A stretch of 64,000 bases of DNA from Fusobacterium ulcerans ATCC 49185 (GTDB lineage: Bacteria > Fusobacteriota > Fusobacteriia > Fusobacteriales > Fusobacteriaceae). The stretch spans positions 1,178,001 to 1,242,000 of the forward strand of contig NZ_LR215979.1 in NCBI RefSeq assembly GCF_900683735.1, written 5' to 3'. The notes under the pieces were generated by a model. It was not told where the DNA came from. It was given only the letters and a program-made list of their open reading frames with translations, and ran no database searches. This document shows positions 1 through 64,000 of this stretch, piece by piece. Numbering within the stretch: position 1 is the first letter of the stretch; every line of letters starts with the position of its first letter. The position numbers and the translations under genes are program-made.

Positions 1-355
1 ATAAAATCTTCTCCCAGTATTAATATAGAAACATTTAACGACTATATTATATAGAAAAATAAATTTTTTTCAATAGAAAAATAAAAAAATATATAGAAAT
101 ATAAAATTACTTTTGTAATATTATCAACATAAAAATACTAAAAAAACAGACAACGAGCTGGTTTGTGAACGAAAGTAGATTAAAAAAATCATATTTTTTT
201 TGTATACGAAAAAAATTTTTATATTTTTTTGAAATGGTTTTGTTTGTTTAAAAAAAATACATAATATATTAGTATAAAGTTCCGTTTAAGTACTGAGAAA
301 ATAGAAAAGATATCACCAATTTATTGATTAGAGATATCTTTTAATATAGTGTATA
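1..355. other. AT-rich intergenic DNA with a bidirectional hairpin
   Basis: No gene is visible. The only clear structure is an inverted repeat at 305-342, with arms AAAAGATATC and GATATCTTTT around an 18-nt loop. It would act as a Rho-independent terminator for the leftward diguanylate cyclase gene, and possibly for a gene left of the window. The rest is A/T runs. Confidence 0.6.
305..342 (-). terminator. hairpin terminator after the diguanylate cyclase gene
   Basis: A 10-bp perfect stem (AAAAGATATC / GATATCTTTT) begins 14 bases beyond the stop codon of the leftward GGDEF gene. The T-rich arm ends give it terminator character on both strands. Confidence 0.55.
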
Positions 356-2605
356 TTATTTATAAAAAGAAAAGTTATTTTTAGAAGCATTTTTTATATT
401 ATAAAGGGCTATATCTGATTTTTTGTACAACTCTTGAAATGTATTTCCATCTTGTGGAGCTATAGCAACTCCAACAGAAGCAGAAATACCTACTGAAATA
501 TCAGAATGACCATATGTTACAGAGAAATCATTTAAGATTTTTTTCAGAATTTCTTTCAGTTCATTTTTTGAAGAAATATATTTTAAGAAGATAATAAATT
601 CATCTCCTCCTAGCCTTCCAATGATACTTTGATTTTTAAAACATTCTACTAATTTTAATGCAAATTCCTGGAGAGCAATATCTCCCATAATATGTCCAAG
701 AGTATCGTTGAGAGTTTTAAAATTATCCAGATCCAAAATAATAAAAGCGTGAGAAGATGTAGTATCTTCCTTTGTACTTTCAAGGAAATTGTCGATATGT
801 TTCTTAGTAGCTCTGCGATTATATAGAGAAGTCAAAGGGTCTTTTTCTGACATTTCTTTAAGTTCTTTTATGTTGGAAATATCTTTTATGAGGAGAATAC
901 CTTTTATTTCATCAGTGGATAATTTCTTTATCACATGTATATAGAATTCTGCCCATTTATAAACTCCATCAGCATATTTTGTACGATAGTCTACTTTGAA
1001 TTCATTGATACCATTAAAATATGAAATGAGCATATTTTTTCTTGAAAATCTTTCTCTCATGATCTCAATATCATCACTATGTATTTTACGTTTTAGAAAA
1101 TATTCAAAAAGTTTATCATAATTTTTCTTTTTACTTGAGTTATTAAAAGGGTTTATCGTATTTTTGGATAAATTTATTTCATATGTAGATATATTATCAG
1201 TCTGCAGAGCTTCAAAATATTGTTTTTTGAGAAAAAGAGATAATTCGTTTTCTTTTTCTTCAGTAATATTTTCAATAACCCCAACAGTTCTGAGTATGTT
1301 TTTATCATTATCAAAAATATTGGTAAGTGTAAGCCTTTCCCAAAGATAAGAGTCATTATTAGTTCTTACTTTAATAATCCCTGATGAAGTTTTTACGTTT
1401 TTATTAAATATTCTCTTATATATCTGCAGAAATTCATCAATAGATTCTTCAAAAATGAAATTATTTTCCACAAGGCTTTCAGGAACATTTTCAACTATCT
1501 GCATCAGTTGGTGTCCTTTAGGAACTGAATTTTTAAATGTAAGAGTTTTTGTTTTCTGATTATATTCAAAAGCTATATTTGAAGTTTTATCCATTGCAAC
1601 TCTAAATATCTCTTCATCCAGTTTGAGTTTTTCATTACTTGCAATAAGTTCATCTTTTGCTTTCTTATTAAAATAGAGAATAGAAAGTATTCCAAAAATA
1701 AAAATAATAGATACTTTTATAGTAAGAGCACTCATAATAGCCTGAATAAATTTTAAACGATTTTGTACTGCTTCAACAGAGAGTACAGATATAATATACC
1801 AATTATTTATTCCTAGAGGACTGTAATAAGCAAATTCTGCATTTCCATCATGGATATATTCAGCAAAACCATTTTGTTGAGTCACAATATCTTTTCTAAT
1901 TTTTTCAGCAGCATTGTTGTCATCAAAAGTAGCATTAGAAAGAAAATCCCAAATATTATTTTCAGCTATTATTTTATTAATATTAGAAGATTTTAAAATA
2001 AATTCCTGAGAGCTGCTTGCTAAAATAAGATAACCATTTTCAGCTTGAAGACTCTCGTTGAGTAAAGAGGAAAAAGTAGATAATTTATAAACTCCTCCAA
2101 CTATCCCTATAACTTCATTATTGACTACAATAGGAACTGTTTCTAAAAATATTGGAGCATCCTTTTCAAAAAATGAATCTGTAATTTCTGTTATCTCATG
2201 TTTTCCTTTCATAGCATTTAGGAAGTAATCTTTATTTGAAATATCATAAGTATCTCCATTGGCAAAAGCTGCCTTTCCATTATTCTGTGCTATAAAAACT
2301 CGGTCAAATTGAGTCAAAGTTTTCAATTTTTCTATAATTTTAGTTATAGATTCAGTATTGATATTTTCATTATGAGTAAAAATATCAGCAGCACTTTCTA
2401 ATACTATCATATTATTTTTTAAATGATTTTTTATAATTGTACTTTGCAATATAGAACGATATTCTAATTTTTCCTTATACAAATCTATTTCGTTCGCATA
2501 AAAAGATTTGAAAAAATTTATAAGTGAAAGTGCAGAAAAAAGAAATATAAGAAAAAGACTGAGAATCAGTATAAAATATTTATTTAATTTATTTAAAATT
2601 GTCAT
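356..2605 (-). CDS. membrane diguanylate cyclase (Cache-PAS-GGDEF)
   Basis: Probable cyclic-di-GMP synthase that senses an extracellular ligand. The 749-aa protein has an N-terminal membrane helix (about 9-33), a long extracellular Cache-like region to about residue 285, a second helix (about 297-320), one or two PAS-like segments (about 335-575) and a C-terminal GGDEF domain. The signature GGDEF is intact at about 666-670 and DPLTSLYNRR precedes it, so catalysis is expected. The inhibitory I-site (normally RxxD just before the signature) reads KNQS, so classical product inhibition is probably absent. I chose the ATG at 2605 because GGGGGAGAG lies 8 bases upstream; an in-frame ATG at 2638 has no such site. 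It appears to be monocistronic. The ligand cannot be told from sequence. Confidence 0.9.
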   Translation of the reverse strand: MTILNKLNKYFILILSLFLIFLFSALSLINFFKSFYANEIDLYKEKLEYRSILQSTIIKNHLKNNMIVLESAADIFTHNENINTESITKIIEKLKTLTQFDRVFIAQNNGKAAFANGDTYDISNKDYFLNAMKGKHEITEITDSFFEKDAPIFLETVPIVVNNEVIGIVGGVYKLSTFSSLLNESLQAENGYLILASSSQEFILKSSNINKIIAENNIWDFLSNATFDDNNAAEKIRKDIVTQQNGFAEYIHDGNAEFAYYSPLGINNWYIISVLSVEAVQNRLKFIQAIMSALTIKVSIIFIFGILSILYFNKKAKDELIASNEKLKLDEEIFRVAMDKTSNIAFEYNQKTKTLTFKNSVPKGHQLMQIVENVPESLVENNFIFEESIDEFLQIYKRIFNKNVKTSSGIIKVRTNNDSYLWERLTLTNIFDNDKNILRTVGVIENITEEKENELSLFLKKQYFEALQTDNISTYEINLSKNTINPFNNSSKKKNYDKLFEYFLKRKIHSDDIEIMRERFSRKNMLISYFNGINEFKVDYRTKYADGVYKWAEFYIHVIKKLSTDEIKGILLIKDISNIKELKEMSEKDPLTSLYNRRATKKHIDNFLESTKEDTTSSHAFIILDLDNFKTLNDTLGHIMGDIALQEFALKLVECFKNQSIIGRLGGDEFIIFLKYISSKNELKEILKKILNDFSVTYGHSDISVGISASVGVAIAPQDGNTFQELYKKSDIALYNIKNASKNNFSFYK

Positions 2606-2638
2606 AAAATTCTCTCCCCCTATCAAGACAAAAATCAA

Positions 2639-3020
2639 CTTTATATCAAAAAATATTATTTAAGTCTGCTTTTGTTAATTATAATATAATCCAAGAAAAA
2701 TATCAATGATAAATTCGAATTAAAGGTAAAAATTAATTTTTGAATATTAAATAAAACATATTATAGAGTAAAAGATATATATTCTTAATATGGGATAATT
2801 ATAAAATATTTTTTTAATAAAGAAATAAAGGATTTTTTCTAAAATAATCGTAGTTATATTTAAAGTAAGATAATTAAAAAAATATTTATAAAATTTTATT
2901 TTTTGTTTTGGTCTTAAATGCTAAACTTAGAAAATATGGTGAATTTTATTTTTTAAAAGCTATTTAAAAAATCAAGTACAAATGATATAATCAAAATAGA
3001 AGAAGATATATATAGATGGG
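2639..3020. other. AT-rich intergenic region, nothing recognised
   Basis: This ~380-bp divergent spacer lies between the leftward cyclase gene and the rightward small gene at 3033. Promoters for both must lie here. I see several TATAAT-like words but no palindrome or RNA structure I would defend. Confidence 0.4.
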
Positions 3021-3032
3021 ATGGGATATAAA

Positions 3033-3398
3033 ATGAAAAGAATAGTCAAGAATAATATAGATCAGCAATTAATAAATTCTATGGTTTTGTATCATGAATT
3101 ACTAAAAGAATCCTTTAAGAAGAAAGAGAAATTAAAAACTAAAATTATTGTTCCAGAGTTTCAATATTCAGAACTAGTATATTACACAGAATTGAAAAAT
3201 ACTTTAGAATGCTTAAAGCATAACTATAAAGAATTACTAAAGTATATTAAAAATAAAAACTACTCTCCATCATTAAAAGTAATATTTTTATATGATTATG
3301 AATATTGTGTTCCAACAGTTGTAAATATGAGCTTAGGAGAATTTTTAGGAAGTGATTTGTATATAGGAAAAGATGAGATAGAAATAAAGAAAATCTAA
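3033..3398 (+). CDS. uncharacterised 121-aa protein, paralogue A
   Basis: I do not recognise the family. The protein is a close paralogue of the one at 6998-7363. Shared blocks include LINSMV near the N-terminus, VPEF.YSEL, a LECLK.NY.ELL segment, NYSP.LKV.FLYDY and a C-terminal IKKI. Length matches the paralogue exactly (121 aa) if the ATG at 3033 is used; an upstream in-frame ATG at 3021 adds MGYK without homology. No signal peptide or membrane segment is seen. It is predicted soluble and mostly helical, and is followed by a strong hairpin. Two copies 4 kb apart suggest a local duplication. Confidence 0.7.
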   Translation: MKRIVKNNIDQQLINSMVLYHELLKESFKKKEKLKTKIIVPEFQYSELVYYTELKNTLECLKHNYKELLKYIKNKNYSPSLKVIFLYDYEYCVPTVVNMSLGEFLGSDLYIGKDEIEIKKI

Positions 3399-3422
3399 TG
3401 AAGAAGTATAGATAAAAAAATA

Positions 3423-3470
3423 CTCAGCAACTAAAGCAGTTAATAAATTTTAACTGTTATAGCTGCTGAG
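3423..3470 (+). terminator. long hairpin after paralogue A
   Basis: CTCAGCA...AGTTAA pairs with TTAACT...TGCTGAG over a stem of about 20 nt with a short AT loop. It sits 25 bases after the stop codon and probably terminates transcription from both sides. Confidence 0.6.
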
Positions 3471-3545
3471 ATTATTAAATTAATAACTAATTTTTTTATT
3501 TAAAAAAGTCAAAATTATATTTTAATTTATATCTACTCTGCTTGA

Positions 3546-4211
3546 TTATTTATATTCAGAATTTACTAAATAAGCTAAAAATAGCAAGATAATACAGCAG
3601 AACCATATAGCATATATTCCACATAGAGTACTTAAAAGTCCACCAAAGAATATACCCACTGGGAAAGAAAATACTAGAATGAAATATTTAGAAGCAACTT
3701 TAACAGAAGCAGAATCTTTTTTTATAAAGATATCTCCAATGTGTGCTCCAAGAGTTCTTAGATTTCCTGTAGCAATAGTACTGTTATGCACATTGCCATT
3801 ATATTTTCTGAAATTGCTCAACTGGAAAGTTGTTATTACAGAGAGTAAAAAATTTACTGCATTATTAGAAGAAGAAGTAGAAATAAAACCAACTCCTAAT
3901 AAAACAATTAATTCTGCAAGTAAAAGAGCTTTTTGCAACTTTGGTACCTCATATTCTTTTAAACTGAACTTTAACAATTGAGCAAGAACAGCTCCTAAAA
4001 GACATCCTGTAATAGGAACTATACTAGATATAAGCATATTGAAATCATTTTGATATAAAGATAAACCTATTTTTGCCATATTCCCTGTGTGCATACTGAC
4101 AAAAGCTTGTCCTCTGGTAAAAAATGCATATGCATTGATAAATCCTCCAATAAAAGTAAGAAGCCCCATAAAAATTAAACTTTCATCTACCTTAGCTTTT
4201 TTCACTTCCAT
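3546..4211 (-). CDS. DUF1275 (YoaK-type) integral membrane protein
   Basis: This polytopic 221-aa membrane protein has the DUF1275 pattern: an early GGFINAYAFF segment followed by HTGNM (residues about 22-46), and a second TGN motif (TGNLRTLG) mid-protein. About six hydrophobic stretches are visible. Members are found across bacteria and their transport role is undefined. The start ATG at 4211 has a strong AGGGGGGAT ribosome site. It has no operon partner; neighbours are convergent (3033) or divergent (4636). Confidence 0.85.
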   Translation of the reverse strand: MEVKKAKVDESLIFMGLLTFIGGFINAYAFFTRGQAFVSMHTGNMAKIGLSLYQNDFNMLISSIVPITGCLLGAVLAQLLKFSLKEYEVPKLQKALLLAELIVLLGVGFISTSSSNNAVNFLLSVITTFQLSNFRKYNGNVHNSTIATGNLRTLGAHIGDIFIKKDSASVKVASKYFILVFSFPVGIFFGGLLSTLCGIYAIWFCCIILLFLAYLVNSEYK

Positions 4212-4547
4212 TTAAAATCCCCCCTAGTTATTCATAGCATTTAGACTATATCATAATCAAAAATTATTTTCAATGAAAAAAATTTACACAACTAAAAAAA
4301 TAAATATAAAATTTTGGTTAAGAGAATATTAAGGGAAAAAATAAAATTAAACCTAAATAATCTTATATAATTAAATTAGTATATTGTATACTATATTTTA
4401 TAAAAAAGCAATAATATAAAAAAGATAATTTAAATAAAATAAAACTCTCAATTGGATTCTTTATTGCTAAAATAGAAATTAAAAAATGAGATAATAAAAA
4501 ATAAATCTAAAAAGTATGATATAATGTATTATAGAGAATTAAAATTT
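4212..4547. other. divergent spacer with one likely promoter
   Basis: AT-rich DNA between the DUF1275 gene and the rightward gene at 4636. A TATAAT at 4519-4524 is a likely -10 box for the rightward transcript. I see no other feature. Confidence 0.4.
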
Positions 4548-4646
4548 ATGAATAAATTTGGAAAAGGTAAAATAAATTCTGGAAGGACAATTTCTATTAC
4601 AAATTTAATGGCAAAGAGAACAGGGGGATTACAATATGGAAGATAG
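4548..4646 (+). CDS. possible 32-codon leader ORF overlapping the next gene
   Basis: ATG at 4548 opens a 32-codon frame (starts MNKFGKGKINSGRT) that ends in TAG 11 bases inside the next gene, so the start of that gene lies within the stop region. It begins about 18 bases after the predicted transcription start. The ribosome site is weak (GAGA). It may be a translationally coupled leader peptide or just chance. Confidence 0.25.
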   Translation: MNKFGKGKINSGRTISITNLMAKRTGGLQYGR

Positions 4647-5154
4647 ATTCGTTATTTTTACTGGAACAATTTGCAGTACTTATTTGGGCAGAATGAGAGA
4701 TTATGCTTTGAGAGATTTGGAAAATGAAACTAAAAAAGGAAAAACTAATTTTTTAAAATTTTCTAAAATTGTAGAAAAAATTTATAATGAAAACAGGATA
4801 GAGCATTTGAATTTTTCATATAATGAGATAAAAAAAATGGAAGAAAAAAATAGAATAGGATTTTCACTGCCTTTCTCTGGAAGTGGGGAGTTATTAAAAG
4901 TATCACCAGACAAAATAGAAGGAATAAAACTTCCTGTAATGAGGAAGGAAGAGGAGATAATATTTTTTCTAAAGGAAACAGAATTCAAAAATGAACATGA
5001 AATAAAAGAGGAACTAGTCAATCTTTTAACTAAAATAAATGAAATATGTGGTTTTTTAAAAAAAGAAATTGAAAATTATAATAAAGAACTTGCTGATATG
5101 TTGAAAGAGAAAAGTGTAGAATTATATGAAAAAATTTCTTTTAGAGCATGGTAA
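4636..5154 (+). CDS. uncharacterised 172-aa helical protein
   Basis: I do not recognise this gene. It starts after a GGGGG-rich ribosome site (AGGGGGATTACA). The N-terminus (FVIFTGTICSTYLGRM) is followed by a charged, mainly helical region. Residues about 120-165 are rich in Glu, Lys and Leu with heptad spacing, suggesting a coiled coil. No export signal or membrane segment is seen. It stands alone between the DUF1275 gene and the cold-shock gene. Confidence 0.6.
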   Translation: MEDRFVIFTGTICSTYLGRMRDYALRDLENETKKGKTNFLKFSKIVEKIYNENRIEHLNFSYNEIKKMEEKNRIGFSLPFSGSGELLKVSPDKIEGIKLPVMRKEEEIIFFLKETEFKNEHEIKEELVNLLTKINEICGFLKKEIENYNKELADMLKEKSVELYEKISFRAW

Positions 5155-5274
5155 AATTTTATTTTTAAATATTTGTAAATGAGCTAGACTGTAATAAACA
5201 AGTACTTGAAGAGAAAAAAATTCAAAAAAATTACAAATAAAAAAATAAAGGTGTACAAAATTTAAAAACTAGTG

Positions 5275-5463
5275 TATAATACTTGTATAGTGATAAAGAG
5301 ATTTATATGTTTTGAAAATTGTTTTAATATTTAATAAAGTTCTTTCTTTGAAATTACCATTAGTAAGTATTAAATTTTATCAACATTCTTAAATTAATAT
5401 TTGAGGATGCTATCAAAATGATAGGTTTATGTCATTAAAAAATTATATTTACGGAGGTAACAA
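5275..5463 (+). promoter_or_regulatory. promoter and long 5' leader of the cold-shock gene
   Basis: TATAAT at 5275-5280 places the transcript start near 5287, about 175 nt before the ATG. Long leaders are typical of cold-inducible csp mRNAs, where RNA structure controls translation. The leader ends in a strong GGAGG at 5454-5458. The segment just before the coding start is also conserved in the dead csp copy at 14.95-15.0 kb. Confidence 0.45.
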
Positions 5464-5661
5464 ATGAAAGGTACAGTTAAATGGTTTAATCAAGACAAAG
5501 GTTTTGGATTTATTACAGGTGAAGATGGGAAAGAGGTTTTTGCTCACTATTCTCAAATTCAAAAAGATGGATTTAAAACTTTAGAAGAAAATGAAGAAGT
5601 TACTTATGAAGTAACTCAAGGTCAAAAAGGACCACAAGCTTCTAGCATAAAAACTAGATAA
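5464..5661 (+). CDS. cold-shock domain protein (CspA family)
   Basis: This 65-aa single cold-shock domain binds single-stranded RNA/DNA and likely acts as an RNA chaperone. RNP-1 is KGFGFIT (about 14-20) and RNP-2 is VFAHYS (about 26-31; the common form is VFVHF). The N-terminus MKGTVKWFN is canonical. The length is normal for the family. It is monocistronic with a long leader and a hairpin terminator. A second, inactivated copy of this locus lies at 15004-15166. Confidence 0.95.
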
Positions 5662-5674
5662 TTTTAAATAGATC

Positions 5675-5700
5675 AGGCTGAGGAAACTTAGCCTTTTTTT
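5675..5700 (+). terminator. terminator of the cold-shock gene
   Basis: AGGCT and AGCCT arms around GAGGAAACTT are followed by seven T residues, 13 bases after the stop codon. Confidence 0.8.
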
Positions 5701-5962
5701 AATTATTAGAGAAATTTTTATTGTAAAGATAGCTATATATTTAGAAAAAATATAGATTAATATCTGATAAAAATCTTTTCTAAATATTCTATCATTAAAG
5801 AAAAAATATTAGATTTAGAATAAAAAATAATTTTAAAATTTATCAGTTAATAATCAATTTGCAGCTTCTTGTTTAAAAACTACTTAGCTAATATTTACCT
5901 TTTGATATAAATTTATTGAATGATATTTAATGTTAGATAAAATAAGATATAATAATTATAAG

Positions 5963-6008
5963 AAAAGAGATATTACTGAGATTATTAAATCTAGGAAACA
6001 TCTCTTTT
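5963..6008 (-). terminator. hairpin terminator for the leftward 137-aa gene
   Basis: The arms AAAAGAGA and TCTCTTTT enclose about 30 nt. It lies 46 bases past the stop codon of the leftward gene that starts at 6468. Confidence 0.45.
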
Positions 6009-6054
6009 GGTTTATAGAATTAAAATTTAAATCATAAATTTTATCTTTTGACAA

Positions 6055-6468
6055 TCACAAGCTTTTTTCAGAATTTTCCACTTCATTTTTACCTTCAGTT
6101 TCAGATATAGTAGGTAATGCAAAACCTATACGTCTAGCTGGTTTGGATTTATCTTCTCTTTCTACAAAAGTAATTAAAAAGTTAAGCTGGCTGATATGTT
6201 GTATTAATTGAGCTTCCTTTCCATCTACAAATCCATAAAAATATAGAATATCTGGATTCTGATAGCCAATATCTGTAACTGACATTACAACAGAAGAACC
6301 AAAAGATGCAAGCTTTAAAGCAACCTCATGATCATCATCAAGTATTTCTTCAAATTCTCTGATTTGTTCTACTAGTTTTTCATATTTCCAGTCTGCCATA
6401 TTATAATCACGTGGCAGTACATCCTCTTCTATAACATTTGGTAATTTATATTTCTTATGTTTACTCAT
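6055..6468 (-). CDS. uncharacterised 137-aa protein (DUF6173-like)
   Basis: The core (FGSSVVMSVTDIGYQNPD, about 64-81, then YGFVDGKEAQLIQHISQLNFLI) resembles a family of small bacterial proteins that I believe is DUF6173; that name is from memory and uncertain. A later PARRIGFAL block (about 113-121) also fits. No catalytic motif, signal or membrane segment is visible. The start at 6468 follows a strong AGGGAGGATTT site; the longer frame from 6489 has none. It appears to be monocistronic. Confidence 0.7.
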   Translation of the reverse strand: MSKHKKYKLPNVIEEDVLPRDYNMADWKYEKLVEQIREFEEILDDDHEVALKLASFGSSVVMSVTDIGYQNPDILYFYGFVDGKEAQLIQHISQLNFLITFVEREDKSKPARRIGFALPTISETEGKNEVENSEKSL

Positions 6469-6489
6469 AAATCCTCCCTTGACATCCAA

Positions 6490-6821
6490 TAAAATTAAAA
6501 TAAATTTGCCTTTTTATACAATAAAATATATTAACTTTTTATAAAACATAAAATTTTTGATTTATCTTTGAGATTATCTTATAGCATAGAAAGATGTTTT
6601 TTCACTAACTAATTACATATGTTTTTGCTCTTTCTTAAGTATATTATATCTTTTTTAATATTGAAATACAATATTTTACTAAATATAAGAATAAGATGGA
6701 TAATCTATAAAAATCTTATTATAAATTACTAGTTTGAAAAAATAAGAACTTGAGTAATAAAAATAAATAAATAGATTTTGTAATAAGATATAAACAAATT
6801 AAATAATTATAAAATTTTATA
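6490..6821. other. AT-rich spacer, nothing recognised
   Basis: No coding, RNA or repeat feature was found in this stretch apart from A/T runs. A broken gene fragment follows at 6822. Confidence 0.4.
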
Positions 6822-6917
6822 AAAAAAAGAAAGATAAAAAAGATAGAAAAAGATAAAGAAAAATTAAAAAAAATAAAAGAGGTTATAAAGAAATATAATA
6901 GGAGAAAAGAGCTTTAA
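6822..6917 (+). pseudogene. C-terminal remnant related to the coiled-coil gene at 63177
   Basis: An open frame of 31 codons with no start site encodes a Lys/Glu helix (IEKDKEKLK.IKE.IKK) that matches the end of the 190-aa protein at 63177-63749. A stretch of over 20 identical bases lies inside the match. It ends in TAA and is followed by its own terminator hairpin. I read it as the 3' end of a deleted paralogue. Low-complexity Lys/Glu coding could imitate this, so confidence is limited. Confidence 0.4.
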
Positions 6918-6937
6918 TCTAAATTGAGCTCTTTTTT
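6905..6937 (+). terminator. terminator hairpin (GAGCT stem)
   Basis: The AAAAGAGCT and AGCTCTTTT arms are separated by 13 nt and followed by T residues. It marks the end of the remnant gene just upstream. Confidence 0.65.
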
Positions 6938-6997
6938 ATTTAAAATAATGATTTTTATTAAAATAATGATATAATCTAAATAAAAAGGAGTGCTTAA

Positions 6998-7363
6998 ATG
7001 GAAAGAATAGTTGATAATGTGCTTGAACAAAAATTAATAAACTCTATGGTAAAGGTTCATAGTCTTTTAAGAGAAAGCTTTATGACAAGAAGGAAAGCCT
7101 CTTTTAAAGTGGAAGTTCCAGAATTTAATTACTCTGAACTTGCACATCATAATGAATTAAAAATAGCTTTAGAGTGCCTTAAGTGGAATTATAGAGAATT
7201 GTTAAGATATTTGAAAAGTGAAAATTATTCCCCATTGTTAAAAGTAGTGTTTTTATATGATTATAAAAAATGTGTTCCAGTAGCATTAAATAGGACATTA
7301 ACAGAGTTTTTAGAGAGTGACTTATTTGTAGGAAAGGAAATATTAAATATAAAAAAAATTTAA
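6998..7363 (+). CDS. uncharacterised 121-aa protein, paralogue B
   Basis: Same family as the protein at 3033-3398 (see there), with the conserved blocks VPEFNYSEL, LECLKWNYRELL and NYSP followed by FLYDY. Function is unknown. The start is well supported: AAGGAG at 6983-6988 and a TATAAT at 6970-6975. A direct repeat of the AAATAATGAT word lies across the promoter. The gene is monocistronic. Confidence 0.75.
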   Translation: MERIVDNVLEQKLINSMVKVHSLLRESFMTRRKASFKVEVPEFNYSELAHHNELKIALECLKWNYRELLRYLKSENYSPLLKVVFLYDYKKCVPVALNRTLTEFLESDLFVGKEILNIKKI

Positions 7364-7436
7364 AATATGCAGAATATTAACTAAATAGTTTTTTGTTTTA
7401 AAAGGCAGTAAATTTGAAATTACAAAAAAAGAAAAA

Positions 7437-7480
7437 AGCAAATATCCTGTAATATTTATAGGAATATTGGCTCTTTTTTA
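7437..7480 (+). terminator. terminator hairpin after paralogue B
   Basis: AGCAAATATCCT pairs imperfectly with AGGAATATTGGCT and a run of T follows. It serves the rightward gene ending at 7363. Confidence 0.6.
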
Positions 7481-7554
7481 TTGTAAATAACTCTATATCT
7501 AACTTATATTATAAATATTATAAGTATTTTTTATAATAATTCTTGAGTATAAAA

Positions 7555-8116
7555 TTAAAATTTATATAGATTTTTCCAATCAAAATTTCTTTCAATAAGC
7601 TTGGGAAGAATATTAGGAACATCTTCCATTCCATCTTCAAAAGACTCATAATTGCCATATTTATCATTATCTTTATATTTGATATCTGGAGTTATTATTT
7701 CCAAACATTTCATTTGTATAGAACTGTTCTTTTCAATATCTATTTCTTCCCCTAGTAATTCATAAGTAACACTCATAAGTAATTCAAACTCAGCATTTCC
7801 AAAAGGAATATTAGGAACTTCTACTAAGGAATCAGGATCACTAAGAGCTTTAAGAAGAACTTCTTCTCCTTGTGATATAAGCCATAATGTGAAGTATAAT
7901 CCAGTATCATCACTTACATATCCATTGATTACTTTACAAGCCATATCTACCCAGATAGATTCATTTGCAGATTCCAAGATATCCACTAAAATAATATATA
8001 TCTTCTATATTACAGTTATTTAGATATTCATGTGCATATTGAAGAAATAGTTCATCATTCCCATTACTTTTATCCCTGAATTCATCCATCAGTTCCCAAA
8101 ATTTCATCTTAGTCAT
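7555..8116 (-). pseudogene. DUF4240-like gene broken by a frameshift
   Basis: The intact frame begins with ATG at 8116 behind a GGAGGAAAGATA site and encodes MTKMKFWELMDEFRD, then HEYLNNCNIEDIYYFSGYL. The reading then has to shift frame near 7975-7990 to continue DILESANESIWVDMACKVIN through SDDTGLYFTLWLISQG, the typical DUF4240 core. Without the shift, translation stops four codons later. The two halves are adjacent with no missing sequence, so this is a single-base lesion or a sequencing error. DUF4240 function is not established. Confidence 0.7.
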
Positions 8117-8618
8117 TATCTTTCCTCCAGTAAATTTTATAGGTACACTAATATTAGTATATAGTAAAAATTATTTAAAAGCAATTAAAGAAAAATATAA
8201 AAAAATAGCATGAAAGAATAGGTTATATAATAATATGGGATCTTATATTCAGTATTTTATAGAAAAATATATTTGGAGTATAAAATTTTACAAATAAAAT
8301 ATTATATTTAAAATGGAGAAAAACTTACACAATTGAAAAAATTCTGTCTATAAAAAATTGATTATTTTATTATATATCATAATTAAAAAACAAGAAAAGA
8401 TTGGCTGATATATATTAATACAAAATTTATTAAAAAATATAATTGAATTAGATATATGAAATAATGAATAAGAAGGAAGTACTAATTAAAAATAGGTAAT
8501 AGCAGAAAATTTAGTAAAAAGGAATATAGAAAAAAATTGGAAAAGCTTAATAGAATTAAATTTAGCAAAAAAGAAATTATCAGGGAAAATAATAACCTAT
8601 TTATTTCAAGGAGGAAAA
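8117..8618. other. AT-rich spacer, nothing recognised
   Basis: About 500 bp of very AT-rich DNA between the broken DUF4240 gene and a small membrane peptide gene. I see no supported feature. Confidence 0.4.
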
Positions 8619-8726
8619 ATGAAAACCATACTAATAACAGGGATTGCAGTAATTATATTATGTATAGCAGCTTATAAGATAGTAAATAAAATTTTTGATG
8701 AGGAATGGAATAAATGGGGATGGTAA
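8619..8726 (+). CDS. 35-aa single-pass membrane peptide
   Basis: A strong AAGGAGGAAAA site precedes ATG at 8619. The peptide has a hydrophobic helix (about residues 3-20) and a short acidic/aromatic tail. It has exactly the same length as a peptide in the prophage (32337-32444) and aligns with it: MK.I.ITG at the start, AAYK after the helix, then an acidic tail. Function is unknown. The match suggests a phage-derived relic or a shared small membrane family. Confidence 0.6.
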   Translation: MKTILITGIAVIILCIAAYKIVNKIFDEEWNKWGW

Positions 8727-8949
8727 AAAATACTAAATAAAAATAATTTTTAATATTAGAAAAAATGAAGGCAGGATTTTACAGCTATTATTTTTATATA
8801 ACTAAATAATATAGAAAATATAAAATAATATATAAAAAAGAGAATATACAAATATTATTTTCAAATGAAAAATTTAATAAATAATATACTTTCATAGTTA
8901 TTGTTTCGTGATATAATAAAAAATAATAACACCTATGGAGGAAGGATTT

Positions 8950-9540
8950 ATGAAGAGAATTATATTAATATTAGTCATGTTATTAACGATTGTCATTTAT
9001 GGGAAAGAGAGAGTTGAAGATATATTAAGATTAGAAGAGAGAAATGGAGTAATTTATGTAATTGGTGAAGAGAAACCCTATGATGGAGTATCTATAGAAA
9101 AATATGAAGAAAATAAGCTTCATATAATATCAGATAAAAATGGAGAGAACAAAAGTTATTATAAAGGTGGAAAATTAAGAAAAGAGATAATATATAGAAA
9201 TGGAATAAAAGAGGGAATAGAAAAAATATATTATCCAAATGGGCAAGTAAATGAGGTAACTGCATATAAAAAAGGTAAAAAAGATGGAGAAAGAAAAAGG
9301 TATTATCCAGATGGAAAGTTGTGGTATGAAGCTTTTTATATAAATGATAAAGAAGAGGGAATAGAAAAAACTTATTATAAAAATGGAAATTTATGGTTAG
9401 AAATTCCTTATAAATCTTCTAAAATAGTTGGAGTAGAAAAAAGATATTATGAAAGTGGAGAGCTTTTTGGAGAAATAACATATAATAACAATGAAGTAAA
9501 AGAAGTTTATTATGATAAAAATGGAAATATTAAAGAATAA
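8950..9540 (+). CDS. exported MORN/YwqK-repeat protein
   Basis: The 196-aa protein has an N-terminal signal-like hydrophobic segment (MKRIILILVMLLTIVIYG) and then about six repeats of the YYxNGxL...GxxKDG type found in MORN_2/YwqK-family proteins. These repeats form beta-hairpin ladders. Family members are often lipoproteins or cell-surface proteins in fusobacteria; their role is unclear. I chose ATG 8950 because GGAGGAAGG lies just upstream. The start at 8935 would put the ribosome site inside the gene. A related gene begins at 63863. Confidence 0.8.
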   Translation: MKRIILILVMLLTIVIYGKERVEDILRLEERNGVIYVIGEEKPYDGVSIEKYEENKLHIISDKNGENKSYYKGGKLRKEIIYRNGIKEGIEKIYYPNGQVNEVTAYKKGKKDGERKRYYPDGKLWYEAFYINDKEEGIEKTYYKNGNLWLEIPYKSSKIVGVEKRYYESGELFGEITYNNNEVKEVYYDKNGNIKE

Positions 9541-9965
9541 TTTTGAAAAGAGAACCTCCTATTTCTATTTTAATAAATGAGTAATTTTATGTGAGAAAAA
9601 TTTATTAGAGATGGTAGAAATTTCAAGATTTTAACCTTGCAATAATAACAAATATAGTAGCAAAAAATTTAATTGAAAAATTTAAAAAATAAGAAAATTT
9701 AGTAATAATAAAATGTTGTACTAATGACTTTATAAAAACATATTTAAAATATATGTAGAATTATTTTAATTTAAGATGGGAGTTTAGAAATAGTTCATAT
9801 AAATTTTAAGTTAACAGAAATGAAAATTTAATTAGGGGAAAGGGCACATTTATCAATTTTTGATGACTTATTAATGAAATTTCTTGATAAATATTTGATA
9901 AGTTTATAAATTAACACATCTATAGAGATAACAAAAAATTAAGGAGAAATAATTTCGGAGGAAAA
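9541..9965. other. AT-rich spacer, nothing recognised
   Basis: About 425 bp before kptA. TGATAAAT-like words recur around 9850-9905, but I cannot assign them a role. Confidence 0.35.
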
Positions 9966-10532
9966 ATGAAAAAAATAGATGATATAAAATTAGGTAAGTT
10001 TATTAGTTTGATACTAAGACATGATCCTAGTATAATAAAAGCAACATTAGATAAATATGGTTGGATAAAAGTAGACAAACTAATAGATGGAATTAAACTT
10101 TCTGGAAACTATATTGATATGAATATATTAGAAAGAATAGTTAATGAAAATAATAAAAATAGATACAGTTTTAACAAGGATAAGACTAAAATAAGAGCAA
10201 ATCAGGGACACTCTATAAATATTGATATAGAGTTTAAAATTGTTGAACCACCACAAATACTATATCATGGAACAGCAGAGCGTTTTATAGAAAGCATAGC
10301 AGAAAAAGGTATAATAAAAGGAAATAGACAATATGTACATCTTTCAGCAGATAGAGAAACAGCAATAAATGTTGGAAAAAGACATGGGGTACCAGTGGTT
10401 TTATTAATAAATACTAAGGAAATGTTAAAAGACGGAATTGTTTTTTATTTATCTGAAAATGGAGTATGGCTATGTAATTCAGTTCCTTACAAATATATAA
10501 TAAAAACTGAAAAAAATAAAAATTATAAATAG
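9966..10532 (+). CDS. kptA: RNA 2'-phosphotransferase KptA/Tpt1
   Basis: The enzyme removes a 2'-phosphate from RNA by transferring it to NAD+, giving ADP-ribose 1'',2''-cyclic phosphate. The 188-aa length is normal. Seen motifs are LRHDP with Arg18-His19, RANQGHS with Arg77, YHGT at 100-103, QYVHLS (about 122-127), RHGVPV and a C-terminal SENGVWL. A strong GGAGGAAAA site precedes the start. Bacterial substrates are not settled. It is the last clear core gene before the tRNA-Leu-derived repeat, only ~10 bp after its stop. Confidence 0.93.
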   Translation: MKKIDDIKLGKFISLILRHDPSIIKATLDKYGWIKVDKLIDGIKLSGNYIDMNILERIVNENNKNRYSFNKDKTKIRANQGHSINIDIEFKIVEPPQILYHGTAERFIESIAEKGIIKGNRQYVHLSADRETAINVGKRHGVPVVLLINTKEMLKDGIVFYLSENGVWLCNSVPYKYIIKTEKNKNYK

Positions 10533-10542
10533 ATTAACAGAG

Positions 10543-10684
10543 AGGAAGATTAATTTCTTCTCTTTTTTAGTATCAATTATTAAGAAATATTTTAAACAAA
10601 AAAGGTTACAAACCATTTGATCTAAAGGTATTGCTAACACATATGATATGAATAGTATTGACTGATGATAGTACCTAGATGGGA
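10543..10684. repeat. degenerate third copy of the tRNA-Leu att/terminator repeat
   Basis: This stretch aligns with the repeats at 18540-18751 and 61618-61829: GAAGATTAATTTCTTCTC, then TTTTTTAGTATCAATTAT, a ...CAAACCATTTGATC... segment, ATTGCTAAC and finally GTACCTAGATGGGA, the decayed 3' end of tRNA-Leu. It is much more diverged than the other two. It most likely marks the outer end of an older integration at the same tRNA. Confidence 0.8.
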
Positions 10685-10778
10685 ACTTAGTTTTATACTA
10701 CACTTAGTATATTTAAAATATTTGTTTATGCTTTATTATAATATAAAAAAATAAAAAAGTTAGATTTTTTCTAGCTTC

Positions 10779-10818
10779 AGGCTGTAGACAAATAAATTTT
10801 GTTTGTGGCTTTTTTTTT
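10779..10818 (+). terminator. orphan terminator hairpin
   Basis: AGGCTGTAGACAAA pairs with TTTGTTTGTGGCT and a run of nine T follows. No intact gene ends here, so it probably belonged to a deleted gene. Confidence 0.6.
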
Positions 10819-11266
10819 ATAGTTAAAAAGAGGTCTTTCAATTATGAAAGTTCTTTTTAATATACTAAAAATATCTTTTAGAGGAAAAATTTTTTATGGA
10901 TATATCGATATTCTTAAAAACATTTATTTTCCTTTTATTTGAGAAAGTAAGCATAATTAATTATTAAATGCTAAAATTAAAACAAATATAAATAATAGCT
11001 TGTAAAAAAAATAAATATGATAATTATTTTATTTTAATAATAGTCTTTTTAAATTATAAAATATAAATAGATATCTTTATACTTTAAATAAAATTTTAAT
11101 TATATTTTGTGATCTAATTAAGAATTAATGCATTCTTTTCATTTCAAAGTAGTTAAAAAATTTTTATAAAATTAATTTAAAAATTTTAAAATTTATAATA
11201 TATCTTTATAGCATTAAAAATATAATAAAAAAGTAATCATTATAATATTACATAGGATAAAAAGAC

Positions 11267-11295
11267 TTGACTTTTTTTATTGTGTGTAATATTAT
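11267..11295 (+). promoter_or_regulatory. candidate promoter for the adhesin gene
   Basis: TTGACT (11267-11272) and TATTAT (11290-11295) are separated by 17 bp. This would give a ~155-nt leader that includes a 10-base T run before the GTG start. Confidence 0.4.
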
Positions 11296-11458
11296 AAAAA
11301 AAAAGATGCAATAATATGTTTTTTAGCCAGAAAATAAAGTGGAATAATAAAAATTGTTTGACAGTTTGACAAAAATAAAATAACAAATTTTATTTTTTTT
11401 TTAGCTAAAGTATATATAAGTTGTCATATATATTTAAAAAAATTTAAGGAGGAAGATC

Positions 11459-13786
11459 GTGAAAAGAAAAAAAATAATTTTTACTTTAGCTATATTAACA
11501 GCCTTAATAAGCTTAAATGCTAAAGCAGAGGTATATGTTTCCACTAATGGAAAAGATAAAAAGGAGGTAATGGCAAATTCTGGGACTGAAACATCTATTG
11601 TGATTGGAATAAAAGGAACGGATAATGTTGCAAACGGTGAAAAAAATATTGTCATAGGGCATGGGGCAAGTGCTGGAGATAAGAATTATACTGATGCTGA
11701 TTATAATAAAGAAAGTTCAGTTGTTATTGGAACAGATGCTAAAGCTCAAAGAGGACATTCTGTTGTAATAGGAAATGGTTCTAGTTCTATATGGAAATCA
11801 GGATTAGCAATAGGAGATGAGGCAAAATCTTTAGGTATTGAAAGTATATCTATAGGAAAAAATAGTAGTAGTTCCAATAAGAATTCTATCGCTATAGGTA
11901 AAGACTCTAATGCTAAGGCTAATAATGCTATAGCAATAGGAAGTGGAACAGTAAATGGAGGGAGAGACTCTATTGTTCTAGGAACTGAATCACGTTCTGA
12001 AGTATCAGAAAGTATAGTATTAGGTAAAAATGCAGCAGCAGTTCATGGAAATATTTTGACTCATACTGAAAATCAAATAGCTATAGGAAGTAATATAACA
12101 GCAGAAGGAAGTAATTCTACTGTTATTGGATTAAATTCTAAAGCTTATGATACTTCTATTGCAATAGGAAAAAATAATATAGCAGGGGCTGAACTTAAAA
12201 ATCATCCTACAGATAATAATGTAATAGTAAAAACAGATAATGCTATTGCAATAGGAAATGATAATAAAGCATTAAAAGCATATTCAAATGCTATTGGGTC
12301 TGAAAATGCTGTGAATGCTAATTACACAACAGCTGTTGGATATAAAAATAATGTAACTGGAATAGGGAGTTCTGCTTATGGAAGTGGTAATACAGTGACA
12401 GGAGCATATTCTACATCAATAGGAGCCAGTTCTGAAGCAACAGCAGATTATTCTATGGCAGCTGGAACTTTAGCAAAAGCTACTGGTGAAAATTCTATAG
12501 CAATGGGAAGGGATTCAAATGCTTTAGAAAAAAATAGTATAGCACTTGGAAATAAAGCAAATACAGAATCTGTAGGGGGAATAGCGATTGGGAACAAAAC
12601 AAATTCTAAAGGATTAGGAGAGGTAGTAATTGGGGATGATGCTGGAACTAAGGGAAATGCAAAAAATAATCAAGGAGTAGCAATTGGTTCTAATGCTGGT
12701 CAATTTAAAGATACAATAACTGGAACATCAGCAAATGGATTCAATATTTCAATGGGATATAATTCTCATAAAAATGCACAAGGAGGGCTTAATATAGCAA
12801 TAGGAAGTCAGAATGCAGGAGCTGAGAGTGTAGGAAATCAAAATGTTGGGATTGGTCAAGCATCAAATTATAAAACTCAAGGAAGTTTTAATACTAGCTC
12901 TGGAAGTTATTCAGGACAACGTTCAACTGGAGATAATAATACATCAATTGGTTTTTGGTCAGGAGTTGGAGTAACTGGAGATAATAATACTGCTATAGGT
13001 ACTGAATCTGGAGTTGGGACAGTAGGAAATGGAAATGTTTCTTTAGGAGCTAATGCAGGTAAAGAAATAAATGCAGATAACACAGTTTCAATTGGAACTA
13101 ATTCAAAAGCAAGTGCAAATAATTCAGTAGCTATTGGTAGTTATTCAGAAACTAAAAGTTCTTATGAAAATACAGTTACTAAATATTCAAATATACAAAA
13201 TAAAGATTCTGTATCAGGAGTAGTAAGTGTAGGAAGCACAGGAAATGAAAGACGTATAACAAATGTAGCTGGTGGAGTCGATGCTACTGACGCTGTAAAT
13301 GTGGCTCAGCTAGATGCAGTGACTAATGCCGCAGGATTAACTGAAAAAGAAATTATAGATATTAATAATGGAAAAGCTCCAAGTTTAAATGAAAAAATAG
13401 AAAATAATAAAGAAAAATTAGAAGAACATGATAAATATATTCAAAATACTGTAATCAACACAGAAGAAATAAGACAATCAGTAGCAGCAAATAAGCAAGC
13501 AATAGATGGGTTGAATAATAGAATGGATAAAATGGAAACAAAATTAAACAGAGGAATGTCTTTAATGTCTGCAATGTCTAATGTTGACTTTACAGATGTA
13601 AATTCAGGAGAACTAGGCATAGGAGCAGGTATAGGTCACTATGAAAATTCACAGTCAGTAGCTGTAGGAGTGGCATATGCTCCAACAGATAATCTTAAAT
13701 TCTCAGCTAAATGGGCAGCTACAGCAGGATATCCACGTTCTAATACAATAGGAGCAGGGGTTACTTATAAGTTTAAAATAAGATAG
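11459..13786 (+). CDS. YadA-type trimeric autotransporter adhesin
   Basis: A surface adhesin predicted to trimerise, with a beta-barrel anchor in the outer membrane. The 775-aa precursor starts at GTG behind AAGGAGGAAGATC and has a signal peptide ending near LNAKA-EVYV. Residues about 40-575 are a long series of YadA head repeats (SIAIG..S.A pattern, dozens of copies). A neck/stalk motif follows (RRITNVAGGVDATDAVNVAQL, about 597-617), then a coiled coil (about 635-700). The C-terminal ~70 aa form the anchor, ending in aromatic-basic VTYKFKIR. Such adhesins bind host matrix or cells. Here it lies between tRNA-Leu repeats, so it may be horizontally acquired. Confidence 0.95.
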   Translation: MKRKKIIFTLAILTALISLNAKAEVYVSTNGKDKKEVMANSGTETSIVIGIKGTDNVANGEKNIVIGHGASAGDKNYTDADYNKESSVVIGTDAKAQRGHSVVIGNGSSSIWKSGLAIGDEAKSLGIESISIGKNSSSSNKNSIAIGKDSNAKANNAIAIGSGTVNGGRDSIVLGTESRSEVSESIVLGKNAAAVHGNILTHTENQIAIGSNITAEGSNSTVIGLNSKAYDTSIAIGKNNIAGAELKNHPTDNNVIVKTDNAIAIGNDNKALKAYSNAIGSENAVNANYTTAVGYKNNVTGIGSSAYGSGNTVTGAYSTSIGASSEATADYSMAAGTLAKATGENSIAMGRDSNALEKNSIALGNKANTESVGGIAIGNKTNSKGLGEVVIGDDAGTKGNAKNNQGVAIGSNAGQFKDTITGTSANGFNISMGYNSHKNAQGGLNIAIGSQNAGAESVGNQNVGIGQASNYKTQGSFNTSSGSYSGQRSTGDNNTSIGFWSGVGVTGDNNTAIGTESGVGTVGNGNVSLGANAGKEINADNTVSIGTNSKASANNSVAIGSYSETKSSYENTVTKYSNIQNKDSVSGVVSVGSTGNERRITNVAGGVDATDAVNVAQLDAVTNAAGLTEKEIIDINNGKAPSLNEKIENNKEKLEEHDKYIQNTVINTEEIRQSVAANKQAIDGLNNRMDKMETKLNRGMSLMSAMSNVDFTDVNSGELGIGAGIGHYENSQSVAVGVAYAPTDNLKFSAKWAATAGYPRSNTIGAGVTYKFKIR

Positions 13787-13819
13787 ACTATTAAAATAAG
13801 TTTTTATTTTAACAGTCTA
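13784..13819 (+). terminator. adhesin terminator hairpin
   Basis: TAGACTATTAAAATAA pairs with TTATTTTAACAGTCTA and overlaps the stop codon. A second perfect hairpin (GAAATGGGAG / CTCCCATTTC, 13847-13872) follows 28 bases later. Confidence 0.75.
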
Positions 13820-13976
13820 CCACTAGAAATATAATATTTTAGTACAGAAATGGGAGCGGCAACTCCCATTTCGCTATAAAGAATAATATTATTTTTAATT
13901 GGAAAAGTCAAGCAGTATTTTAAATATTTTAAAAAGTATTGTTTTAAAAACTATGAAAAAATAAAGGTGACAGGGC

Positions 13977-14270
13977 ATGACGGAAAAAGATTTTTTAAAA
14001 ATTTATAAAAAAAGAAATAGAATTAAAAATCAAAAAGAAGCAAAAGAAAAAATAGATAATTTTTGGAAAGCATTATTAAAAGCTATATCTAAAGATAAAA
14101 AAGTTGTATTTAAAAACTGGGGAGTGTTTGAAGAGAAAGATATTAAATCTAGAAAAATAGTGCTTCCAACTCAGAAAGAAGTATACAGCCAGCCTAAAAA
14201 AATATTAAAGTTTAGAGCAGGAAGAGAATTAATAAAATCTGTGAATACAGAGGGAGGAGATAATGAATAA
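13977..14270 (+). CDS. HU/IHF-like DNA-binding protein, first of two
   Basis: The 97-aa protein has the HU fold order: N-terminal helices (MTEKDFLKIYKKRNRIKN), a KVVFKNWGVFEEKDIKSRK beta segment in place of the canonical GFGxF, and a C-terminal K.LKFRAGRELIKSVN that matches the usual K..KFKxGK.LK..VN end. It probably bends DNA. The GGTGACAGGGC before ATG gives a moderate ribosome site. It overlaps the next HU gene by 8 bases, so the two are co-translated and could form a heterodimer. Confidence 0.8.
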   Translation: MTEKDFLKIYKKRNRIKNQKEAKEKIDNFWKALLKAISKDKKVVFKNWGVFEEKDIKSRKIVLPTQKEVYSQPKKILKFRAGRELIKSVNTEGGDNE

Positions 14271-14547
14271 GAGAAATTTTGCAAAAATATATATGGAAAC
14301 GAGCAAGAGGGATATTACCTTAAAACAAGCTATACAAGAGATAAATCTTTTTTTAGAAACTGTAAAAGAAGTTCTCATAAAAGATGGAAAAGTAAAATTT
14401 GTAGGAAAAGGAACTTTTGATATATTGGAAAAAAAACCAAGAGTAATATCAAATCCAGCAACAAGAGAACTTATGAAAATTTATCCACCAAAAACTGTAA
14501 GATTTAGAGCATCTAAAAATATCTATAATGAAGTAAATAAAATATAA
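14263..14547 (+). CDS. HU/IHF-like DNA-binding protein, second of two
   Basis: The 94-aa HU-family protein shows KVKFVGKGTFDILEKKPR (about 43-60), matching the canonical GFGTFxxxxRxxR strand, and RELMKIYPPKTVRFRASKNI near the end. A GAGGGAGGAG site inside the preceding gene drives it. The divergence of the two partners suggests a heterodimeric nucleoid protein, perhaps of phage or island origin. Confidence 0.85.
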   Translation: MNKRNFAKIYMETSKRDITLKQAIQEINLFLETVKEVLIKDGKVKFVGKGTFDILEKKPRVISNPATRELMKIYPPKTVRFRASKNIYNEVNKI

Positions 14548-14560
14548 AAGAGAAGATTGA

Positions 14561-14950
14561 TTGTACTGACCCCAAAGAGTTGAATATAAATTTTAATTAA
14601 GTTACTAAGGATTGTTTTTGGTATTCTACTGGAAATAATCCTTTTAATTTTATTTTTATTCTTTTGGTATTGTAATATTCTCTGTATTTTTCTATTACTT
14701 TTTTTAAATTATCTTTTGGTTTAAAATTAAACTTTTTCCCATAAAATATTTCTATTTTCAGTATTCCAAAAAAGTTTTCCATAACTGTGTTATCTAAACA
14801 ATTTCCTTTTCTAGACATACTTTGTCTAATTCCTTTATGTTTTAATTTTATTTGATATTGTTTTAACTAATATGCCATCCTTGATCTAAGTGCAATATTA
14901 AATTGCTATTATTTGAAATTCTTAAAAAATCTTGATCTAACATTTTTAGA
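14561..14950 (-). pseudogene. IS3-family transposase remnant
   Basis: The last 73 codons of an IS3/IS150-type OrfB are open (14597-14818): MSRKGNCLDNTVMENFFG..K.E, EKYREYYNT.RI and a C-terminal LFPVEYQ, part of the DDE integrase core. Further upstream the same protein continues in another frame (LHLDQGWHIS, then QYQIKLKHKGIRQ) after a small deletion, and the rest is missing. The TGTACTGACCCCAAAGAGTT at 14562-14581 beyond the stop looks like an IS end. The 5' side runs straight into the dead csp copy, so the element is truncated and inactive. Confidence 0.8.
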
Positions 14951-15003
14951 ATTTGTTGAAATGATAGATTTTATCATTAAAAATATATTTATGAAGGTAA
15001 CAA

Positions 15004-15166
15004 ATAAAAGGTACAATTAAATGGTTTAACCAAGACAAAGGTTTTTGTTTACTATTCTCAAATTCAAAAAGATGGATTTAAAAGTTTAGAAGAAAATGAA
15101 GAAGTTACTTATGAAGTAACATAAGGTCGAAAAGGGCCTCAAGCTTCTAACATAACAACTAGATAA
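15004..15166 (+). pseudogene. inactivated cold-shock gene copy
   Basis: It is a copy of the csp gene at 5464-5661, together with part of its leader. The start ATG has become ATA, about 32 bases between GGTTTT and GTTTAC are deleted (removing most of RNP-1), and a Gln codon near the end is now TAA. The last codons still match. It also retains a csp-like terminator just downstream. It is clearly non-functional. Confidence 0.9.
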
Positions 15167-15180
15167 TTATATTGAAAATC

Positions 15181-15207
15181 AGGACTAAGCTAGCTTAGTC
15201 CTTTTTA
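15181..15207 (+). terminator. terminator of the dead csp copy
   Basis: AGGACTAAGC pairs with GCTTAGTCCT over a perfect 10-bp stem with a TA loop, followed by T residues. Confidence 0.8.
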
Positions 15208-15212
15208 ATATT

Positions 15213-15305
15213 CAAAAAAATTTTATCTATACTGGAAAATACAGCTATGCTGAGAATACCTGCTTAAATTGGTATTAGAGTAGTGTAGAAGATATAGAAA
15301 AGATA
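15213..15305 (+). pseudogene. 3' remnant of a phage holin gene
   Basis: This stretch aligns base by base with the end of the prophage holin gene (59214-59307). Shared blocks are TTTTATCTAT, GAAAAT, GAATACCT, GCTTAAATTGG, ATTAGA, GTAGA and AGATAAGCAG. A 9-base deletion and several stops have destroyed the frame. The terminator that follows is also identical. It proves that the island once held a prophage related to the resident one. Confidence 0.75.
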
Positions 15306-15330
15306 AGCAGAGGGAATAATCTCTCTGCTT
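15302..15330 (+). terminator. terminator identical to the prophage holin terminator
   Basis: AGCAGAG and CTCTGCT arms around GGAATAATCT, followed by T-rich DNA. The same 29 bases occur at 59303-59331 after the prophage holin. Confidence 0.8.
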
Positions 15331-15343
15331 TGATTTTATATGT

Positions 15344-15736
15344 TTATTTTATATTAGAATTAGAATATGATTTAAGTTTAAAATAATTATATAAAAAAGA
15401 ATTTAGTAAACTAGCACTGAAACCAATAGTTACAATGGTAAAAAACTTTTCACAAATTATAAAATAATTAGAAAAAAGAACATTGAAAAGAATATGAAAA
15501 ATAGTATTGCCAAGTAAAAAATTAATATAAATAGAGATTATAAGATAATAAAAAAAATATTTTAAAGTAAATTTTTTATCATTTAAACAATAAAAAGTAA
15601 TTGATAGATAGAATAAGAAAGATATATATTTTCTTATAAAAGGCAAATGAAAAGTTGTAAAGAAATCCAAAAAAATACTAAAAGCAACCAATAAAATTCC
15701 AATACTAAAAATAAAAATGTTAAATTTTTTTGACAT
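15344..15736 (-). CDS. small four-helix membrane protein
   Basis: This 130-aa hydrophobic protein of unknown family has about four membrane segments (residues about 7-27, 35-52, 60-85, 88-115) and a short charged tail. It lies convergent to the holin remnant, just as a leftward gene lies beyond the holin terminator in the intact prophage, although the two proteins are unrelated. A ribosome site AAAAGGAG precedes the ATG at 15736. Function is unknown. Confidence 0.55.
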   Translation of the reverse strand: MSKKFNIFIFSIGILLVAFSIFLDFFTTFHLPFIRKYISFLFYLSITFYCLNDKKFTLKYFFYYLIISIYINFLLGNTIFHILFNVLFSNYFIICEKFFTIVTIGFSASLLNSFLYNYFKLKSYSNSNIK

Positions 15737-15850
15737 ATTACTCCTTTTTAGATTTAGTATAGCACATTAATATAATGGAATAAAGATGAAAATATTGTTT
15801 GCCTAAAATATATTTTAAAGATTAATTTTATTACAAAAAGGGAAGATTTT

Positions 15851-16019
15851 ATGAAAAAATATTTGTTAGTTTTATATATTGTTTTTGCAGGAGCTGTGTC
15901 TTCAGAAGAAAAAAGATTTTTTAGTTACAGAAGCAGTTTCAGGAGGAGAAAAAGAAGTACATAAAATATTAAATAAACTTGAAGATGGGTTGGAGAAATT
16001 AGATAAAAGTAATAAATAA
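15851..16019 (+). pseudogene. frameshifted small secreted peptide gene
   Basis: ATG at 15851 behind GGGAAGATTTT encodes a signal-like MKKYLLVLYIVFAGAVSS, then EEKRF. The frame then has to shift in a run of six T (15917-15922) to continue VTEAVSGGEKEVHKILNKLE and end at 16017-16019. The downstream half is helical. One base too many in the T run explains it. The family is not recognised. Confidence 0.5.
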
Positions 16020-16306
16020 ATTCAAAATAGTTTAAGGAATATAAGAAACAGATAACATGAAAAAGAGGCCTTTCGGAGAAAGAGATTCCTTTTATCTATA
16101 TTTATATATTGTTCGGAAAACAATTAAATTATAAACCTTTAAGTAGGTAAAAAGTCAAGAAAAATTTTTGTTAAGATTTTTTGTATAAAATAAAAACGTA
16201 ACAAAGAATTATATTGTATCTCTATAATTTTATCAAAAACTAAATAGTAAATTTATATGGTATAATATTTTATATATTAAAACTATTTTAATAAAGGGGA
16301 GATTTT

Positions 16307-17370
16307 ATGGAATTGTATCACTATGAAGATGAAGCAATAAAAACAGAAATTGTATGAAATCTAAAGTTAATGATGAAGAAATAGAACTAAAGCAGATAGA
16401 TTTTTCTAATATAAAAATGTTTCTTAAAAAAGGAATATTTATTATAACTGGATATTTGAGAGGAGAAGATGAAAAGAATCTTGCAGAGATTATGAAGTTA
16501 AATAAATGGAGCATGATTACTGGAACATCTAAAGAATCTTTGAGAGATATTGAAATTAAAATATCAAGAAATGGTTATGTTCTTAGGCACTTGATATTTG
16601 AGGGTTATTTATCTGCTTACCATGAAACTTATGATAATGCTAAAGGGTATAGATTCCATTTTATTCTAAGAGAACATAGAAAAATAAATAGAGATGGGGC
16701 ATATGTAAGAATGGTTACTCTTAAAGGAGTAACAGGTGATATGATAATTATGCCACAAGAATTTAGTTTCAGAGAAACAATGAATAATTCTTTTTTAAGT
16801 GGAATGAATGGTCTTGGAGGAATTGGGTTACTAGGGAAAGTTGGGACTACTACCCTAACTACTGCAAGTGGAGTAGTAACTTTCTTTTTTATAGCACACA
16901 GTACAGGAATGATAAGTGAGTTCATGGCAGATGTTACCTTTGTTATGAAAAAAGAGCCTGAAAAAATGGGAAGCTTTAATATGACTAGAGATTGGGTTTA
17001 TCAACCATTAGGAGAAATTTTTGTTGATTTTTTAGAAAGAAGAAGTTCAAAAATTAATATAAATAAAAATATAGGAATAGATACATATAATAATATAAAC
17101 TTAGCTTTATCTATCTTGACACTATATGAATCTATAAATAAATCATACCAAGGCTTAAAAGGATTAGTTCCACAGAGTGGAGAGAATAAAATGTATTATA
17201 AAATCAAATTTAAAGATGTAGCAGTAAGTACTTGGAGTACAAAATCAGTTCCATATAGAGAATATGGTGTTACAACTTTAAAAGCATTATTAGGAGATTT
17301 CGCAAATATATTGCCAGACACATATACAACAAAAGAAGCTATCAAAACAGAAATTAAAAAAGGAGAATAG
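16307..17370 (+). pseudogene. large uncharacterised protein with an early frameshift
   Basis: The only good ribosome site (AAAGGGGAGATTTT) precedes ATG 16307, which encodes MELYHYEDEAIKTEIV and stops. The long open frame of 338 codons begins out of frame at 16354 with no ribosome site. It contains MFLKKGIFIITGYLRG, several aromatic strands, a glycine-rich hydrophobic segment (about 148-185: GMNGLGGIGLLG..., then FFFIAHSTG) and KININKNIG. The joined protein would be about 353 aa. I do not recognise it. The hydrophobic middle suggests membrane insertion. Translation from the downstream ATG cannot be excluded. Confidence 0.5.
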
Positions 17371-17372
17371 AA

Positions 17373-17660
17373 ATGAAAAAAAAGATATTTTTATTAAAAT
17401 ATTTTCTTCCAGCAGTATTGTTATTTATTGCTTTTATAATTTGGGCATATATAACTTCAGGAATTTTTGTACCTTTAGGAATACAAGATTTTTTCTTATT
17501 TCTATTTTTTTTATTTGGAGTAATAGTATTTTGGGCATTTTTAGAACTTGCTTAGAAGGTAACTGGAGATTTGATGGAAGGCTCATGGAGCAAAAGAATA
17601 ATTTTTATAATAGTAGCAATAGTTATGATTTACTTATATAAGTCTACAGGTAGAATTTGA
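17373..17660 (+). pseudogene. membrane protein gene interrupted by an in-frame TAG
   Basis: A 60-codon frame with two membrane helices ends at TAG (17553-17555), but the same frame stays open for 34 more codons and encodes a third helix (KRIIFIIVAIVMIYLYK) ending in STGRI. The natural protein was probably 95 aa. It starts 2 bases after the preceding gene. The last codons (YKSTGRI plus stop) reappear at 61423-61447 in the right end of the prophage. Confidence 0.55.
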
Positions 17661-17667
17661 AAAGATG

Positions 17668-17700
17668 AAAAAGGAGCCTCTGGAAAGGAAGCTCCTTTTT
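17668..17700 (+). terminator. terminator hairpin (GGAGC/GCTCC)
   Basis: AAAAAGGAGC pairs with GCTCCTTTTT around 13 nt. It ends the unit of the two preceding genes and may also serve the convergent NUDIX gene. Confidence 0.8.
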
Positions 17701-17798
17701 GCTATCCATATAAAAACATATTTGAGGAAAAGTTTTATATTATGTATATTTATAATTATTTTAATGTTCCTTTTTTTATTTAAATATGGGAAATTTAT

Positions 17799-18419
17799 TT
17801 AGTCAAAAACTGTTATCCAGCAATTGTTTTGATATGCTTCAAAACACATTGCAATTTGTTCTACAGTATTTTTTTCTGTTGCAAGGTCAGGTAATTTATC
17901 TTTATCAAAATATTGAAATTCTGTGGTTTCAATATTTTTTTCAAATTCTCCACCTAGAATGGAGCAAAGAACAAAGATTTTACATACTCCATAAGGATAC
18001 AATGGTAAATTATGTTTTGCTCTATCTTGAATTGCAATAATTTTATCAGCAGATACGTCTAATCCAGATTCTTCTTTAACTTCTTTAATTACATTTTCTT
18101 TGACTGAGACATTTACATCAACCCAACCACCAGGTAATGACCATTTTCCATTATTTTCTTTTACAAGAAGAATTTTTCCATTTTCAAAAATAGCAGCCCT
18201 AGTATCAAGTTTTGGAGTTTGATATCCTACTTCATTACAAAATAAATCTTTTACTTTTTCAACAGAAATATCAGATTTATATGCTAGTATTTCAGCAGAG
18301 ATATCTCTTATTTGATTGTATCTTTCTTTATCATAAGGATCCTTACTATAGGTTAAGCCTGCTTGTGCAAGACTTTGTAATTCCATAGCCCATTTCAACC
18401 ATTTTTCTTCTGAATTCAT
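17799..18419 (-). CDS. NUDIX hydrolase with N-terminal helical domain
   Basis: The 206-aa protein hydrolyses a nucleoside diphosphate linked to some moiety; its substrate is unknown. Residues 1-60 form a helical extension seen in one NUDIX subfamily. The NUDIX box lies at about 97-119: GGWVDVNVSVKENVIKEVKE then ESGL. The core catalytic acids (KEVKEE) are kept, but the usual first Glu is Val and the usual Arg is Lys. A GAGGTGAG site precedes ATG 18419. It sits between the island terminator and the attL repeat, where the prophage right end has only ~170 bp. Confidence 0.88.
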   Translation of the reverse strand: MNSEEKWLKWAMELQSLAQAGLTYSKDPYDKERYNQIRDISAEILAYKSDISVEKVKDLFCNEVGYQTPKLDTRAAIFENGKILLVKENNGKWSLPGGWVDVNVSVKENVIKEVKEESGLDVSADKIIAIQDRAKHNLPLYPYGVCKIFVLCSILGGEFEKNIETTEFQYFDKDKLPDLATEKNTVEQIAMCFEAYQNNCWITVFD

Positions 18420-18539
18420 AACTCACCTCTATTAAATTAAAGATATATTTTTGTCAAATTATAACATTTAAAAATAAACTTTTCTATGGATTATTTCTAA
18501 ATAATGAAAAAAATCTCAAGAAAAAATAAAATTAAAAAA
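18420..18539. other. short spacer left of attL
   Basis: AT-rich DNA holding the NUDIX promoter. The frame KKGFIKLILKDFERV..., open to TAA at 18603-18605, starts here. It is the truncated homologue of the 72-codon ORF at 61465. Confidence 0.4.
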
Positions 18540-18751
18540 GGCTTTATAAAATTGATTTTAAAGGACTTTGAAAGGGTAAGCCTATATTTAAAAAGAGAAG
18601 ATTAATTTTTTCTCTTTTTTTAGTATCAATTATAAAAAAAATATTTTAAATAAAAAAGGCCTCAGACCATTTGATCCAGAGGCATTGCTAACATATATAT
18701 AATTTTCATAGCTACTATATTTCAATAGTGGGGCTATGTCTGGTGCCTAGG
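18540..18751. repeat. attL: direct repeat containing tRNA-Leu 3' end and terminator
   Basis: A 212-bp copy of the sequence at 61618-61829, with the same length and about 7 mismatches by eye. From left to right it holds the end of a short open frame, a terminator hairpin (18653-18682, acting leftward) and TCTGGTGCCTAGG, the last bases of tRNA-Leu. The serine recombinase gene ends 21 bp beyond. Together with the right copy it defines the prophage ends. Confidence 0.9.
18653..18682 (-). terminator. tRNA-Leu terminator copy in attL
   Basis: Read leftward, GCCTC and GAGGC arms enclose an inner GATC/GGTC-type pairing and are followed by six T. It is the same hairpin that lies behind the real tRNA-Leu at 61731-61761. 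Here it has no tRNA to serve. Confidence 0.7.
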
Positions 18752-18772
18752 TGGGAGCTATCAATAAACCCT

Positions 18773-20179
18773 CTATTTGATATTTATACTTATTTTTATT
18801 TCTTTATTATACACATTTATTTCATTTTTGTTAAGGATTAAAATTTTATCTATTAAAAGTTTAAAAAGTTTATTCAGCTCTTCTCTATCTTCATTTTCCA
18901 TATTTTTTACAACTTCTTTTAATAAATTAAGGTTATTGCTTTTTTCAAAATTTAATTTATTATTAGATATTAATTTTTCCAATTCTTTTATTTCTTTTTC
19001 TTTTGATATGATAGAATTAGATATTTTATCCATTTCTTTTTTTAATTCTTCAATATTTATAATTTCATTTTTAAAAAGTAGTAAATTTTTTTCTTTTTCT
19101 TTTTTGTCTTTAGCTATTATTTTTTTCAGTAATTTTATTTCTTCTTGATACTTTTCATTTTGTGAATCATTATTATTTAATTCTTCTAGTTCAGTCATTA
19201 AAAATATTTTGTCTAGAATAGCTTGTTCAAGTTTTTTAGCAGATATGTTTTTTTTACATTTTTCACATCTATAATTATAACCACCACCACCAAAAGAACT
19301 ATGATATTTTCCACCACAAGAACAATAAACTAATCCTGCAAATAAAAGTCTATAACTAGCAGGTCTATTTTTTTTATTTTTAACAATCAGATCTTGGACT
19401 TTATTAAAGGTTTCATTATCAATAATGGGAGGATGGAAACCTTCAAAATACTGATAATCTTCATTTATTTTAACTATTCCAGTGTTAATATTATTTTCTT
19501 TTTTACCATATCTAAAAATACCTGTATAAAAGGTATTTGTCAAAATCCATTTTAAACTCTCCATATGTTTCCCAAATTCTTTTGCAGTTTTTGCAAGGCT
19601 TTGAGTTTTTAAATAATATGAAAATATATTTTGAACAAATAAAGCATTATCTTCATCTATTAAAATAACATTATTATTTTCAGGGTCTTTTTTATAACCT
19701 AAAGGTAATTTTCCACCTTGCCATATACCAGCTTTTGCTCTTGCCCACTTATTGCTTTTTACTCTCACAGATATTTGTTTTCTTTCATATTCAGATAATG
19801 TAGCTTGTATAGTAAAAAATAACATACCTGTTGGAGTAGTTGTATTAAGTTCTGGTTGAGATATACTCACAAAATGAATATTGCTTTTTTGGAGTTCTAA
19901 AACAAAATTTAACATTGTTAATGTAACACGAGATATTCTTGAACTTTCAAATACAACCAACACATCAAAAGCTTTTGCCCTAACTTTTTCTCTCAACTCC
20001 AAAAATCCTTCTCTATCATCATTTCCACCAGATTCAACATCTTGTATTATTTCAATCAATTCATAATTCTGGAACTCACAATAATCTTGACACTTTTTTA
20101 TTTGAAATTCAAGACTTCTCCCCTCTTCTTGCATTATTGTGGATACTCTACAATATGCTACTGCTTTCAATTTCTCCAT
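18773..20179 (-). CDS. serine site-specific recombinase adjoining attL
   Basis: The 468-aa enzyme is of the large serine-recombinase type. The resolvase catalytic domain (1-~150) has the nucleophile Ser13 in YCRVST and the SSRISR arginines near 80. It is followed by a Recombinase domain (about 160-270), a zinc ribbon (CSCGG...CEKC, about 288-312) and a long coiled coil (about 330-420). It ends 21 bp from attL, the usual place for an integrase, yet the target is a tRNA and a tyrosine integrase sits at the other end. Either may integrate this phage. It terminates the leftward operon and overlaps a small ORF at its start. Confidence 0.92.
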   Translation of the reverse strand: MEKLKAVAYCRVSTIMQEEGRSLEFQIKKCQDYCEFQNYELIEIIQDVESGGNDDREGFLELREKVRAKAFDVLVVFESSRISRVTLTMLNFVLELQKSNIHFVSISQPELNTTTPTGMLFFTIQATLSEYERKQISVRVKSNKWARAKAGIWQGGKLPLGYKKDPENNNVILIDEDNALFVQNIFSYYLKTQSLAKTAKEFGKHMESLKWILTNTFYTGIFRYGKKENNINTGIVKINEDYQYFEGFHPPIIDNETFNKVQDLIVKNKKNRPASYRLLFAGLVYCSCGGKYHSSFGGGGYNYRCEKCKKNISAKKLEQAILDKIFLMTELEELNNNDSQNEKYQEEIKLLKKIIAKDKKEKEKNLLLFKNEIINIEELKKEMDKISNSIISKEKEIKELEKLISNNKLNFEKSNNLNLLKEVVKNMENEDREELNKLFKLLIDKILILNKNEINVYNKEIKISINIK

Positions 20180-20252
20180 TTGTTGCCTCTCTTTGTAACT
20201 GTTTATTTCTTATTTTATATAAAAGCTCAATTATTTCATTTTTATATATCAT
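20148..20252 (-). CDS. 34-codon ORF overlapping the recombinase start
   Basis: ATG at 20252 has a very good TAAGGAGGTAGGG site and encodes MIYKNEIIELLYKIRNKQ then a short polar tail, ending 32 bases inside the recombinase gene. It may couple translation of the recombinase. It has no recognised family. Confidence 0.45.
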   Translation of the reverse strand: MIYKNEIIELLYKIRNKQLQREATNGEIESSSIL

Positions 20253-20269
20253 CTTCCCTACCTCCTTAA

Positions 20270-20698
20270 CTATATATTTTCTAAAATAATATTACCATTT
20301 ATATCTAGTTTGTATTCTTCTATATTTTCAGCGAAATAAAAAGGTCTTTCATTTTTTGTTCTCTTTTTAAACTGTTTCCACAGGTTTAAAAACTTTTCTT
20401 GAGCCCATTCTAAATCTTCTTTTGAACACTCAAGATATCCTTCAGCTATTTCGCCCGCTTCATCCCAAGCACAGTCTTTCATTCTTTCAAGAACATCATC
20501 AAAATCTAAAGTGGAATTATCATTATAATATCTTTTTTCTCCAATTCTTACTATCAAAACATCATTTTCAAAATTACTTTCTGATGCTGTATTAAAAGCC
20601 TCTTTCAAAGTATCTATAATAGTTTTTTCTCCATTATTAAAACGTTCATCTTCTTTAAAAGCCCAGCAATATTCTTTATCATATTTTTTATTTTTCAT
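20270..20698 (-). CDS. uncharacterised phage protein, 142 aa
   Basis: Acidic soluble protein without a family I recognise. The middle (DFDDVLERMKDCAWDEAGEI, about 73-92) and WAQEKFLNLWKQF are helical and aromatic. It lies in the leftward early operon, 2 bases after the preceding gene, so it is co-expressed with it. It has no signal or membrane segment. Confidence 0.65.
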   Translation of the reverse strand: MKNKKYDKEYCWAFKEDERFNNGEKTIIDTLKEAFNTASESNFENDVLIVRIGEKRYYNDNSTLDFDDVLERMKDCAWDEAGEIAEGYLECSKEDLEWAQEKFLNLWKQFKKRTKNERPFYFAENIEEYKLDINGNIILENI

Positions 20699-20699
20699 T

Positions 20700-21059
20700 T
20701 TAGTCCTCCCTCAACACTTCCAAATTTAAACCACTATCTAAAAACTTTTCAGTTAGTTCTTTATTGACCTCATTTCCTAATCTCGCATAAATTAATTCCA
20801 GTTCTTTTTCAGTAAATTCTCTCTTAAAATATTTATTAAATTTTTCTGTAATATATTTGTTCCAGTATTTGTTTGATTTTGTACATGATCTAGATACCCA
20901 GTGAATCATTTTTTTATCTAAATCTCTTTTAGTATTTATGTCTTTTAATCCAAAATATAAATTAATTTTAGGAACAAGGATTAATTCACAATTATGATTT
21001 ATAAAGCTTTGTCTAAATAAAAACATTAATTCTCTTACATCTTCTTGTAATTTCATCAT
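20700..21059 (-). CDS. uncharacterised phage protein, 119 aa
   Basis: Basic helical protein with no recognised domain. KINLYFGLKDINTKRD (about 30-45) and WVSRSCTKSNKYWNKY (about 53-68) are its most distinctive stretches. It starts 11 bases after the MazG-like gene behind a GGTGAGAG site. Several adjacent ATG codons make the exact start uncertain by a few residues. Confidence 0.6.
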   Translation of the reverse strand: MMKLQEDVRELMFLFRQSFINHNCELILVPKINLYFGLKDINTKRDLDKKMIHWVSRSCTKSNKYWNKYITEKFNKYFKREFTEKELELIYARLGNEVNKELTEKFLDSGLNLEVLRED

Positions 21060-21070
21060 TCATCTCTCAC

Positions 21071-21655
21071 CTACTTCAAATATTTTCTCTTTCTATCCTC
21101 TAGCTTTATTTTCCAAGCTTCTATATCTTTATTGGACATAATATCATTTTCAATTAAATGTGATACAAAGCTTATAGAGGCTTGTACCATATCAAGAGCT
21201 TCATTAGATAGATTTTTTCTATCTTCTTCATTTGTTGTATAACCTTCCGCTTCTTTATAATCATATATTTCAAAAGCTTCATCAAGTTCATTGTATTCCT
21301 CATAAACTTTATCAAAATGTTCACCTGTAGACACATCCATCTTTCCAAATTCCATGGTAAACATATTCATATCTAAATTAGCTTTATTCATTATTGCTTC
21401 CTCCACTTTAACTATATATTCTATCCCTGTTTCATTATCATAGTATAGGTCTAATCTGTCGAATTGCTCAAATAATTTGGTTAATGTAAGTTTTGTGATT
21501 GAATCTTCTAAGCCTCCATCATACCAAACATCAAGGTCATAACTGTTATAATCTTGCTTTGTTACTACAAGTTCAACTCCTGTATTATCATTTATTCGTA
21601 TAATCTCACCTTGTTTTAATTGGCTTATTCTTTTTGCTAGTTCTGGTTTAGTCAT
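21071..21655 (-). CDS. MazG-like phage protein with an extra N-terminal domain
   Basis: The C-terminal half (about 105-190) shows the all-alpha NTP pyrophosphohydrolase pattern: EEYNELDEAFE, then NEALDMVQASISF, fitting the EExxE...ExxD metal-binding scheme. MazG-like phage enzymes hydrolyse (d)NTPs or ppGpp. The first 85 residues (REG-free beta-rich, with GVELVVTKQDYNSYDLDVWY) form a separate unrecognised domain. An AGGAGGAGCAA site precedes it, inside a small upstream ORF. Confidence 0.6.
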   Translation of the reverse strand: MTKPELAKRISQLKQGEIIRINDNTGVELVVTKQDYNSYDLDVWYDGGLEDSITKLTLTKLFEQFDRLDLYYDNETGIEYIVKVEEAIMNKANLDMNMFTMEFGKMDVSTGEHFDKVYEEYNELDEAFEIYDYKEAEGYTTNEEDRKNLSNEALDMVQASISFVSHLIENDIMSNKDIEAWKIKLEDRKRKYLK

Positions 21656-21728
21656 TTGCTCCTCCTAAAATTAAAATGATATCAATTGGTTTTTCTGCGT
21701 CTATTCCATTGTATATTTCTACTTGCAT
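21648..21728 (-). CDS. 26-codon ORF between methyltransferase and MazG-like genes
   Basis: The ATG at 21728 lies 5 bases after the methyltransferase stop behind GGTGA, and the frame (MQVEIYNGIDAEKPIDIILI...) ends 8 bases inside the MazG-like gene. Tight overlap at both ends suggests a real coupled gene. Function is unknown. Confidence 0.45.
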   Translation of the reverse strand: MQVEIYNGIDAEKPIDIILILGGAND

Positions 21729-21732
21729 TAGA

Positions 21733-22443
21733 TCACCACTCTAATCTATTTTTAGCTATTTCTAAAGCTTCTAGAGATTTATCTATCCCTATAAAATTTC
21801 TGTTTAGCTTTTTACAAGCTACTCCAGTAGTTCCACTACCCATACAAAAGTCTAAAACTATATCTCCTTCTTTTGTATAAGTTTTTAATAGATATTCTAA
21901 TAACTCCACAGGTTTTTGAGTACTATACACTGCAGGATGTGGTTCTTTAAATTCTAAAAGTTGTTTTGGATACTTCAGATTGCTTTCTCTGTCCGTTCTT
22001 TTAAAATTATTATAAGTAGTTCCTATATTTTTGTTTGTTCCTAATGCTTTGCCTACTTTATGTGGCTTAATTCCTTTTTTCATAATCGGGCTATAGTAGC
22101 ATTGCTTTTTATAAAATACACATATTTCCTCTATATCTCGCAAAGGCTGTTTTTTAGCATTAAGATGTCCTCTTCCTCTTCCCTTTTTCCAATACCAGCT
22201 ATATTTATAATTTTTGATATTACTAGAAATTAAAATGCTTGTGTAAGGCTGGTTTGACATCAATATTATAGGAGTGTTATTATCTACTATCTTTTCTATA
22301 GACAGCCATAATTTTTCTAAGTTAAAAGGAATATCCCATTTATTTCTAGTTATACCTTGTGGTATATCTGCTATAATACAATCTACTTTTATTTTAATTT
22401 TTTTTAGTTCTTCAATAGCATCTCCATGTATTAAAGTTATCAT
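21733..22443 (-). CDS. phage DNA methyltransferase (N4/N6 class)
   Basis: The 236-aa protein has the AdoMet motif DFCMGSGTTGVA (about 203-214) near the C-terminus and an N-terminal catalytic region, the permuted (beta-type) order. The catalytic motif IV, usually (D/N/S)PP(Y/W), reads ADIPQG (about 26-31), which is unusual and could affect activity. TQKPVELLEYLL is the conserved motif before motif I. The ATG at 22443 overlaps the TGA of the preceding ORF and has AAAAGGAG. It probably protects phage DNA from host restriction. Specificity cannot be inferred. Confidence 0.85.
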   Translation of the reverse strand: MITLIHGDAIEELKKIKIKVDCIIADIPQGITRNKWDIPFNLEKLWLSIEKIVDNNTPIILMSNQPYTSILISSNIKNYKYSWYWKKGRGRGHLNAKKQPLRDIEEICVFYKKQCYYSPIMKKGIKPHKVGKALGTNKNIGTTYNNFKRTDRESNLKYPKQLLEFKEPHPAVYSTQKPVELLEYLLKTYTKEGDIVLDFCMGSGTTGVACKKLNRNFIGIDKSLEALEIAKNRLEW

Positions 22444-22532
22444 TTTAATCTCCTTTTTAACCATTCCCAAAGCGATAATCTAATTCCTGTATAATTATTA
22501 TAGATATTTCCATATTTTTTAATTTTTTTCAT
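22440..22532 (-). CDS. 30-aa basic peptide overlapping the methyltransferase start
   Basis: GGAGGAGGAT precedes ATG 22532, which encodes MKKIKKYGNIYNNYTGIRLS then LWEWLKRRLK. Its TGA shares bases with the methyltransferase ATG (ATGA overlap). It is likely a coupled small gene. Function is unknown. Confidence 0.5.
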   Translation of the reverse strand: MKKIKKYGNIYNNYTGIRLSLWEWLKRRLK

Positions 22533-22686
22533 ATCCTCCTCCATATATAGGTTCTCTTATAAGTCCATAGTTTTTCTTTCCGTTTCCATTTAAACCATCA
22601 AGGATTTCTCTAGCTTCGTCTATTCCTGTAATAGAACCAATTATTTCTTTATCTTCAAATCTTAAAATTTTCCATTTAAAATTCAT
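22519..22686 (-). CDS. 55-aa uncharacterised phage protein
   Basis: TAGGAGGAAAAT precedes ATG 22686. The small protein (MNFKWKILRFEDKEIIGSI..., later GIDEAREILDGLNG) overlaps the next gene by 14 bases. It has no known family. Position and ribosome site support it as a real gene of the leftward operon. Confidence 0.6.
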   Translation of the reverse strand: MNFKWKILRFEDKEIIGSITGIDEAREILDGLNGNGKKNYGLIREPIYGGGYEKN

Positions 22687-22695
22687 ATTTTCCTC

Positions 22696-22863
22696 CTAAT
22701 TTATAGATTTATTATCAGGTCCATTACAAATGTAATGTGCTATTTTTCGGTTTATTTCATCTGCAAGAATAGGATCTAGGTCAAAATTTGCAGAAGCGGC
22801 AGCACTCATTCCTGTATCTGTTGCTACAAGTGTTATTTCTACTTTATATATAAGTTCTTTCAT
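22696..22863 (-). CDS. 55-aa uncharacterised phage protein
   Basis: The ATG at 22863 overlaps the TGA of the preceding gene (ATGA) with a GGAGAGGA site. The sequence MKELIYKVEITLVATDTG is followed by an Ala-rich stretch and DLDPILADEINRKIAHYICNG. It has no recognised family. Confidence 0.6.
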   Translation of the reverse strand: MKELIYKVEITLVATDTGMSAAASANFDLDPILADEINRKIAHYICNGPDNKSIN

Positions 22864-23000
22864 TTGTCCTCTCCTACAAGCTTAAATTTTATTTTTCTTT
22901 CTGGTTTGTAATACTTTTCTATTCCCTTTAAGATTTTATTTATTACCTCTTTGTTTTTAGCTATAACAATTGTTTCTGTTCCTTTTAAAATAGAGTGCAT
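22860..23000 (-). CDS. 46-aa uncharacterised phage protein
   Basis: GGAGGGATAAT precedes ATG 23000. The peptide is basic and helical (KGTETIVIAKNKEVINKILKG). It ends in an ATGA overlap with the next gene and begins 1 base after the exonuclease stop, so it is tightly coupled. Function is unknown. Confidence 0.55.
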   Translation of the reverse strand: MHSILKGTETIVIAKNKEVINKILKGIEKYYKPERKIKFKLVGEDK

Positions 23001-23001
23001 A

Positions 23002-23571
23002 TTATCCCTCCAATATCTTTATTAAGATTTTTGCTAGTTCCCTAGTAGCTTTAATATCTGCTAGTGCGTCATGTGCATTTTCCAGTTCAATGCCAAAGAA
23101 ATTACACCATGTTATAAGCTTGTTATTTTCCAATATTGGTAGTTTATCTACTAATTGCAGGGCTTGTATTACAGCTAGAGTATCAAATGTTAATTTAAAA
23201 TTTATCCAGCTTCCCAGATACTTATTACCAAGTCTTGTGTAAAATTCATAAAGCTTCTGGAAGTCAAATTTTATATTCTGTCCAACTAAGATATATTTGT
23301 CATTTCTGTCAAACTTGCTACAGTATTTTTCAAAGATACTTTCCATTTCCCAGAGTGCTTCTCTAGGTTCTTGGTAGCTATTTATAATATCCAATGTCAT
23401 TCCTGTTACCTCTAAAGCTTTCTCACTTATATCGGCATTAACATGAGGCTTGCATTTAATATTAAATTCTTCTTTAACCTCTCCATCTATTTCTATAATT
23501 CCTGCAAACTGGATAACCGCCGAATTGGCAGTTATTCCAGTTGTTTCTGTATCAAGATATAGTATTTTCAT
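23002..23571 (-). CDS. DEDDh 3'-5' exonuclease (DnaQ-like)
   Basis: The 189-aa nuclease shows all three exonuclease motifs: ExoI DTETTG (7-12), ExoII GQNIKFDF (about 98-105) and ExoIII HDALADI (about 166-172) with the His of the DEDDh class. It likely acts with the ERF protein next door in phage recombination or in replication. It overlaps the ERF gene's TAA by one base. Confidence 0.92.
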   Translation of the reverse strand: MKILYLDTETTGITANSAVIQFAGIIEIDGEVKEEFNIKCKPHVNADISEKALEVTGMTLDIINSYQEPREALWEMESIFEKYCSKFDRNDKYILVGQNIKFDFQKLYEFYTRLGNKYLGSWINFKLTFDTLAVIQALQLVDKLPILENNKLITWCNFFGIELENAHDALADIKATRELAKILIKILEG

Positions 23572-24383
23572 TATTTTGCTTCTCCTCCTTCGGTTCCTTC
23601 TGGTTTGTTTTCTTTATCTTTCTGTTCTTTTATTGTTTTTAGCTCTTTATAAACTTTTTTACATATTGTAAAGGTAGAATCTGGAAGATTTTTAATATTA
23701 TCTCGTTCCATAATTGTAATAAGTTCCTCATCCATTTCCAAAGCAGTTATCGCTTTTATACATTCTTCCTTCCTTTTTTCAATTCCTTCAGCAATAGTTT
23801 TCATATTTTCTATAATTTTATTTGCTTGTGTTATTGTAAGTTCTTTCATACTTTTAACATTGTAATCTTTAAAAATAACACATTCTAAATCACTTTTTCC
23901 TATTTTTAATTCTCCAGCAGTAGCGAAGATTTTAGTTAGTTGATTTTGTGTAGCTGGTTTATCTTTTTGTGGTTTATTTTCTTCAGGAACTTTTGGTTTA
24001 TCTGGGTCTTGTGCATCTATAACATCACCATCTGTAATCTCGAAGGCTACCAAAAATAAATATCTTCTAAGATATGTTATAGTTCCACCAAGATTCTGTA
24101 TATCTGTTGCTCCCTGCACTTTACTTGGAACATATGGAATATCAAATATTACTTTTTCTTCTGGTTTATCAAAATCAAAGATGTTTAGTATCGCTTTTTC
24201 TCCTGCAGTATCTAATTCAAACTTGGTGCAAATTCCAAGTTCTAAATTTATTCTATTTAAAGAAGGTAAGAAGTCTGCCAATTCATAATATTTAAAATTT
24301 GCAAATTTATTAAATCCACTTTTGGTAAGTTTGCTATCCTGTAGCTTTACCCTTGCTTCAGCTATTTTTTTATATATGCTCAT
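23571..24383 (-). CDS. ERF-family single-strand annealing protein
   Basis: The 270-aa protein has the ERF core (about 8-125) with KYYELADFLPSL and GATDIQNLGGTITYLRRYLF, the family's hallmark G-G-T..Y..RY. The C-terminal half is charged (PDKPKVPEENKPQKDKP) followed by a helical tail. ERF proteins anneal complementary strands in phage recombination and genome circularisation. The DEDDh exonuclease follows directly and may supply single-stranded ends. Confidence 0.9.
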   Translation of the reverse strand: MSIYKKIAEARVKLQDSKLTKSGFNKFANFKYYELADFLPSLNRINLELGICTKFELDTAGEKAILNIFDFDKPEEKVIFDIPYVPSKVQGATDIQNLGGTITYLRRYLFLVAFEITDGDVIDAQDPDKPKVPEENKPQKDKPATQNQLTKIFATAGELKIGKSDLECVIFKDYNVKSMKELTITQANKIIENMKTIAEGIEKRKEECIKAITALEMDEELITIMERDNIKNLPDSTFTICKKVYKELKTIKEQKDKENKPEGTEGGEAK

Positions 24384-24391
24384 AACTCCTC

Positions 24392-24709
24392 CTATGTATA
24401 TAAAATCTTTAATTCATTGTGTATTCTTTTTAATAGCTCTTTTTCTCTTGTATAATCTCTTAAACAGCAATCAGGATCATCTTCTTGTTTCTCTTCTTCT
24501 GTCACTCGCTTATATTTAGCTTTTAACCATTTATAACTATCTTTTGCTATAAGAGATATTATTTTATTTTTAACTCCTTCTGGAAGAGTGGAATTTCTTA
24601 CTTCTCCATTTCCTATATCTACACTTCCAGTTTTACCAGAGTTATATTTTATTAGGATAGAAATTATATTTGTTGTATAATTTGCTGTTGTTATATTTAC
24701 AATTTCCAT
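24392..24709 (-). CDS. uncharacterised 105-aa phage protein
   Basis: The first half is beta-rich (MEIVNITTANYTTNIISILI), and the second half is a charged helix with DPDCCLRDYTREKELLKRIH. No family is recognised. It lies 8 bases upstream of the ERF gene, so the two are probably co-translated. Confidence 0.6.
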   Translation of the reverse strand: MEIVNITTANYTTNIISILIKYNSGKTGSVDIGNGEVRNSTLPEGVKNKIISLIAKDSYKWLKAKYKRVTEEEKQEDDPDCCLRDYTREKELLKRIHNELKILYT

Positions 24710-24720
24710 CTTTATCCCTC

Positions 24721-24894
24721 CTAATTAATATAATTATTTGTGTGATATGCTTTAAATTTATCAGTACCAAATATTTCATCAGTTAAACCTTCACTTTTAG
24801 AATGTTTATAAATAGCTTCATATCTCCAAATTCCTTCCTGCCATTTAACTTTTGTAGTATGTTTAGGTTGTCTTTTCTTATTCCAAGCTTTCAT
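24721..24894 (-). CDS. 57-aa basic phage protein
   Basis: AAGGGGGAAAAA precedes ATG 24894. The sequence starts MKAWNKKRQPKHTTKVKWQE and includes WRYEAIYKHSKSEGLTDEIF. It has no known family. Its tail end is 11 bases from the next gene. Confidence 0.6.
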   Translation of the reverse strand: MKAWNKKRQPKHTTKVKWQEGIWRYEAIYKHSKSEGLTDEIFGTDKFKAYHTNNYIN

Positions 24895-24904
24895 TTTTTC
24901 CCCC

Positions 24905-25004
24905 TTTTACACTTTCTTAACAGGTTGCAGTTGCCTGTTACAACTTCGCTTGTATTAAGTTCTTAATAAGTTCTCCAAACTGTTATTGGAAAACCTATAA
25001 AAAC
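24905..25004 (-). other. intergenic region with two hairpins
   Basis: Read leftward, two stems appear: TTCTCCAA with TTGGAGAA-type pairing (24971-24993) and AACAGG / CCTGTT (24919-24939) with an internal CAACTGCAAC. There is no T run. They may be processing sites or a small structured RNA within the leftward operon. Confidence 0.3.
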
Positions 25005-25250
25005 TTAATCATTTATTTTTAACTGTTCTTTTAGCTTTATAATATGCTTGCTATCTACTTTTTTATCTTTTTCATTTTTATTAGTTATTAGAATAAATTT
25101 TTGTTCTTCTGGAGAAAAGTTACAATCGTTTATAGGGTCGTAGAATTTATCACCTTTCTTTCCTATATACAAGCTCCCTACTTCTCCATCACCATAGTTT
25201 AGAAGCAGCCAGTCACACATTTTTTTTAGTTCAGAAATTTTTATACTCAT
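25005..25250 (-). CDS. uncharacterised 81-aa phage protein
   Basis: Small soluble protein (MSIKISELKKMCDWLLLNYG, then GSLYIGKKGDKFYDPI) with a lysine-rich tail. Family unknown. It starts right after a 24-codon membrane ORF, with GGGAGGTAAC overlapping that ORF's stop. Confidence 0.6.
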   Translation of the reverse strand: MSIKISELKKMCDWLLLNYGDGEVGSLYIGKKGDKFYDPINDCNFSPEEQKFILITNKNEKDKKVDSKHIIKLKEQLKIND

Positions 25251-25251
25251 G

Positions 25252-25326
25252 TTACCTCCCAGCTACCCATAAGACAAACATATATATTCCTATCCATGCT
25301 AAACCTAGTAAAACAAATCTTTCCAT
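25252..25326 (-). CDS. 24-aa membrane peptide
   Basis: The ATG at 25326 overlaps the TAA of the preceding ORF (TAATG). The whole peptide is one hydrophobic helix (MERFVLLGLAWIGIYMFVLW). It has a GGTGGGTTGA site. It is part of a run of tiny membrane ORFs of unknown function. Confidence 0.45.
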   Translation of the reverse strand: MERFVLLGLAWIGIYMFVLWVAGR

Positions 25327-25418
25327 TATATCAACCCACCATTTCTTGCCTCTTCATCAGTTATTCTAAATAGTTCAGCAAGTGTTTTATATAAATTGTT
25401 GTCTATTTTCTTTTTCAT
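25326..25418 (-). CDS. 30-aa phage peptide
   Basis: A GGGGGAATGATTT site precedes ATG 25418. The peptide is polar and helical (MKKKIDNNLYKTLAELFRIT). It ends with a TAATG overlap with the next ORF, supporting coupled translation. Confidence 0.45.
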   Translation of the reverse strand: MKKKIDNNLYKTLAELFRITDEEARNGGLI

Positions 25419-25434
25419 AAATCATTCCCCCTTT

Positions 25435-25512
25435 TTATTCTGTAAAATATAAAATTATTTTTATTACTATTGGTATTGGGATTAGGTATAAAGCTATTTT
25501 AGAAATATTCAT
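25435..25512 (-). CDS. 25-aa membrane peptide
   Basis: The ATG at 25512 shares ATGA with the previous ORF's stop and is preceded by GGTGATGGGA. It is one hydrophobic helix with a central PIPIVIKII. Function is unknown. Confidence 0.4.
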   Translation of the reverse strand: MNISKIALYLIPIPIVIKIILYFTE

Positions 25513-25592
25513 CTTCCCATCACCTCTAAAAATGTATATGCTACTATTAATTCTATAAGGAATAATGCTAACCAGTATTTAAAAGTTTCCAT
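25509..25592 (-). CDS. 27-aa membrane peptide
   Basis: AGGAGGGAATTT precedes ATG 25592. The peptide METFKYWLALFLIELIVAYT is a single membrane helix. It lies between the pentapeptide gene and a second tiny membrane ORF. Confidence 0.5.
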   Translation of the reverse strand: METFKYWLALFLIELIVAYTFLEVMGR

Positions 25593-25602
25593 AAATTCCC
25601 TC

Positions 25603-26274
25603 CTAATATTGTTCAGCTTCTCCTCTAGTTATAAAGAAATGTATTCCAGAACTACATTCATTCCATCTATCTTCATCAAAATCTTTTATTTCAATCGTTT
25701 CCCCAACTATATATTCGAAATCTGCATCTTGTTTACTTACAGCTCTTTCAAAACTTTCTTTTTTATCTATAGACAATATTTCAAGCACCTTAACTTTACT
25801 AGCTCTGCATTTTCTTGTAGTCGCAGAACTTCTTAGAGCATCCTCAGTTATCAATATTTTTACTATTCTATCTTCTCTACATTTTTTAAAACCTATAAAG
25901 CTACCTTCTTCAGGACACTGTAAAGCATAAAAGCAAGTTCCTTCATTATAAGTTGGTACTACTTCTAGATTAGCCCCTCTTAGATCAGCCCATCTTAGAT
26001 TAGCCCCTCTTAGATTAGCCCCTCTTAGATCAGCCTCACTTAGAACAGCCCCTCTTAGATTAGCCTCACTTAGATCAGCCCCTCTTAGATTAGCCTCACT
26101 TAGATCAGCCCATCTTAGATTAGCCCCTCTTAGATTAGCCTCACTTAGATCAGCCCATCTTAGATTAGCCCCTCTTAGATCAGTCCCTCTTAGATCAGCC
26201 TTTTCCCCTCCAACTTCACTATTCAACCATTTTTTATGTTTTTCTAAAATCTCTTTTAATTCTAATTCTGTCAT
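25603..26274 (-). CDS. pentapeptide-repeat protein with DUF5758-like C-terminus
   Basis: The 223-aa protein has about 17 pentapeptide repeats (A(D/N)[13 protein letters not shown]) between residues 22 and 105, which fold into a right-handed beta helix that can imitate DNA. The C-terminal domain ([18 protein letters not shown], then [16 protein letters not shown]) resembles DUF5758, a domain commonly paired with such repeats in phages. Related repeat proteins inhibit gyrase, but no such activity can be claimed here. The repeat coding is strikingly regular at DNA level, so repeat number may vary. Confidence 0.88.
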
Positions 26275-26288
26275 TTAAACCACTCCTT

Positions 26289-26489
26289 TTATTTAGTAAA
26301 CTCTTTTATAGCTTTAGCCATATTTTCCAAACTTTCCCAGAAAATAGGATTACTTTCTCCTTTTTCTGCTTCTTTTAGAAAAATCTCCTTTGTGTTTTCC
26401 CAAGTGTCACTATAGTTAGAACATCTATCTTGAAGCTTTAAGTCTTCTATCATTAAAATTAACATCATTGCCATTGTGCTTGTTTTCAT
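26289..26489 (-). CDS. uncharacterised 66-aa phage protein
   Basis: The ATG at 26489 overlaps the TAA of the preceding gene (TAATG). The small protein is helical (MKTSTMAMMLILMIEDLKLQ, then SNPIFWESLENMAKAI). No family is recognised. It belongs to the first part of the leftward operon. Confidence 0.6.
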   Translation of the reverse strand: MKTSTMAMMLILMIEDLKLQDRCSNYSDTWENTKEIFLKEAEKGESNPIFWESLENMAKAIKEFTK

Positions 26490-26758
26490 TATTTAGCCTC
26501 CTTATACCTACAACTTGCTACTAATCCATAAGCAATATCATTTTTAAAGAATAAAGGAGTTTCTTTTTTACCATCTGCAAATATTTGTATATCTCTTCCT
26601 ACATAAAGAAGTAATTTTTGCAATGTTTCAATCTTTATATAGCTCTCTCCCACCTTCAACATTTCTTCATTTCCCTTTATTTGTTTACCAGTTCCGTGAC
26701 ATAAGGAAAGTAAAGAAATATTTTGTTTACTTACTGTATCTTTATTAGAAGAAGCCAT
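26489..26758 (-). CDS. uncharacterised 89-aa phage protein
   Basis: Soluble protein with VGESYIKIETLQKLLLYVG and DGKKETPLFFKNDIAYGLVA. The ATG at 26758 has no clear ribosome site and lies within the overlapping membrane ORF (26731-26895), so translational coupling is likely; an internal ATG at MLKVGESY is an alternative start. The family is unknown. Confidence 0.55.
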   Translation of the reverse strand: MASSNKDTVSKQNISLLSLCHGTGKQIKGNEEMLKVGESYIKIETLQKLLLYVGRDIQIFADGKKETPLFFKNDIAYGLVASCRYKEAK

Positions 26759-26895
26759 AAAACTGTCAAATGAACTAAAACTACCAAGACTAGGAGCCCC
26801 CTTTTTAAATAAGTACCATCAAGAATTGAAAATGCTAAGACATCAATAAGTGATAAAACTATATTTAATAAATGTAATATTTCTTTTACCATCAT
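26731..26895 (-). CDS. 54-aa two-helix membrane protein
   Basis: The ATG at 26895 overlaps the TGA of the first operon gene (ATGA). The protein has two hydrophobic helices (about 7-24 and 33-51) with DGTYLKRG between them. The length and topology could suit a holin or a superinfection-related membrane protein, but location in the early operon gives no proof. Confidence 0.5.
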   Translation of the reverse strand: MMVKEILHLLNIVLSLIDVLAFSILDGTYLKRGLLVLVVLVHLTVLWLLLIKIQ

Positions 26896-27083
26896 ACTTG
26901 TTCCTTCTTTACAGCTTCTTTAATAGCTAAATAATCATCTAAAGGGTCTATCTTTCCCACCATTCTCCCATCTAATGTCCAGTACTCTTCAATTATTCTG
27001 CTGGGCATTAGAATGGAATCATCTTTAATTTCAAATCTAACTTTTGCTATTTCCACTATTTCAGTACTTAAAGCTTTTTTCAT
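26892..27083 (-). CDS. first gene of the leftward operon, 63 aa
   Basis: A strong AGGAGGATAGAATT site precedes ATG 27083. The sequence contains VRFEIKDDSILMPSRIIEEY and DPLDDYLAIKEAV. It is the leader gene after the operator-controlled leftward promoter at 27228-27256, a position often held by anti-repressor or regulatory peptides. The family is not recognised. Confidence 0.6.
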   Translation of the reverse strand: MKKALSTEIVEIAKVRFEIKDDSILMPSRIIEEYWTLDGRMVGKIDPLDDYLAIKEAVKKEQV

Positions 27084-27160
27084 AATTCTATCCTCCTGTA
27101 TTTATCTTGCTATATTTTTTAGGCAATTAAGCGAGACTTCTATTATTCCAATAAATATTT

Positions 27161-27294
27161 TTGCGATATTGCAAATAATTTGTTAAAAAAAATAGGTTTA
27201 TTGAGTGTTTCTAATTTCTATAATAAAATTATAACATATAATTTGCGTATTTGCAATATATTTTTTTGTGTTTTCGCAAAAAAAATATTATAAT
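27161..27294. promoter_or_regulatory. divergent immunity promoters with three operators
   Basis: Three TTGC-N6-GCAA palindromes lie at 27161-27174, 27243-27256 and 27266-27279 (the last with TTGT). The leftward promoter has -35 TTGCAA (27251-27256, complement) and -10 TATAAT (27228-27233, complement) 17 bp apart. The rightward repressor promoter has -35 TTGTGT (27266-27271) and -10 TATAAT (27289-27294), also 17 bp. The second operator covers the leftward -35 and the third covers the rightward -35, the expected layout of a phage switch. Confidence 0.75.
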
Positions 27295-27330
27295 TATAAT
27301 ATAAAATTAAAATTTAAGAAAGGATTGGAA

Positions 27331-27762
27331 ATGACTGAAGATTTGAATAAAAAAATAGGAAATTTATTAAGAGAGAAAAGAAAAGAAAACGGGTACAGTC
27401 TTGAAGATGTGCAGCTTATGTTAAAAAAAGATTTAGACATAGAACTAGATGTTAGTAATATTTCTAGATATGAAGCTGGAACAGTAAAAAATATGAATCC
27501 TAAATATTTAAGAGGTCTATGTAAAGTAAATAACTTAGATTATGTTAAAATATTTAAAGAGTTGGGATATTTGGATAATGAAATGGATCCACGTATGGCA
27601 AAATTAACAAAAAGAGAGATAAAGCAGTACGAAGATTTTATGTCAGAGGCAACACTTTTTTTTAATGACGAAAAAATAACAGAAGAAGATAAACAAAAAT
27701 TATTTGATTCTTTACAAGATGTTTTTTATAGAGCAAAGTATTTAAATAAAAGAAAAAAATAG
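27331..27762 (+). CDS. CI-like phage repressor (HTH_XRE)
   Basis: The 143-aa protein has an N-terminal helix-turn-helix (about 8-65: IGNLLREKRKENGYSLEDVQ, then VSNISRYEAG) and a helical C-terminus without the LexA-type peptidase motif. The start at 27331 follows AAAGGATTGGAA; the longer frame from 27268 would include the promoter. It probably binds the TTGC-N6-GCAA sites. The ImmA-like protease 13 bases downstream is the likely inducer partner. Confidence 0.85.
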   Translation: MTEDLNKKIGNLLREKRKENGYSLEDVQLMLKKDLDIELDVSNISRYEAGTVKNMNPKYLRGLCKVNNLDYVKIFKELGYLDNEMDPRMAKLTKREIKQYEDFMSEATLFFNDEKITEEDKQKLFDSLQDVFYRAKYLNKRKK

Positions 27763-27775
27763 GGGAGAGTGGGGA

Positions 27776-28207
27776 ATGATAAATATTCCTAGAAGGGTTA
27801 GCAACCTAATAAAAAAATGGGAAACAAGAAATCCTTTTCTTCTTTGTAAATATTTAAAGATAGATATTATGTATAGAGATTTAGGAGAAATAAAAGGATA
27901 TTATAAAAAGAGTGTAGGTAAAAAGATAATAGTTTTAAATGAAAAATTAGATGAATTTAGCTTAAAAGTTGTATTAGCTCATGAACTGGGTCATGCTCTA
28001 CTGCACACTTCAAAAGAAATAAACTTTATGAAAGAACATCATTTACTTCCAAAAAGTTCTATCTGGGAATATGAGGCAAATAAATTTGCTGCTGAACTTT
28101 TAATTGATGAAGAAATGGAGTATGAATATTTGTATGAAGTTAAACTAAATATTAAAGTATTAGAAGAGTTAAAAAGTTTAAAACTTAATAGCAAATTTAC
28201 TTTTTAA
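27776..28207 (+). CDS. ImmA/IrrE-type metallopeptidase
   Basis: The 143-aa protein has the zinc motif HELGH (69-73) in VVLAHELGHALLH and a downstream E-x-x-A-N-x-F-A (about 99-106) typical of the family. ImmA of ICEBs1 cleaves its cognate repressor to trigger induction. A GGGAGAGTGGGG site precedes the start, 13 bases after the repressor gene, so the pair is one operon. Confidence 0.9.
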   Translation: MINIPRRVSNLIKKWETRNPFLLCKYLKIDIMYRDLGEIKGYYKKSVGKKIIVLNEKLDEFSLKVVLAHELGHALLHTSKEINFMKEHHLLPKSSIWEYEANKFAAELLIDEEMEYEYLYEVKLNIKVLEELKSLKLNSKFTF

Positions 28208-28283
28208 GGCATTTAATTGCAAAGAAAAGAAATAAAATAGTATTGTTAAGCTTGTCATTTATGATAAGCTTTTATTTTTTTTA

Positions 28284-28312
28284 TTGCGTTTACGCAAATA
28301 AAATGCTATTAT
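28284..28312 (+). promoter_or_regulatory. operator-overlapped promoter of the Cro-position gene
   Basis: The palindrome TTGCGTTTACGCAA (28284-28297) contains the -35 TTGCGT. TATTAT at 28307-28312 is a -10 box 17 bp away. It drives the small gene at 28336. This is the fourth copy of the repressor operator. Confidence 0.75.
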
Positions 28313-28335
28313 ATATTAAGAGAGGAGGAAGAAAA

Positions 28336-28521
28336 ATGAAAATAACTATAAATAACTATAATGACCTTAAAGCATTAGCTTGCTTAAAAGGTATAAAATT
28401 AGAAAAAGAACTTCCTCTAAAATTAGGATACAAAAGCAGATGGGGGCTAAAACTTGCATTAGAAAATCCTAATAAAAGAGAGGCTATAATAAAAAAAGCA
28501 AAGGAATTATTTAAATTATAA
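28336..28521 (+). CDS. small Cro-position regulator, 61 aa
   Basis: GAGGAGGAAGAAAA precedes ATG 28336. The basic 61-aa protein (LKALACLKGIKLEKELPLKL then GYKSRWGLKLALENP) looks like a short helix-turn-helix. Its promoter overlaps a repressor operator and another operator follows its stop. That is the position of cro in temperate phages. The longer frame from 28243 spans the promoter and is not used. Confidence 0.65.
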   Translation: MKITINNYNDLKALACLKGIKLEKELPLKLGYKSRWGLKLALENPNKREAIIKKAKELFKL

Positions 28522-28539
28522 TTTTTTTTGAATATTTTT

Positions 28540-28553
28540 TTGCAATATTGCAA
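28540..28553 (+). promoter_or_regulatory. fifth repressor operator
   Basis: TTGCAATATTGCAA is a perfect palindrome with the same TTGC-N6-GCAA form. It lies 19 bases after the Cro-position gene and 32 bases before the next start. I see no clear -10 box next to it. Confidence 0.6.
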
Positions 28554-28584
28554 AAAAAGTAGAGTTAAAAAAAGAGGTGAGGGA

Positions 28585-28767
28585 GTGGAAAAGGATAAAC
28601 AGAGAAGGGAAAAGATGAAAGAGAAAATAAGAAACAACAATGGCAAAAATAAAAGGGCTAACTATTCTTTTTGGATTTTTGCACAAAAACACCCAACAAT
28701 GACCCCGATTCTAGTATCAATAGCTACAACAATAATTATGAGGTTATTATTTAAAATATTTCTCTAG
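28585..28767 (+). CDS. 60-aa membrane protein
   Basis: A GTG at 28585 follows GAGGTGAGGG. The N-terminal half is very basic (KDKQRREKMKEKIRNNNGKN). The C-terminal half is one membrane helix (about 40-58: TPILVSIATTIIMRLLFKI). It is convergent and overlaps by 21 bases with the leftward gene 28747-29148, which also ends in a membrane helix. Function is unknown; exclusion or membrane anchoring is possible. Confidence 0.5.
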   Translation: MEKDKQRREKMKEKIRNNNGKNKRANYSFWIFAQKHPTMTPILVSIATTIIMRLLFKIFL

Positions 28768-29148
28768 TAAATTACATATAATATAAGTTATAGCAGTAGC
28801 AATAGCAGGATATAAAAATGAGGTTTTGAAAGTTTTTGTCTTTTCTTCTTTAGATATTTTCTTATAATTAGAAAGCTCTTTCAAACCTTTATCAGTAAGA
28901 GAATAAGTTTCTAAATATTTAATTTTAGGTCTATGATATTCATCTTTCTCTTTAAGTTCTTCATAATTTTCAAGTACAAAGCGAACAGGTTCAAAGCTTA
29001 AAGTTTTTATTCTGTGTTCAGTAGAAAAAATATGTTCAGGAAATTTTTTTAAAATTTTAGTTTTATGAATTTTTCCATGCTTATTTATAAAATTTAAAAT
29101 TTCATAGTCTATTGTGCTTAATTCAAATTCTGAACTATCTTTAAACAT
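28747..29148 (-). CDS. winged-helix protein with C-terminal membrane anchor
   Basis: Residues 8-90 look like a winged helix (STIDYEILNFINKHGKIHKT, then YSLTDKGLKELSNY), and the last 25 residues are a membrane helix (SFLYPAIATAITYIICNLLE). It is transcribed opposite to the flanking rightward genes from a promoter at 29187-29215. Single leftward genes in this position are often lysogeny-expressed; superinfection exclusion is a guess. A TAAAAAGGAG site precedes it. Confidence 0.6.
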   Translation of the reverse strand: MFKDSSEFELSTIDYEILNFINKHGKIHKTKILKKFPEHIFSTEHRIKTLSFEPVRFVLENYEELKEKDEYHRPKIKYLETYSLTDKGLKELSNYKKISKEEKTKTFKTSFLYPAIATAITYIICNLLEKYFK

Positions 29149-29186
29149 TTAATTTCTCCTTTTTAATAATATTTTGTGGCATTAAT

Positions 29187-29215
29187 ATTATAACTTTTTG
29201 TAGAGTAAAAAACAA
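29187..29215 (-). promoter_or_regulatory. leftward promoter 1 of a matched pair
   Basis: On the complement, TTGTTT (29210-29215) and TATAAT (29187-29192) are 17 bp apart, ahead of the winged-helix gene. The surrounding ~30 bp, including CAAAAAGTTATAATAT, is nearly identical to the promoter at 29569-29597. Confidence 0.65.
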
Positions 29216-29244
29216 GTTTATAGACTAGAAAAGGAGGTGAGAGA

Positions 29245-29376
29245 ATGGGAGAAAAAGAAATTATGCAAAAAGTTAGTGAAGTAGCTGAAATATTAAAAGG
29301 TTGTAACCACTTTGAAAAAGAAAAAATCGTTAAAATGGTTACAACCTTAATTGAAGAGAAGGATGAAATTATTTAG
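29245..29376 (+). CDS. 43-aa helical phage protein
   Basis: A perfect AAAGGAGGTGAGAGA site precedes ATG 29245. The peptide is helical (MGEKEIMQKVSEVAEILKGC then KEKIVKMVTTLIEE). It overlaps the convergent small gene 29369-29533 by 8 bases. The family is unknown. Confidence 0.6.
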   Translation: MGEKEIMQKVSEVAEILKGCNHFEKEKIVKMVTTLIEEKDEII

Positions 29377-29533
29377 AGTCTTTTGTTTTATCTAATTCTT
29401 CAAGTGTTTTGTAAGTTTTTTTAATTATATCAAGTAAAATATCTGGTTTTACTATAGCTTTACCTTCAGTTCCAGTAGCTTCGATATATTTTAAAGCAAT
29501 ATCTACAGCTAATTCTTTATTACTTTTAGTCAT
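29369..29533 (-). CDS. 54-aa helical phage protein
   Basis: AAAGGAGGATTAAAA precedes ATG 29533. The sequence is helical (NKELAVDIALKYIEATGTEG, then LLDIIKKTYKTLEELDKTK). Its promoter is the twin of that at 29187-29215, so both leftward genes may be expressed together in the lysogen. Function is unknown. Confidence 0.6.
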   Translation of the reverse strand: MTKSNKELAVDIALKYIEATGTEGKAIVKPDILLDIIKKTYKTLEELDKTKDSK

Positions 29534-29568
29534 TTTTAATCCTCCTTTCTATATATGATGGCAAATAT

Positions 29569-29597
29569 ATTATAACTTTTTGGAGGATTAAAGACAA
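29569..29597 (-). promoter_or_regulatory. leftward promoter 2 of a matched pair
   Basis: TTGTCT (29592-29597, complement) and TATAAT (29569-29574, complement) are 17 bp apart. The block shares CAAAAAGTTATAATAT with the promoter at 29187-29215. Confidence 0.65.
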
Positions 29598-29612
29598 GAT
29601 TTTATCTTTATT

Positions 29613-29868
29613 AGAGCACACAAAAAATGTGTGTTCTGACAAGGCTAAAAAAATAAAAAATTTTATCTATAACAAAGCCTTGTAGAGCTATAAAGAAGAA
29701 AAATAAAAAAATTTTGATGGAGGTGAAAACTCCCCTTTTTATCAGCCATCCTTTATAGCTCTATTTATTAACATATATTTTTGTTTTATATCTGCTCTCC
29801 ACTCTGGAGCCAGTTAATCTTCATTGTGGTGGGTAGGTACAAAATAAAAATAGAGAGGATTAACTGGC
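29613..29868 (+). ncRNA. strongly structured leader before the replication operon
   Basis: Four stems lie in 255 bases without a gene. They are a 10-bp stem at 29613-29637; ACAAGGCT/AGCCTTGT (29639-29646 with 29676-29683); a perfect 12-bp stem AGAGCTATAAAG/CTTTATAGCTCT (29684-29695 with 29751-29762) enclosing GATGG/CCATC; and an 11-bp perfect stem GCCAGTTAATC/GATTAACTGGC (29809-29819 with 29858-29868). The initiator gene starts 29 bases later. It may be a regulatory leader or an independent small RNA; no known class is recognised. Confidence 0.55.
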
Positions 29869-29897
29869 ACTTAACCCTCTCATATGAGGAGGAAAAT

Positions 29898-30686
29898 ATG
29901 GAAAGAGATTTTAAAGGCATATGGATACCAAGAGAAGTGTGGTTATCCAAAGAACTTACAATGCAAGAAAAATTATTTCTGGTAGAGATAGATAGTTTGA
30001 ACAATGAAAAAGGCTGCTATGCTGGAAATGATTATTTTGCAGATTTTTTCGACCTGTCTAAAAGTAGATGCAGTGAGATTATAAAATCTTTAGAGAAAAA
30101 AGGCTTTATAGAAATAAATTACATATATAAAGAAGGTTCTAAGGAGATAAGAGCTAGAATTATAAGAGTAAAGAATCTTTCTGCTAAACCCCTTCGAGAA
30201 CTCGAAGACCCTGTTCGAAAAACCGAAGACCCCCTTCGAGATATCGAATTACCCCCTTCGGAAAAGGCGAGAGAGAATAATACAGGTATTAATAATACAG
30301 GTAAATATAATAAAGAAAATATAAAAGAAAAATCGAAGTCTAAAAAATCTGATGTAACTATTGAGATAAAAAATAAGATACAGGAAACAAATATAACAGA
30401 TAATCTTAAAAATAAATTAATCGAATTTGTAGATTACAGAAAAGAAATTAAGAAACCTATAAAAACCTACACTGTTATAAAAGCCCTACTAAACCAATTG
30501 GGAAAAGACTTTATAGATGAAATCCATCTAATAGACAGTATTAATAATACAATTTCCAATCAGTACCAAGGGGTATTTCCTAAAAAAATAACTAGCTATA
30601 AGGAAAATGTAAGCAATAAAACGGCAGCTGGAAAAAGTTACACCAAGCAATGGCTTGAAGCTTATGAAAGGGGAGAGGTGAAATAA
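29898..30686 (+). CDS. winged-helix replication initiator (DnaD/lambda-O-like role)
   Basis: The 262-aa protein starts at 29898 behind ATGAGGAGGAAAAT. Residues about 8-95 form a winged-helix domain typical of phage initiators (IPREVWLSKELTMQEKLFLV, then DLSKSRCSEIIKSLEKKGFI). A linker with repeated PLRELED/PVRKTED/PLRDIEL follows, and a C-terminal DnaD-like segment ends in YTKQWLEAYERG. The linker is encoded by iteron-like DNA repeats, so the gene probably contains the origin it recognises. It is followed with 1-base overlap by a probable loader. Confidence 0.8.
   Translation: MERDFKGIWIPREVWLSKELTMQEKLFLVEIDSLNNEKGCYAGNDYFADFFDLSKSRCSEIIKSLEKKGFIEINYIYKEGSKEIRARIIRVKNLSAKPLRELEDPVRKTEDPLRDIELPPSEKARENNTGINNTGKYNKENIKEKSKSKKSDVTIEIKNKIQETNITDNLKNKLIEFVDYRKEIKKPIKTYTVIKALLNQLGKDFIDEIHLIDSINNTISNQYQGVFPKKITSYKENVSNKTAAGKSYTKQWLEAYERGEVK
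30188..30262. repeat. iteron-like repeats, candidate replication origin
   Basis: Three and a half copies of a 20-22 bp unit (ACCCCTTCGAGAACTCGAAG and variants) lie at 30188-30207, 30208-30228, 30229-30250 and 30251-30262 within the initiator gene. An AT-rich stretch with direct AATAATACAGGT repeats follows (30276-30330), like a DNA unwinding element. Lambda and related phages place their origin inside the initiator gene in this way. Confidence 0.6.
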
Positions 30687-31345
30687 TGGAAAATGTAAAT
30701 TTTATGCTTGGTATGGACATGATACAGGAAGTAAATAGAGTTACAAAAGGAGTTGCTGCTGTAGAACTTACACCAGAGCAACTAAATATATATAAAGTCT
30801 TACTAGATGATATTCCAGATGAAAAATTTGTTACTGGAATAAAGACAATGTTAAGAGAAAGACCTTATGCTAATATCCCATCTCCTGGAGATATAAGAAA
30901 ATATTGTTTAGAAACAAGAGAAGAGGACTTAGATATAAGGGTAGCAATAGCTAGAAACAAAGTAAAAAAGGCTATAAACAGCGTAGGAACTTATATGACA
31001 GTGATATTTGATGACCCTATAATCCATCTTGTAATAAGAGATTTTGGGGGGTGGATAAAATTTGGTATGACAAGTATGGAAGAATTTGAAAATCTTTTAA
31101 AATGGGATTTTCCAAAGCTATATAAAGCTTATGCAACCAGAAAAAACGCAGATATCCCACTAATGTTGGAAGGAAAAGCAGATGATAAGACGATTAAATA
31201 TATAGGAAATGAAGAAAAGGCTAAAAAGTGGATATTAAGCTACCAACAAAAAATTGAGAGATTAGAAAATAAACCTAAAAATGAAGATGGGGTAGCAGCT
31301 ATAGAATATCTAGTAAATGGCTTAAAAAAAGAGTGTATAGCATGA
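30686..31345 (+). CDS. phage replication-module protein, probable helicase loader
   Basis: The 219-aa protein begins with a helical N-terminal part (about 8-75, with LTPEQLNIYKVLLDDIPDEK and ANIPSPGDIRKY) reminiscent of phage G39P/DUF-type loader proteins. A conserved-looking IRDFGGWIKFG (about 115-125) and WDFPKLYKAYA follow. It overlaps the initiator stop by one base. A loader role is inferred from position and not from a diagnostic motif. Confidence 0.55.
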   Translation: MENVNFMLGMDMIQEVNRVTKGVAAVELTPEQLNIYKVLLDDIPDEKFVTGIKTMLRERPYANIPSPGDIRKYCLETREEDLDIRVAIARNKVKKAINSVGTYMTVIFDDPIIHLVIRDFGGWIKFGMTSMEEFENLLKWDFPKLYKAYATRKNADIPLMLEGKADDKTIKYIGNEEKAKKWILSYQQKIERLENKPKNEDGVAAIEYLVNGLKKECIA

Positions 31346-31355
31346 GGAGGAGCAT

Positions 31356-31607
31356 ATGGATTTAAAAGCAAAATTAGAAACCGAAATAATAAAAAAATAT
31401 GCAAATAAAAAATACTTTGCTTTTCTCCATCTTATAAAGATAGATAACCTTAAATTTTATGAACTTTATATCGTAGAAAGAGCAGGAGAAACAAGAATAA
31501 AGCATAAAAAAGAATTTTGCCAAACCTTGTCTATAGATTGCCCTATGGAAGAAATAGAAAAGATTGTAAAAGAGAAGATAGGAAACTTTGAGGTGATAGT
31601 AAAGTGA
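31356..31607 (+). CDS. uncharacterised 83-aa phage protein
   Basis: Small alpha/beta protein with KYFAFLHLIKIDNLKFYELY and DCPMEEIEKIVKEKIG. It starts behind GAGGAGGAGCAT, 11 bases after the loader-like gene. Its TGA overlaps the GTG of a membrane ORF. No family is recognised. Confidence 0.6.
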   Translation: MDLKAKLETEIIKKYANKKYFAFLHLIKIDNLKFYELYIVERAGETRIKHKKEFCQTLSIDCPMEEIEKIVKEKIGNFEVIVK

Positions 31608-31777
31608 GATATTTTTTACTGGGATTAATAATATATCGTTTAGTAGATAAGGGAATGAAAGCTGGTGAAAATGTAATAATAACAGCATGTATTGCTTTTG
31701 TAACAGGATTCATAATGGCTGAAATAGATTTTGCATTATTTTCAATATTAAGTCTGTTGATATTATATTTGGGTTAA
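31604..31777 (+). CDS. 57-aa membrane protein
   Basis: A GTG at 31604 overlaps the previous stop and follows GAGGTGATAG. Two hydrophobic helices (about 24-38 and 42-57) are separated by AEID. The N-terminus contains YRLVDKGMKAGEN. Function is unknown. Confidence 0.5.
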   Translation: MRYFLLGLIIYRLVDKGMKAGENVIITACIAFVTGFIMAEIDFALFSILSLLILYLG

Positions 31778-31789
31778 GAGAGGAAATAG

Positions 31790-31987
31790 ATGGAAAGAAA
31801 AATAGGAGAGATATTTGAAAGCAATAACAAGACAAAGATAAAGTGCGTGAGGGGTGCAACGGATTATTGTTATGGCTGTTTATACTGGTTTGCGAGCAAC
31901 TGTCTTAGTCCGGATATAGCTGGTGAATGTCAGAAACATCTCAGGAGTGATAGGGAAGATGTTATTTTTATAGAGGTGAAAGAATGA
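31790..31987 (+). CDS. 65-aa cysteine-rich phage protein
   Basis: Four to five cysteines (CVRG..DYCYGCLYWFASNC, later GEC) and a His suggest a small zinc-binding fold. It starts behind AGAGAGGAAATAG. Its TGA overlaps the ATG of the next ORF. Function is unknown. Confidence 0.6.
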   Translation: MERKIGEIFESNNKTKIKCVRGATDYCYGCLYWFASNCLSPDIAGECQKHLRSDREDVIFIEVKE

Positions 31988-32091
31988 ACTTAATGGAAAT
32001 GTTTAGCCTGTGTGTGCCTTTTCCTATACTGGAAAGAACAGGACAAACACAAGGAATACCAGGGAGTTATTATTATAGAGCTAAAAAATAG
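31984..32091 (+). CDS. 35-aa phage peptide
   Basis: The ATG at 31984 overlaps the preceding stop (ATGA) behind GAGGTGAAAGA. The peptide MNLMEMFSLCVPFPILERTG is followed by a Tyr/Lys-rich end. Function is unknown. Confidence 0.45.
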   Translation: MNLMEMFSLCVPFPILERTGQTQGIPGSYYYRAKK

Positions 32092-32102
32092 GAGGAAAAA
32101 AC

Positions 32103-32327
32103 ATGGGACAACAAAAATTAGAAGTAAAAAGAGAAAGAAAATTTATAAGCCAGACAGACTTTTTAAGAGTAGAGGTTAGAAATTTAGCAGCAGAATTAGA
32201 AATAGATTTAAAAGATACTAGCAGATTAACAGGTAAAGAGTGCAGAGAAATACTCTATAATTTAAACAAAATAAAATTAAATAGAGAAAAGGGGCTATTA
32301 AGAAGAGCGATAGCATATCTTTTCTAG
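32103..32327 (+). CDS. uncharacterised 74-aa phage protein
   Basis: Basic helical protein (KFISQTDFLRVEVRNLAAEL, ending LLRRAIAYLF) behind a strong AGGAGGAAAAAAC site. No known domain. It may bind nucleic acid, judging only by charge. Confidence 0.6.
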   Translation: MGQQKLEVKRERKFISQTDFLRVEVRNLAAELEIDLKDTSRLTGKECREILYNLNKIKLNREKGLLRRAIAYLF

Positions 32328-32336
32328 GAGGGAAAG

Positions 32337-32444
32337 ATGAAAGTAATAATAATAACAGGAGTAATGATAATAATGTTGTTTATGGCAGCATACAAATTAA
32401 TAGACAAGGCATTTGAGGAGATGGAGAAGTGGGACAAGGAATAA
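32337..32444 (+). CDS. 35-aa membrane peptide, twin of the one at 8619
   Basis: TAGGAGGGAAAG precedes ATG 32337. One helix (IIITGVMIIMLFMAAYK) is followed by an acidic tail. It has the same length and layout as the chromosomal peptide at 8619-8726. Its end overlaps the RusA start by 16 bases. Confidence 0.6.
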   Translation: MKVIIITGVMIIMLFMAAYKLIDKAFEEMEKWDKE

Positions 32445-32791
32445 AACAAGAATACCTAATACCTTTTAGGCCTCCAACAGTAAATACTTACTGGCGGAGA
32501 TCTGGAAAAAATATACATCTTTCTGAAAAAGGGACAGCTTTTAAAAGAGATGTAAAAAATTTTATGAGAACCCAAAAAAATAAAAAATTAAGTAGTGAAC
32601 CTCTTGCTGTAGAACTTATATTAAATTTTAAAGGTAAAACTAAAAGGGATATAGATAATTACTGTAAGGGGATACTAGACAGTCTTACAGGGATATTGTG
32701 GGAAGATGACAGCCAGATTATAAAGTTAAACATAGAAAAGAATATAGGAGAGAAAGAGGACAACTTCATATTAAGAGTGCAGGAGGTATGA
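32429..32791 (+). CDS. rusA: RusA-family Holliday junction resolvase
   Basis: The 120-aa endonuclease carries the conserved PPTVNTYWR near the N-terminus and RDIDNYCKGILDSLTGILWEDDSQI (about 71-95, with the catalytic aspartates). It resolves four-way junctions in phage recombination and packaging. It starts at GTG 32429 behind GAGGAGATGGAGAA and lies in the rightward early operon. Confidence 0.92.
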   Translation: MGQGIKQEYLIPFRPPTVNTYWRRSGKNIHLSEKGTAFKRDVKNFMRTQKNKKLSSEPLAVELILNFKGKTKRDIDNYCKGILDSLTGILWEDDSQIIKLNIEKNIGEKEDNFILRVQEV

Positions 32792-32967
32792 TGAAAATAT
32801 ATTATTTTAAATATGAAAATGGGAATAAAACAACTACATACATTTCTGGAGATAAGAAAAAAATAGAGGAACAGCATAGATACTTGGGAGTTGATGCGAA
32901 GTATGAAGAGGTTAAAAATGTAGGGGAAATTATAGAGATTGAAGCAGAAAAATTACACACAATATAA
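32791..32967 (+). CDS. 58-aa uncharacterised phage protein
   Basis: The ATG at 32791 (or in-frame at 32788) overlaps the RusA stop and follows AGGAGGT. The small protein is charged (MKIYYFKYENGNKTTTYISG, then EEVKNVGEIIEIEAEKL). No family is recognised. Confidence 0.6.
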   Translation: MKIYYFKYENGNKTTTYISGDKKKIEEQHRYLGVDAKYEEVKNVGEIIEIEAEKLHTI

Positions 32968-32985
32968 TACAGGAGGTATAAGTAC

Positions 32986-33153
32986 ATGATATACCTTTGT
33001 AGAAAGTGCAGAAGATTTTTAGCAAACATAAAAACAGAGAAAAATTTGTATTTAAAGGGTAAGTCTATAATAGTGCAAGGGGAAGGAATAGAAATAACCT
33101 GTAAATGTGGAGAAAAAACACTAATAAGCCTTGCAAACAATAAAAAAGAATAG
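32986..33153 (+). CDS. Com-like zinc-ribbon regulator, 55 aa
   Basis: Two cysteine pairs (CRKC at 5-8 and CKCG at about 39-42) frame a small zinc ribbon, with LCRKCRRFLANI and ITCKCGEKTLISLAN matching the pattern of Mu Com-type proteins. In Mu, Com binds the mRNA of the DNA-modification gene mom and turns on its translation. Here the next gene is a Dam-type methylase behind an RNA hairpin, the same arrangement. AGGAGGTATAAGTAC precedes the start. Confidence 0.65.
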   Translation: MIYLCRKCRRFLANIKTEKNLYLKGKSIIVQGEGIEITCKCGEKTLISLANNKKE

Positions 33154-33197
33154 TATAATTTAAGAAATTAAATAAATTGAAGGTACCAAGCAACATT

Positions 33198-33257
33198 AAA
33201 GGAGCCAAGAACTAACTATGTAGGAAACTATATGGTTTGTTTTTCGCTCCTTTTTTT
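33198..33257 (+). promoter_or_regulatory. two-tier hairpin with GAAA tetraloop before the Dam gene
   Basis: An outer 8-bp stem (AAAGGAGC, 33198-33205, with GCTCCTTT, 33246-33253) encloses a 10-bp inner stem (AACTATGTAG with CTATATGGTT, some G-U pairs) capped by GAAA. Seven T residues follow, then the methylase ribosome site at 33265. It may be a terminator/attenuator or a Com target. Confidence 0.7.
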
Positions 33258-33273
33258 GTTTTTAGGAGGAAAA

Positions 33274-34170
33274 ATGAGCAAAATAAAAGTTCCCTTCCCT
33301 TATATGGGAAGCAAAGGGCGATTTTATAAAGAAATAAAAGAAGTATTTATAGAGAATAAAAGAGAAAACTTTATAGATTTATTCGCTGGAGCTATGGAAG
33401 TACCAGTAAATTTAAAGGTAGAGTTTTCAGATTTGAATGTAGAAGCAAATGTTAAAGATTGTAAAATAGAGGCTCTTATAAAGCATAAGGATGTATTTAA
33501 GCTTTATGAAAGAGCGTTAACATATGTATGTGGGCAAATAGATTTTAAAAGTTCTAGAAGCCTTTATGATACAAACAGAGCAAAATTCGACGAAATAAAT
33601 ATAAAATTTAAAAGTATATTCCAGAATGTTTGCCCTTGCTGTGGTAAAAAGATAGATAACAATGTAGAAAATAAAGAATTTTCTGAAGATGAAAAGGAAA
33701 TTCTAAAAGCATTAATGGGGTTTGGTGGAAAAGGGGAAAGTCTTTCCAATACTTTCTATAGCATAGCAAAGGCAGAGAAATTTAAAGGGTACATTGATGG
33801 AATTAAAAAACTAAAGGTACATTTTAAAGAATTTGATGAGACTTGGGAATATAAAGATAGTTTTATATTTTTAGATCCTCCATATATCCAAAAGACAAAA
33901 CTAGATAAAGAACAAAATTTTGTCGGGTATGGATATGCAGGAGACGGAGGAAAAGAGTGGGGATTAAAAGATGATGATAGACTAATAAAGTTTATAGAAA
34001 ATAATCTAAATAAAAATAATGTATTCCTAATATTTGGAAGTGCAGAAAATAATCTAAAAAAGCTTATAGAGAAAAATTTTAAAAATGCAGAATTTTCAGA
34101 GAAAATTTATAAATTCCAAACTTTTGGGAAAGTAACAGACAGATTGGAATGGTTCTGTTTAATAAAATAG
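33274..34170 (+). CDS. Dam-type DNA adenine N6-methyltransferase
   Basis: The 298-aa D12-class enzyme starts at 33274 behind GGAGGAAAA. Motifs: PFPYMGSKGR (about 6-15), an AdoMet motif IDLFAGAMEV (about 36-45) in place of the common FxGxG, and catalytic FLDPPYI (about 206-212). A CPCCGKK segment (about 126-132) suggests an inserted zinc knuckle. It likely protects phage DNA. The recognition site is not predictable. Confidence 0.88.
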   Translation: MSKIKVPFPYMGSKGRFYKEIKEVFIENKRENFIDLFAGAMEVPVNLKVEFSDLNVEANVKDCKIEALIKHKDVFKLYERALTYVCGQIDFKSSRSLYDTNRAKFDEINIKFKSIFQNVCPCCGKKIDNNVENKEFSEDEKEILKALMGFGGKGESLSNTFYSIAKAEKFKGYIDGIKKLKVHFKEFDETWEYKDSFIFLDPPYIQKTKLDKEQNFVGYGYAGDGGKEWGLKDDDRLIKFIENNLNKNNVFLIFGSAENNLKKLIEKNFKNAEFSEKIYKFQTFGKVTDRLEWFCLIK

Positions 34171-34197
34171 AAAAAAATAATTAAAAGAGGTGGTGAT

Positions 34198-34953
34198 GTG
34201 GCAAGGATAAGAGATCCAGCAAGGGATAAAGCGAAGGAGTTATATCTAAATAACAAAGATATTACAAATAGAGAGATAGCAAATATCTTAGGAATAGATG
34301 AAAAGAAAGTAGCAACTTGGAAATATAGGGATAAATGGGAATGTAATACAGAAGAAAAAAAGAATGTAGTACAACAAAATAAAAAGTGTAGTACTACAAA
34401 ACCAAAAGAAGAGAAAAAAGAATTGGTTTCCAATGAAGATAAAGGCTATGAATGGGTAGATGAAGAGGACGGATTGACTGATAAGCAAAGACTTTTCTGT
34501 CATTATTATATGCAATCTTTGAATGCTTTTCAGGCAGCTATAAAGGCAGAATATAGTCCAAGTTATGCAAGAGTTGATGTATATCGTCTCCTAGAAAATC
34601 CTAGCATAAAAAAATATTTAGGGAAATTAAAAGAGCAGCAAAAACAAGATTTCCTTATCTCCCAAGAAAAGATTCTTAATCGTCACGTTCAAGTGGCTTT
34701 TTCGGACATAAATGAGTATTTTGAGGAAAACGGAAGCTTAAAACCTTTATCAGAAACAGATGGAAGCTTAATTAAAAAGCTAAAGATAACAGAAACAGAA
34801 GAAAGAAGGACTGTGGAGATAGAACTTATAGAGAAATGTAAATCTTTAGACGCTTTGACAAAATGGGTAGGACTTGATCCAGTATATCAAGATAAAAATA
34901 AATCTAAGAATGAAACACCAGTGTTTAAAGGTAGTGATGACCTTGAAGACTAA
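34198..34953 (+). CDS. terminase small subunit
   Basis: The 251-aa DNA-recognition subunit begins at GTG 34198 behind GAGGTGGTGAT. The N-terminal helix-turn-helix (LYLNNKDITNREIANILGID, about 16-36) precedes the terminase_2 domain (LTDKQRLFCHYYMQSLNAFQ to ENPSIKKYLGKL). It binds the packaging site and recruits the large subunit, whose start lies within its last codons. Confidence 0.92.
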   Translation: MARIRDPARDKAKELYLNNKDITNREIANILGIDEKKVATWKYRDKWECNTEEKKNVVQQNKKCSTTKPKEEKKELVSNEDKGYEWVDEEDGLTDKQRLFCHYYMQSLNAFQAAIKAEYSPSYARVDVYRLLENPSIKKYLGKLKEQQKQDFLISQEKILNRHVQVAFSDINEYFEENGSLKPLSETDGSLIKKLKITETEERRTVEIELIEKCKSLDALTKWVGLDPVYQDKNKSKNETPVFKGSDDLED

Positions 34954-36268
34954 TTATGTAGACGTTAATTTACCAGAAATAATAGGAAAAAGATATAAAA
35001 CATTTTGGAACTATAAAGGCAGATATAGAGTAGTAAAAGGTGGAAGAGGAAGCAAGAAAAGCTATACAACAGCTTTAAACTTTATTTATAGGCTTATGAA
35101 ACTACCAGAAAGTAATCTACTTGTAGTAAGGAAAGTGTTTGACACACAAAGAGGAAGCACCTTTGCACAGTTACAGATAGCAATAAGAAGATTAAAAGTA
35201 GGACATCTCTGGAAATGTACCGTTTCTCCCATGGAAATGACATATATTCCAACAGGGCAAAAGATTATTTTTAGAGGACTAGATGATCCCTTAAAGTTAA
35301 CATCTATAACAGTAAGTACAGGATATCTTTGTTGGTGCTGGTTTGAGGAAGCTTACCAGATAGAAAATGAGGATGATTTTAATAAGATTGACTTATCTAT
35401 TAGGGGAGCAGTACCAGAACATCTATTCAAGCAAATTACCTGTACTTTTAACCCTTGGGCAGAAACACACTGGATGAATGAACGCTTTTTTAAAGATGGA
35501 GTAGAGGATAAAGAAAATCTTTTAAGTAAGGGTTTAGCAATACATAAACATACAGAAGATATATTGGCAATTACTACAAATTTTAGAGCTAATGAATTCT
35601 TAGATGAAGCAGATAAAAAAGTTTTCAAGGTAATGGAACAGGAAAATCCAAAAAGATTCTCTGTAGAAGGAAATGGAGACTGGGGAATATGTGAAGGAAC
35701 TGTTTACTATAGATGGGAGATTTTAGAATTTAATTTAAAAGAATTGTTAAAATCTGGTAGGATTCTGCAAGCTGCTTTTGGTTTAGACTTTGGATTTACC
35801 AATGATCCTAGTGCCTTTGTAGCCTGTATAGTGGATGAAATTAGAAAAGAAATGTATATTTTTGATGAACATTATGAAAAGGCCATGTTCAATGAAGATA
35901 TAATAAGAATTCTTACTTATAAGGGATACTCAAAAGAAAAGATAATAGCAGATGGTGCAGAGCCAAAATCTATTAAATGGATGGCAAGAAATGGACTACC
36001 AAATATAATTGAAGCAGAGAAAGGAAGAGATAGCGTAAATTTTGGAATACAGTATTTACAGGGATATAAAGTATATATTCATCCCAAATGTCAGAACTTC
36101 ATCATGGAGATAAAAAATTATGTATGGGCAGTAGATAAGAAAACAGGTAAAGCATTAAATGAACCGATAGGTAATTACAATCACCTTATGGATGCTTGGA
36201 GATATGCAGTAGAACCATTAATAATTAAATCTAGGGCTATTATTACAGGGAAACCAATAGGGACATAA
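34937..36268 (+). CDS. terminase large subunit (PBSX family)
   Basis: The 443-aa packaging motor has the ATPase Walker A VVKGGRGSKKSYTTAL (about 33-48) and a Walker B-type CWCWFEEAY. Its C-terminal nuclease shows GLDFGFTNDPSAF and NHLMDAWRYAVEP. I placed the start at ATG 34937 (AAAGGTAG upstream), overlapping the small subunit by 17 bases. The longer frame would overlap it far more. Confidence 0.93.
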   Translation: MTLKTNYVDVNLPEIIGKRYKTFWNYKGRYRVVKGGRGSKKSYTTALNFIYRLMKLPESNLLVVRKVFDTQRGSTFAQLQIAIRRLKVGHLWKCTVSPMEMTYIPTGQKIIFRGLDDPLKLTSITVSTGYLCWCWFEEAYQIENEDDFNKIDLSIRGAVPEHLFKQITCTFNPWAETHWMNERFFKDGVEDKENLLSKGLAIHKHTEDILAITTNFRANEFLDEADKKVFKVMEQENPKRFSVEGNGDWGICEGTVYYRWEILEFNLKELLKSGRILQAAFGLDFGFTNDPSAFVACIVDEIRKEMYIFDEHYEKAMFNEDIIRILTYKGYSKEKIIADGAEPKSIKWMARNGLPNIIEAEKGRDSVNFGIQYLQGYKVYIHPKCQNFIMEIKNYVWAVDKKTGKALNEPIGNYNHLMDAWRYAVEPLIIKSRAIITGKPIGT

Positions 36269-36281
36269 GGAAGGAGGGGAT

Positions 36282-37883
36282 ATGAGAGAAATAACTTTTA
36301 ATGATATTTTTAAAGTTGGAGAAGACTTTAAGAGTGATAAAGATTATAGTCGAGTATCTAAATACAATAAATATAAAGAATTTAGAGAAAATCATGTGGG
36401 AAGATTCTTTAAAACAAGACTTATAAAAAATTTGAGACTGCAAGATGAAGTGGCAGCTTGGTTGAATGAAGATGGATATATAGGATACCACCTTGACAAT
36501 AGGTTTATTCCATATACAGTAAATAATCAAAAATTGACAATAGAAGATCTTATAGTGGAATGTACTTTGCCAAAGAGTGCAATAACTGTACTTAAAAATT
36601 TTTCTGTAGGGGAAAAGCCTATTGTTGTCACAGGGGTGGAGGAAGAAGACAAATGGGTAAAAGAGTTTGAAAAAAGAGAAACTATACATTCTAAATTAAA
36701 AGAAATGGTAACGGAACAGCTAACACTTGGGAATTGTTATACCAAGATAGAAAGAATAGATAAAAAAGCAGAACTGACACCTTTACCAGCAGAAAATATA
36801 CTTCTTATACCAGCATTGCACAATGCCAGAAGACTTGGAGCATACCTGTATTATGAAGAAAGATTAAAAATAAATGGAAAAGAAGAAGATGGTTTATATG
36901 TAGAGCTACATCTTAAAGGTAAGAACATAGTAAGAGCCTATAGATATGCTGGTAATAAAATTGGAGCACAAATACCTTTATCTGCAATAGATAGAGCTTT
37001 TACAGTAGGAAAAAATATAAAAGATACTTCTAAAAAGGGACAGAGAGGTTTTGAATATACTATAAATACAGAGCTAGAAGATTATGATATACAAAACTTT
37101 ATGGGATTGGATAAGGATATTGGAGAGTTATACGCAGAAAGTATTTACAATGGCTTATCTTCTACATTCTTAGAAATGACTATAAGAATGACTTCTAACA
37201 GTTATTTATTTAATAAGGTAAATAATCCCAATATGATAGGTCCAGATGTATCTGAAACCCAAGTTTCTATAGTTCCTACTTGGAAAGAAAATGTATTAGG
37301 AGCAGACTATCAAGAACAAAAAACAGTAAAGCAGGGAAGATACCATATCATCAGTGATCCAAAGTGGATAGGGGGAATGAAATATGTAGAGCCCCCAACT
37401 TCCCATGTAGACACTATTTATAGGCACTTAGAATTAAACTACTCCAATGCTTATAGTCAATTAGGAGTAAATGCAGTGGCACTTGGATTAGTAACAGATG
37501 GGGGAAGTATTAGCAGTGGAGAAGCATTTAAAAAAGCCATAACACCTACTTTAAATAAAGCTAGGGATATAGTTAACAATATATATACCCCTCTTCTTGC
37601 ACTATACAGCCAAGCTTACAAATTAGAAACAGGAAAAGAGTTTTCTAAACTAGATATAGAGTTCAGCGATGGAATATCTCTATCTGAAAAGGAAGAGACA
37701 GAAAATGCCTCTATGGAAATAAACAACAAGTTAAAATCTAGAAAAACTTATTTAATAAGCAAAGGATATACAGAGGAAGCAGCAGACAAAGAACTTGAAA
37801 GGATAGCAGAAGAGCAAAACAAACTATCTGGAATAGTTGTGGATACAGTGACAGAAGAAGATATAGGAGGTAATGATGAATAG
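36282..37883 (+). CDS. portal protein (SPP1 gp6-like)
   Basis: The 533-aa head portal ring protein contains the family-like core LEDYDIQNFMGLDKDIGELY (about 263-282), SQLGVNAVALGL (about 392-403) and a long helical C-terminus. AAGGAGGGGAT precedes the start. It gives the channel for DNA entry and exit. It overlaps the minor capsid gene by one base. Confidence 0.88.
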   Translation: MREITFNDIFKVGEDFKSDKDYSRVSKYNKYKEFRENHVGRFFKTRLIKNLRLQDEVAAWLNEDGYIGYHLDNRFIPYTVNNQKLTIEDLIVECTLPKSAITVLKNFSVGEKPIVVTGVEEEDKWVKEFEKRETIHSKLKEMVTEQLTLGNCYTKIERIDKKAELTPLPAENILLIPALHNARRLGAYLYYEERLKINGKEEDGLYVELHLKGKNIVRAYRYAGNKIGAQIPLSAIDRAFTVGKNIKDTSKKGQRGFEYTINTELEDYDIQNFMGLDKDIGELYAESIYNGLSSTFLEMTIRMTSNSYLFNKVNNPNMIGPDVSETQVSIVPTWKENVLGADYQEQKTVKQGRYHIISDPKWIGGMKYVEPPTSHVDTIYRHLELNYSNAYSQLGVNAVALGLVTDGGSISSGEAFKKAITPTLNKARDIVNNIYTPLLALYSQAYKLETGKEFSKLDIEFSDGISLSEKEETENASMEINNKLKSRKTYLISKGYTEEAADKELERIAEEQNKLSGIVVDTVTEEDIGGNDE

Positions 37884-38962
37884 TGGCTAAAGACAAAAGA
37901 GACTATCTTATAAAACTTTATGAACAGGCTCTAAATGACCTTATAAAAGTATTTGAAGAGAACTTGAAAGTAGGAAAAAAAATTGATTATGAAAGAGCTT
38001 TGCTCCTAAACCTAAAGAAAGCTTTTGAAGAAATCAAGGAGCAGAAAAAAATAATACAGATGACCTTAAATGATGAATATCTTAATAGAAAAATAAAAGA
38101 GATAGAAAGTAGCATAAGGATAAATAATGTAGCTCTAGACTTTGATTATACGAAGTTTACAGAGATAGACATAGAGAATGTTAATGGACTATATAAAATC
38201 TTTAATGACAAGCTTAACAGAGCTGAAAAAGGTATAGGGAAGCAGATACAATCTTTCTTCACAGAGCAGGAGAAAAGAGATACATCTGAACTTAATAAAA
38301 TATTGAGAGATGAGCTAGTATTAAGAGAACTTGGAAAAAGTAAAGAACAAGCGATAGTAGATGTAACAGGAAAACTTAAAGATAATCTATATTTTAACCT
38401 TAAAACAGATAAAGGGAAGCATATAAGGATGTCTTTACCAGCATATGCAAAGATGAATTTAAATACAATGTTCCAACAGGCTAAAAATACAGCTTCAATC
38501 CAAGCAGTAAAAGACACAAAAAATAATCTTGTAAAATTTTCTAAACATTATTGGACCTGTGAAACTTGTGCTAAATATGCAGAAGGTCGAGTATATAGCC
38601 TAGATAAGAGGATAAAGAAATATCCATATCTGTATGATATTCCAGGCTTTAACAAAGGATATAAAAGTATACACCCTAACTGTAAGCACCTTTTATCTGG
38701 CTATTTTGAGGAAGGCTATACAGAAAAAGAGATAGAAGAAAATAAAAAACTTTCTAAGGAACAAAAAGATAATAGAAGTCCAAAAATGATAGAGAAATAT
38801 AATCTTAAACAGGAAATAAACAGACTTGAAAGATTAAAAAAAGGGATAAAAGAAAAAATAGATGTAATTGAGAACGAAGACCAAAAAGCAGTGTTAAGAA
38901 GAAAAAATAGAGAGATAAATATAAAAATAAGAGACTTAAAAGATAAAATTAAGGAGTTATAG
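37883..38962 (+). CDS. minor capsid/morphogenesis protein
   Basis: The 359-aa protein resembles phage minor capsid protein 2/Mu-F-like proteins: a long helical N-terminus, then WTCETCAKYAEGRVYSLDK and IHPNCKHLLSGYF (about 215-275) with paired Cys and His. A GTG start at 37883 follows AGGAGGTAATG. The coiled-coil tail is highly charged. It probably joins the head near the portal. Confidence 0.82.
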   Translation: MAKDKRDYLIKLYEQALNDLIKVFEENLKVGKKIDYERALLLNLKKAFEEIKEQKKIIQMTLNDEYLNRKIKEIESSIRINNVALDFDYTKFTEIDIENVNGLYKIFNDKLNRAEKGIGKQIQSFFTEQEKRDTSELNKILRDELVLRELGKSKEQAIVDVTGKLKDNLYFNLKTDKGKHIRMSLPAYAKMNLNTMFQQAKNTASIQAVKDTKNNLVKFSKHYWTCETCAKYAEGRVYSLDKRIKKYPYLYDIPGFNKGYKSIHPNCKHLLSGYFEEGYTEKEIEENKKLSKEQKDNRSPKMIEKYNLKQEINRLERLKKGIKEKIDVIENEDQKAVLRRKNREINIKIRDLKDKIKEL

Positions 38963-38971
38963 GAGGAAAAT

Positions 38972-39613
38972 ATGACAATAGAAGAGTTATTGGCAGAGAT
39001 AACAAAGAACAAAGGGAATAAAGAATTTATAACAGCACTAACAGCCTTGAATATTGTAGCAGCAAAGGAAGTGGAAGCGAAATATACAGATGAAGGGGTA
39101 AAAAAATATTTAACAGAAAATAGTACTTTAAATGAGGAACTAGCAGCAGCGAATACAAGAAAATTTCTTGCTGGAAAACTTGGGAAAACTGAAAAAGATA
39201 TTACAGATGAGGACATAGCTCTTGAACTTGTTCCAAAATCTGTATTAAATGAGCAGGCAGGGAAATACCAAGGTAAAATTAAAGATTATGAAATAAGAAA
39301 GGCTTTAGGAGATAAGGCAGACTTATTAAAACCACACTTGGATGCTGAAAAAATTGTTTTAGATGAAGATTTAAATATAAAAGGGTTAGAAGAACAAGTA
39401 ACAGGACTAAAAACAAAATTTGCCACACTGTTTAATACTCAAGAAGATGAAGAAGGAAACGATACAGGTGGAGGATTTAAAAACGGGAAAGGTGGAACAC
39501 CAAAAAATCCTTGGTTAGCAGAAAATTGGAACACAGGAGAACAAACAAAGCTATACAAAGAAAACAAGGAATTAGCTATACAGTACATGGAAGAAACAGG
39601 ATATAAATATTAA
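38972..39613 (+). CDS. capsid scaffolding protein
   Basis: The 213-aa protein is placed directly before the major capsid gene and has the scaffold pattern: a helical charged body and a C-terminus with GGTPKNPWLAENWNTGEQ and KENKELAIQYMEETG. It guides head assembly and then leaves. AGGAGGAAAAT precedes ATG 38972. Confidence 0.8.
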   Translation: MTIEELLAEITKNKGNKEFITALTALNIVAAKEVEAKYTDEGVKKYLTENSTLNEELAAANTRKFLAGKLGKTEKDITDEDIALELVPKSVLNEQAGKYQGKIKDYEIRKALGDKADLLKPHLDAEKIVLDEDLNIKGLEEQVTGLKTKFATLFNTQEDEEGNDTGGGFKNGKGGTPKNPWLAENWNTGEQTKLYKENKELAIQYMEETGYKY

Positions 39614-39633
39614 TTTAAAGGGAGTGATAAGAA

Positions 39634-40758
39634 ATGGAAAACAAAAAAATGAGAGTTGACAATTATTTAAAAACACAAGGGTTCTTAATACAACTATTTG
39701 GAACACCTACACCAACAAGAATAGCAGATGTGATAATACCAGAGATATTTGCAGGATATATAAATAAAAATCCATTAGAATTAAATGCCTTTTATCAATC
39801 TGGGGTACTTGTAAGAACTCCAGAATTTGACAATTTAGCAGCAGGGGCAGGGTACACAATTAATATGCCTTATTGGGATGAACTAGAGGGTGGATATGAG
39901 CAAAGAAAAGATAATGATGATGCTGGAGCACCTAAATTTAATAAGATCTCTGCTAAAAAAGAAGTAGCAGTAAAATGTTTTGATGTATATAGAGCAGGAG
40001 CCTCTTCTTTTGCTTCTGAACTTGCTGGAAGCGATGCAATGGGTGCTATACAATCGAAGGTTGGACATAAAATTACAAATCTAGACCAAAAAAGAATATT
40101 CCAATTACTTGATGGAGTATTTGCTTCTACAGATATGTCTAAAAATGTTTTAGATATTTCTACTTTAACAGGGAAAGAGGCTGTTTTCTCTCCAAAAGCA
40201 TTAATAAGAGCACAAGGATTACTAGGAGATAGGCAAGACCAAACAGTAGCTATAGCAATGCACTCGGCTACATATACACTATTAAAAGAGCAAAACTTAA
40301 TAACTGTACAAACAAATGCAGATCAGGCAGGGTTGCCGATAGAATACTATGGAAAAAGAAGGGTTATAGTAGATGATGCTATAAAACCAGATACAGATGG
40401 AGTATATAAAACTTACTTATTTGTAGCAGGAGCTATTGCATATGGTAGAGGCGGAGAACAATACCCAGTAGAAATAGGGAAAATACCACACTATGAAGAA
40501 GAAGGGATTACAGTAAGAAAGAACCATATTTTCCATGTAAGAGGAACAAAATGGAAAGGGGCAACAGATGAAGTTATAAATCCAGATGTTGAGTTAATAA
40601 AAGGAACTAACTGGGAAGCAGCATACCCAACTAAACAAATAGCAGTTATTCTTTTAAAACATAGAGTTGAAGAAAAAGTTGTTTCTGGAGCTTCAGTTCT
40701 AAATGGAGAAATACCAGTTGAAGAAACACAAGTTGAAGAAGCTCCAAAAAAGAAATAG
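39634..40758 (+). CDS. major capsid protein
   Basis: The 374-aa HK97-fold coat protein candidate: an N-terminal helix, IADVIIPEIFAGYINKNPL (about 31-49), AGAGYTINMPYWDELEGG (about 71-88), and a C-terminal domain with AMHSATYTLLKEQNLI. A short Glu/Lys-rich tail ends it. Position after the scaffold gene and strong GGGAGTGATAAGA site support high expression. Confidence 0.9.
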   Translation: MENKKMRVDNYLKTQGFLIQLFGTPTPTRIADVIIPEIFAGYINKNPLELNAFYQSGVLVRTPEFDNLAAGAGYTINMPYWDELEGGYEQRKDNDDAGAPKFNKISAKKEVAVKCFDVYRAGASSFASELAGSDAMGAIQSKVGHKITNLDQKRIFQLLDGVFASTDMSKNVLDISTLTGKEAVFSPKALIRAQGLLGDRQDQTVAIAMHSATYTLLKEQNLITVQTNADQAGLPIEYYGKRRVIVDDAIKPDTDGVYKTYLFVAGAIAYGRGGEQYPVEIGKIPHYEEEGITVRKNHIFHVRGTKWKGATDEVINPDVELIKGTNWEAAYPTKQIAVILLKHRVEEKVVSGASVLNGEIPVEETQVEEAPKKK

Positions 40759-40767
40759 GGTGATCTT

Positions 40768-41196
40768 ATGAGTTATCTAACAGTAGAGGAAGCAGAAAAA
40801 ATACTTGAATTTGAGCTAAAAGAATACTCAGAATATTCAACCTTTTCTCCTGAAAAGAAACGATATTTCTTAGATAAAGCTACTGCTAAGATAAACAGTC
40901 TTGATATAGCTTATAGGGGAAGTGCAGAAAATGCCTTTCCCCTTATATATCAAAAAGAAATAGGAGTAGATATAAAAATAGCTTGTGCTTTAGAAAGTGC
41001 TTATATGGCTTTAAGTAAAGAAACTGATATATTGTTGCCTTACAGAAACGGAATAATTGCGGAAAGTGACAAAACTGCAAGTGTTACATATAATTCTGGC
41101 AATAAACTGGAAGAATTAGCAAAATATGGATTTAATAATCTGGAATCTATAAAAACTTTAGAAAGATATATAAGAAAATCTGTAAGTATATCGTAG
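40768..41196 (+). CDS. head-tail connector protein
   Basis: This 142-aa helical protein (EEAEKILEFELKEYSEYSTF, then KRYFLDKATAKINSLD) has the size and place of gp15/gp6-type connector adaptors. Sequence support is weak and the call rests mostly on gene order. It is followed 9 bases later by a probable head-closure protein. Confidence 0.65.
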   Translation: MSYLTVEEAEKILEFELKEYSEYSTFSPEKKRYFLDKATAKINSLDIAYRGSAENAFPLIYQKEIGVDIKIACALESAYMALSKETDILLPYRNGIIAESDKTASVTYNSGNKLEELAKYGFNNLESIKTLERYIRKSVSIS

Positions 41197-41205
41197 GAGG
41201 GGTTT

Positions 41206-41556
41206 ATGGGAAGTTTAAGAGATAGACTCGGATACAATAGGGATAAAATAACCATTTGGGAAGAGACAGAAGGGGAATTGGACCAATACCATAGACCAAC
41301 AAAGGTATGGAAAAAAACAGTTGTACAGGGAACATGGGAAAACTCTATAAAAACTATAAGGAATACCAAAGGTGATGGCGTTTCTTCTGTAGGAAATGCC
41401 CTTGTTCCCTTGCTCCTAGACATAAGAAAAAATATTCTTATAGAGCAGAGAGAAACAGAAGGAGACAGACCAAGTACAGCAGCTAAAAAAATAATAACTA
41501 TGGAGGAAGTGGCAAGAATAAGAAAACCTCCAATAGAGTGGATTTATTATGTCTAA
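41206..41556 (+). CDS. head-closure-like protein
   Basis: This 116-aa protein (LRDRLGYNRDKITIWEETEG, then EDQ-free WKKTVVQGTWEN) fits the size and position of the stopper between the connector and tail completion proteins. It overlaps the next gene by 8 bases. Function is inferred from order. Confidence 0.6.
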   Translation: MGSLRDRLGYNRDKITIWEETEGELDQYHRPTKVWKKTVVQGTWENSIKTIRNTKGDGVSSVGNALVPLLLDIRKNILIEQRETEGDRPSTAAKKIITMEEVARIRKPPIEWIYYV

Positions 41557-41875
41557 TATAAAGAATAAATTAGATGTGGCAGTAGCAAGAGGCTTAAATA
41601 ATTTCGGAGAACATTTAAAAGGCAAGGTTATAGATGTTACTCCAATGGACACAGGGGAACTAAGGAGAAGTATATACATAAAAAAGGCAACTGCAGATAA
41701 CTTAACTGTAGAAGTGGGGAGCAGTGGGGCAATAGCTCCCTATAATGTTTATGTCCATGAAATACCAAAAATAAATTATACAACACCTGGAACTGGATAT
41801 AAATTTATAGAAAAACCTTTCTATGAGGAAAAAGATAAGATACAAACCTTTATAAAAGCAGAGGTAAAAAAATGA
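41549..41875 (+). CDS. HK97 gp10-like tail completion protein
   Basis: The 108-aa protein has the family-like pattern VIDVTPMDTGELRRSIYIKK (about 31-50), then PYNVYVHEI, and a C-terminal KPFYEEKDKIQ. It helps join head to tail. It overlaps the next gene by 4 bases. Confidence 0.75.
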   Translation: MSNIKNKLDVAVARGLNNFGEHLKGKVIDVTPMDTGELRRSIYIKKATADNLTVEVGSSGAIAPYNVYVHEIPKINYTTPGTGYKFIEKPFYEEKDKIQTFIKAEVKK

Positions 41876-42195
41876 TTAGAAAAATAGTTACAGAGATAAA
41901 TAAATTAGAACTTGGGATAAAAGCAGACTTTGGGTATTCTAATACAGCAGATAAAGGGATATTTGTAACAGAAACTATTCTAAAAGATACATCTAAACAT
42001 ACTAGAGGTGGAAGAATACAAGTTTTAATCTGTATAACAGATAGCCAAGATGGGTATTTAGAGTGTAAGGATATAGCAGAAAAAATAAGAACAAAATTAG
42101 AAGAACTTAACTGTTATAACATAACAGAATCCTATATAGGGGAGTATAACAACAAACACAGTTATTCTATTAATTTAAGTGCAGGAGGGATATAA
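41872..42195 (+). CDS. tail terminator-like protein
   Basis: The 107-aa protein (MIRKIVTEINKLELGIKADF, then QVLICITDSQDGYLECKDIA) fits the tail terminator/minor capsid position just before the tail tube gene. It ends right at the next start. It is called from order and size. Confidence 0.62.
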   Translation: MIRKIVTEINKLELGIKADFGYSNTADKGIFVTETILKDTSKHTRGGRIQVLICITDSQDGYLECKDIAEKIRTKLEELNCYNITESYIGEYNNKHSYSINLSAGGI

Positions 42196-42999
42196 ATGCA
42201 AGATATAAAAGAAAAAATACATAACAGTAAAGAGAGATATTTAGAAGTACAGCCAAATGGAGCAGGGCTTTACATTGGAATGCAGTCATATGAAGCTATA
42301 AAGAATGAAAGCGAATATACTGAAGCTATGAAAGTTGTAGTTCCAAAAATGGAAATGTTAGAAGGGACAATAGCAGGTAGTAAATTTGCTTTAAAAGAAG
42401 GAGTAACAATAACAGCAATTCCAGATCCAAAACATATAGTTTTAGCTTTATTTAAAAATACAGAACTAGAAACATTAGCTAAAGCAGGGGATTATAAAGG
42501 AATGGCTAATCCTAATCTAGTGGAAATAATAAAAGTAACAGCTATAGCAGAGGGAGAAATTACACTAGCAAACGAGTCAAAAGACACAGCTTTTACAAAT
42601 GCAATTTTACTGGAAAATGATGGATTTATAGATATAGCACAAATAACAGATTTTACATCTACAGAGCAGCAGGCAGACATAAGCACTAACAATAAACATT
42701 CAAATGGGTATGAAAGTGCAATAGGAGGACTTAAAACATCTTCTATTGATGGAATACAAGGGTATTACGATCCTTCTTTCCCTTCGGTAGCTTCATTAAA
42801 CTTCGCATTTGATGGAGAACATACTATTAAGGCGAGAAATGGAGCTATTAAAAAGAAAAATGCTCCATATATAGAGGGAGTGTATAAAGTAACAGAGTTT
42901 ACACATTCGGGAACTCTTGATGGCGGAAGTGCTTTATCTTATACAGCAAGCTTAAAACTTCAATCAGGAATGATAGAAAAGAAAGTATATACAGAGTAG
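42196..42999 (+). CDS. major tail tube protein
   Basis: The 267-aa beta-rich protein (GLYIGMQSYEAIKNESEYTE, later SASLNFAF-type strands and YTASLKLQSG near the C-terminus) has the length and position expected for the tail tube. A GCAGGAGGGATATAA site precedes ATG 42196. A small GGGGGAGTAATCCCC hairpin follows the stop. Confidence 0.75.
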   Translation: MQDIKEKIHNSKERYLEVQPNGAGLYIGMQSYEAIKNESEYTEAMKVVVPKMEMLEGTIAGSKFALKEGVTITAIPDPKHIVLALFKNTELETLAKAGDYKGMANPNLVEIIKVTAIAEGEITLANESKDTAFTNAILLENDGFIDIAQITDFTSTEQQADISTNNKHSNGYESAIGGLKTSSIDGIQGYYDPSFPSVASLNFAFDGEHTIKARNGAIKKKNAPYIEGVYKVTEFTHSGTLDGGSALSYTASLKLQSGMIEKKVYTE

Positions 43000-43093
43000 G
43001 AGCAGAGGGGGAGTAATCCCCTTTCTCCTTATCCTTTTAGGTAAGAATATAAGGTATTTTTATTTAAAAGAATAAGGGAAATAGGAGGAATGA

Positions 43094-43693
43094 ATGAAAT
43101 TAGAAATAAATGGGAATGAATATAAATTAAAGCTTGATTTAAGGGCAAGACTAAAGCTAAGTAAACATTATGTAGATGAAACAGAAATGTACACAAAGGC
43201 AGGAGAAAGGGATTTTGAAACTATAACAAGAATTATCCATGCATCTCTACATGGATATGAATATAGTTATGAATATTTCTTGCAGAGCTATCCAGCAGTA
43301 AAAGAGAGCTATGAGGCACTATATAAATTATTCCAAAAACTTATAGGAGAAGCAGGAAACCCGTTTGAACTAGAGAGCAAGACAAATACCCAAACAGAAA
43401 ACAGAGAGCCTGTTAAAACGGATTTTAGAGAGCTTATTATTACATTGATGAGTAAGGGGTATACACAAGAAGAGGTATTAAATATGTCTTACTGGGATAT
43501 AAACCTTATATTTGAAGCAGATTACAAGAAGCTAGAAAGAGAAGTTATACATACAAATGCAATAATTAATACAATGGCTGGAATAATGGGAAATAAAACA
43601 GCTATAGACATACTAGGAAGAGAGAAAAAGCAAGAATATAGAGATTATTCTATGTTTGCTAAAGTAAGTAAGCTGCTAGATAAGAAAAGATAA
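43094..43693 (+). CDS. tail assembly chaperone
   Basis: The 199-aa protein begins with the pattern MKLEINGNEYKLKLDLRARL of gpG-like chaperones that bind the tape measure protein. The C-terminal half is helical (FRELIITLMSKGYTQEEVLN, then MSYWDINLIFEADYKK). I see no obvious slippery heptamer or frameshifted extension at its end. The tape measure gene lies 2.2 kb away, separated by cargo genes. Confidence 0.75.
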   Translation: MKLEINGNEYKLKLDLRARLKLSKHYVDETEMYTKAGERDFETITRIIHASLHGYEYSYEYFLQSYPAVKESYEALYKLFQKLIGEAGNPFELESKTNTQTENREPVKTDFRELIITLMSKGYTQEEVLNMSYWDINLIFEADYKKLEREVIHTNAIINTMAGIMGNKTAIDILGREKKQEYRDYSMFAKVSKLLDKKR

Positions 43694-43741
43694 AATTAAA
43701 AATAGGACATTGGAAAATAAATATATCTGAGGAAAAAAGTA

Positions 43742-43777
43742 TTGACATTTCTATGTATGTACGTTATAATGTACATA
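43742..43777 (+). promoter_or_regulatory. consensus promoter with TGTAC palindrome for yefM-yoeB
   Basis: TTGACA (43742-43747) and TATAAT (43765-43770) are 17 bp apart. The palindrome TATGTAC-N8-GTACATA (43756-43777) straddles the -10 box. YefM of E. coli is known to recognise palindromes with a TGTACA core, so this is the likely autorepression site. Confidence 0.8.
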
Positions 43778-43794
43778 TAAGGAAGGTGATGAAT

Positions 43795-44034
43795 ATGACT
43801 AATACGAATGCTACAAATTTAAGAAATAATCTTTTTACTTATTTAGATTCTGCAATAGAATATAATGATATTATTAATGTAAATACTAAAAAGGGTAATG
43901 TTGTTATAATAAGTGAAGCAGAGTATAATGGACTACTAGAAACTTTATATTTATGTTCTAACCCAGAAATGAAAGAAAGACTTGAGGCTGGATTAAAAGC
44001 TACATTGGAAGAGTGTGAGGAATTTAAATGGTAG
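43795..44034 (+). CDS. yefM: YefM/Phd-type antitoxin
   Basis: The 79-aa antitoxin has the Phd/YefM fold order: TNATNLRNNLFTYLDSAIEY, then VNTKKGNVVIISEAEYNGLLETLYL, and an acidic tail for toxin binding. It neutralises YoeB and represses the operon. ATG 43795 is 8 bases from GGAAGG; ATG 43789 is too close. It overlaps yoeB by 7 bases. Confidence 0.9.
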   Translation: MTNTNATNLRNNLFTYLDSAIEYNDIINVNTKKGNVVIISEAEYNGLLETLYLCSNPEMKERLEAGLKATLEECEEFKW

Positions 44035-44300
44035 AATATAAGTTAGTAATTTTAAAACAAGCTTTAAAAGATAAAGAAAAAATAAAGCAACAACCAGCTT
44101 TAAAAAGAACTGTGGAGAAATTATTAGAGCTTATAAAAGTAGAACCGTTTAAAAATCCACCACCATATGAAAGCTTGGTAGGTAATTTAAAAGGATTATA
44201 TTCTAGAAGAATAAACAGGCAACACAGATTAGTTTATAGGGTACTAGAAGAAGAAAAAACAATAATGATTGTGAGTATGTGGACACATTATGAATTTTAA
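44028..44300 (+). CDS. yoeB: YoeB/Txe-type mRNA endonuclease toxin
   Basis: The 90-aa ribosome-dependent RNase has the family's KDKEKIK N-terminus and the active residues Glu48 (PPYESL), Arg67 (QHRLVY), His87 and Tyr88 (MWTHYEF), all present, so it should be active. Such cargo may stabilise the prophage or block competing phages. It is a complete module with its own promoter and terminator within the tail cluster. Confidence 0.92.
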   Translation: MVEYKLVILKQALKDKEKIKQQPALKRTVEKLLELIKVEPFKNPPPYESLVGNLKGLYSRRINRQHRLVYRVLEEEKTIMIVSMWTHYEF

Positions 44301-44330
44301 ACAGGCAGAACTAAAAATAGAATAATACTC

Positions 44331-44360
44331 AATCCCTCAGTTTTTATACTGGGGGATTTT
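44331..44360 (+). terminator. terminator of the yefM-yoeB operon
   Basis: AATCCCTCAG pairs with CTGGGGGATT around TTTTTATA, followed by TTTT. A TTGACT/TAATAA promoter for the next gene follows at 44366-44394. Confidence 0.8.
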
Positions 44361-44428
44361 CATTCTTGACTTTTATAGGATTATAGGTTAATAATATACT
44401 AACTATAATTTTAAAGGGAGAGATGTGA

Positions 44429-44821
44429 ATGAGAATATTAGGGATTATACTATTGATAATAGGGATTCTTAGCTTATTGTTAGGTGGGGGAGCAGTAGGA
44501 TTCTTTATTATAATAGTAGGAATCGTTTTAATGTTAGTTGGAGGCAGTGGAGCAAAGGACAGAAAAATTGCTGAAGAATCTAAAAAAGAATTAGAAAAAA
44601 TTCAGGAAAATCAAAAGAAAGAAAAAGAAATAACAGAAGAAAGAGAAGTATATATAGCAAAAAGGACAAAAGAGTTAATGGACACAAAAGACTTATCTAT
44701 TTTAGAAGCTAAAGCACAAGCTGAAATGGAATATATCCTTGAGCAGAATGAAAAAAATAGTGAGAAAAAAAATAGTGAAGAAAAAGAAAGAAAAATACAT
44801 TATAAAATAGATCTCAGGTGA
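44429..44821 (+). CDS. membrane-anchored coiled-coil protein
   Basis: The 130-aa protein has two hydrophobic helices near the N-terminus (about 2-18 and 22-39, glycine-rich) and then a long charged coiled coil to the C-terminus. It has its own promoter (TTGACT at 44366, 17 bp, TAATAA) and terminator, so it is probably expressed in the lysogen. Possible role in superinfection exclusion is only a guess. Confidence 0.6.
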   Translation: MRILGIILLIIGILSLLLGGGAVGFFIIIVGIVLMLVGGSGAKDRKIAEESKKELEKIQENQKKEKEITEEREVYIAKRTKELMDTKDLSILEAKAQAEMEYILEQNEKNSEKKNSEEKERKIHYKIDLR

Positions 44822-44837
44822 AAATCTGAGGTTTTTA
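44811..44837 (+). terminator. terminator hairpin
   Basis: ATCTCAG pairs with CTGAGGT around GTGAAAAT, followed by TTTT. It overlaps the stop codon of the coiled-coil gene. Confidence 0.7.
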
Positions 44838-44858
44838 CTTTTTTGTTAAAAATAAAAC

Positions 44859-44907
44859 TTGACTTTTTGGGCGTGCTGATTTAAAATTAGTGTAAGGACA
44901 AAAAGTG
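44859..44907 (+). promoter_or_regulatory. promoter flanked by an inverted repeat for the RHH gene
   Basis: TTGACT (44859-44864) and TAAAAT (44882-44887) are 17 bp apart. The arms CTTTTTG (44863-44869) and CAAAAAG (44899-44905) lie on either side of the -10 region. They are likely operators for the ribbon-helix-helix protein encoded next. Confidence 0.6.
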
Positions 44908-44917
44908 AGGTGATGGA

Positions 44918-45100
44918 ATGAGTCCAAGAACTGGTAGACCCAAAGCAGATAATACCAGAGATAAAAAGTTAAATATTAGGTTAAGACAAGAAGAATTAGA
45001 TTTAATTCAAGAATGTGCAAATAAACTTAATAAAACTAGAACAGATACAATAATAGAAGGTATTAAGATGTTAAAGGTTGAACTAGACAATAAAAAATAG
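44918..45100 (+). CDS. ribbon-helix-helix regulator, 60 aa
   Basis: CopG/Arc-like protein with RDKKLNIRLRQEELDLIQEC (beta strand then helix, about 14-33) and NKLNKTRTDTIIEGIKML. It should dimerise and bind DNA, likely the inverted repeat of its own promoter. AGTGAGGTGATGGA precedes the ATG. No toxin partner is evident downstream. Confidence 0.85.
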   Translation: MSPRTGRPKADNTRDKKLNIRLRQEELDLIQECANKLNKTRTDTIIEGIKMLKVELDNKK

Positions 45101-45136
45101 AGTGTTAATCCCCCAACCAAGGATTCTTAACACTCT
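45099..45136 (+). terminator. terminator hairpin after the RHH gene
   Basis: AGAGTGTTAA pairs perfectly with TTAACACTCT around 18 nt and overlaps the stop codon. No strong T run follows. Confidence 0.6.
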
Positions 45137-45208
45137 ACAGTGTCAGAAAGAATTCTGATAAATCCATTATATCAGTTTTCTCTCTGATAATCAAGGGAGG
45201 AAGATATT

Positions 45209-45826
45209 ATGAATGAAATATTAAATTTAAATTTAGAATTTGATGAAAAAATTGGGTATTATGTTAGTAGTAGGACTTTAGCTGATGGCTTAGGGAAAAG
45301 GCATAAAAACGTACTTGAAAGCATTGATAACATTAAGGAAAATAGTAGAGCCGAAATCTCAGCTCTATTAATCGAAGGGAAGTACAAAGCTAAAAATGGG
45401 AAAATGAATAGAGAATACAAACTCACAAAAGATGGATTTACACTTTATATGTTTCATGTTCAAGGCTTTACAGAATTTAAAATGGCATATATTAATAGGT
45501 TCAATGAAATGGAAAATTTTATAAAACAATCGCACGATAATTTAGAACAAATAAAAGTTAATAAAAAGTTTGATTGGTTAATAAAAAGAGTAAGAGATAG
45601 AACAGATAGAGCTGAGCATATAGAAAATATGATTTCTTATCTCTTTGAGTTACTTGAAACAGAATATAAAAAAATAGTTGATGATATAAGTTATAAAACA
45701 GTATTTGTTGTGGAGAGATTTAAAGATTTTAAAGATCCAGAACAATACGATGCAACAAAAGAAGAATTACCATCTTTAGTATTAGAAAAAAATAATGATG
45801 GCAGCATAGAAATTAAAGTTAAATAG
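45209..45826 (+). CDS. Rha-family phage regulatory protein
   Basis: The 205-aa protein carries the Rha N-terminal domain (about 12-100): SSRTLADGLGKRHKNVLESI and YKLTKDGFTLYMFHVQGFTE, matching the usual tSr.vA...gkrHknv and tkdGf.lL patterns. Its C-terminal part is a variable helical domain. Rha proteins affect phage growth in some hosts. It lies in the cargo block, followed by a strong terminator. Confidence 0.85.
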   Translation: MNEILNLNLEFDEKIGYYVSSRTLADGLGKRHKNVLESIDNIKENSRAEISALLIEGKYKAKNGKMNREYKLTKDGFTLYMFHVQGFTEFKMAYINRFNEMENFIKQSHDNLEQIKVNKKFDWLIKRVRDRTDRAEHIENMISYLFELLETEYKKIVDDISYKTVFVVERFKDFKDPEQYDATKEELPSLVLEKNNDGSIEIKVK

Positions 45827-45833
45827 TTATTTT

Positions 45834-45866
45834 ACCCCTCAGATATTTAGTTGAGGGGTTTTTTAT
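45834..45866 (+). terminator. strong terminator before the tape measure gene
   Basis: ACCCCTCA pairs with TTGAGGGGT around GATATTTAG, followed by six T. It closes the cargo block. Confidence 0.85.
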
Positions 45867-45891
45867 TACCAAAAATAAAGGAGTTGATGAA

Positions 45892-48800
45892 ATGCAAGAA
45901 GATATAAAAATTATAGTAACAGCGGATACCACACAGGCTGAAAAGAAAATAGATGGGTTAAATGATACAAAAATAGAAGTAGAAGCAGAAATAAAAGTTC
46001 CAAAGAATCCTTTAAAAGAAGCTAAAGAAGAGGCTAATCTTTTAGGGAAAAGAGTAAACGAAATAAAATTGAATAAAAAAGCCTTTTCTCCTGAAGATAT
46101 AAAAATATTAAAATCCGAAATAGAGGCAATAGCCTTAAAAGCTAAAGCTATCCATTTCGCTGAAGGAAGCAAACAAGCTAAAGAACTAGCTGATAGATTA
46201 AAAGAAATGCACAAAGCTTTAGGAGAAGGGAAAAAGCAATCTAAAGAAACAAATAAAATATTTGGGTTAATGGATATTGCTGTTGGTAATTTAGTTGCAA
46301 GTGGAATAAATAGAGCTATATCTGGCATGAAACAAATGGTAACAGAGGGTTCTAAATTTAATAGGCAGATGGAGTATGCAAATGAAAAGATAAGAACTAT
46401 TTCTGGAGCTAGTGGGCTTGAAATAGATTATAACATAAACAGTATGGGAAAAAAGACAGGTACAAATCTAGGAGAATTAAGAGAAGGACTTTACCAGACT
46501 GTTTCTGCTATAGGAGATACATATAAAAAATATACTTTGTTAGAAACTGCAAATAAGCTGGCTGTAACTGGGTTTTCTTCTACAAATGAGGCTGTTGATG
46601 GACTTACAACAGTTTTAAATGCCTATAATATTGCAATAGAAGAAGCTAGTAGAGTAGCTAATGTATTTGTAAGAACACAAAAAGTGGGAAAACTTACAGT
46701 ACAGGAATTCCAGCAACAACTATATAAAACAGTTCCTACAGCTAAAGAATTAGGCATTCAAATAGAGGAGATAGGGGCTTCTATTGCGTTACTTACAGCT
46801 AAAGGAAGTAAGGCGGAAGTAGCACAGACACAAATGGGGGCATTCTTATATGAATTGCTAGACACCGGAAGTGATGTATCTAAATTATTCAATCAAATAG
46901 CAGGGCAAAGTATTAATAGTTTTATGCAAGGTGGAGGAAGCCTTGAAGGTATTTTAAAGATGTTGAAAGGGTATTCTAATGCTAATAATTTTAATATAGA
47001 AAGCTTATTTGGCAGAAAAGAGGCAAAAAGTTTCTGGCTGAATCTAGGTAATGATATAGATGGATATATAGAAAAATTAAGAGCTATAAATGACCCAGTG
47101 AATGAATTAGATAGGAATTTTGAAAATCTACTAAATACACAAGAGAAAAGACTTGCAAGAGCTGGGAACTATTGGCAAATATTAAAGCAGAATATTGGAG
47201 CAGTAGCAGGAGAGATGATGGCTACTGTAGGGGATGCAGTAGCTGGCATAGATAAGGAAATTGCCTATAGACAAAAATTAAATAATGAATTAGATAATAA
47301 TTTAAGAACTTTAGATGAGCTGTCTAAGAAACAATCTTTAAATGAAGAAGAACAAAAAAAGCTAAACGAAGCTTTGCGAGTATTAGAGATACTGGCTCCA
47401 GAAGTAGCGGAAGCATATAAAAAATGGAGTTTAGAAGGTGGAAATTACGCAGAAGTACTATCTTTAATAAAGAAAAGGCAAGAAGAAGTTAATAGAGTAG
47501 CTAGTGAAATAAGTTATTCTACTGCTAAAAAAGATGTTGAAGAAACTGAAAACTCTATAAGAGATAAAAATAATATACTATTAAGAAGAAATTCTGAGAT
47601 AAAATATAAACTTAGAAAAAATGGAGAAAATTTAGAAGGCGAAAAAGGGATAATCTGGGATCAACTGGATAGTAAGCAAAAGGCTAAATTAAAAGAAATT
47701 GATAGTCAGCTATACTCTGAATTGTCAGAGGCGGCACTTCAAAGAAGCAGATTACAAGAAGAACTTCAGGATAAAATTAAAATAAAAAAGGGAAAAGAAA
47801 TAGAGCTTGACAAAGCTAATGGAATAATCAAAGAGCCTTCTAAACCTAGAACTGTATTAGATAGAGAAAAAGAAGTAAGGGATAATTTAGCAAGAATAAA
47901 ATCTTCCTATTATAAAAAGTCCAAAGATTACCAGCTTACAAACCCAATCCAAAACGACGAGGAATATAAAAATGCTATTAAAGAATTGAAAAATATAGAG
48001 CAAGAAAAGAGAAAAGAAGCAGAAAGAATCGAAGGAAGAATAAAGCAGTTGCAAGGAGTGGGGAGCAAAAATCCAGAAATTCAAAAAAAAATTGATAATG
48101 AAATAGTTGATTTAAATAAGGAACTTTCTAAATATCAAAATGCAGCTTCTAGTGGGAATAATACAAACTATGAAGCAATAAAAAAACAAATAAAAGATAC
48201 TGCCACAAAAGAATTGTCTGTTCTTATGGACAACTATAGTAAAGAACTTGATAAAATAAAAAATTTACCTTTGGAAGACAAAATAAAAGCAAAAGAAAAA
48301 TTAGATATAGAATATGAAAGAAACAAAGGAAAAATAGAGGATAAGAAAAAAGTAGAAACTAAAAAAAATGAAGTAGAAAGATTAGGAGCTTCTATTGTTA
48401 ATTCTCCAAAAAATGAAAGGGATAGAGTAGAAGAAGAAATAAAATTACTTGAAAATGAAATAAAAGATATAACATCTAACAGGAATAAAACAGACTTTGA
48501 AACAGATATAAAGCAACAAGAAGAAGCAGAAAAGCAAAGAAAAAAAGCAGAGGAAGAAGCTAAGAAAGAAGTAGATAAAAGATATAAAGAGGAACAACTT
48601 AAAGTAGATACAGACTATAATAACAAAATGTTAAAAGCTACAGAAGAATATAACAAAGCCATGGCAGACCTTAAAGGACAGGGGACTAAAGAAGAAATTG
48701 AAGCAGTAAAAAAAGCCTATGAGGAAGCTAAGAGAGAAGCCGAAACAGAAAAGAAGATAGGAACATTGAAGAATAAAAAAGATAACACTTATTATTCTAC

Positions 48801-50358
48801 AGATAAAGAAAAAAAGGCAAATACAGAAGCTATTGTAGCAGAAATAAGTTTAACAGAGGCTAATGCAGAAAAAGAAAAGGCAGACAAAGACGCAAAAGAT
48901 GCACAAGATAAAAATACAGAAGCTATCAACAAAATGAGCACTAATCTTAGAAATTTAGCTGGACTATTCCAAGCAATAGGAGATAATACAAATAGTACAG
49001 CAGTTAAAAATTTGGCAAACATAGCAAATGTGGGAAGTACCATTTTTGATACTATTTCCAAAAGTGGAGATGTAGGAACTAAATTTTTAGGTAGTATATT
49101 TGGCACAGACGGAGTGGCTGAAATGGCAGGGTTTAAAAACTTTGGTATGGGTGCAGGAATAGGGAGTGCAGTATCTGGAGCACTAGGCGGAGGAGCAGAG
49201 GGAAATATTGGAAGCCTTTTGGGAGCAGGGGCAGGAATGGTATTGGGACCAGCAGGAAGTGCAGTAGGAAGCGTTGTAGGTGGTGTACTTGGTGGGGCTG
49301 TAGGTTCTGTATTTGGTAGAAGTAAAAAGAAGAAGGCTAAGAGAGAAGCAAGAAAGAGAAAAGCAGCACAGGAAAGATTGCAGAAAGGACTTATTTCTGG
49401 ACAATTTAAGTGGCAAGATGTTGTTGAAGAATATAACGAAGATTTAGCAAGAATGGGTATGGGTAGCTATTTAGGAATCTATGATAAAGTGGCAGCTAAC
49501 ACAAACTATGATAATATCTTATCTGACCTAGAAGCTTCTAAGGGAAATTATGGGGTTTCTATGGAAACATTAAAAAATTTAATGCCACAGTATGATGAAC
49601 AGCAAATAATGGACTGGTTTAAATCTGTAGCTGGTGGGGCAGTATTAAATAATGGATATCTAACTACAGGGGAAGGGAAATACGGACAAGTAGATATATC
49701 CGCACTTGCACAGCAAATAACAACAGCTAATAGAGAACTGGAAAAAACTTTAAAAGAAACTATAAAAGGAATTATAGACTTTTCTGCAGACAGTCTGGCT
49801 TCTGTTGTAAAAAATGGATTCTTTGATGGATTAGATGACTTAGGGGATAATATAGAAAAAATGCTAGCTAATAGTTTAAAGAATGCCTTTATAAATACAG
49901 AAATTTCCAAAAACTTATTTAATGGCTTATCAGATAAGGTGGCTGATTATGTAAAAGAAATGTTTAAAGCAGATGGAAACTTAGGAATAGATTTGGATAC
50001 TGGAAACCTAGAGAATCTTACTTTTACGCAGTACATAGACCTTATTAAAAAGTATATGGAGATGTCTAATGAAAAACTAGAAGATCTCTTTAAGGAACTT
50101 GGAATGAACATGGACAATTTAACAAATAGCATGGATACATTAAATAAGAATATGAGTAAAAACGTTGTTACTGGTATAGCAACTAATTTATGGAAACAAA
50201 ATTTGGGATTAAAAGAACCTGTAAGAATAGAGAATAACCAGACAATAGAAATACCAGTAATGCTTAATGGTAAAGAAATGGACAGATATATAATAAAAAC
50301 TGTTAATAATTCTATGCAAAGAAGCAGAAGAAGCGGGAACGGAATAGGAAGGGGGTAG
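45892..50358 (+). CDS. tail tape measure protein
   Basis: The 1488-aa protein sets tail length and enters the cell during DNA injection. The TP901-like core lies at about 150-380 (GSKFNRQMEYANEKIRTISG, VSAIGDTYKKYTLLETANKL, LTAKGSKAEVAQTQMGAFLY). Long charged coiled coils follow (about 455-1010). A glycine-rich hydrophobic segment is at about 1090-1150 (GIGSAVSGALGGGAEGNIGS, then VVGGVLGGAVGSVFG), likely membrane-active. The C-terminal part is again helical. Confidence 0.95.
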   Translation: MQEDIKIIVTADTTQAEKKIDGLNDTKIEVEAEIKVPKNPLKEAKEEANLLGKRVNEIKLNKKAFSPEDIKILKSEIEAIALKAKAIHFAEGSKQAKELADRLKEMHKALGEGKKQSKETNKIFGLMDIAVGNLVASGINRAISGMKQMVTEGSKFNRQMEYANEKIRTISGASGLEIDYNINSMGKKTGTNLGELREGLYQTVSAIGDTYKKYTLLETANKLAVTGFSSTNEAVDGLTTVLNAYNIAIEEASRVANVFVRTQKVGKLTVQEFQQQLYKTVPTAKELGIQIEEIGASIALLTAKGSKAEVAQTQMGAFLYELLDTGSDVSKLFNQIAGQSINSFMQGGGSLEGILKMLKGYSNANNFNIESLFGRKEAKSFWLNLGNDIDGYIEKLRAINDPVNELDRNFENLLNTQEKRLARAGNYWQILKQNIGAVAGEMMATVGDAVAGIDKEIAYRQKLNNELDNNLRTLDELSKKQSLNEEEQKKLNEALRVLEILAPEVAEAYKKWSLEGGNYAEVLSLIKKRQEEVNRVASEISYSTAKKDVEETENSIRDKNNILLRRNSEIKYKLRKNGENLEGEKGIIWDQLDSKQKAKLKEIDSQLYSELSEAALQRSRLQEELQDKIKIKKGKEIELDKANGIIKEPSKPRTVLDREKEVRDNLARIKSSYYKKSKDYQLTNPIQNDEEYKNAIKELKNIEQEKRKEAERIEGRIKQLQGVGSKNPEIQKKIDNEIVDLNKELSKYQNAASSGNNTNYEAIKKQIKDTATKELSVLMDNYSKELDKIKNLPLEDKIKAKEKLDIEYERNKGKIEDKKKVETKKNEVERLGASIVNSPKNERDRVEEEIKLLENEIKDITSNRNKTDFETDIKQQEEAEKQRKKAEEEAKKEVDKRYKEEQLKVDTDYNNKMLKATEEYNKAMADLKGQGTKEEIEAVKKAYEEAKREAETEKKIGTLKNKKDNTYYSTDKEKKANTEAIVAEISLTEANAEKEKADKDAKDAQDKNTEAINKMSTNLRNLAGLFQAIGDNTNSTAVKNLANIANVGSTIFDTISKSGDVGTKFLGSIFGTDGVAEMAGFKNFGMGAGIGSAVSGALGGGAEGNIGSLLGAGAGMVLGPAGSAVGSVVGGVLGGAVGSVFGRSKKKKAKREARKRKAAQERLQKGLISGQFKWQDVVEEYNEDLARMGMGSYLGIYDKVAANTNYDNILSDLEASKGNYGVSMETLKNLMPQYDEQQIMDWFKSVAGGAVLNNGYLTTGEGKYGQVDISALAQQITTANRELEKTLKETIKGIIDFSADSLASVVKNGFFDGLDDLGDNIEKMLANSLKNAFINTEISKNLFNGLSDKVADYVKEMFKADGNLGIDLDTGNLENLTFTQYIDLIKKYMEMSNEKLEDLFKELGMNMDNLTNSMDTLNKNMSKNVVTGIATNLWKQNLGLKEPVRIENNQTIEIPVMLNGKEMDRYIIKTVNNSMQRSRRSGNGIGRG

Positions 50359-50361
50359 AAA

Positions 50362-51075
50362 GTGAGAACGGAAACTATAAAAGCAAATAATACAGAACAT
50401 GAAATAGTGATAAGTAAGGAAGGTTCTCAGGTAAGTATAGAATTTAGTTTACAGCTTACCCATGGAATAAATCCAAACTTTACTATTCCAGCATGGGCTG
50501 TACCTCTGGAAGATAATATTTTATTTGAACCTAAAATAGAATTAAAAGGAGAGATAGCAGCCCTTGACTTAACCTATGGAATGGCAGCACAGCTTAAAAA
50601 TTTTACAGAACTGACCTTTATTTGTGAAGAGAGTGAGGAATATATAGGGAACCTTTTTTATGAAGGGGAAGCACCTAAAGACAGCGGGATAATTTTAAAT
50701 GGAGTGAGGCTTAATTGTATAGCCTCTATCTCCACAGATGGATTTTTTACAATGATGAGTTCTAAAAGAAACCACGAAGGGAATATAATTACTTCTACAA
50801 CTTTAGACAGCAAGAAAAAGAAAAGATTTAATATAACAACTATCCCTCTTGCAGATGAAGAATATATGTTATCTCCAAATGTCTACAGTAATACAATAGA
50901 AAAGTTTGAAAGTCTATTGTATAGCGGAATAGGGAACTATAAAACATTTACTTATAAAAATAAAGATTATACAGTTGTTCTAATAGAAGAAGTGCAGGAA
51001 ATAAATTCCCAAGCTTTTATAAATTCTAAACTTGTAGACATTGTAACTTATACCTTTACTTTAGAGGAGGTATAA
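50362..51075 (+). CDS. distal tail protein-like
   Basis: The 237-aa beta-rich protein directly after the tape measure is in the Dit position. It starts at GTG 50362 (GGAAGGGGGTAGAAA upstream). Distinctive strands are GINPNFTIPAWAVPLEDNIL and ITTIPLADEEYMLSPNVYSN. The call rests on order, size and fold style. Confidence 0.7.
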   Translation: MRTETIKANNTEHEIVISKEGSQVSIEFSLQLTHGINPNFTIPAWAVPLEDNILFEPKIELKGEIAALDLTYGMAAQLKNFTELTFICEESEEYIGNLFYEGEAPKDSGIILNGVRLNCIASISTDGFFTMMSSKRNHEGNIITSTTLDSKKKKRFNITTIPLADEEYMLSPNVYSNTIEKFESLLYSGIGNYKTFTYKNKDYTVVLIEEVQEINSQAFINSKLVDIVTYTFTLEEV

Positions 51076-51076
51076 A

Positions 51077-52834
51077 ATGCGGGATTTTAAACTTAAATAT
51101 GAACTTCTTGATAATGAAGGAGTATGGCAAGACTTTACAGGGCAGGTGGTAGGAACTACAACAATAAATCTGGGAAATATTGCAGAGGTAGGAAGTGAAG
51201 ATTTTGGAATAGACAGCTTGAAGAAATTTTCTAACCTAACAATACATAATGACAAGAATAATATGTTAACTGCCTCTCCTATTCTTGAAACAAACCAGTT
51301 TCAGGCAGGTAGGCGGGTAAGGATTAAGGTAAGAACTGCTAAGTCTACAAACTACTATAATCTATCTTTAACAGGATTAGGGAAAAACTACATATTTTTG
51401 CAGAATATAGAGAGAATGGAACAAATAAAAATAAGCAGTGTATATGATGGAATACAGTCCCTTTCTCCCACTGAAGCAGATTTAGAAATTACAAATACAA
51501 CAATACTTAATAATAGTTTGTATGTGTATTTTAATAGAGAAGTAAAGGAGTATGAAAAGGTAAACTTTCTGGTTATAGTAACGGCAGAGGACTTGGACAG
51601 TGACAGGGTAGAAATAGAGGGATTGAATAAAGATACTTATTTTATCCCAAATGTGAATCCTGATGTAATAGAAATAATAGGATACTACAAATATAGCTGG
51701 GTAGAAAGTGGAGAGGGCTACTTTGAAGCTTTGTATTTTACAGAGTTATATGGAGTAGATTATATATACTTTGCAAAAAGTAATGACCCAGAGAATTTTC
51801 CATACTGGATAACAGAGGTTACACAGGTAAAAGAAGGGGATAAGGTACTGGGAATTAATGTTAAAATGAACACTTCCATTCCTACCAAAGAAAGGCTGGT
51901 AATAGCTCTATATTACGCAGGGCAGGAAGATACGATAATTTTTGATGGGAAGATAAAGTCTTTTGAAGGTACTGGATACCATGAAGTAAATATAGAATGC
52001 CAAGATTTTTCTTATGACCTTGATGTTATGGCTATAAACGAGGAATATCCAGAAGGGCAGACATTTGAACAGACTATAAGAAGTATCTTAAATAATAATG
52101 GCTTTACAGATATGGAATTCTTATATGATGTAGAGAATACAGCTACTTTAACAGAAAAATATAAAATAGAAAATGTTACCATCTGGGAAGCTATACAAAA
52201 TTTAGCACTTGCTAAGGGTTGGAGCTTGTATTTTAACTATAACAGAGAGCAAAATAAACAGGTGCTTTTGTTTGAAGACAGTGTAAGTGCCAGCTATATT
52301 ACATACCAGATACTAAAAAAAGACCTTATAGAAGATTTTACTTATAGTGGAGATTTAAAAAGAGTTAGAAATATAGTAGAGGTTATATATAAAGATAAAA
52401 ACGATGGGAACAATACCAAAACGATAGAGCTTAGAGACCAAGACAGTATAGACAGATATAGACAAAATAGAATAACGCTAGGGCTAGATGTAACAGAGGA
52501 CATAATAAACACAGAGGAAAGAGCCCAGAAGTTTGCAGAACAGGCACTGGCAGACCTTAAAGACCCAGTTGTAAACTACAACATGAGTATGGATTTAATG
52601 CCAAAGTTAAAACTTAACGACCAGCTCTGGTATTTCCAAGAAAATATAACAGATACACCTTTATATCTTAGAGCTTACTCTATACAACATAATATAGAGA
52701 TAGGAGAAGAGGGAGAAATGAGCTGTTATACAACTATAACAGGTGGTGGAAAGGTAAAGTATAAGCTTAATAAATGGCTTTATAATGACAGTAATATAAA
52801 AGAAGATAAGGAAATTATTATATACAGGAGGTAA
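51077..52834 (+). CDS. baseplate hub/tail-associated protein
   Basis: The 585-aa protein has an N-terminal region (WQDFTGQVVGTTTINLGNIA), the hub-like FEGTGYHEVNIECQDFSYDL (about 291-312) and a C-terminal gp27/44-like domain (KDPVVNYNMSMDLMPKLKLN). It forms the end of the tail to which fibres attach. AGAGGAGGTATAAA precedes the start. Confidence 0.78.
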   Translation: MRDFKLKYELLDNEGVWQDFTGQVVGTTTINLGNIAEVGSEDFGIDSLKKFSNLTIHNDKNNMLTASPILETNQFQAGRRVRIKVRTAKSTNYYNLSLTGLGKNYIFLQNIERMEQIKISSVYDGIQSLSPTEADLEITNTTILNNSLYVYFNREVKEYEKVNFLVIVTAEDLDSDRVEIEGLNKDTYFIPNVNPDVIEIIGYYKYSWVESGEGYFEALYFTELYGVDYIYFAKSNDPENFPYWITEVTQVKEGDKVLGINVKMNTSIPTKERLVIALYYAGQEDTIIFDGKIKSFEGTGYHEVNIECQDFSYDLDVMAINEEYPEGQTFEQTIRSILNNNGFTDMEFLYDVENTATLTEKYKIENVTIWEAIQNLALAKGWSLYFNYNREQNKQVLLFEDSVSASYITYQILKKDLIEDFTYSGDLKRVRNIVEVIYKDKNDGNNTKTIELRDQDSIDRYRQNRITLGLDVTEDIINTEERAQKFAEQALADLKDPVVNYNMSMDLMPKLKLNDQLWYFQENITDTPLYLRAYSIQHNIEIGEEGEMSCYTTITGGGKVKYKLNKWLYNDSNIKEDKEIIIYRR

Positions 52835-52837
52835 AAA

Positions 52838-53575
52838 GTGGCTGATTTAGATAAAAATGAATTAGAAAGAATGATTGATAAAATAACAGAAGTAGAAAAT
52901 CCAGAAGTTTATGCCAAAGAAGAAACCCATTTAAATAAACCAATAAAAAATATAAAATTTGGGCATATCTTAAATATAAACTGGGATAATTTAGTGAATA
53001 CTTTTAAAATAATGAAAGCTTTTTTTAAAGAAACAGTGTTAAAGCAAGATGTAGACAATAAAAATACTGCTGGGAAGATAGTTTGCAGAAATATAGATAA
53101 AAGCATAGAGGTGGGGGATATTTATTGTAGTTCTACAGTAAAAACAGAAGGAACAATTCCAGAAGGAGCAGGGTTACCATATAAAAATCCAAAAAATGGA
53201 GAAATAGAATGGACAAATAACATGGAAGCAGTAAGGAAACACACTGGAACAATATCCTTAGATGACATGAATGCTGTTGAAAAGGTAGATATTAATGGAA
53301 GTTTTAACATTTACGGAGGCAGCAGAAGTATAACGCTAGATGAAAAAGCTAAGAAATATAAGGTTTTAATGATAAAAGCTGGGGGAACAGAAAGTGATAT
53401 ACATTTTTTAATAATGATTCCAGGGCAAAGAATTGCATCTAGAGATGGAGTTAGATATGGTGGTGGAGCTATAAGTGCTTTATGGAATGGAGAACTGCAA
53501 GTTACTGTAAACCATTACCCTGGACCAAAAGATGGTTATACTGGAAGAGTAGAAGGAGTATGGGGGTTGATATAA
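52838..53575 (+). CDS. tail fibre or baseplate adaptor protein
   Basis: The 245-aa protein starts at GTG 52838 behind CAGGAGGTAAAAA. Residues about 1-85 may bind the baseplate. The C-terminal half (about 145-245) is a beta-rich domain ending in GVWGLI, resembling the end of shuffle cassette B (GIWGIM). It overlaps the fibre gene by one base. It may be a second receptor-binding protein or the adaptor for the collagen-like fibre. Confidence 0.6.
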   Translation: MADLDKNELERMIDKITEVENPEVYAKEETHLNKPIKNIKFGHILNINWDNLVNTFKIMKAFFKETVLKQDVDNKNTAGKIVCRNIDKSIEVGDIYCSSTVKTEGTIPEGAGLPYKNPKNGEIEWTNNMEAVRKHTGTISLDDMNAVEKVDINGSFNIYGGSRSITLDEKAKKYKVLMIKAGGTESDIHFLIMIPGQRIASRDGVRYGGGAISALWNGELQVTVNHYPGPKDGYTGRVEGVWGLI

Positions 53576-54888
53576 TGGGAAAAAGTGGAATGACATTAAA
53601 AGCAAGTGCAGAAGTAGTAAGAGGACCAAGAGGGCTTTCTATAAAAGAATTAAAATATAAAGAAACTCTAGCAAATGGAAATAATATATATGAGGTAATT
53701 TTAGAAAATAATGTAGTAATAGGAGAGATAGAATCTAAAAAAGGAGATAAGGGAATACAAGGAATAAAAGGGGATACAGGAAGGGGAATATTTTCTTTAT
53801 TAAAAAAAGGGAAACAAGGACCAGAAACAACATATGAATTTACATATACAGATGGTACTACAGATATTTTTATTGTAGAAGATGGCGAAAATGCTTATGA
53901 AATAGCAACAGACAATGGGTTTGAAGGAACAGAAGAAGAATGGTTGTTATCTCTTATAGGACCACAGGGAAAATCTTTGGAATTTAATTGGAATGGAACA
54001 GAACTAGGAATAAGGGTAGAAGGAGAAACTGCCTATAATTATGTAAATTTAAAAGGAGAAAAAGGAGAGACAGGACCACGAGGAATACAAGGACCAAAAG
54101 GAGAGAAGGGGGATAAAGGAGATGTAGGACCAGCAGGTGCACAGGGAATACAGGGAGTAGCAGGACCAAAGGGAGATAAAGGAGACATAGGGGCAACAGG
54201 ACCAAAAGGAGATAAAGGACCAGCAGGACCACAAGGAATACAGGGATTACAAGGAGTAGCAGGACCAAAGGGAGAGAAAGGGGACAAGGGAGAACAAGGC
54301 ATACAAGGACCAAAAGGAGAAAAAGGAGATATAGGACCAAAAGGAGACACAACAGCTATAACTTATGGAACTACAGCAGGAACTGTTATGGAAGGTAGTA
54401 AGTTAGCAGAAATTTTAGGAATCCCATATGGTGGTTCTTTAAATACAACAACAAGCAAAGTGGTAGGAACAGCCTATTATGATAATACTACTAAAAAAAC
54501 TTATAAATGTACTGTTGCAAATTCTTTAAATTACGCAGATAGCACAAAATTCGAAGCTATTTCGAATAATGACTTGTTGGCGAAATTACAGAATTTATCC
54601 AATTGGGAAAGTGGTTCTAATAGTAATGGATTTTGGTTTAAAGAAAAAATAATTGGTTTAAAAATTGCTTATAGAAGAGGTATAGCAATAGGTCAAGACA
54701 GTACAATAACTATAACTTTACCTATAATTTTTACCACTACTAATTATATAGTTAATGCTCAAGCTGAACATCTGCGAAATGACTCTTGGGGTAATAACTT
54801 AGGAATAAATATTATTAATACTTCAAGTTTTAAAATTCATAGTAGTGGAACTCAAAGCCCATTTTCATTTGTAGCAATAGGGTATTGA
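53575..54888 (+). CDS. collagen-like tail fibre with invertible C-terminus
   Basis: The 437-aa fibre starts at 53575, overlapping the previous stop (TAATG). Residues about 160-262 are collagen-type Gly-X-Y repeats ([20 protein letters not shown] and similar) that form a triple helix. A constant neck follows (about 263-337), then the shuffle site at 54583-54596 inside codons for Lys-Leu-Gln-Asn-Leu. The present tip (cassette A, 100 aa from Leu-Gln-Asn) ends in FSFVAIGY. Four alternative tips lie downstream. This should be the receptor-binding fibre, and its host range may vary by inversion. Confidence 0.92.
54583..54596 (+). repeat. shuffle site 1 (forward, expression site)
   Basis: AAATTACAGAATTT contains the 13-bp site AATTACAGAATTT within the coding frame. 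It marks the border between the constant part of the fibre and the tip. The AAATT/AATTT arms surround an asymmetric ACAG, which gives the site its direction. Confidence 0.88.
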
Positions 54889-55181
54889 TTACATTATTCC
54901 CCATATTCCTGTCAATGTAGGAGTAGAATAATTATTTCTCACTGTTTTTATTGTCAATGAACTATCAGTAAAATTTAAAGTAAACCCAGAACCTTTGGCA
55001 TTATCAGCATCGTCATCACCTCCCCCAGTAACATTTTTTATAAAAACATAGCTATTTAATCCGTGTAAATTTACATTACAAAAAATAACAGAATAATTTT
55101 TTAATGCTGAAATTTGTAATGTAGTATTTGCTATACTTCCTGTCCAAAGTTTTGTTGGAATTATATTTAAATTCTGTAATT
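54889..55181 (-). other. silent fibre tip cassette B
   Basis: Read leftward from site 2, a frame of 96 codons (LQNLNIIPTKLWTGSIANTT ... LTGIWGIM) runs to TAA at 54891-54889. It joins the fibre in frame if sites 1 and 2 recombine. Its stop abuts the stop of the expressed cassette A tail to tail. It has no start codon or ribosome site of its own. Confidence 0.88.
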
Positions 55182-55190
55182 ACAGAATTT
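55169..55190. repeat. shuffle sites 2 and 3 fused head to head
   Basis: AAATTCTGTAATTACAGAATTT is a perfect 22-bp palindrome. The reverse site (55169-55181) serves cassette B and the forward site (55178-55190) serves cassette C; they share AATT. Confidence 0.88.
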
Positions 55191-55458
55191 AAGTATAATT
55201 CCTGATTATTCAAATCCTCAAAGATTGACTTGGGGGCAAAATAATACAATTGTTAAAAATGGAATCATTCAAATTTATTTTTATGCTTCAAACAATTTAA
55301 CTATTACCATCACAATAAATGGAAACGACTTTAATTATAAAACTCGTGATGCTGCAGCTAATAGACTTATTTATCAAGTAGGTATAGGAGATACTGTTTA
55401 TTGTTCTGGAGGTTACGATTCTCAATCACTTGTATTTTTTCCATATAGAAGTAATTAA
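55178..55458 (+). other. silent fibre tip cassette C
   Basis: From site 3 the frame LQNLSIIPDYSNPQRLTWGQ runs 92 codons to TAA (55456-55458), ending VFFPYRSN. It contains YCSGGYDSQSLVFF. It is in the same frame as cassette A relative to the site. No start or ribosome site is present. Confidence 0.87.
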
Positions 55459-55469
55459 TTACAGAATTT
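55457..55469 (+). repeat. shuffle site 4 (forward)
   Basis: AATTACAGAATTT, overlapping the stop codon of cassette C by two bases, begins cassette D. It is a direct repeat of sites 1 and 3, so deletion between them is also possible. Confidence 0.87.
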
Positions 55470-55803
55470 CAATATATATTCTGAAGATATTCTTTATGAT
55501 ACAGTTAAATCTATTTCCAGTGGGCAAAATATGGATGTTATTTTAAATTCTAATATTTCAAATTATAAAATACTCTCTATTCAATTTAAATTTAACTTAA
55601 ATATGGATAAACAAGGATTCTACAGAGTTGCACTTGTTCTTAAAAGTGCTGTAGAACAAGGAATAAATATTACTCGTGGTGGTGATGGTGGACACAATTA
55701 TGCTATAGGACTATTTGTCACAAAGAAAAGTGATACAATCTTAAACTTCAAAGCCTATGATGATTTAATAACAATAAAATCAATAGTTGGGATTAAAATT
55801 TAA
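55457..55803 (+). other. silent fibre tip cassette D
   Basis: From site 4 the frame LQNFNIYSEDILYDTVKSIS runs 114 codons to TAA at 55801-55803, ending SIVGIKI. It includes GGDGGHNYAIGLFVTKK, a typical glycine-rich fibre tip segment. It lacks a start signal. Confidence 0.87.
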
Positions 55804-56124
55804 TTCCTATTATTCTTCTGAATGTATTGTCACCATGACTTGAGCCATTATAAAATCCAGCATATGTAATAGTTCCATTGATAGTATTTATAGTATGAAC
55901 TGTTCCTCCCCAAGTATCAGTTAAAATAATCGAAAAACTATTTTCAGTTTTTTTTATTGGATATATCAGGGGATTATAAAAGATTGTATTGTTATATGTT
56001 CCTGAAAAAACAAAAATAATTAATTTATAACTTCTTAAATCTTTATTTAAAGAAAGAGTTTTATCCCAAGTTGAAGCTCCTTCCCATATTGTTTCAATAC
56101 TAATGTTAGTTAAATTCTGTAATT
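55793..56124 (-). other. silent fibre tip cassette E
   Basis: Read leftward from site 5, LQNLTNISIETIWEGASTWD runs 109 codons to TAA (55795-55793), ending RRIIGIKF. Its end overlaps the end of cassette D by 11 bases. It joins the fibre if sites 1 and 5 recombine. Confidence 0.87.
56112..56124 (-). repeat. shuffle site 5 (reverse)
   Basis: AAATTCTGTAATT, the reverse form of the 13-bp site. It is the outer border of the invertible array and lies 55 bases before the recombinase start. Confidence 0.87.
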
Positions 56125-56132
56125 AATGACTT

Positions 56133-56166
56133 CTGTTATACTATATATGCTAAGAAAGTATAACAG
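56133..56166 (+). promoter_or_regulatory. inverted repeat over the recombinase ribosome site
   Basis: CTGTTATACT (56133-56142) and AGTATAACAG (56157-56166) are perfect 10-bp arms with a 14-nt loop. The right arm ends in the first bases of AGGAGG at 56165-56170. In RNA the hairpin would hold the ribosome site, or in DNA be an operator. TATACT within the left arm could be a -10 box. Confidence 0.6.
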
Positions 56167-56178
56167 GAGGAAATGGAA

Positions 56179-57138
56179 ATGAAGAGTTATAATAAAGCAA
56201 ATTTAGAGGTATATGAGATGTACTTAGAAAGTAACAAAGCTAGGAACTTTGAAACGCTCAATACTACATATAGGGTGTATAAAAGTAATATGCTACAGTT
56301 TATGCAATATCTACAAAAAAATGAGGGGAACAGGCTATTGCTGAGTGATAGCACTATTAAAAATTGTGTATCTGTTTTAGAAAGATACATAAATTTCTGT
56401 AGAGATTCTGGGAATAATAACCAGACTATAAATAATAAGCTTACAGCTATTTCAAGTTTTTATATTTGGGCTGTAAAAAGAGATCTTATCTCCCATCACC
56501 CTTTCATGCACAAGTTAGATCGTTTAAGAAAGGGGGCATTTGATAAGAGAAGAGAAAGTTACTTTTTAAATATAGAGGATATTATAAAAGCTAGAATACT
56601 TATGCAACATAATTATAAAAAATTTGATATCCAATCTAGGCTTTTATGGGAATTATTTCTGGAAAGTGCTTGCAGAATATCGGCTGTACAAAACCTTACT
56701 TTTAGCCAATTAGATTTAAAAAATGGTTATTTTACAGGAGTTAGGGAAAAAGGGAACAAGATGGTAGATGTCATTTTTTTAGATAATACAGAAAAAATTT
56801 TAAGGGAATGGATAGAGTACAGAAAAAACAATAACATAGATATAGATTATATCTTTATTACCAAAGAAAATAAAGAATACAGGCAGATGGCTCAAAGTAC
56901 TATAAGAAACAGGATTAAGAGAATAGGGGAGCTGATAGGATACAATAAATTATATCCCCATACTCTTAGAAAAACAGCTGTAAATCTACTAAAAAATTGG
57001 AGTGATATAAATACAGCCGCAGAGTTTGCAAACCATATGGATACCAAAACTACTGTGGAACATTATATTAAAGCAAAAACAGGTACAGAAAATCGTCAGA
57101 AAATTTTGCAAATTCGTAGAGAAAAAGGCTTAATTTAA
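56179..57138 (+). CDS. tyrosine recombinase of the fibre shuffle
   Basis: The 319-aa phage-integrase family enzyme has a SAM-like core-binding domain (about 5-95) and a catalytic domain with Arg in ESACRISAVQNLTF (about 165), HTLRK (about 255-259), NHMDTKTTVEHYIK with the His and the nucleophile Tyr (about 291). ATG 56179 is 8 bases from AGGAGG; ATG 56173 is too close. Its gene lies immediately beyond the last of five invertible sites, the position of Rci in plasmid shufflons. It most likely inverts the tips; a second tyrosine recombinase at attR is free to be the integrase. Confidence 0.9.
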   Translation: MKSYNKANLEVYEMYLESNKARNFETLNTTYRVYKSNMLQFMQYLQKNEGNRLLLSDSTIKNCVSVLERYINFCRDSGNNNQTINNKLTAISSFYIWAVKRDLISHHPFMHKLDRLRKGAFDKRRESYFLNIEDIIKARILMQHNYKKFDIQSRLLWELFLESACRISAVQNLTFSQLDLKNGYFTGVREKGNKMVDVIFLDNTEKILREWIEYRKNNNIDIDYIFITKENKEYRQMAQSTIRNRIKRIGELIGYNKLYPHTLRKTAVNLLKNWSDINTAAEFANHMDTKTTVEHYIKAKTGTENRQKILQIRREKGLI

Positions 57139-57407
57139 GTCAAAAAACTGGTTAAATTATTGAATTTACACAATTTTTTATAAAGTTTCAAGATTGAAAT
57201 ACCTTGATTTTATTGAATTTACAAAGTTTTAAAAAAATTTTGCTCTTAACTTTTGGATCAACTACAGCTTTATTTTAAAATTTATAAATCCTTATTATTT
57301 CGGAACTTTCGAAATATAATAAACTTAAATTTTTGATGAAATTCAATAATTTACATATAGTAAAAATTAGAATATTTAACAAATAAAATTACAAAAAGGA
57401 GAGAAAA
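57139..57407. other. intergenic region with repeated ATTATTGAATTTACA words
   Basis: ATTATTGAATTTACA (57156-57170) and a near copy (57208-57223) are direct repeats, and ATTCAATAAT (57341-57350) is an inverted partial copy. A TTTCGGAACTTTCGAAA inverted repeat lies at 57298-57314. No gene is visible. The role is unknown. Confidence 0.4.
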
Positions 57408-57935
57408 ATGGAACAAATAATATATGTTTATAATAAAGATTTAGAAATAATAGCACAGCCTTATATAAATAGTATGGAAGAGTTTAAGGAAAATCCTGTT
57501 TTATTCTATCCAGACTGGGATAATACTATGTATGCAGCATTAGAAAAATATAATAATCCTATTTTAGATAATGCTGTTATAAGGGAAAAAACAAGAGAGG
57601 AATTAATTCTTTTAGACAACAAAATAGAATTATTAGAAGATGGGGAAATAATAGAAAATGGAGAAATAAGAAAAATAAAAAAGCCAGAAGGGTATAAAAT
57701 AGAGTGGCAATCTCCAAACTGGGTGGAAAGAATAACTAGAGAAGAGTTAGTAGCAATAAGAAAAGACAAGATTTTAGAATACTCTAAACTAGAAGAAGAT
57801 AAAAAATTACTAGAAAGTTCTAAATTTAGCACTTTAGAGGAAATAGAGCTTGTAGTAGAAAAGATGGGAATGCTAGAAATAGAAATAAATAATATTGCAA
57901 TAGCTTCTACTACATCACTAGGAGGAGAAAAATGA
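57408..57935 (+). CDS. fibre-associated phage protein, 175 aa
   Basis: Helical, acidic protein in the place where tail fibre assembly chaperones often lie. It begins MEQIIYVYNKDLEIIAQPYI and later has GYKIEWQSPNWVERI, followed by a coiled coil. AAAGGAGAGAAAA precedes it. It overlaps the lysozyme gene by 4 bases. A chaperone role is inferred from position only. Confidence 0.55.
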   Translation: MEQIIYVYNKDLEIIAQPYINSMEEFKENPVLFYPDWDNTMYAALEKYNNPILDNAVIREKTREELILLDNKIELLEDGEIIENGEIRKIKKPEGYKIEWQSPNWVERITREELVAIRKDKILEYSKLEEDKKLLESSKFSTLEEIELVVEKMGMLEIEINNIAIASTTSLGGEK

Positions 57936-58375
57936 AAATAAGTGAAAAAGGAATAGAATTTATTATAAAAGAAGAAGGGGAAGTTTTAACAGCATATTTA
58001 TGTCCAGCGAAAGTTTGGACTATAGGTGTAGGACATACAGGAAAAGATGTTAAAAAGGGTATGAAGATAACTAAGGAACAATCAAGGGAGTTCTTAAAAA
58101 GCGATATAAAGCGTTTTGAAGATGTAGTTAATAAAAGTATAAGAGTATCTTTAAAACAAAGGGAATTTGATGCTTTAGTAAGCTTTGCTTTTAATGTAGG
58201 AGAGGGAGCATTTTCTAAAAGTGCTTTAGTTAATAAAATAAATTCTTCTGCTCCTATAGAAGAAATAGAGGCACAATTTAGGAGATGGATTTATGGAGGG
58301 GGCAAGATATTGCCAGTTTTACAAGGTAGAAGAGAAAGAGAGATAAAATTATATAAGGGGGGAGATGTAAAATGA
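57932..58375 (+). CDS. GH24 endolysin (phage lysozyme)
   Basis: The 147-aa muramidase shows the T4/P21-type active region: EEGEVLTAYLCPAKVWTIGV then GHT (about 14-36), with catalytic Glu, and Cys in place of the usual Asp as in several phage lysozymes. FDALVSFAFNVGEGAF (about 78-93) is conserved. No signal-anchor is obvious, so it probably needs a holin. It overlaps the next gene by 4 bases. Confidence 0.9.
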   Translation: MKISEKGIEFIIKEEGEVLTAYLCPAKVWTIGVGHTGKDVKKGMKITKEQSREFLKSDIKRFEDVVNKSIRVSLKQREFDALVSFAFNVGEGAFSKSALVNKINSSAPIEEIEAQFRRWIYGGGKILPVLQGRREREIKLYKGGDVK

Positions 58376-58863
58376 ATAAAGAAACAATAGGGATTATAGT
58401 ATTTGTTATAGTTGGAATCATTTTATTATACAGATACAAAAGAAATACTCTAAAAGAAATTGTAAGAGCAACTGCTTATTATATTGTAATACAAGCAGAG
58501 GAAGAGTTTATGTCTGGACAAGGAAAAGAGAAGTTACAGTATGCAATAAAAGAATTAAAGAAGAAAATACCAAAATATTTTGCATGGCTTATTCCAGAAA
58601 CCTTTATTATTAATTCCATAGAGGACGCGTTAAAATACTTGCAAAAAGTTTTTAAAGGTAGCAAAGAAAAACAACTTACTATTTTAAATAAAATTTTAGA
58701 AACAGCAGCAAATGGAACTCCACAGGAAATATTAAAGACTACAAAACAAATGGAGCAAGATGTTAATAGTAAGGGATATATAGAAGGCTTTGTAGAGGGA
58801 AGAACAGACTTTAAAGGAGAGAGCAATATAGTTGGGGGATTAAGAGCAGGTATTAAAATATAA
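58372..58863 (+). CDS. LLH-type holin-like protein
   Basis: The 163-aa protein has one N-terminal membrane helix (IGIIVFVIVGIILLYRYK, about 5-22) and then AEEEFMSGQGKEKLQYAIKE, the pattern of LLH-family holins. The rest is helical with a glycine-rich end. It lies in the lysis cassette between endolysin and a second holin-like protein. Confidence 0.72.
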   Translation: MNKETIGIIVFVIVGIILLYRYKRNTLKEIVRATAYYIVIQAEEEFMSGQGKEKLQYAIKELKKKIPKYFAWLIPETFIINSIEDALKYLQKVFKGSKEKQLTILNKILETAANGTPQEILKTTKQMEQDVNSKGYIEGFVEGRTDFKGESNIVGGLRAGIKI

Positions 58864-58878
58864 AGCTGGAGGAACATA

Positions 58879-59307
58879 ATGGATGGACTACTAAAAGAAT
58901 ATATAAATTTAGCAAAAATAGGTTTAGCTATGACCTGGACTAGCTGGATAAGCGTTTCTATTTTTTTAATAGGAGGCTTTGATAATTTGTTTAGGGCATT
59001 ATTAATAATGATGGTACTTGATTATATAACAGGAGTTGCAAAAGGCTTTAAAAACAAAAATGCCAATTCTAACAGAGCCTACAAAGGATTAAGAAAGAAA
59101 TTAATTATTCTTGTTATAATTGTAGCAGCTACCCAGATGGATATGATTTTGCAAGGTATGGGGATAAGAACCCTTGTATTAATGTTTTATGTAGCAACAG
59201 AATTTTTATCTATTTTAGAAAATGCTGCAATATTAGGAATACCTATACCAGAAAAGCTTAAATTGGCATTAGAACAATGTAGAGATAAAGATATAAAAAA
59301 AAGATAA
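58879..59307 (+). CDS. holin (phage_holin_4_1/TcdE-like)
   Basis: The 142-aa membrane protein has three to four helices and the family signature LLIMMVLDYITGVAKGFKNK (about 44-63), followed by NRAYKGLRKKLIILVII and ENAAILGIPIPEKLKLALEQ. It makes the lesion that releases the endolysin. Its 3' end and terminator have a decayed homologue at 15213-15330. Confidence 0.9.
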   Translation: MDGLLKEYINLAKIGLAMTWTSWISVSIFLIGGFDNLFRALLIMMVLDYITGVAKGFKNKNANSNRAYKGLRKKLIILVIIVAATQMDMILQGMGIRTLVLMFYVATEFLSILENAAILGIPIPEKLKLALEQCRDKDIKKR

Positions 59308-59335
59308 GCAGAGGGAATAATCTCTCTGCTTTCTA
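59303..59335 (+). terminator. terminator of the late operon
   Basis: AGCAGAG and CTCTGCT arms with a 10-nt loop, then T-rich DNA. The same 29 bases occur at 15302-15330. It also overlaps the end of the convergent gene. Confidence 0.85.
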
Positions 59336-59518
59336 TTTTTCTTTGTCCATTTTTTCCTTTACTAATTCAATTACTTTTTCACTTTTCCCATGTTCATCTA
59401 GCCATTCAGCTACATCTGGAGGCAGGGAATATTGTTTTTTTATATATCCTTTTGCTTTTCTTCCAGCTACTCCTTTAGTAGAATGTCCACCGCTTTTTTG
59501 ACCTTTAATACCAGCCAT
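59333..59518 (-). CDS. 61-aa ribbon-helix-helix-like protein
   Basis: Small basic protein: GIKGQKSGGHSTKGVAGRKA then KGYIKKQYSLPPDVAEWLDE, typical of short RHH regulators, and EKVIELVKEKMD. It is leftward between the lysis and integration modules, behind AAGAGGTGGTAAT. It probably regulates a nearby promoter, such as that at 59595. Confidence 0.7.
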   Translation of the reverse strand: MAGIKGQKSGGHSTKGVAGRKAKGYIKKQYSLPPDVAEWLDEHGKSEKVIELVKEKMDKEK

Positions 59519-59594
59519 ATTACCACCTCTTAACTCATATTAACATTTTATTTTAAAAATGTAAATATAAAATTAAAAATATTTTAATTTCGTA

Positions 59595-59623
59595 TTGACA
59601 AAATTAAAATAAAGTATTATAAT
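59595..59623 (+). promoter_or_regulatory. consensus promoter before a 41-aa membrane peptide
   Basis: TTGACA (59595-59600) and TATAAT (59618-59623) with 17 bp spacing, in AT-rich DNA. It is one of the two best promoters in the prophage. Confidence 0.85.
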
Positions 59624-59654
59624 TAATTTATAGAAAGGAGGTGAAGGAAATAAC

Positions 59655-59780
59655 ATGAGGCAAATAATAAAAGAGTTGGTATCTCTCGGGAAAGACCTAC
59701 CAACTCTACACAAAACTTTTATCTTAATCTTATTAATTAACAATCTGGCTATAATAGCAGTTGTTTACTTAACAAGATAA
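59655..59780 (+). CDS. 41-aa membrane peptide, possible type I toxin
   Basis: A perfect GAAAGGAGGTGAAGG site precedes ATG 59655. The peptide has a polar N-terminus (MRQIIKELVSLGKDLPTLHK) and one hydrophobic helix (TFILILLINNLAIIAVVYLT). The early coding region holds a 9-bp hairpin (GAGTTGGTA/TACCAACTC, 59673-59706). Consensus promoter, small membrane peptide and a bidirectional hairpin downstream recall type I toxin loci, but a holin-like role is equally possible. Confidence 0.6.
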   Translation: MRQIIKELVSLGKDLPTLHKTFILILLINNLAIIAVVYLTR

Positions 59781-59787
59781 GAGAGTA

Positions 59788-59822
59788 AGGGGAGTGAACC
59801 TCCCCACCTCATGTATATTATA
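59788..59822. terminator. GGGGAG/CTCCCC hairpin with possible antisense promoter
   Basis: GGGGAG TGAA CCTCCCC forms a tight stem just after the 41-aa gene. On the complement, TATAAT lies at 59816-59821 pointing back towards that gene, though its -35 box is poor. An antisense RNA is conceivable. Confidence 0.4.
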
Positions 59823-59826
59823 CCAT

Positions 59827-59913
59827 ATGAAGAAAGAAAATAAAAGATTGATAATCGTGTCCACGGTACTTCTTGTTTTAACAGTAATAATTATAATTAT
59901 CATTAAAAAATAA
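59827..59913 (+). CDS. 28-aa membrane peptide
   Basis: ATG 59827 opens a short frame with a basic start (MKKENKRL) and one helix (IIVSTVLLVLTVIIIIII). No good ribosome site is seen. The next gene's AGGAGG overlaps its stop, which supports coupling. Function is unknown. Confidence 0.35.
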   Translation: MKKENKRLIIVSTVLLVLTVIIIIIIKK

Positions 59914-59926
59914 GGAGGAATAAAAT

Positions 59927-60346
59927 ATGAAAACATATAAAGTTAAATTCGGGTGTGGGCATGAAGGAACAGTGGCTGTTGAAAAAGGGGAATATTGGAA
60001 AGTAGAAAATGCAGATAGAAACTTGTGTTACAAATGTTATAAAAAAGCACAGGAAGAAAGACAAAAAATAGAAAATGAAAAGGCACAAAAAGAATTTATA
60101 GAAGCAGGTTATCCAGAGTTAATAGGTAAACCAGCAGATGTGGCACAAGCTATAAGAATTAGAAAAGCTTGGATAGATTTCCACAATGATATAAAAGATA
60201 GAACTGTAAAAGGACAAGAGAAATACCTAGAATTTTTTAAAGAAACTATCTATACAAAGAATACAGAATTCTTTTGTAAGATAGGAGGATTTCAAGAAAA
60301 TATTATAAAATATCTTAGAACTTTAGGTGATAAAAATGACGCTTAA
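59927..60346 (+). CDS. 139-aa protein with N-terminal zinc-binding motif
   Basis: The N-terminus has FGCGHEGTV and LCYKCYKKAQ (Cys9, His11, Cys34, Cys37), likely one zinc. A helical charged body follows, with GKPADVAQAIRIRKAWIDFH. It lies directly before the integrase gene and overlaps it by 11 bases, a place typical of excisionase or regulators, but this is not a known Xis family. AAGGAGGAATAAAAT precedes the start. Confidence 0.6.
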   Translation: MKTYKVKFGCGHEGTVAVEKGEYWKVENADRNLCYKCYKKAQEERQKIENEKAQKEFIEAGYPELIGKPADVAQAIRIRKAWIDFHNDIKDRTVKGQEKYLEFFKETIYTKNTEFFCKIGGFQENIIKYLRTLGDKNDA

Positions 60347-61250
60347 AGATATGCTAGATATTCATTTTAGAGAATTAAAAACTAGGGTTAGGAGCTCTAG
60401 TTATACAGTAACATATACAACTACAAATAATATGTTTAAACAAAGTAAAGAGATTTTAGATAAAGATTTAAAAGAAATTACTGTAGAGGACATTATTCTT
60501 TTAAAAGAAAAATGCTATGGAAAATATAATAATAACCTAGTTGCTAGGTTAATAAGACTTATAAAAAAGTTTTTAAAAGAGTCCTTTATACTGGGACATA
60601 CAAAGGTAAATATAGGGGATTTAATAAATCCCCTAAAATTTACAGAATATAAAGTCACAAAAATTATAAATTTAGAGCAATTTGAAGATATAATAAGATA
60701 CATCCAAAAAGACAAAGAAGATAGAACAGAAGAAATTCTCTATTTGAAATTGTTATTTAAAACAGGTATGAGGAATGGAGAAGCAAGAGGTCTGCAATGG
60801 GAAGATATAGATTTTGTCAAAGGAACAGTTTTTATAAGAAAATCTGTTTATTCTTTAACACATGGAAATTTTATAATAAATAAGCCTAAAACTAAACAGT
60901 CTACTAGAATAATACATCTCCCAAAGTCTCTGCTAGAAGACTTAAAAATATATAAAGAATTTATTACAGAGCATAAGGACAATCAGGATTTTATATTTTG
61001 TAGAGAAAAAGGGATTCCTCATACAAGTGGTTTTAATAAAAGTACATTAAAAAGAGCTTGTAAGGCTTTAAATATACAAATTAGCCATCATGGACTAAGA
61101 CATAGTCACGCTACTTTTTTAATTCAGAACAATATTCCTCCCCATTTAGTTCAATATAGATTGGGGCATTCAGATATAAAAACAACATTAAAGACATATA
61201 CTCATATAAAATTTTATGAGGAAAAGGAAATTTTAAATATACTAGATTGA
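60336..61250 (+). CDS. tyrosine integrase at attR
   Basis: The 304-aa phage integrase has a SAM-like N-terminal domain (about 1-95) and a catalytic domain with Arg in KTGMRNGEARGLQWED (about 144), HHGLRHSHATFL (about 250-261), GHSDIKTTLKTYTHI with the His and nucleophile Tyr (about 289). ATG 60336 follows AGGTGATAAAA; GTG 60327 is an alternative. It lies 570 bp from the tRNA-Leu att site, so it is the more typical candidate for tRNA-directed integration than the serine enzyme at attL. Confidence 0.92.
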   Translation: MTLKDMLDIHFRELKTRVRSSSYTVTYTTTNNMFKQSKEILDKDLKEITVEDIILLKEKCYGKYNNNLVARLIRLIKKFLKESFILGHTKVNIGDLINPLKFTEYKVTKIINLEQFEDIIRYIQKDKEDRTEEILYLKLLFKTGMRNGEARGLQWEDIDFVKGTVFIRKSVYSLTHGNFIINKPKTKQSTRIIHLPKSLLEDLKIYKEFITEHKDNQDFIFCREKGIPHTSGFNKSTLKRACKALNIQISHHGLRHSHATFLIQNNIPPHLVQYRLGHSDIKTTLKTYTHIKFYEEKEILNILD

Positions 61251-61268
61251 CTTTTTTTTATAAAAGTC
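61249..61268 (+). terminator. integrase terminator
   Basis: GACTTTT and AAAAGTC arms directly at the stop codon. A second hairpin AAAAGGAGAAA/TTTCTCCTTTT follows at 61379-61405. Confidence 0.6.
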
Positions 61269-61617
61269 TTATAATACAAATACTATATTTTTTATTTTTT
61301 TATCAAATAGATAGAATAGCAACTAAAAGTTTTTAAATTACATTAATCCTAGATGTGTAAATAATTGAATAGTAAAACAAAAGGAGAAATTAAGTTTCTC
61401 CTTTTATTTTTATATTTTTTTATATAAGTCTACAGGTAGAATTTAAAATATCTTCAAAATTTTTTTGAAAATAACAGTACCTGTTATGAAATTTTTAAGT
61501 AGGAATCCCATTAGATTTTCTTTTCAAAGCTGGAATAAATCAAGGTTTACTAGTAGGAAGAATAATAGGATAATATATGGAAAAAACTGGAAAATTTCAG
61601 GAATTTCCATAAAAAAT
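61251..61617. other. right-end spacer of the prophage
   Basis: The region holds the hairpin terminator at 61379-61405 and the words TATAAGTCTACAGGTAGAATTT (61423-61444), which repeat the 3' end of the broken membrane gene at 17640-17657. The first part of the 72-codon ORF (61465) is also here. No intact gene is clear. Confidence 0.5.
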
Positions 61618-61683
61618 GGCTTTATAAAATTAATTTTAAAGGACTTTGAAAGGGTAAACCTATATTTAAAAGGAGAAGATTAA
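61465..61683 (+). CDS. doubtful 72-codon ORF next to attR
   Basis: A TTG-started basic frame (KITVPVMKFLSRNPIRFSFQ ... KDFERVNLYLKGED) without a good ribosome site. The last 21 codons recur at attL (KDFERVSLYLKRED) and the last few at 10.54 kb. The conservation may reflect the att repeat and not a protein, although most differences between the copies are moderate. Confidence 0.3.
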   Translation: MKITVPVMKFLSRNPIRFSFQSWNKSRFTSRKNNRIIYGKNWKISGISIKNGFIKLILKDFERVNLYLKGED

Positions 61684-61829
61684 TTTCTTCCCTTTTTTTA
61701 GTATCAATTATATAAAAAATATTTTAAATAAAAAAGGCCTCAGACCGTTTGATCCAGAGGCATTGCTAACATATATATAATTTTCATAGCTACTATATTT
61801 CAATAGTGGGGCTATGTCTGGTGCCTAGG
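61618..61829. repeat. attR: direct repeat overlapping the intact tRNA-Leu 3' end
   Basis: A 212-bp copy of 18540-18751. It includes the tRNA terminator (61731-61761) and the last 11 bases of the real tRNA gene (TGGTGCCTAGG, complement orientation). The most conserved part is the ~115 bp next to the tRNA, with only one difference. Confidence 0.92.
61731..61761 (-). terminator. tRNA-Leu terminator
   Basis: Leftward hairpin with GCCTC/GAGGC arms and an inner GATC/GGTC pairing, followed by six T. It lies 58 bases after the tRNA CCA end and is carried inside the att repeat. Confidence 0.75.
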
Positions 61830-61905
61830 GAGGGACTTGAACCCTCACTCCTTTGACAGGAAACGGATTTTGAGTCCGTCGCGTCTACCGTTCCGCCACC
61901 CAGGC
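61819..61905 (-). tRNA. tRNA-Leu (anticodon CAA)
   Basis: An 87-nt class II tRNA: acceptor GCCTGGG with CCTAGGC-type 3' strand, encoded CCA end, T-loop GGTTCAAGTCC, a long variable arm, and an anticodon stem ACGGA/TCCGT with loop CTCAAAA. That gives anticodon CAA, reading UUG leucine codons. It is the integration target; its 3' end is supplied by the att repeat. A TTGACT-17-TATTAT promoter lies just upstream. Confidence 0.96.
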
Positions 61906-61919
61906 TTGGTTACTCAATT

Positions 61920-61948
61920 ATAATATAACATTTATTGAAAAAAGTCAA
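61920..61948 (-). promoter_or_regulatory. tRNA-Leu promoter
   Basis: On the complement, TTGACT (61943-61948) and TATTAT (61920-61925) are 17 bp apart, 15 bases before the mature tRNA start. Confidence 0.75.
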
Positions 61949-61956
61949 CACTTTTT

Positions 61957-62841
61957 TTAATTAAATATTTTTGTAAAAACTGCAGGAATCTTACTTGAGA
62001 AGTGTAAAACTTCTTTAGTGATAGGGTGAGTGAAAACAATAGTATTAGCATGTAGTCCTAGGCGATTGATAGGACTTTTACCAGAACCATATTTTTTATC
62101 TCCCACTACACTGTGGCCAATCTCCTGCATATGTACACGAATTTGATTTTTTCTTCCTGTTTCTATGTTTACTTCAAGAAGAGAATAGTTTTTATTCTTT
62201 TTCAAAACTTTATAGTGGGAAATAGCTTTTTTACCCTCTTTGGGATTCTGACTTGAATAAGTTATAAAAGCTTTATTTTCCTGTAAATAAGATATTATAG
62301 TGTCTTTTTCTTTTTTAACAGCTCCTTCAACTAATGCAACATATGTTCTCTCTTTTACAGAATCATTCCAAGTAGTTTGAAGTATATCCTGAGCTTTTTC
62401 TGTTTTAGCAAATATCATAATTCCAGAAGTATCTCTGTCTAAACGATGTACAACAAATATTTTATTTTTAGGGTCTTTATTTTTTAAATAATCTTTAAGC
62501 ATATTATATGCAGTTTTTTCTCTCTCATTGTCAGTTGCAATAGAGAGAATACCATTTTCTTTTTCTACCACAAGGATGTTGTCATCTTCAAAAATGATAG
62601 AAACCCCTTTCATAGTTGTTTCAATAGTTACTTTTCCCCAGTCAACAGTGACAGTTTGACCAGGAAGAAGCGGATGATTATATTGAGAAACAACATCATT
62701 TCCAACAAAAACCTTTCTTTTAGTAAGAAGAGATTTTATGCTTGTACGACTTTTTTCTGGCATTTTTTCTATTAAAAAGTTCATTAACTCATTTTTTTCT
62801 TCAACTTTAAACACAGTATTTTTTTTGCTTTTATTTATCAT
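61957..62841 (-). CDS. RluA-family pseudouridine synthase
   Basis: The 294-aa enzyme isomerises uridine in rRNA or tRNA. It has an N-terminal S4-like RNA-binding part (about 20-75) and the catalytic HRLDRDTSG (132-140, Asp135). The later RKNQIRVHMQEIGHSVVGDK and RLGLHA motifs are typical. ATG 62841 follows AGGAGGCAAATA; an upstream ATG at 62865 is less likely. Its exact target among RluA/C/D types cannot be assigned. Confidence 0.93.
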   Translation of the reverse strand: MINKSKKNTVFKVEEKNELMNFLIEKMPEKSRTSIKSLLTKRKVFVGNDVVSQYNHPLLPGQTVTVDWGKVTIETTMKGVSIIFEDDNILVVEKENGILSIATDNEREKTAYNMLKDYLKNKDPKNKIFVVHRLDRDTSGIMIFAKTEKAQDILQTTWNDSVKERTYVALVEGAVKKEKDTIISYLQENKAFITYSSQNPKEGKKAISHYKVLKKNKNYSLLEVNIETGRKNQIRVHMQEIGHSVVGDKKYGSGKSPINRLGLHANTIVFTHPITKEVLHFSSKIPAVFTKIFN

Positions 62842-62865
62842 TATTTGCCTCCTGTTATATATCAA

Positions 62866-63176
62866 AGAATATTATAGCATAGTTAACTTACTAAGTAAAT
62901 TAAAGCTTATATAATTTAAACTTTAAATTTAAAAATTGAAGAATAAATTTTTGAGAAAAAAACGTTATATGACGAAAAAATATTAAATAATAATAGAGGA
63001 ACTAGTTATTTCTAATTGAATATTTAGTATAAGAAAATAAAAAGATGAATTATTTTGTAAAGATACAGTTTTATCTGCTGAAATAATAAGAGATAAAACC
63101 TTTAAATAAGCTTAAAATATTTTATTCAAATTATAAATTAGACATAACTATAATAAACTTTAGGAGGAATGATATC
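62866..63176. other. divergent AT-rich spacer
   Basis: About 310 bp with promoters for both flanking genes expected. An AGATAAAACC/TTTTATCT partial repeat at 63065-63100 is the only visible structure. Nothing else is supported. Confidence 0.4.
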
Positions 63177-63749
63177 ATGAAACACGAAGAATTTCATGCT
63201 TTTTCAAACAAAAAATTTAATGAGTATTCAAAGAAAAAAAGAGAGGAAGCTATAGAAGCTTTTGGATGTGAAGTCGCTAAAAATGCAAATGATTTAACTA
63301 TTGGAGAGTTAAAAGGATTTCTTGAAGAAAAAATGGGAGAATATTTTGATAAATATCATGTCAAAGAAGTGAAGATTAAAGAAAAAGAAATAAAAAAAGA
63401 AGAATCAGATAAAGATATAATCATTTATGTTCCTTATGATGGAAATGTAGAAATGCTTAGATTAAGACCAAGTACCGCTTCTGATGAAGCTCCCAAGATA
63501 TTTTTAAAAGAAAAAGAAATTGGAGTAAAAGTTAAAGATTTTGCTTCTAAAACTAAAGAAGAAATTTCAGAAGAAACTGATAAAATAGTTGAAGAATTGA
63601 AAAAAAATCTAGACTATTTGAAAAAAGATATTGAAGAATGTAATAAGGAATTGAAAAAAGGATTAAAAGATGAAGCAGAAAAGATTAAGAAAAGAATTGA
63701 AAAAGATAAAGAAAAATTAAAAGAAATCAAAGAAATAATAAAAAAATGA
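63177..63749 (+). CDS. 190-aa protein with C-terminal coiled coil
   Basis: I do not recognise the family. Residues 1-60 are helical (FHAFSNKKFNEYSKKKREEA). A short beta region follows (DIIIYVPYDGNVEMLRLRPS, about 79-98). Residues about 120-190 are a Lys/Glu coiled coil. GGAGGAATGATATC precedes the ATG. Its last codons resemble the fragment at 6822-6917. It is followed by a strong terminator. Confidence 0.65.
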   Translation: MKHEEFHAFSNKKFNEYSKKKREEAIEAFGCEVAKNANDLTIGELKGFLEEKMGEYFDKYHVKEVKIKEKEIKKEESDKDIIIYVPYDGNVEMLRLRPSTASDEAPKIFLKEKEIGVKVKDFASKTKEEISEETDKIVEELKKNLDYLKKDIEECNKELKKGLKDEAEKIKKRIEKDKEKLKEIKEIIKK

Positions 63750-63755
63750 TTTGTA

Positions 63756-63786
63756 AAAACCCCAGATATTTTATTCTGGGGTTTTA
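63756..63786 (+). terminator. strong terminator hairpin
   Basis: AAAACCCCAGA pairs with TCTGGGGTTTT around TATTTTAT, 7 bases after the stop codon. Confidence 0.9.
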
Positions 63787-63862
63787 AATTCATAAAAGAT
63801 AGGATATTATTTTATAAATTTGTGTTATAATACAAATAATATAATGTTTATGGAGGGAAGCC

Positions 63863-64000
63863 ATGAAAAACAGACTGGGAGCAGTATTTTTAATAATTTT
63901 TTTATTTGGATGCGGTGGTCCAAAAGAAGTAGATATATCTAAAAAACAGGAAAAAAATGGGATAGTATATATTGAAAATGAAAAAAAACCATTTACTGGA
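63863..64000 (+). CDS. MORN/YwqK-type lipoprotein, 3' end outside the window
   Basis: ATG 63863 follows GGAGGGAAGCC. The visible 46 codons start with a lipoprotein signal (MKNRLGAVFLIIFLFGCGG, lipobox LFGC) and continue KNGIVYIENEKKPFTG. That matches RNGVIYVIGEEKPYDG of the exported protein at 8950, so MORN-like repeats are expected to follow. The rest is cut by the window edge. Confidence 0.8.
   Translation, partial: MKNRLGAVFLIIFLFGCGGPKEVDISKKQEKNGIVYIENEKKPFTG

Follow-up and report, generated by a model that had tools for sequence, protein, structure and literature searches.

In phage lambda, the Q gene occupies the slot of the last early gene, adjoining RusA, and is followed by a terminator and the late operon. 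The layout of early gene, terminator and late operon follows PMC6606751. In phage Xp10, P7 turns on the late genes by bypassing the intrinsic terminators before them, and it plugs the RNA-exit channel of the polymerase (PMC6624301). Our comparison with Com of phage Mu and the com-mom leader is based on PMC6483171. A Com-type gene beside a DNA methylase is already known from coliphage Chuche and Pseudomonas phage Phipami28 and is not new. In the literature that we searched, which was mostly non-subscription, it is undescribed how Fusobacteriaceae phages turn on their late genes, and searches on late control in these phages, RNA motifs and zinc-ribbon antiterminators had nothing on a module of a Com-like protein and a hairpin among the papers listed.

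The DNA analysed here, referred to as the window, is a stretch of 64,000 nt from the 3.84-Mb genome of Fusobacterium ulcerans ATCC 49185. The prophage within it reads from left to right and contains a repressor-like gene, early genes, a RusA resolvase, a small ORF, a Com-like gene, a hairpin, a D12 methylase and the terminase genes (Table 1). The order from RusA to terminase is like that of lambda Q and its terminator tR', and the same junction is found in relatives. What is conserved is the combination of a Com-like gene and a hairpin where early and late genes meet in Fusobacteriaceae prophages. From the sequences, we tentatively propose, with a chance that we judge to be a little below even, that the hairpin and the Zn-ribbon protein encoded by the Com-like gene together control the late genes from the position that Q and tR' hold in lambda, most probably by antitermination. 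Unlike Q, the protein is a small, unrelated Zn ribbon without a match to the Q family, and it is accompanied by a conserved RNA element; the features recognised in the window include neither a Q-binding element nor a pause promoter. Xp10 P7, likened here by description only, has a similar layout and shares the proposed bypass of a terminator before late genes; it differs in that a specific RNA hairpin accompanies the protein in the present case.

Table 1. Features at the early/late junction of the prophage, in window coordinates
Feature	Position	Strand	Basis
RusA-like Holliday junction resolvase, close to early-region end	32429..32791	+	PF05866 E 5.2e-20, phrog_34 E 8e-28
Com-like protein, 55 aa, Cys4 (CxxC, ~30 aa, CxCGE), subfamily 2, proposed late regulator	32986..33153	+	ORF with AGGAGGT upstream
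Promoter-like TTGCAA-17-TATAAT at 3' end of Com-like gene, putative	33131..33159	+	10/12 consensus bases; chance frequency
Three-stem hairpin, GAAA loop, terminator-like, proposed late-operon gate	33198..33253	+	-28.1 kcal/mol, z -9.1
U tract UUUUUUUGUUUUU	33251..33263	+	Sequence; first three U paired within stem
Methylase Shine-Dalgarno sequence AGGAGG	33264..33269	+	Sequence
D12-class adenine DNA methylase, 298 aa, first gene past hairpin	33274..34170	+	PF02086 E 1.3e-8
Terminase small subunit, packaging genes begin	34198..34953	+	PF03592 E 5.2e-34

The initial annotation had placed a Com-like gene, a hairpin with a GAAA loop and a methylase in a row, with a T run just before the ribosome site, and both the coordinates and the fold confirmed this arrangement. 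The hairpin, 56 nt between the gene of the four-cysteine protein and the D12 methylase, is predicted to fold into three stems at -28.1 kcal/mol compared with a shuffled mean of -8.6 kcal/mol (z -9.1; 0/200 shuffles as good), and z is -4.4 when it is folded in a 121-nt context. The 8-bp outer stem (AAAGGAGC/GCUCCUUU) and the 10-bp inner stem (AACUAUGUAG/CUAUAUGGUU) of the earlier description are both there, although the hairpin is not two-tiered, as a third stem of 6 bp (AAGAAC/GUUUUU) lies between them; the stems are separated by C.C and U.U mismatches. The T run covers 33251-33257 and 33259-33263. A stable hairpin with a U tract directly after it has the features by which an intrinsic terminator is recognised; the output of a simple terminator scan did not include this hairpin, whose stem is interrupted. 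As a background, we used 411 terminator-like hairpins, taken from both strands of 400 kb of this genome (20 segments of 20 kb each), among which 7/411 had -24 kcal/mol or lower and 8/411 had a GNRA loop. At the window hairpin, Rfam 15 gave only matches far below the gathering score. A promoter scan produced 44 promoter-like matches vs 45.8 expected, which is the chance level, and demonstrated no late promoter. If the 5' arm of the hairpin is blocked, its 3' side and the Shine-Dalgarno sequence with the start codon are predicted to form a 16-bp alternative helix (33235-33279).

Among described proteins, Mu Com comes closest in appearance and layout, albeit the Com family test fails. Like Com (PF10122), the Com-like protein is small, has four cysteines and is encoded directly ahead of a DNA-modification gene, with a hairpin near the target start; it is unlike Com in having CxC for the second CxxC, a longer inter-knuckle loop and no PF10122 match. 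Cysteines C5, C8, C39 and C41 are invariant in 14 aligned Com-like sequences, spaced as CxxC and CxC, and would bind zinc. None of the 14 members (0/14) matched PF10122 at E<=0.1, whereas Mu Com and two relatives did. In hhalign, the first CxxC knuckle alone aligned with the Com profile (probability 72, 22 columns), and one of the 14 members weakly matched the Com PHROG, phrog_6417 (E 0.073). The resemblance to Mu Com in the initial annotation thus stands for the small four-cysteine protein and the similar layout, but not for membership in the Com family. The window protein had no match in Pfam or NCBIfam, either to Q or to another antiterminator family, and only weak matches to unnamed PHROGs. 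The AlphaFold model (pLDDT 83.7) is all-beta except for a short C-terminal turn, and a fold search of the PDB found 0 matches at E<=0.001 (best E 0.88). The gene arrangement also differs from the described cases. In Chuche and Phipami28, a Com-type gene likewise precedes a DNA methylase, but the two genes overlap and Com matches PF10122, whereas a 120-nt gap with a terminator-like hairpin separates them here. Compared with Mu com-mom, the genes are non-overlapping, the start codon is not part of the hairpin, which carries a U tract, and other Com-like members precede terminase or lysis genes.

A single-sequence search identified 14 Com-like matches in 11/61 family genomes, the window included, and a profile search identified 21 matches in 14/98 phylum genomes, all within Fusobacteriaceae. 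Of these 21 genes, 14 belong to subfamily 1 and six to subfamily 2, and one is divergent. Protein-only searches missed most relatives, giving 0 loci in genome contigs and 1, 3 and 1 loci in viral contigs; phage records gave no match by tblastn with the window protein or by blastn with a locus carrying the R1 hairpin described below. The IMG/VR contig carrying the Com-like gene of the window is identical to the window at 6165/6165 bases and is therefore no independent evidence. In the protein tree, carriers of R1 are split from carriers of the second hairpin type, R2, by one change, with weak support (73/87); the tree left out four hits that are second, more distant Zn-ribbon proteins. Second small four-cysteine proteins, distant matches of the Com-like profile, are encoded in the same prophages at L055:5661-5861 and by an ORF ending at L024:2964.

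The methylase next to the hairpin scores 35.3 bits with PF02086 (cut-off 22), which identifies it as D12 (Dam-type). Its relatives in phiRTG5 (39%), G028 (47%) and an IMG/VR contig (90%) are all without a Com-like gene, and among four distinct methylase loci (window, phiRTG5, G028, L224) the window alone has one. The methylase occurs at only two places in the 61 family genomes, one of which is the window, and the other Com-like genes of the profile search are therefore without it. In phiRTG5 and G028, a hairpin with a U tract precedes the methylase, after a different small gene. The methylase is an incidental neighbour and not a conserved partner of the Com-like gene. A Com-Dam switch as a conserved unit, as suggested by the initial annotation, was rejected on the basis of this 1/4 count. 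An ORF on the opposite strand of the window (21733-22470, -) resembles a second DNA methylase by eye.

The evidence for a protein-hairpin pair is strongest in subfamily 1. Before any pattern was imposed, a hairpin was found within ~130 nt in 12/21 Com-like loci, with a GNRA loop in 9/12 vs 8/411 in the background. Most GNRA hairpins at the loci found by protein share the tail UUUAUUUUUUG. The covarying GNRA hairpin, R1, lies downstream of the Com-like gene in 14/21 loci, all of subfamily 1. In the alignment of 15 distinct R1 hairpins, 93.3% of cells are paired vs 76.6% when shuffled, and 8/15 pairs have changes on both sides; these pairs were counted on a plain MAFFT alignment with rows L055, L064 and L075 shifted by one, which lowers the count. 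The covariation score is 0.596 vs 0.256, with 0/500 shuffles as high and slid controls lower. Stem covariation, the check proposed in the initial annotation, is strong for R1 with subfamily 1. Because about a quarter of the R1 pairs are G.U, the constraint acts on RNA. A mid-stem G.U wobble stands 7 bp below the GNRA loop in 15/15 hairpins. Rfam 15 had no match at E<=1 in 12 R1 loci, and no known RNA family for the hairpin was found there. The pairing also bears on whether the conserved stretch is a DNA linker for the exchange of phage modules. It does lie at a module border with neighbours varying on both sides; however, compensatory changes and G.U wobbles that preserve pairing are needless for a DNA linker, which makes this explanation very improbable.

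A covariance model of R1 gave 14 hits of at least 51.7 bits in the 61 genomes, the next at 41.9 bits (a gap of ~10 bits), and 14/14 strong hits lie downstream of a Com-like gene on the same strand; 13/14 match training sequences, with G001 outside the training set, and many R1 carriers are related to one another. A pattern describing the hairpin alone matched 12 IMG/VR viral contigs, representing 8 distinct hairpin cores, with a Com-like gene in 12/12. Among 85k species, such a pattern matched 58 stretches, of which five fold properly, three identical copies included; a Com-like gene accompanies exactly those five and 0/53 others. Both patterns imposed GNRA and the 3'-arm UCU, while the 5'-arm G of the wobble was left free. 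With the pattern for family genomes, in which UCU was not imposed, 13/21 matches were Com-linked and had UCU in 13/13, whereas the eight not Com-linked had it in one, and that one in no such hairpin. The seven Com-like genes without a strong R1 comprise all of subfamily 2 (n=6) and the divergent member, whose GAGA hairpin scores 28 bits. Because loop, mid-stem wobble and tail are constrained beyond the need of termination and occur with one subfamily only, the Com-like protein may well recognise the hairpin, that is, bind its RNA.

The window itself belongs to subfamily 2 (window, L019, L020, L022, L027 and L030; n=6), whose alignment includes some members as the shorter loci L003, L004, L013 and L015. 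The R1 covariance model does not detect the window hairpin. Instead, R2, a longer hairpin different from R1, lies directly before the first late gene in 5/6 subfamily-2 loci, between +47 and +1837 relative to the Com-like stop. R2 hairpins have -24.0 to -32.8 kcal/mol and a U tract, and they end 20-41 nt before the first late gene (20 nt in the window, 20-41 nt in the four others). A hairpin of -24 kcal/mol or lower at the late start in 5/6 loci compares with about 0.14 expected from the background. L030 lacks such a hairpin over 2.6 kb, and at L163 a divergent Com-like gene has no hairpin after it. The five R2 loci are too few and too divergent to align, and the covariation figures cover R1 alone. 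A weak match of the R1 model elsewhere in the window (44795-44857; 28.0 bits, E 0.0077) is within the background range of most genomes.

R2-type hairpins are also found ahead of late genes where no Com-like gene is present (phiRTG5, G028, G027:C1:1507234 and G001:C15). The pairing at the window is therefore weaker, which is the main weakness for the window, and a plain junction terminator is possible there. We considered this explanation for the family as a whole: the hairpin just ends the early operon, the Com-like protein has another job, such as DNA binding or host takeover, and the junction is shared by gene order. A hairpin followed by a U tract has the classic form of a terminator, long hairpins of a similar kind stand before late genes lacking the Com-like gene, and other prophages have ordinary terminators at the junction (L157, L159). 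Terminase_2 was found at 13 places in the 61 genomes; three already had a Com-like gene, and among the 10 upstream regions fetched, 1/10 had a Com-like gene and 2/10 (L158, L164) had, close to the start of the late genes, a hairpin at or below -20 kcal/mol, both without a Com-like gene. However, termination alone would not require phages with unrelated late genes to keep a GNRA loop, a G.U wobble at the same stem height and a constant tail, strong R1 hits occur solely alongside the Com-like gene, and the two protein subfamilies pair with different hairpins. We regard an ordinary boundary terminator as a somewhat unlikely explanation.

A different small gene (46-59 aa) occupies the Com-like slot before long hairpins at L018:3759-3911, L017:2412-2591 (-), L158:4764-4901 and L164:2315-2468. 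These genes look alike by eye, with GWxEVKIxNGYI in L018 and L017, and the two that were scanned had no Pfam match.

The comparison with com-mom raises another explanation, in which the protein binds the leader hairpin and governs ribosome access to the first late gene. A Shine-Dalgarno sequence was found in 18/19 loci, in these 10-36 nt past the hairpin end, which is consistent with such translational activation, as is the predicted refolding of the window, where the ribosome site is captured by the 3' arm once the 5' arm is blocked, its unpaired probability dropping from 0.70 to 0.00. The alternative fold is not general, however: upon blocking the 5' arm, the predicted accessibility of the ribosome site drops from 0.4 or more to less than 0.2 in only 6/18 loci. 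Moreover, the first ORF of at least 50 aa starts 141-255 nt past the hairpin start in 6/16 R1 loci. In the predicted native fold of the window, the ribosome site is mostly free, and the methylase ATG at 33274 is outside the hairpin, which ends at 33253. The supposed opening of the methylase start is thus not upheld, and we consider translational activation unlikely.

The arrangement of the junction shows that the late operon is adjoined by the hairpin and not by the Com-like gene. In G001, G002, G006, G008 and G009, 0.5-3.7 kb of mostly cargo genes lie between the two. The late operons behind the hairpin include at least three unrelated terminase types (Terminase_2, GpA and TerL_ATPase), and the first late gene varies by phage, being a methylase, a terminase or lysis genes. 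This arrangement speaks to autoregulation, in which the protein would bind its own mRNA at the terminal hairpin and limit rather than activate read-through. In 9/21 Com-like loci, the GNRA hairpin is within ~130 nt of the stop codon, so that gene and hairpin could share a transcript; by contrast, in the five genomes with the long gap the hairpin remains with the late operon. We rate autoregulation as quite improbable.

Antitermination, which the initial annotation had raised as a possibility, would be the most economical mechanism for a conserved protein-hairpin pair. In the lysogen, the hairpin with its U tract would serve as an intrinsic terminator at which early or leader transcripts stop short of the late operon. 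Once the phage enters lytic growth, the product of the last conserved early gene, the Com-like protein, would target either the RNA of the hairpin or the polymerase that arrives there, and transcription could then carry on into the methylase, terminase or lysis genes, which gives the protein a presumably activating role. For the window, with subfamily 2 and R2, we infer the late-control role from position and kinship. On sequence grounds, this could be a new class of phage late switch, in which a Zn ribbon 50-60 residues long admits polymerase to the late operon by recognising the terminator hairpin that precedes it. The two partners would have co-diversified, subfamily 1 with R1 and subfamily 2 with R2, and the switch would be shared by phages whose packaging machines are unrelated. 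We hold this broader proposal as possible, at rather less than an even chance. A protein-RNA pair recognisable by sequence is a candidate late switch and a marker of the early/late border in Fusobacteriaceae prophages.

The hairpin also helps to find cargo, because defence genes lie in the gap between the Com-like gene and the hairpin in some loci. In G008 (L021:8475-11003), this gap holds an ABC-three-component set (CTD10, middle component 6 and an LmuB/PDC-M68B-like ATPase), which is likely anti-phage defence cargo. At the same position in an IMG/VR contig, L057:450-1133 has a PADLOC 'cll' match.

Follow-up and report, generated by a model that had tools for sequence, protein, structure and literature searches.

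A predicted tail-fibre shufflon with its own tyrosine recombinase in a Fusobacterium ulcerans prophage

Introduction

Multiple DNA inversion by a tyrosine recombinase is known from the shufflon of plasmid R64, where Rci rearranges C-terminal cassettes that lack start codons. The target of R64/Rci is the PilV pilus tip, whereas the locus described here concerns a phage fibre, and the host group and the site also differ; the comparison with Rci was made by description only. In phages, fibre ends are inverted by Gin, Cin, and Min, the last of which has many sites (PMC6109161). These are serine recombinases, whereas the enzyme described here is a tyrosine recombinase according to its Pfam match and catalytic residues.

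The first phage tyrosine recombinase reported to shuffle fibre tips was Rin of Bifidobacterium prophages, published in 2018 (PMC6109161), and a counterpart was later reported in Eggerthella lenta (PMC8778435). Both systems reside in prophages, where C-terminal tips of about 100 residues are swapped on a constant receptor-binding protein. They use short asymmetric sites (11 bp and 8 bp), a Xer-sized tyrosine recombinase separate from the integrase is encoded next to them, and inversions were seen between related prophages (PMC6109161, PMC8778435). A locus resembling them in the first three respects was found in the 64,000-nucleotide stretch of Fusobacterium ulcerans ATCC 49185 analyzed in this study (the window), and the likeness in inversions holds for its phage lineage. 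The literature search found no paper on a Fusobacterium shufflon; surveys of programmed inversions beyond that search may already include some of the loci described here.

Results

The window includes a prophage that encodes a terminase, a major head protein, a tape measure, a tail fibre, and a lysozyme. The collagen-like tail fibre gene (53575..54888, + strand; Pfam Collagen, PHROGs tail fibre) is composed of a constant part (53575-54585) and tip A, which extends from the first recombination site to 54888. Beyond it, four silent tips were found as open frames: tip B (54889..55179, - strand, 96 codons), tip C (55180..55458, + strand, 92 codons), tip D (55459..55803, + strand, 114 codons), and tip E (55793..56122, - strand, 109 codons). 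Including the 100 codons of tip A, all five frames begin with Leu-Gln-Asn (LQN) in the fibre phase, and the lengths and starts given in the initial annotation were confirmed. Frames as long as the cassettes remained open in 0-0.02% of letter shuffles. Tips A and B end tail to tail at 54888/54889, as do D and E, whose ends overlap by about 10 bp.

The 13-bp sequence AATTACAGAATTT is present in five exact copies in the array, three on the + strand and two on the - strand, each at the position and on the strand first proposed. These are site 1 within the fibre gene (54584..54596, +), site 2 (55169..55181, -), site 3 (55178..55190, +), site 4 (55457..55469, +), and site 5 (56112..56124, -), the last lying 55 bp ahead of the recombinase gene. 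Among 100 dinucleotide-preserving shuffles, exact copies occurred with a mean of 0.02 and a largest count of 1. The 3.84-Mb genome contains one further exact copy outside the array, which lies within a permease-like gene and was rejected as a chance match.

The fibre frame runs into the first copy alone, with 377 open codons upstream. At all four silent copies, the in-frame codon preceding the TTA is TAA, which leaves the silent tips with neither an upstream frame nor a start codon of their own, as had been claimed; at site 4, this TAA doubles as the stop of cassette C. Sites 2 and 3 meet head to head and share 4 bp, and the array therefore consists of three invertible blocks: A/B, C, and D/E. 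When inversions between opposed sites were simulated, 32 orders were obtained in all, and each tip could come in frame: tip A in the current order, B or E after one inversion, and C or D after two. Both features that define a shufflon were found in the array, namely at least three sites in both orientations (five, all exact) and start-less C-terminal cassettes in phase with a single constant gene.

A weak Gp53-like_C match was observed in tip A. Its structural model (mean pLDDT 71) matched R-type pyocin fibre tips and phage AP22 gp53 in Foldseek, with probabilities of 0.99-1.00 and E values of 0.004-0.03, and because of this resemblance tip A is likely receptor-binding. Searches of Pfam and PHROGs gave no family match for tips B-E. 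Cassette C has a silent homologue of 60% identity in the relative G009, and the pair yielded a dN of 0.25, a dS of 1.34, and a dN/dS of about 0.19, which is approximate given the high dS. These values indicate that silent cassette C is under purifying selection at the protein level, and selection of this kind on a silent sequence implies that the sequence must be used at times. Additionally, a fibre neck of the form YGGxLN...YYD...LNYAD...ISNNDLL was kept just ahead of the site in G001 (L047 15300-16117) and in the window (54350-54596), though the fibre bodies are unrelated, as if it were a fitting for any tip.

The gene just past site 5, with its start at either 56173 or 56179 and its end at 57138, encodes a tyrosine recombinase of 319 aa (56179..57138, + strand). 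Its identity, proposed earlier, was borne out by matches to Pfam Phage_integrase (6e-24) and XerA/XerD and by a complete set of catalytic residues (R166, K194, H261, R264, H286, and Y296). The prophage integrase is encoded separately at 60327-61250, and the enzyme past site 5 is, by its sequence, a second and Xer-like tyrosine recombinase of the prophage.

For comparison of the enzymes, a Rin locus was recovered through its rix sites. The window locus shares the defining arrangement of Rin, in which a phage tyrosine recombinase other than the integrase exchanges receptor-binding tips. However, the two enzymes shared only a 33-residue match (E 6e-4), and in the tree Rin joined an ordinary integrase outside the clade of the window enzyme, a placement that long branches make rough. 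The rix site (TTCCCTAACCC) differs from AATTACAGAATTT, and the recombinase faces the fibre in the recovered Rin locus whereas it reads with the fibre in the window. A second inverton is found in the window, whereas the consulted sections of the Rin report describe none (PMC6109161). The window system hence appears to work like Rin but not to belong to the Rin lineage. The initial annotation had called a five-way phage shuffle with a 13-bp site and a tyrosine enzyme unusual; this was overstated, given the 2018 report on Rin (PMC6109161), and what stands is that neither the enzyme nor the site belongs to the Rin lineage.

Site-to-site inversion was seen in related phages, and only one order is known for the window strain. 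Cetobacterium sp. 2A, a member of the same family, harbours a related phage in three copies (L011, L012, and L013), with a recombinase of 73% identity and seven sites each (ATTAGAGAATTT). The 7.6 kb upstream was identical in all three copies, but the arrays differ: L013 is converted to L011 by one inversion and L012 by two, with 0 mismatches left in 2.5 kb. The inversion breakpoints are the sites, and a different fibre tip is exposed in each copy. Similarly, in G053, from another family of the same order, two prophages with different fibre bodies share a pair of tips (98.9% identical), and the tip that is active in one is silent in the other. The bases left of the site remained with the place and those on the right traveled with the tip, which locates the exchange inside GAAAATTT. 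Related viruses with tips in differing orders show that switching really happens in these relatives.

When viral contigs were scanned for the fibre neck, cassette C, and cassette E, no alternative array order of the window strain emerged, the only matches being an identical strain record and L067. A comparison of the Funu1, G019, and pSB029A arrays revealed no clear further shufflon inversion, and L014 and L015, tried as an inversion test, were two contigs of one MAG with the same order and were uninformative.

Arrays among the relatives had 2, 3, 4, 5, 7, and 13 sites. The largest was found in G009 (L048 11430-14886; recombinase 80% identical), which exceeds the window array with 13 sites and eight distinct tips. 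It contains 100-N assembly gaps and repeated tips, as would be expected if a mixture of orders had been assembled, and its exact count is unsure because of the gaps. Losses were also observed: the enzyme is intact and both tips are frameshifted in G001, the closest relative, the enzyme is cut down to a fragment in G002, and L067 has no recombinase. A fixed order with decaying silent cassettes, which the initial annotation had named as refuting its proposal, was not common to all relatives, although one of them, G001, is decayed.

A close relative of the enzyme was present in 20 of 98 Fusobacteriota genomes, not every one of which has a visible array. Across Fusobacteriota, the enzyme recurs together with an inverted site, which lies about 40-100 bp upstream of its gene. 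The sites differ between species yet match within each array; in the fibre, they follow the pattern TTR-NAN-AAT-YT at many related loci and read Leu-x-Asn, for example LQN in the window, LEN in Cetobacterium and Funu1, and LNN in phiRTG5. The published Fusobacterium phages Funu1 (L061) and phiRTG5 (L062) share the layout of fibre, inverted silent tip, and recombinase; the enzyme is labelled "integrase" in their records, where the silent tips are given as "hypothetical". Outside Fusobacteriota, the closest enzymes include those of the large phages Lysinibacillus LC76P1 (L063) and Brevibacillus Sundance (L065) and of Bacillus velezensis plasmids (H23-H25), at 31-40% identity; the annotation of the two phages shows no evident fibre array. 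In large Firmicutes phages that encode distant relatives of the recombinase (29-37% identity), no fibre array was annotated beside the gene.

A second, small inverton (57153..57353, without strand assignment), which the initial annotation had missed, is located after the recombinase stop codon and ahead of the following gene, where inverted 15-bp sites (TAAATTATTGAATTT) at 57153-57167 and 57339-57353 surround 171 bp. Inverted pairs of 13-17 bp were found 3' of the recombinase in 10 of the 25 loci examined; of 1000 shuffles, 0-2 reached such a pair in six loci and up to 25 in others. The arms are those of the shufflon sites of the same phage, and the centres differ. Specifically, AAATT-ACAG-AATTTA and AAATT-ATTG-AATTTA occur in the window, and AAATT-AAAT-AATTTA and AAATT-TTGA-AATTTA in L010. 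The inverton centre varies between species (ATTG in the window, ATTC in G001) and is equal within a pair, as strand exchange requires.

L011 and L013 (10957-11124) carry the segment in opposite orientations, as do the two G053 prophages; it lies in G002 the opposite way round to G000 and G001, and occurs in both orientations in the G009 assembly (L048 ~15913-16115 and 16350-16550). Flipping of the small inverton is well supported by these comparisons. Given the shared arms and the position, the shufflon enzyme probably also flips this 171-bp segment behind its own gene. The small inverton was also noted at L049 and L056/L078. Promoter, terminator, and Rfam scans of it gave nothing decisive, and its fold z-score of -3.1 is due at least partly to the long inverted sites themselves.

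Discussion

The window array is very probably a tailed-prophage DNA shufflon that still works or did so until very recently. The initial proposal of a five-cassette shufflon with its own tyrosine recombinase agrees with the architecture, the start-less tips, and the complete catalytic residues, and the inversions at the sites were seen directly in related phages. In the proposed mechanism, the adjacent tyrosine recombinase would exchange strands between opposed copies of the 13-bp site, and the resulting inversion would flip the blocks A/B, C, and D/E singly or together. In this way, a single receptor-binding tip out of five would be set in frame after the constant collagen-like fibre. The silent tips are not translated, owing to the TAA directly ahead of each silent site. 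The array of the window strain itself presumably still inverts, the adjacent enzyme would be the one that performs the inversions, and the tips may set host range. Against this reading stand the identical order in the sole other record of the strain, the frameshifted tips beside an intact enzyme in G001, and the lack of family matches for tips B-E.

Two other explanations were weighed. The shufflon may once have been active and now be frozen in the window strain, with tip A fixed and the silent tips as relics that have not yet decayed. This would agree with the single order known for the strain, whose sole other record is identical, and with the existence of relatives with decayed tips or a lost recombinase (G001, G002, and L067), but five frames are open, five sites are exact, the catalytic residues are complete, and silent cassette C shows purifying selection, and we consider a frozen state quite improbable. 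That the array grew through duplications and homologous exchange among phages, with the repeats only as conserved neck joints and the enzyme as a second integrase, is hardly credible. Repeats of 13 bp do not suffice for homologous recombination, the inversions are exact and leave the array otherwise unchanged, the prophage has a separate integrase, and the sites differ between species and match within an array; on the other side stand tips common to distant phages (homologues 54-60% identical) and the name "integrase" in the Funu1 and phiRTG5 records.

The working shufflon may also be one of two switches under one recombinase. We tentatively propose, without quite favouring it, that the enzyme serves both the fibre shufflon and a 171-bp regulatory inverton, with shared arms and a different 4-bp centre keeping the two apart, such that fibre choice and the expression of the downstream lysis genes (or of the recombinase) would be set independently. 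A second switch beside a fibre shufflon is not described in the papers found and is worth testing. The paired substrates, with the same arms and different centres, make it possible to test directly how a single enzyme would separate two targets and whether fibre choice is tied to lysis.

The relatives with 2, 3, 4, 5, 7, and 13 sites form a natural series for the growth and decay of such arrays. As the labels in the Funu1 and phiRTG5 records illustrate, host-range predictions from a single assembly miss most tips. The locus extends the shuffling of fibre tips by tyrosine recombinases to phages of Fusobacteriota, and with an enzyme lineage apart from that of Rin, it seems that this solution evolved more than once.
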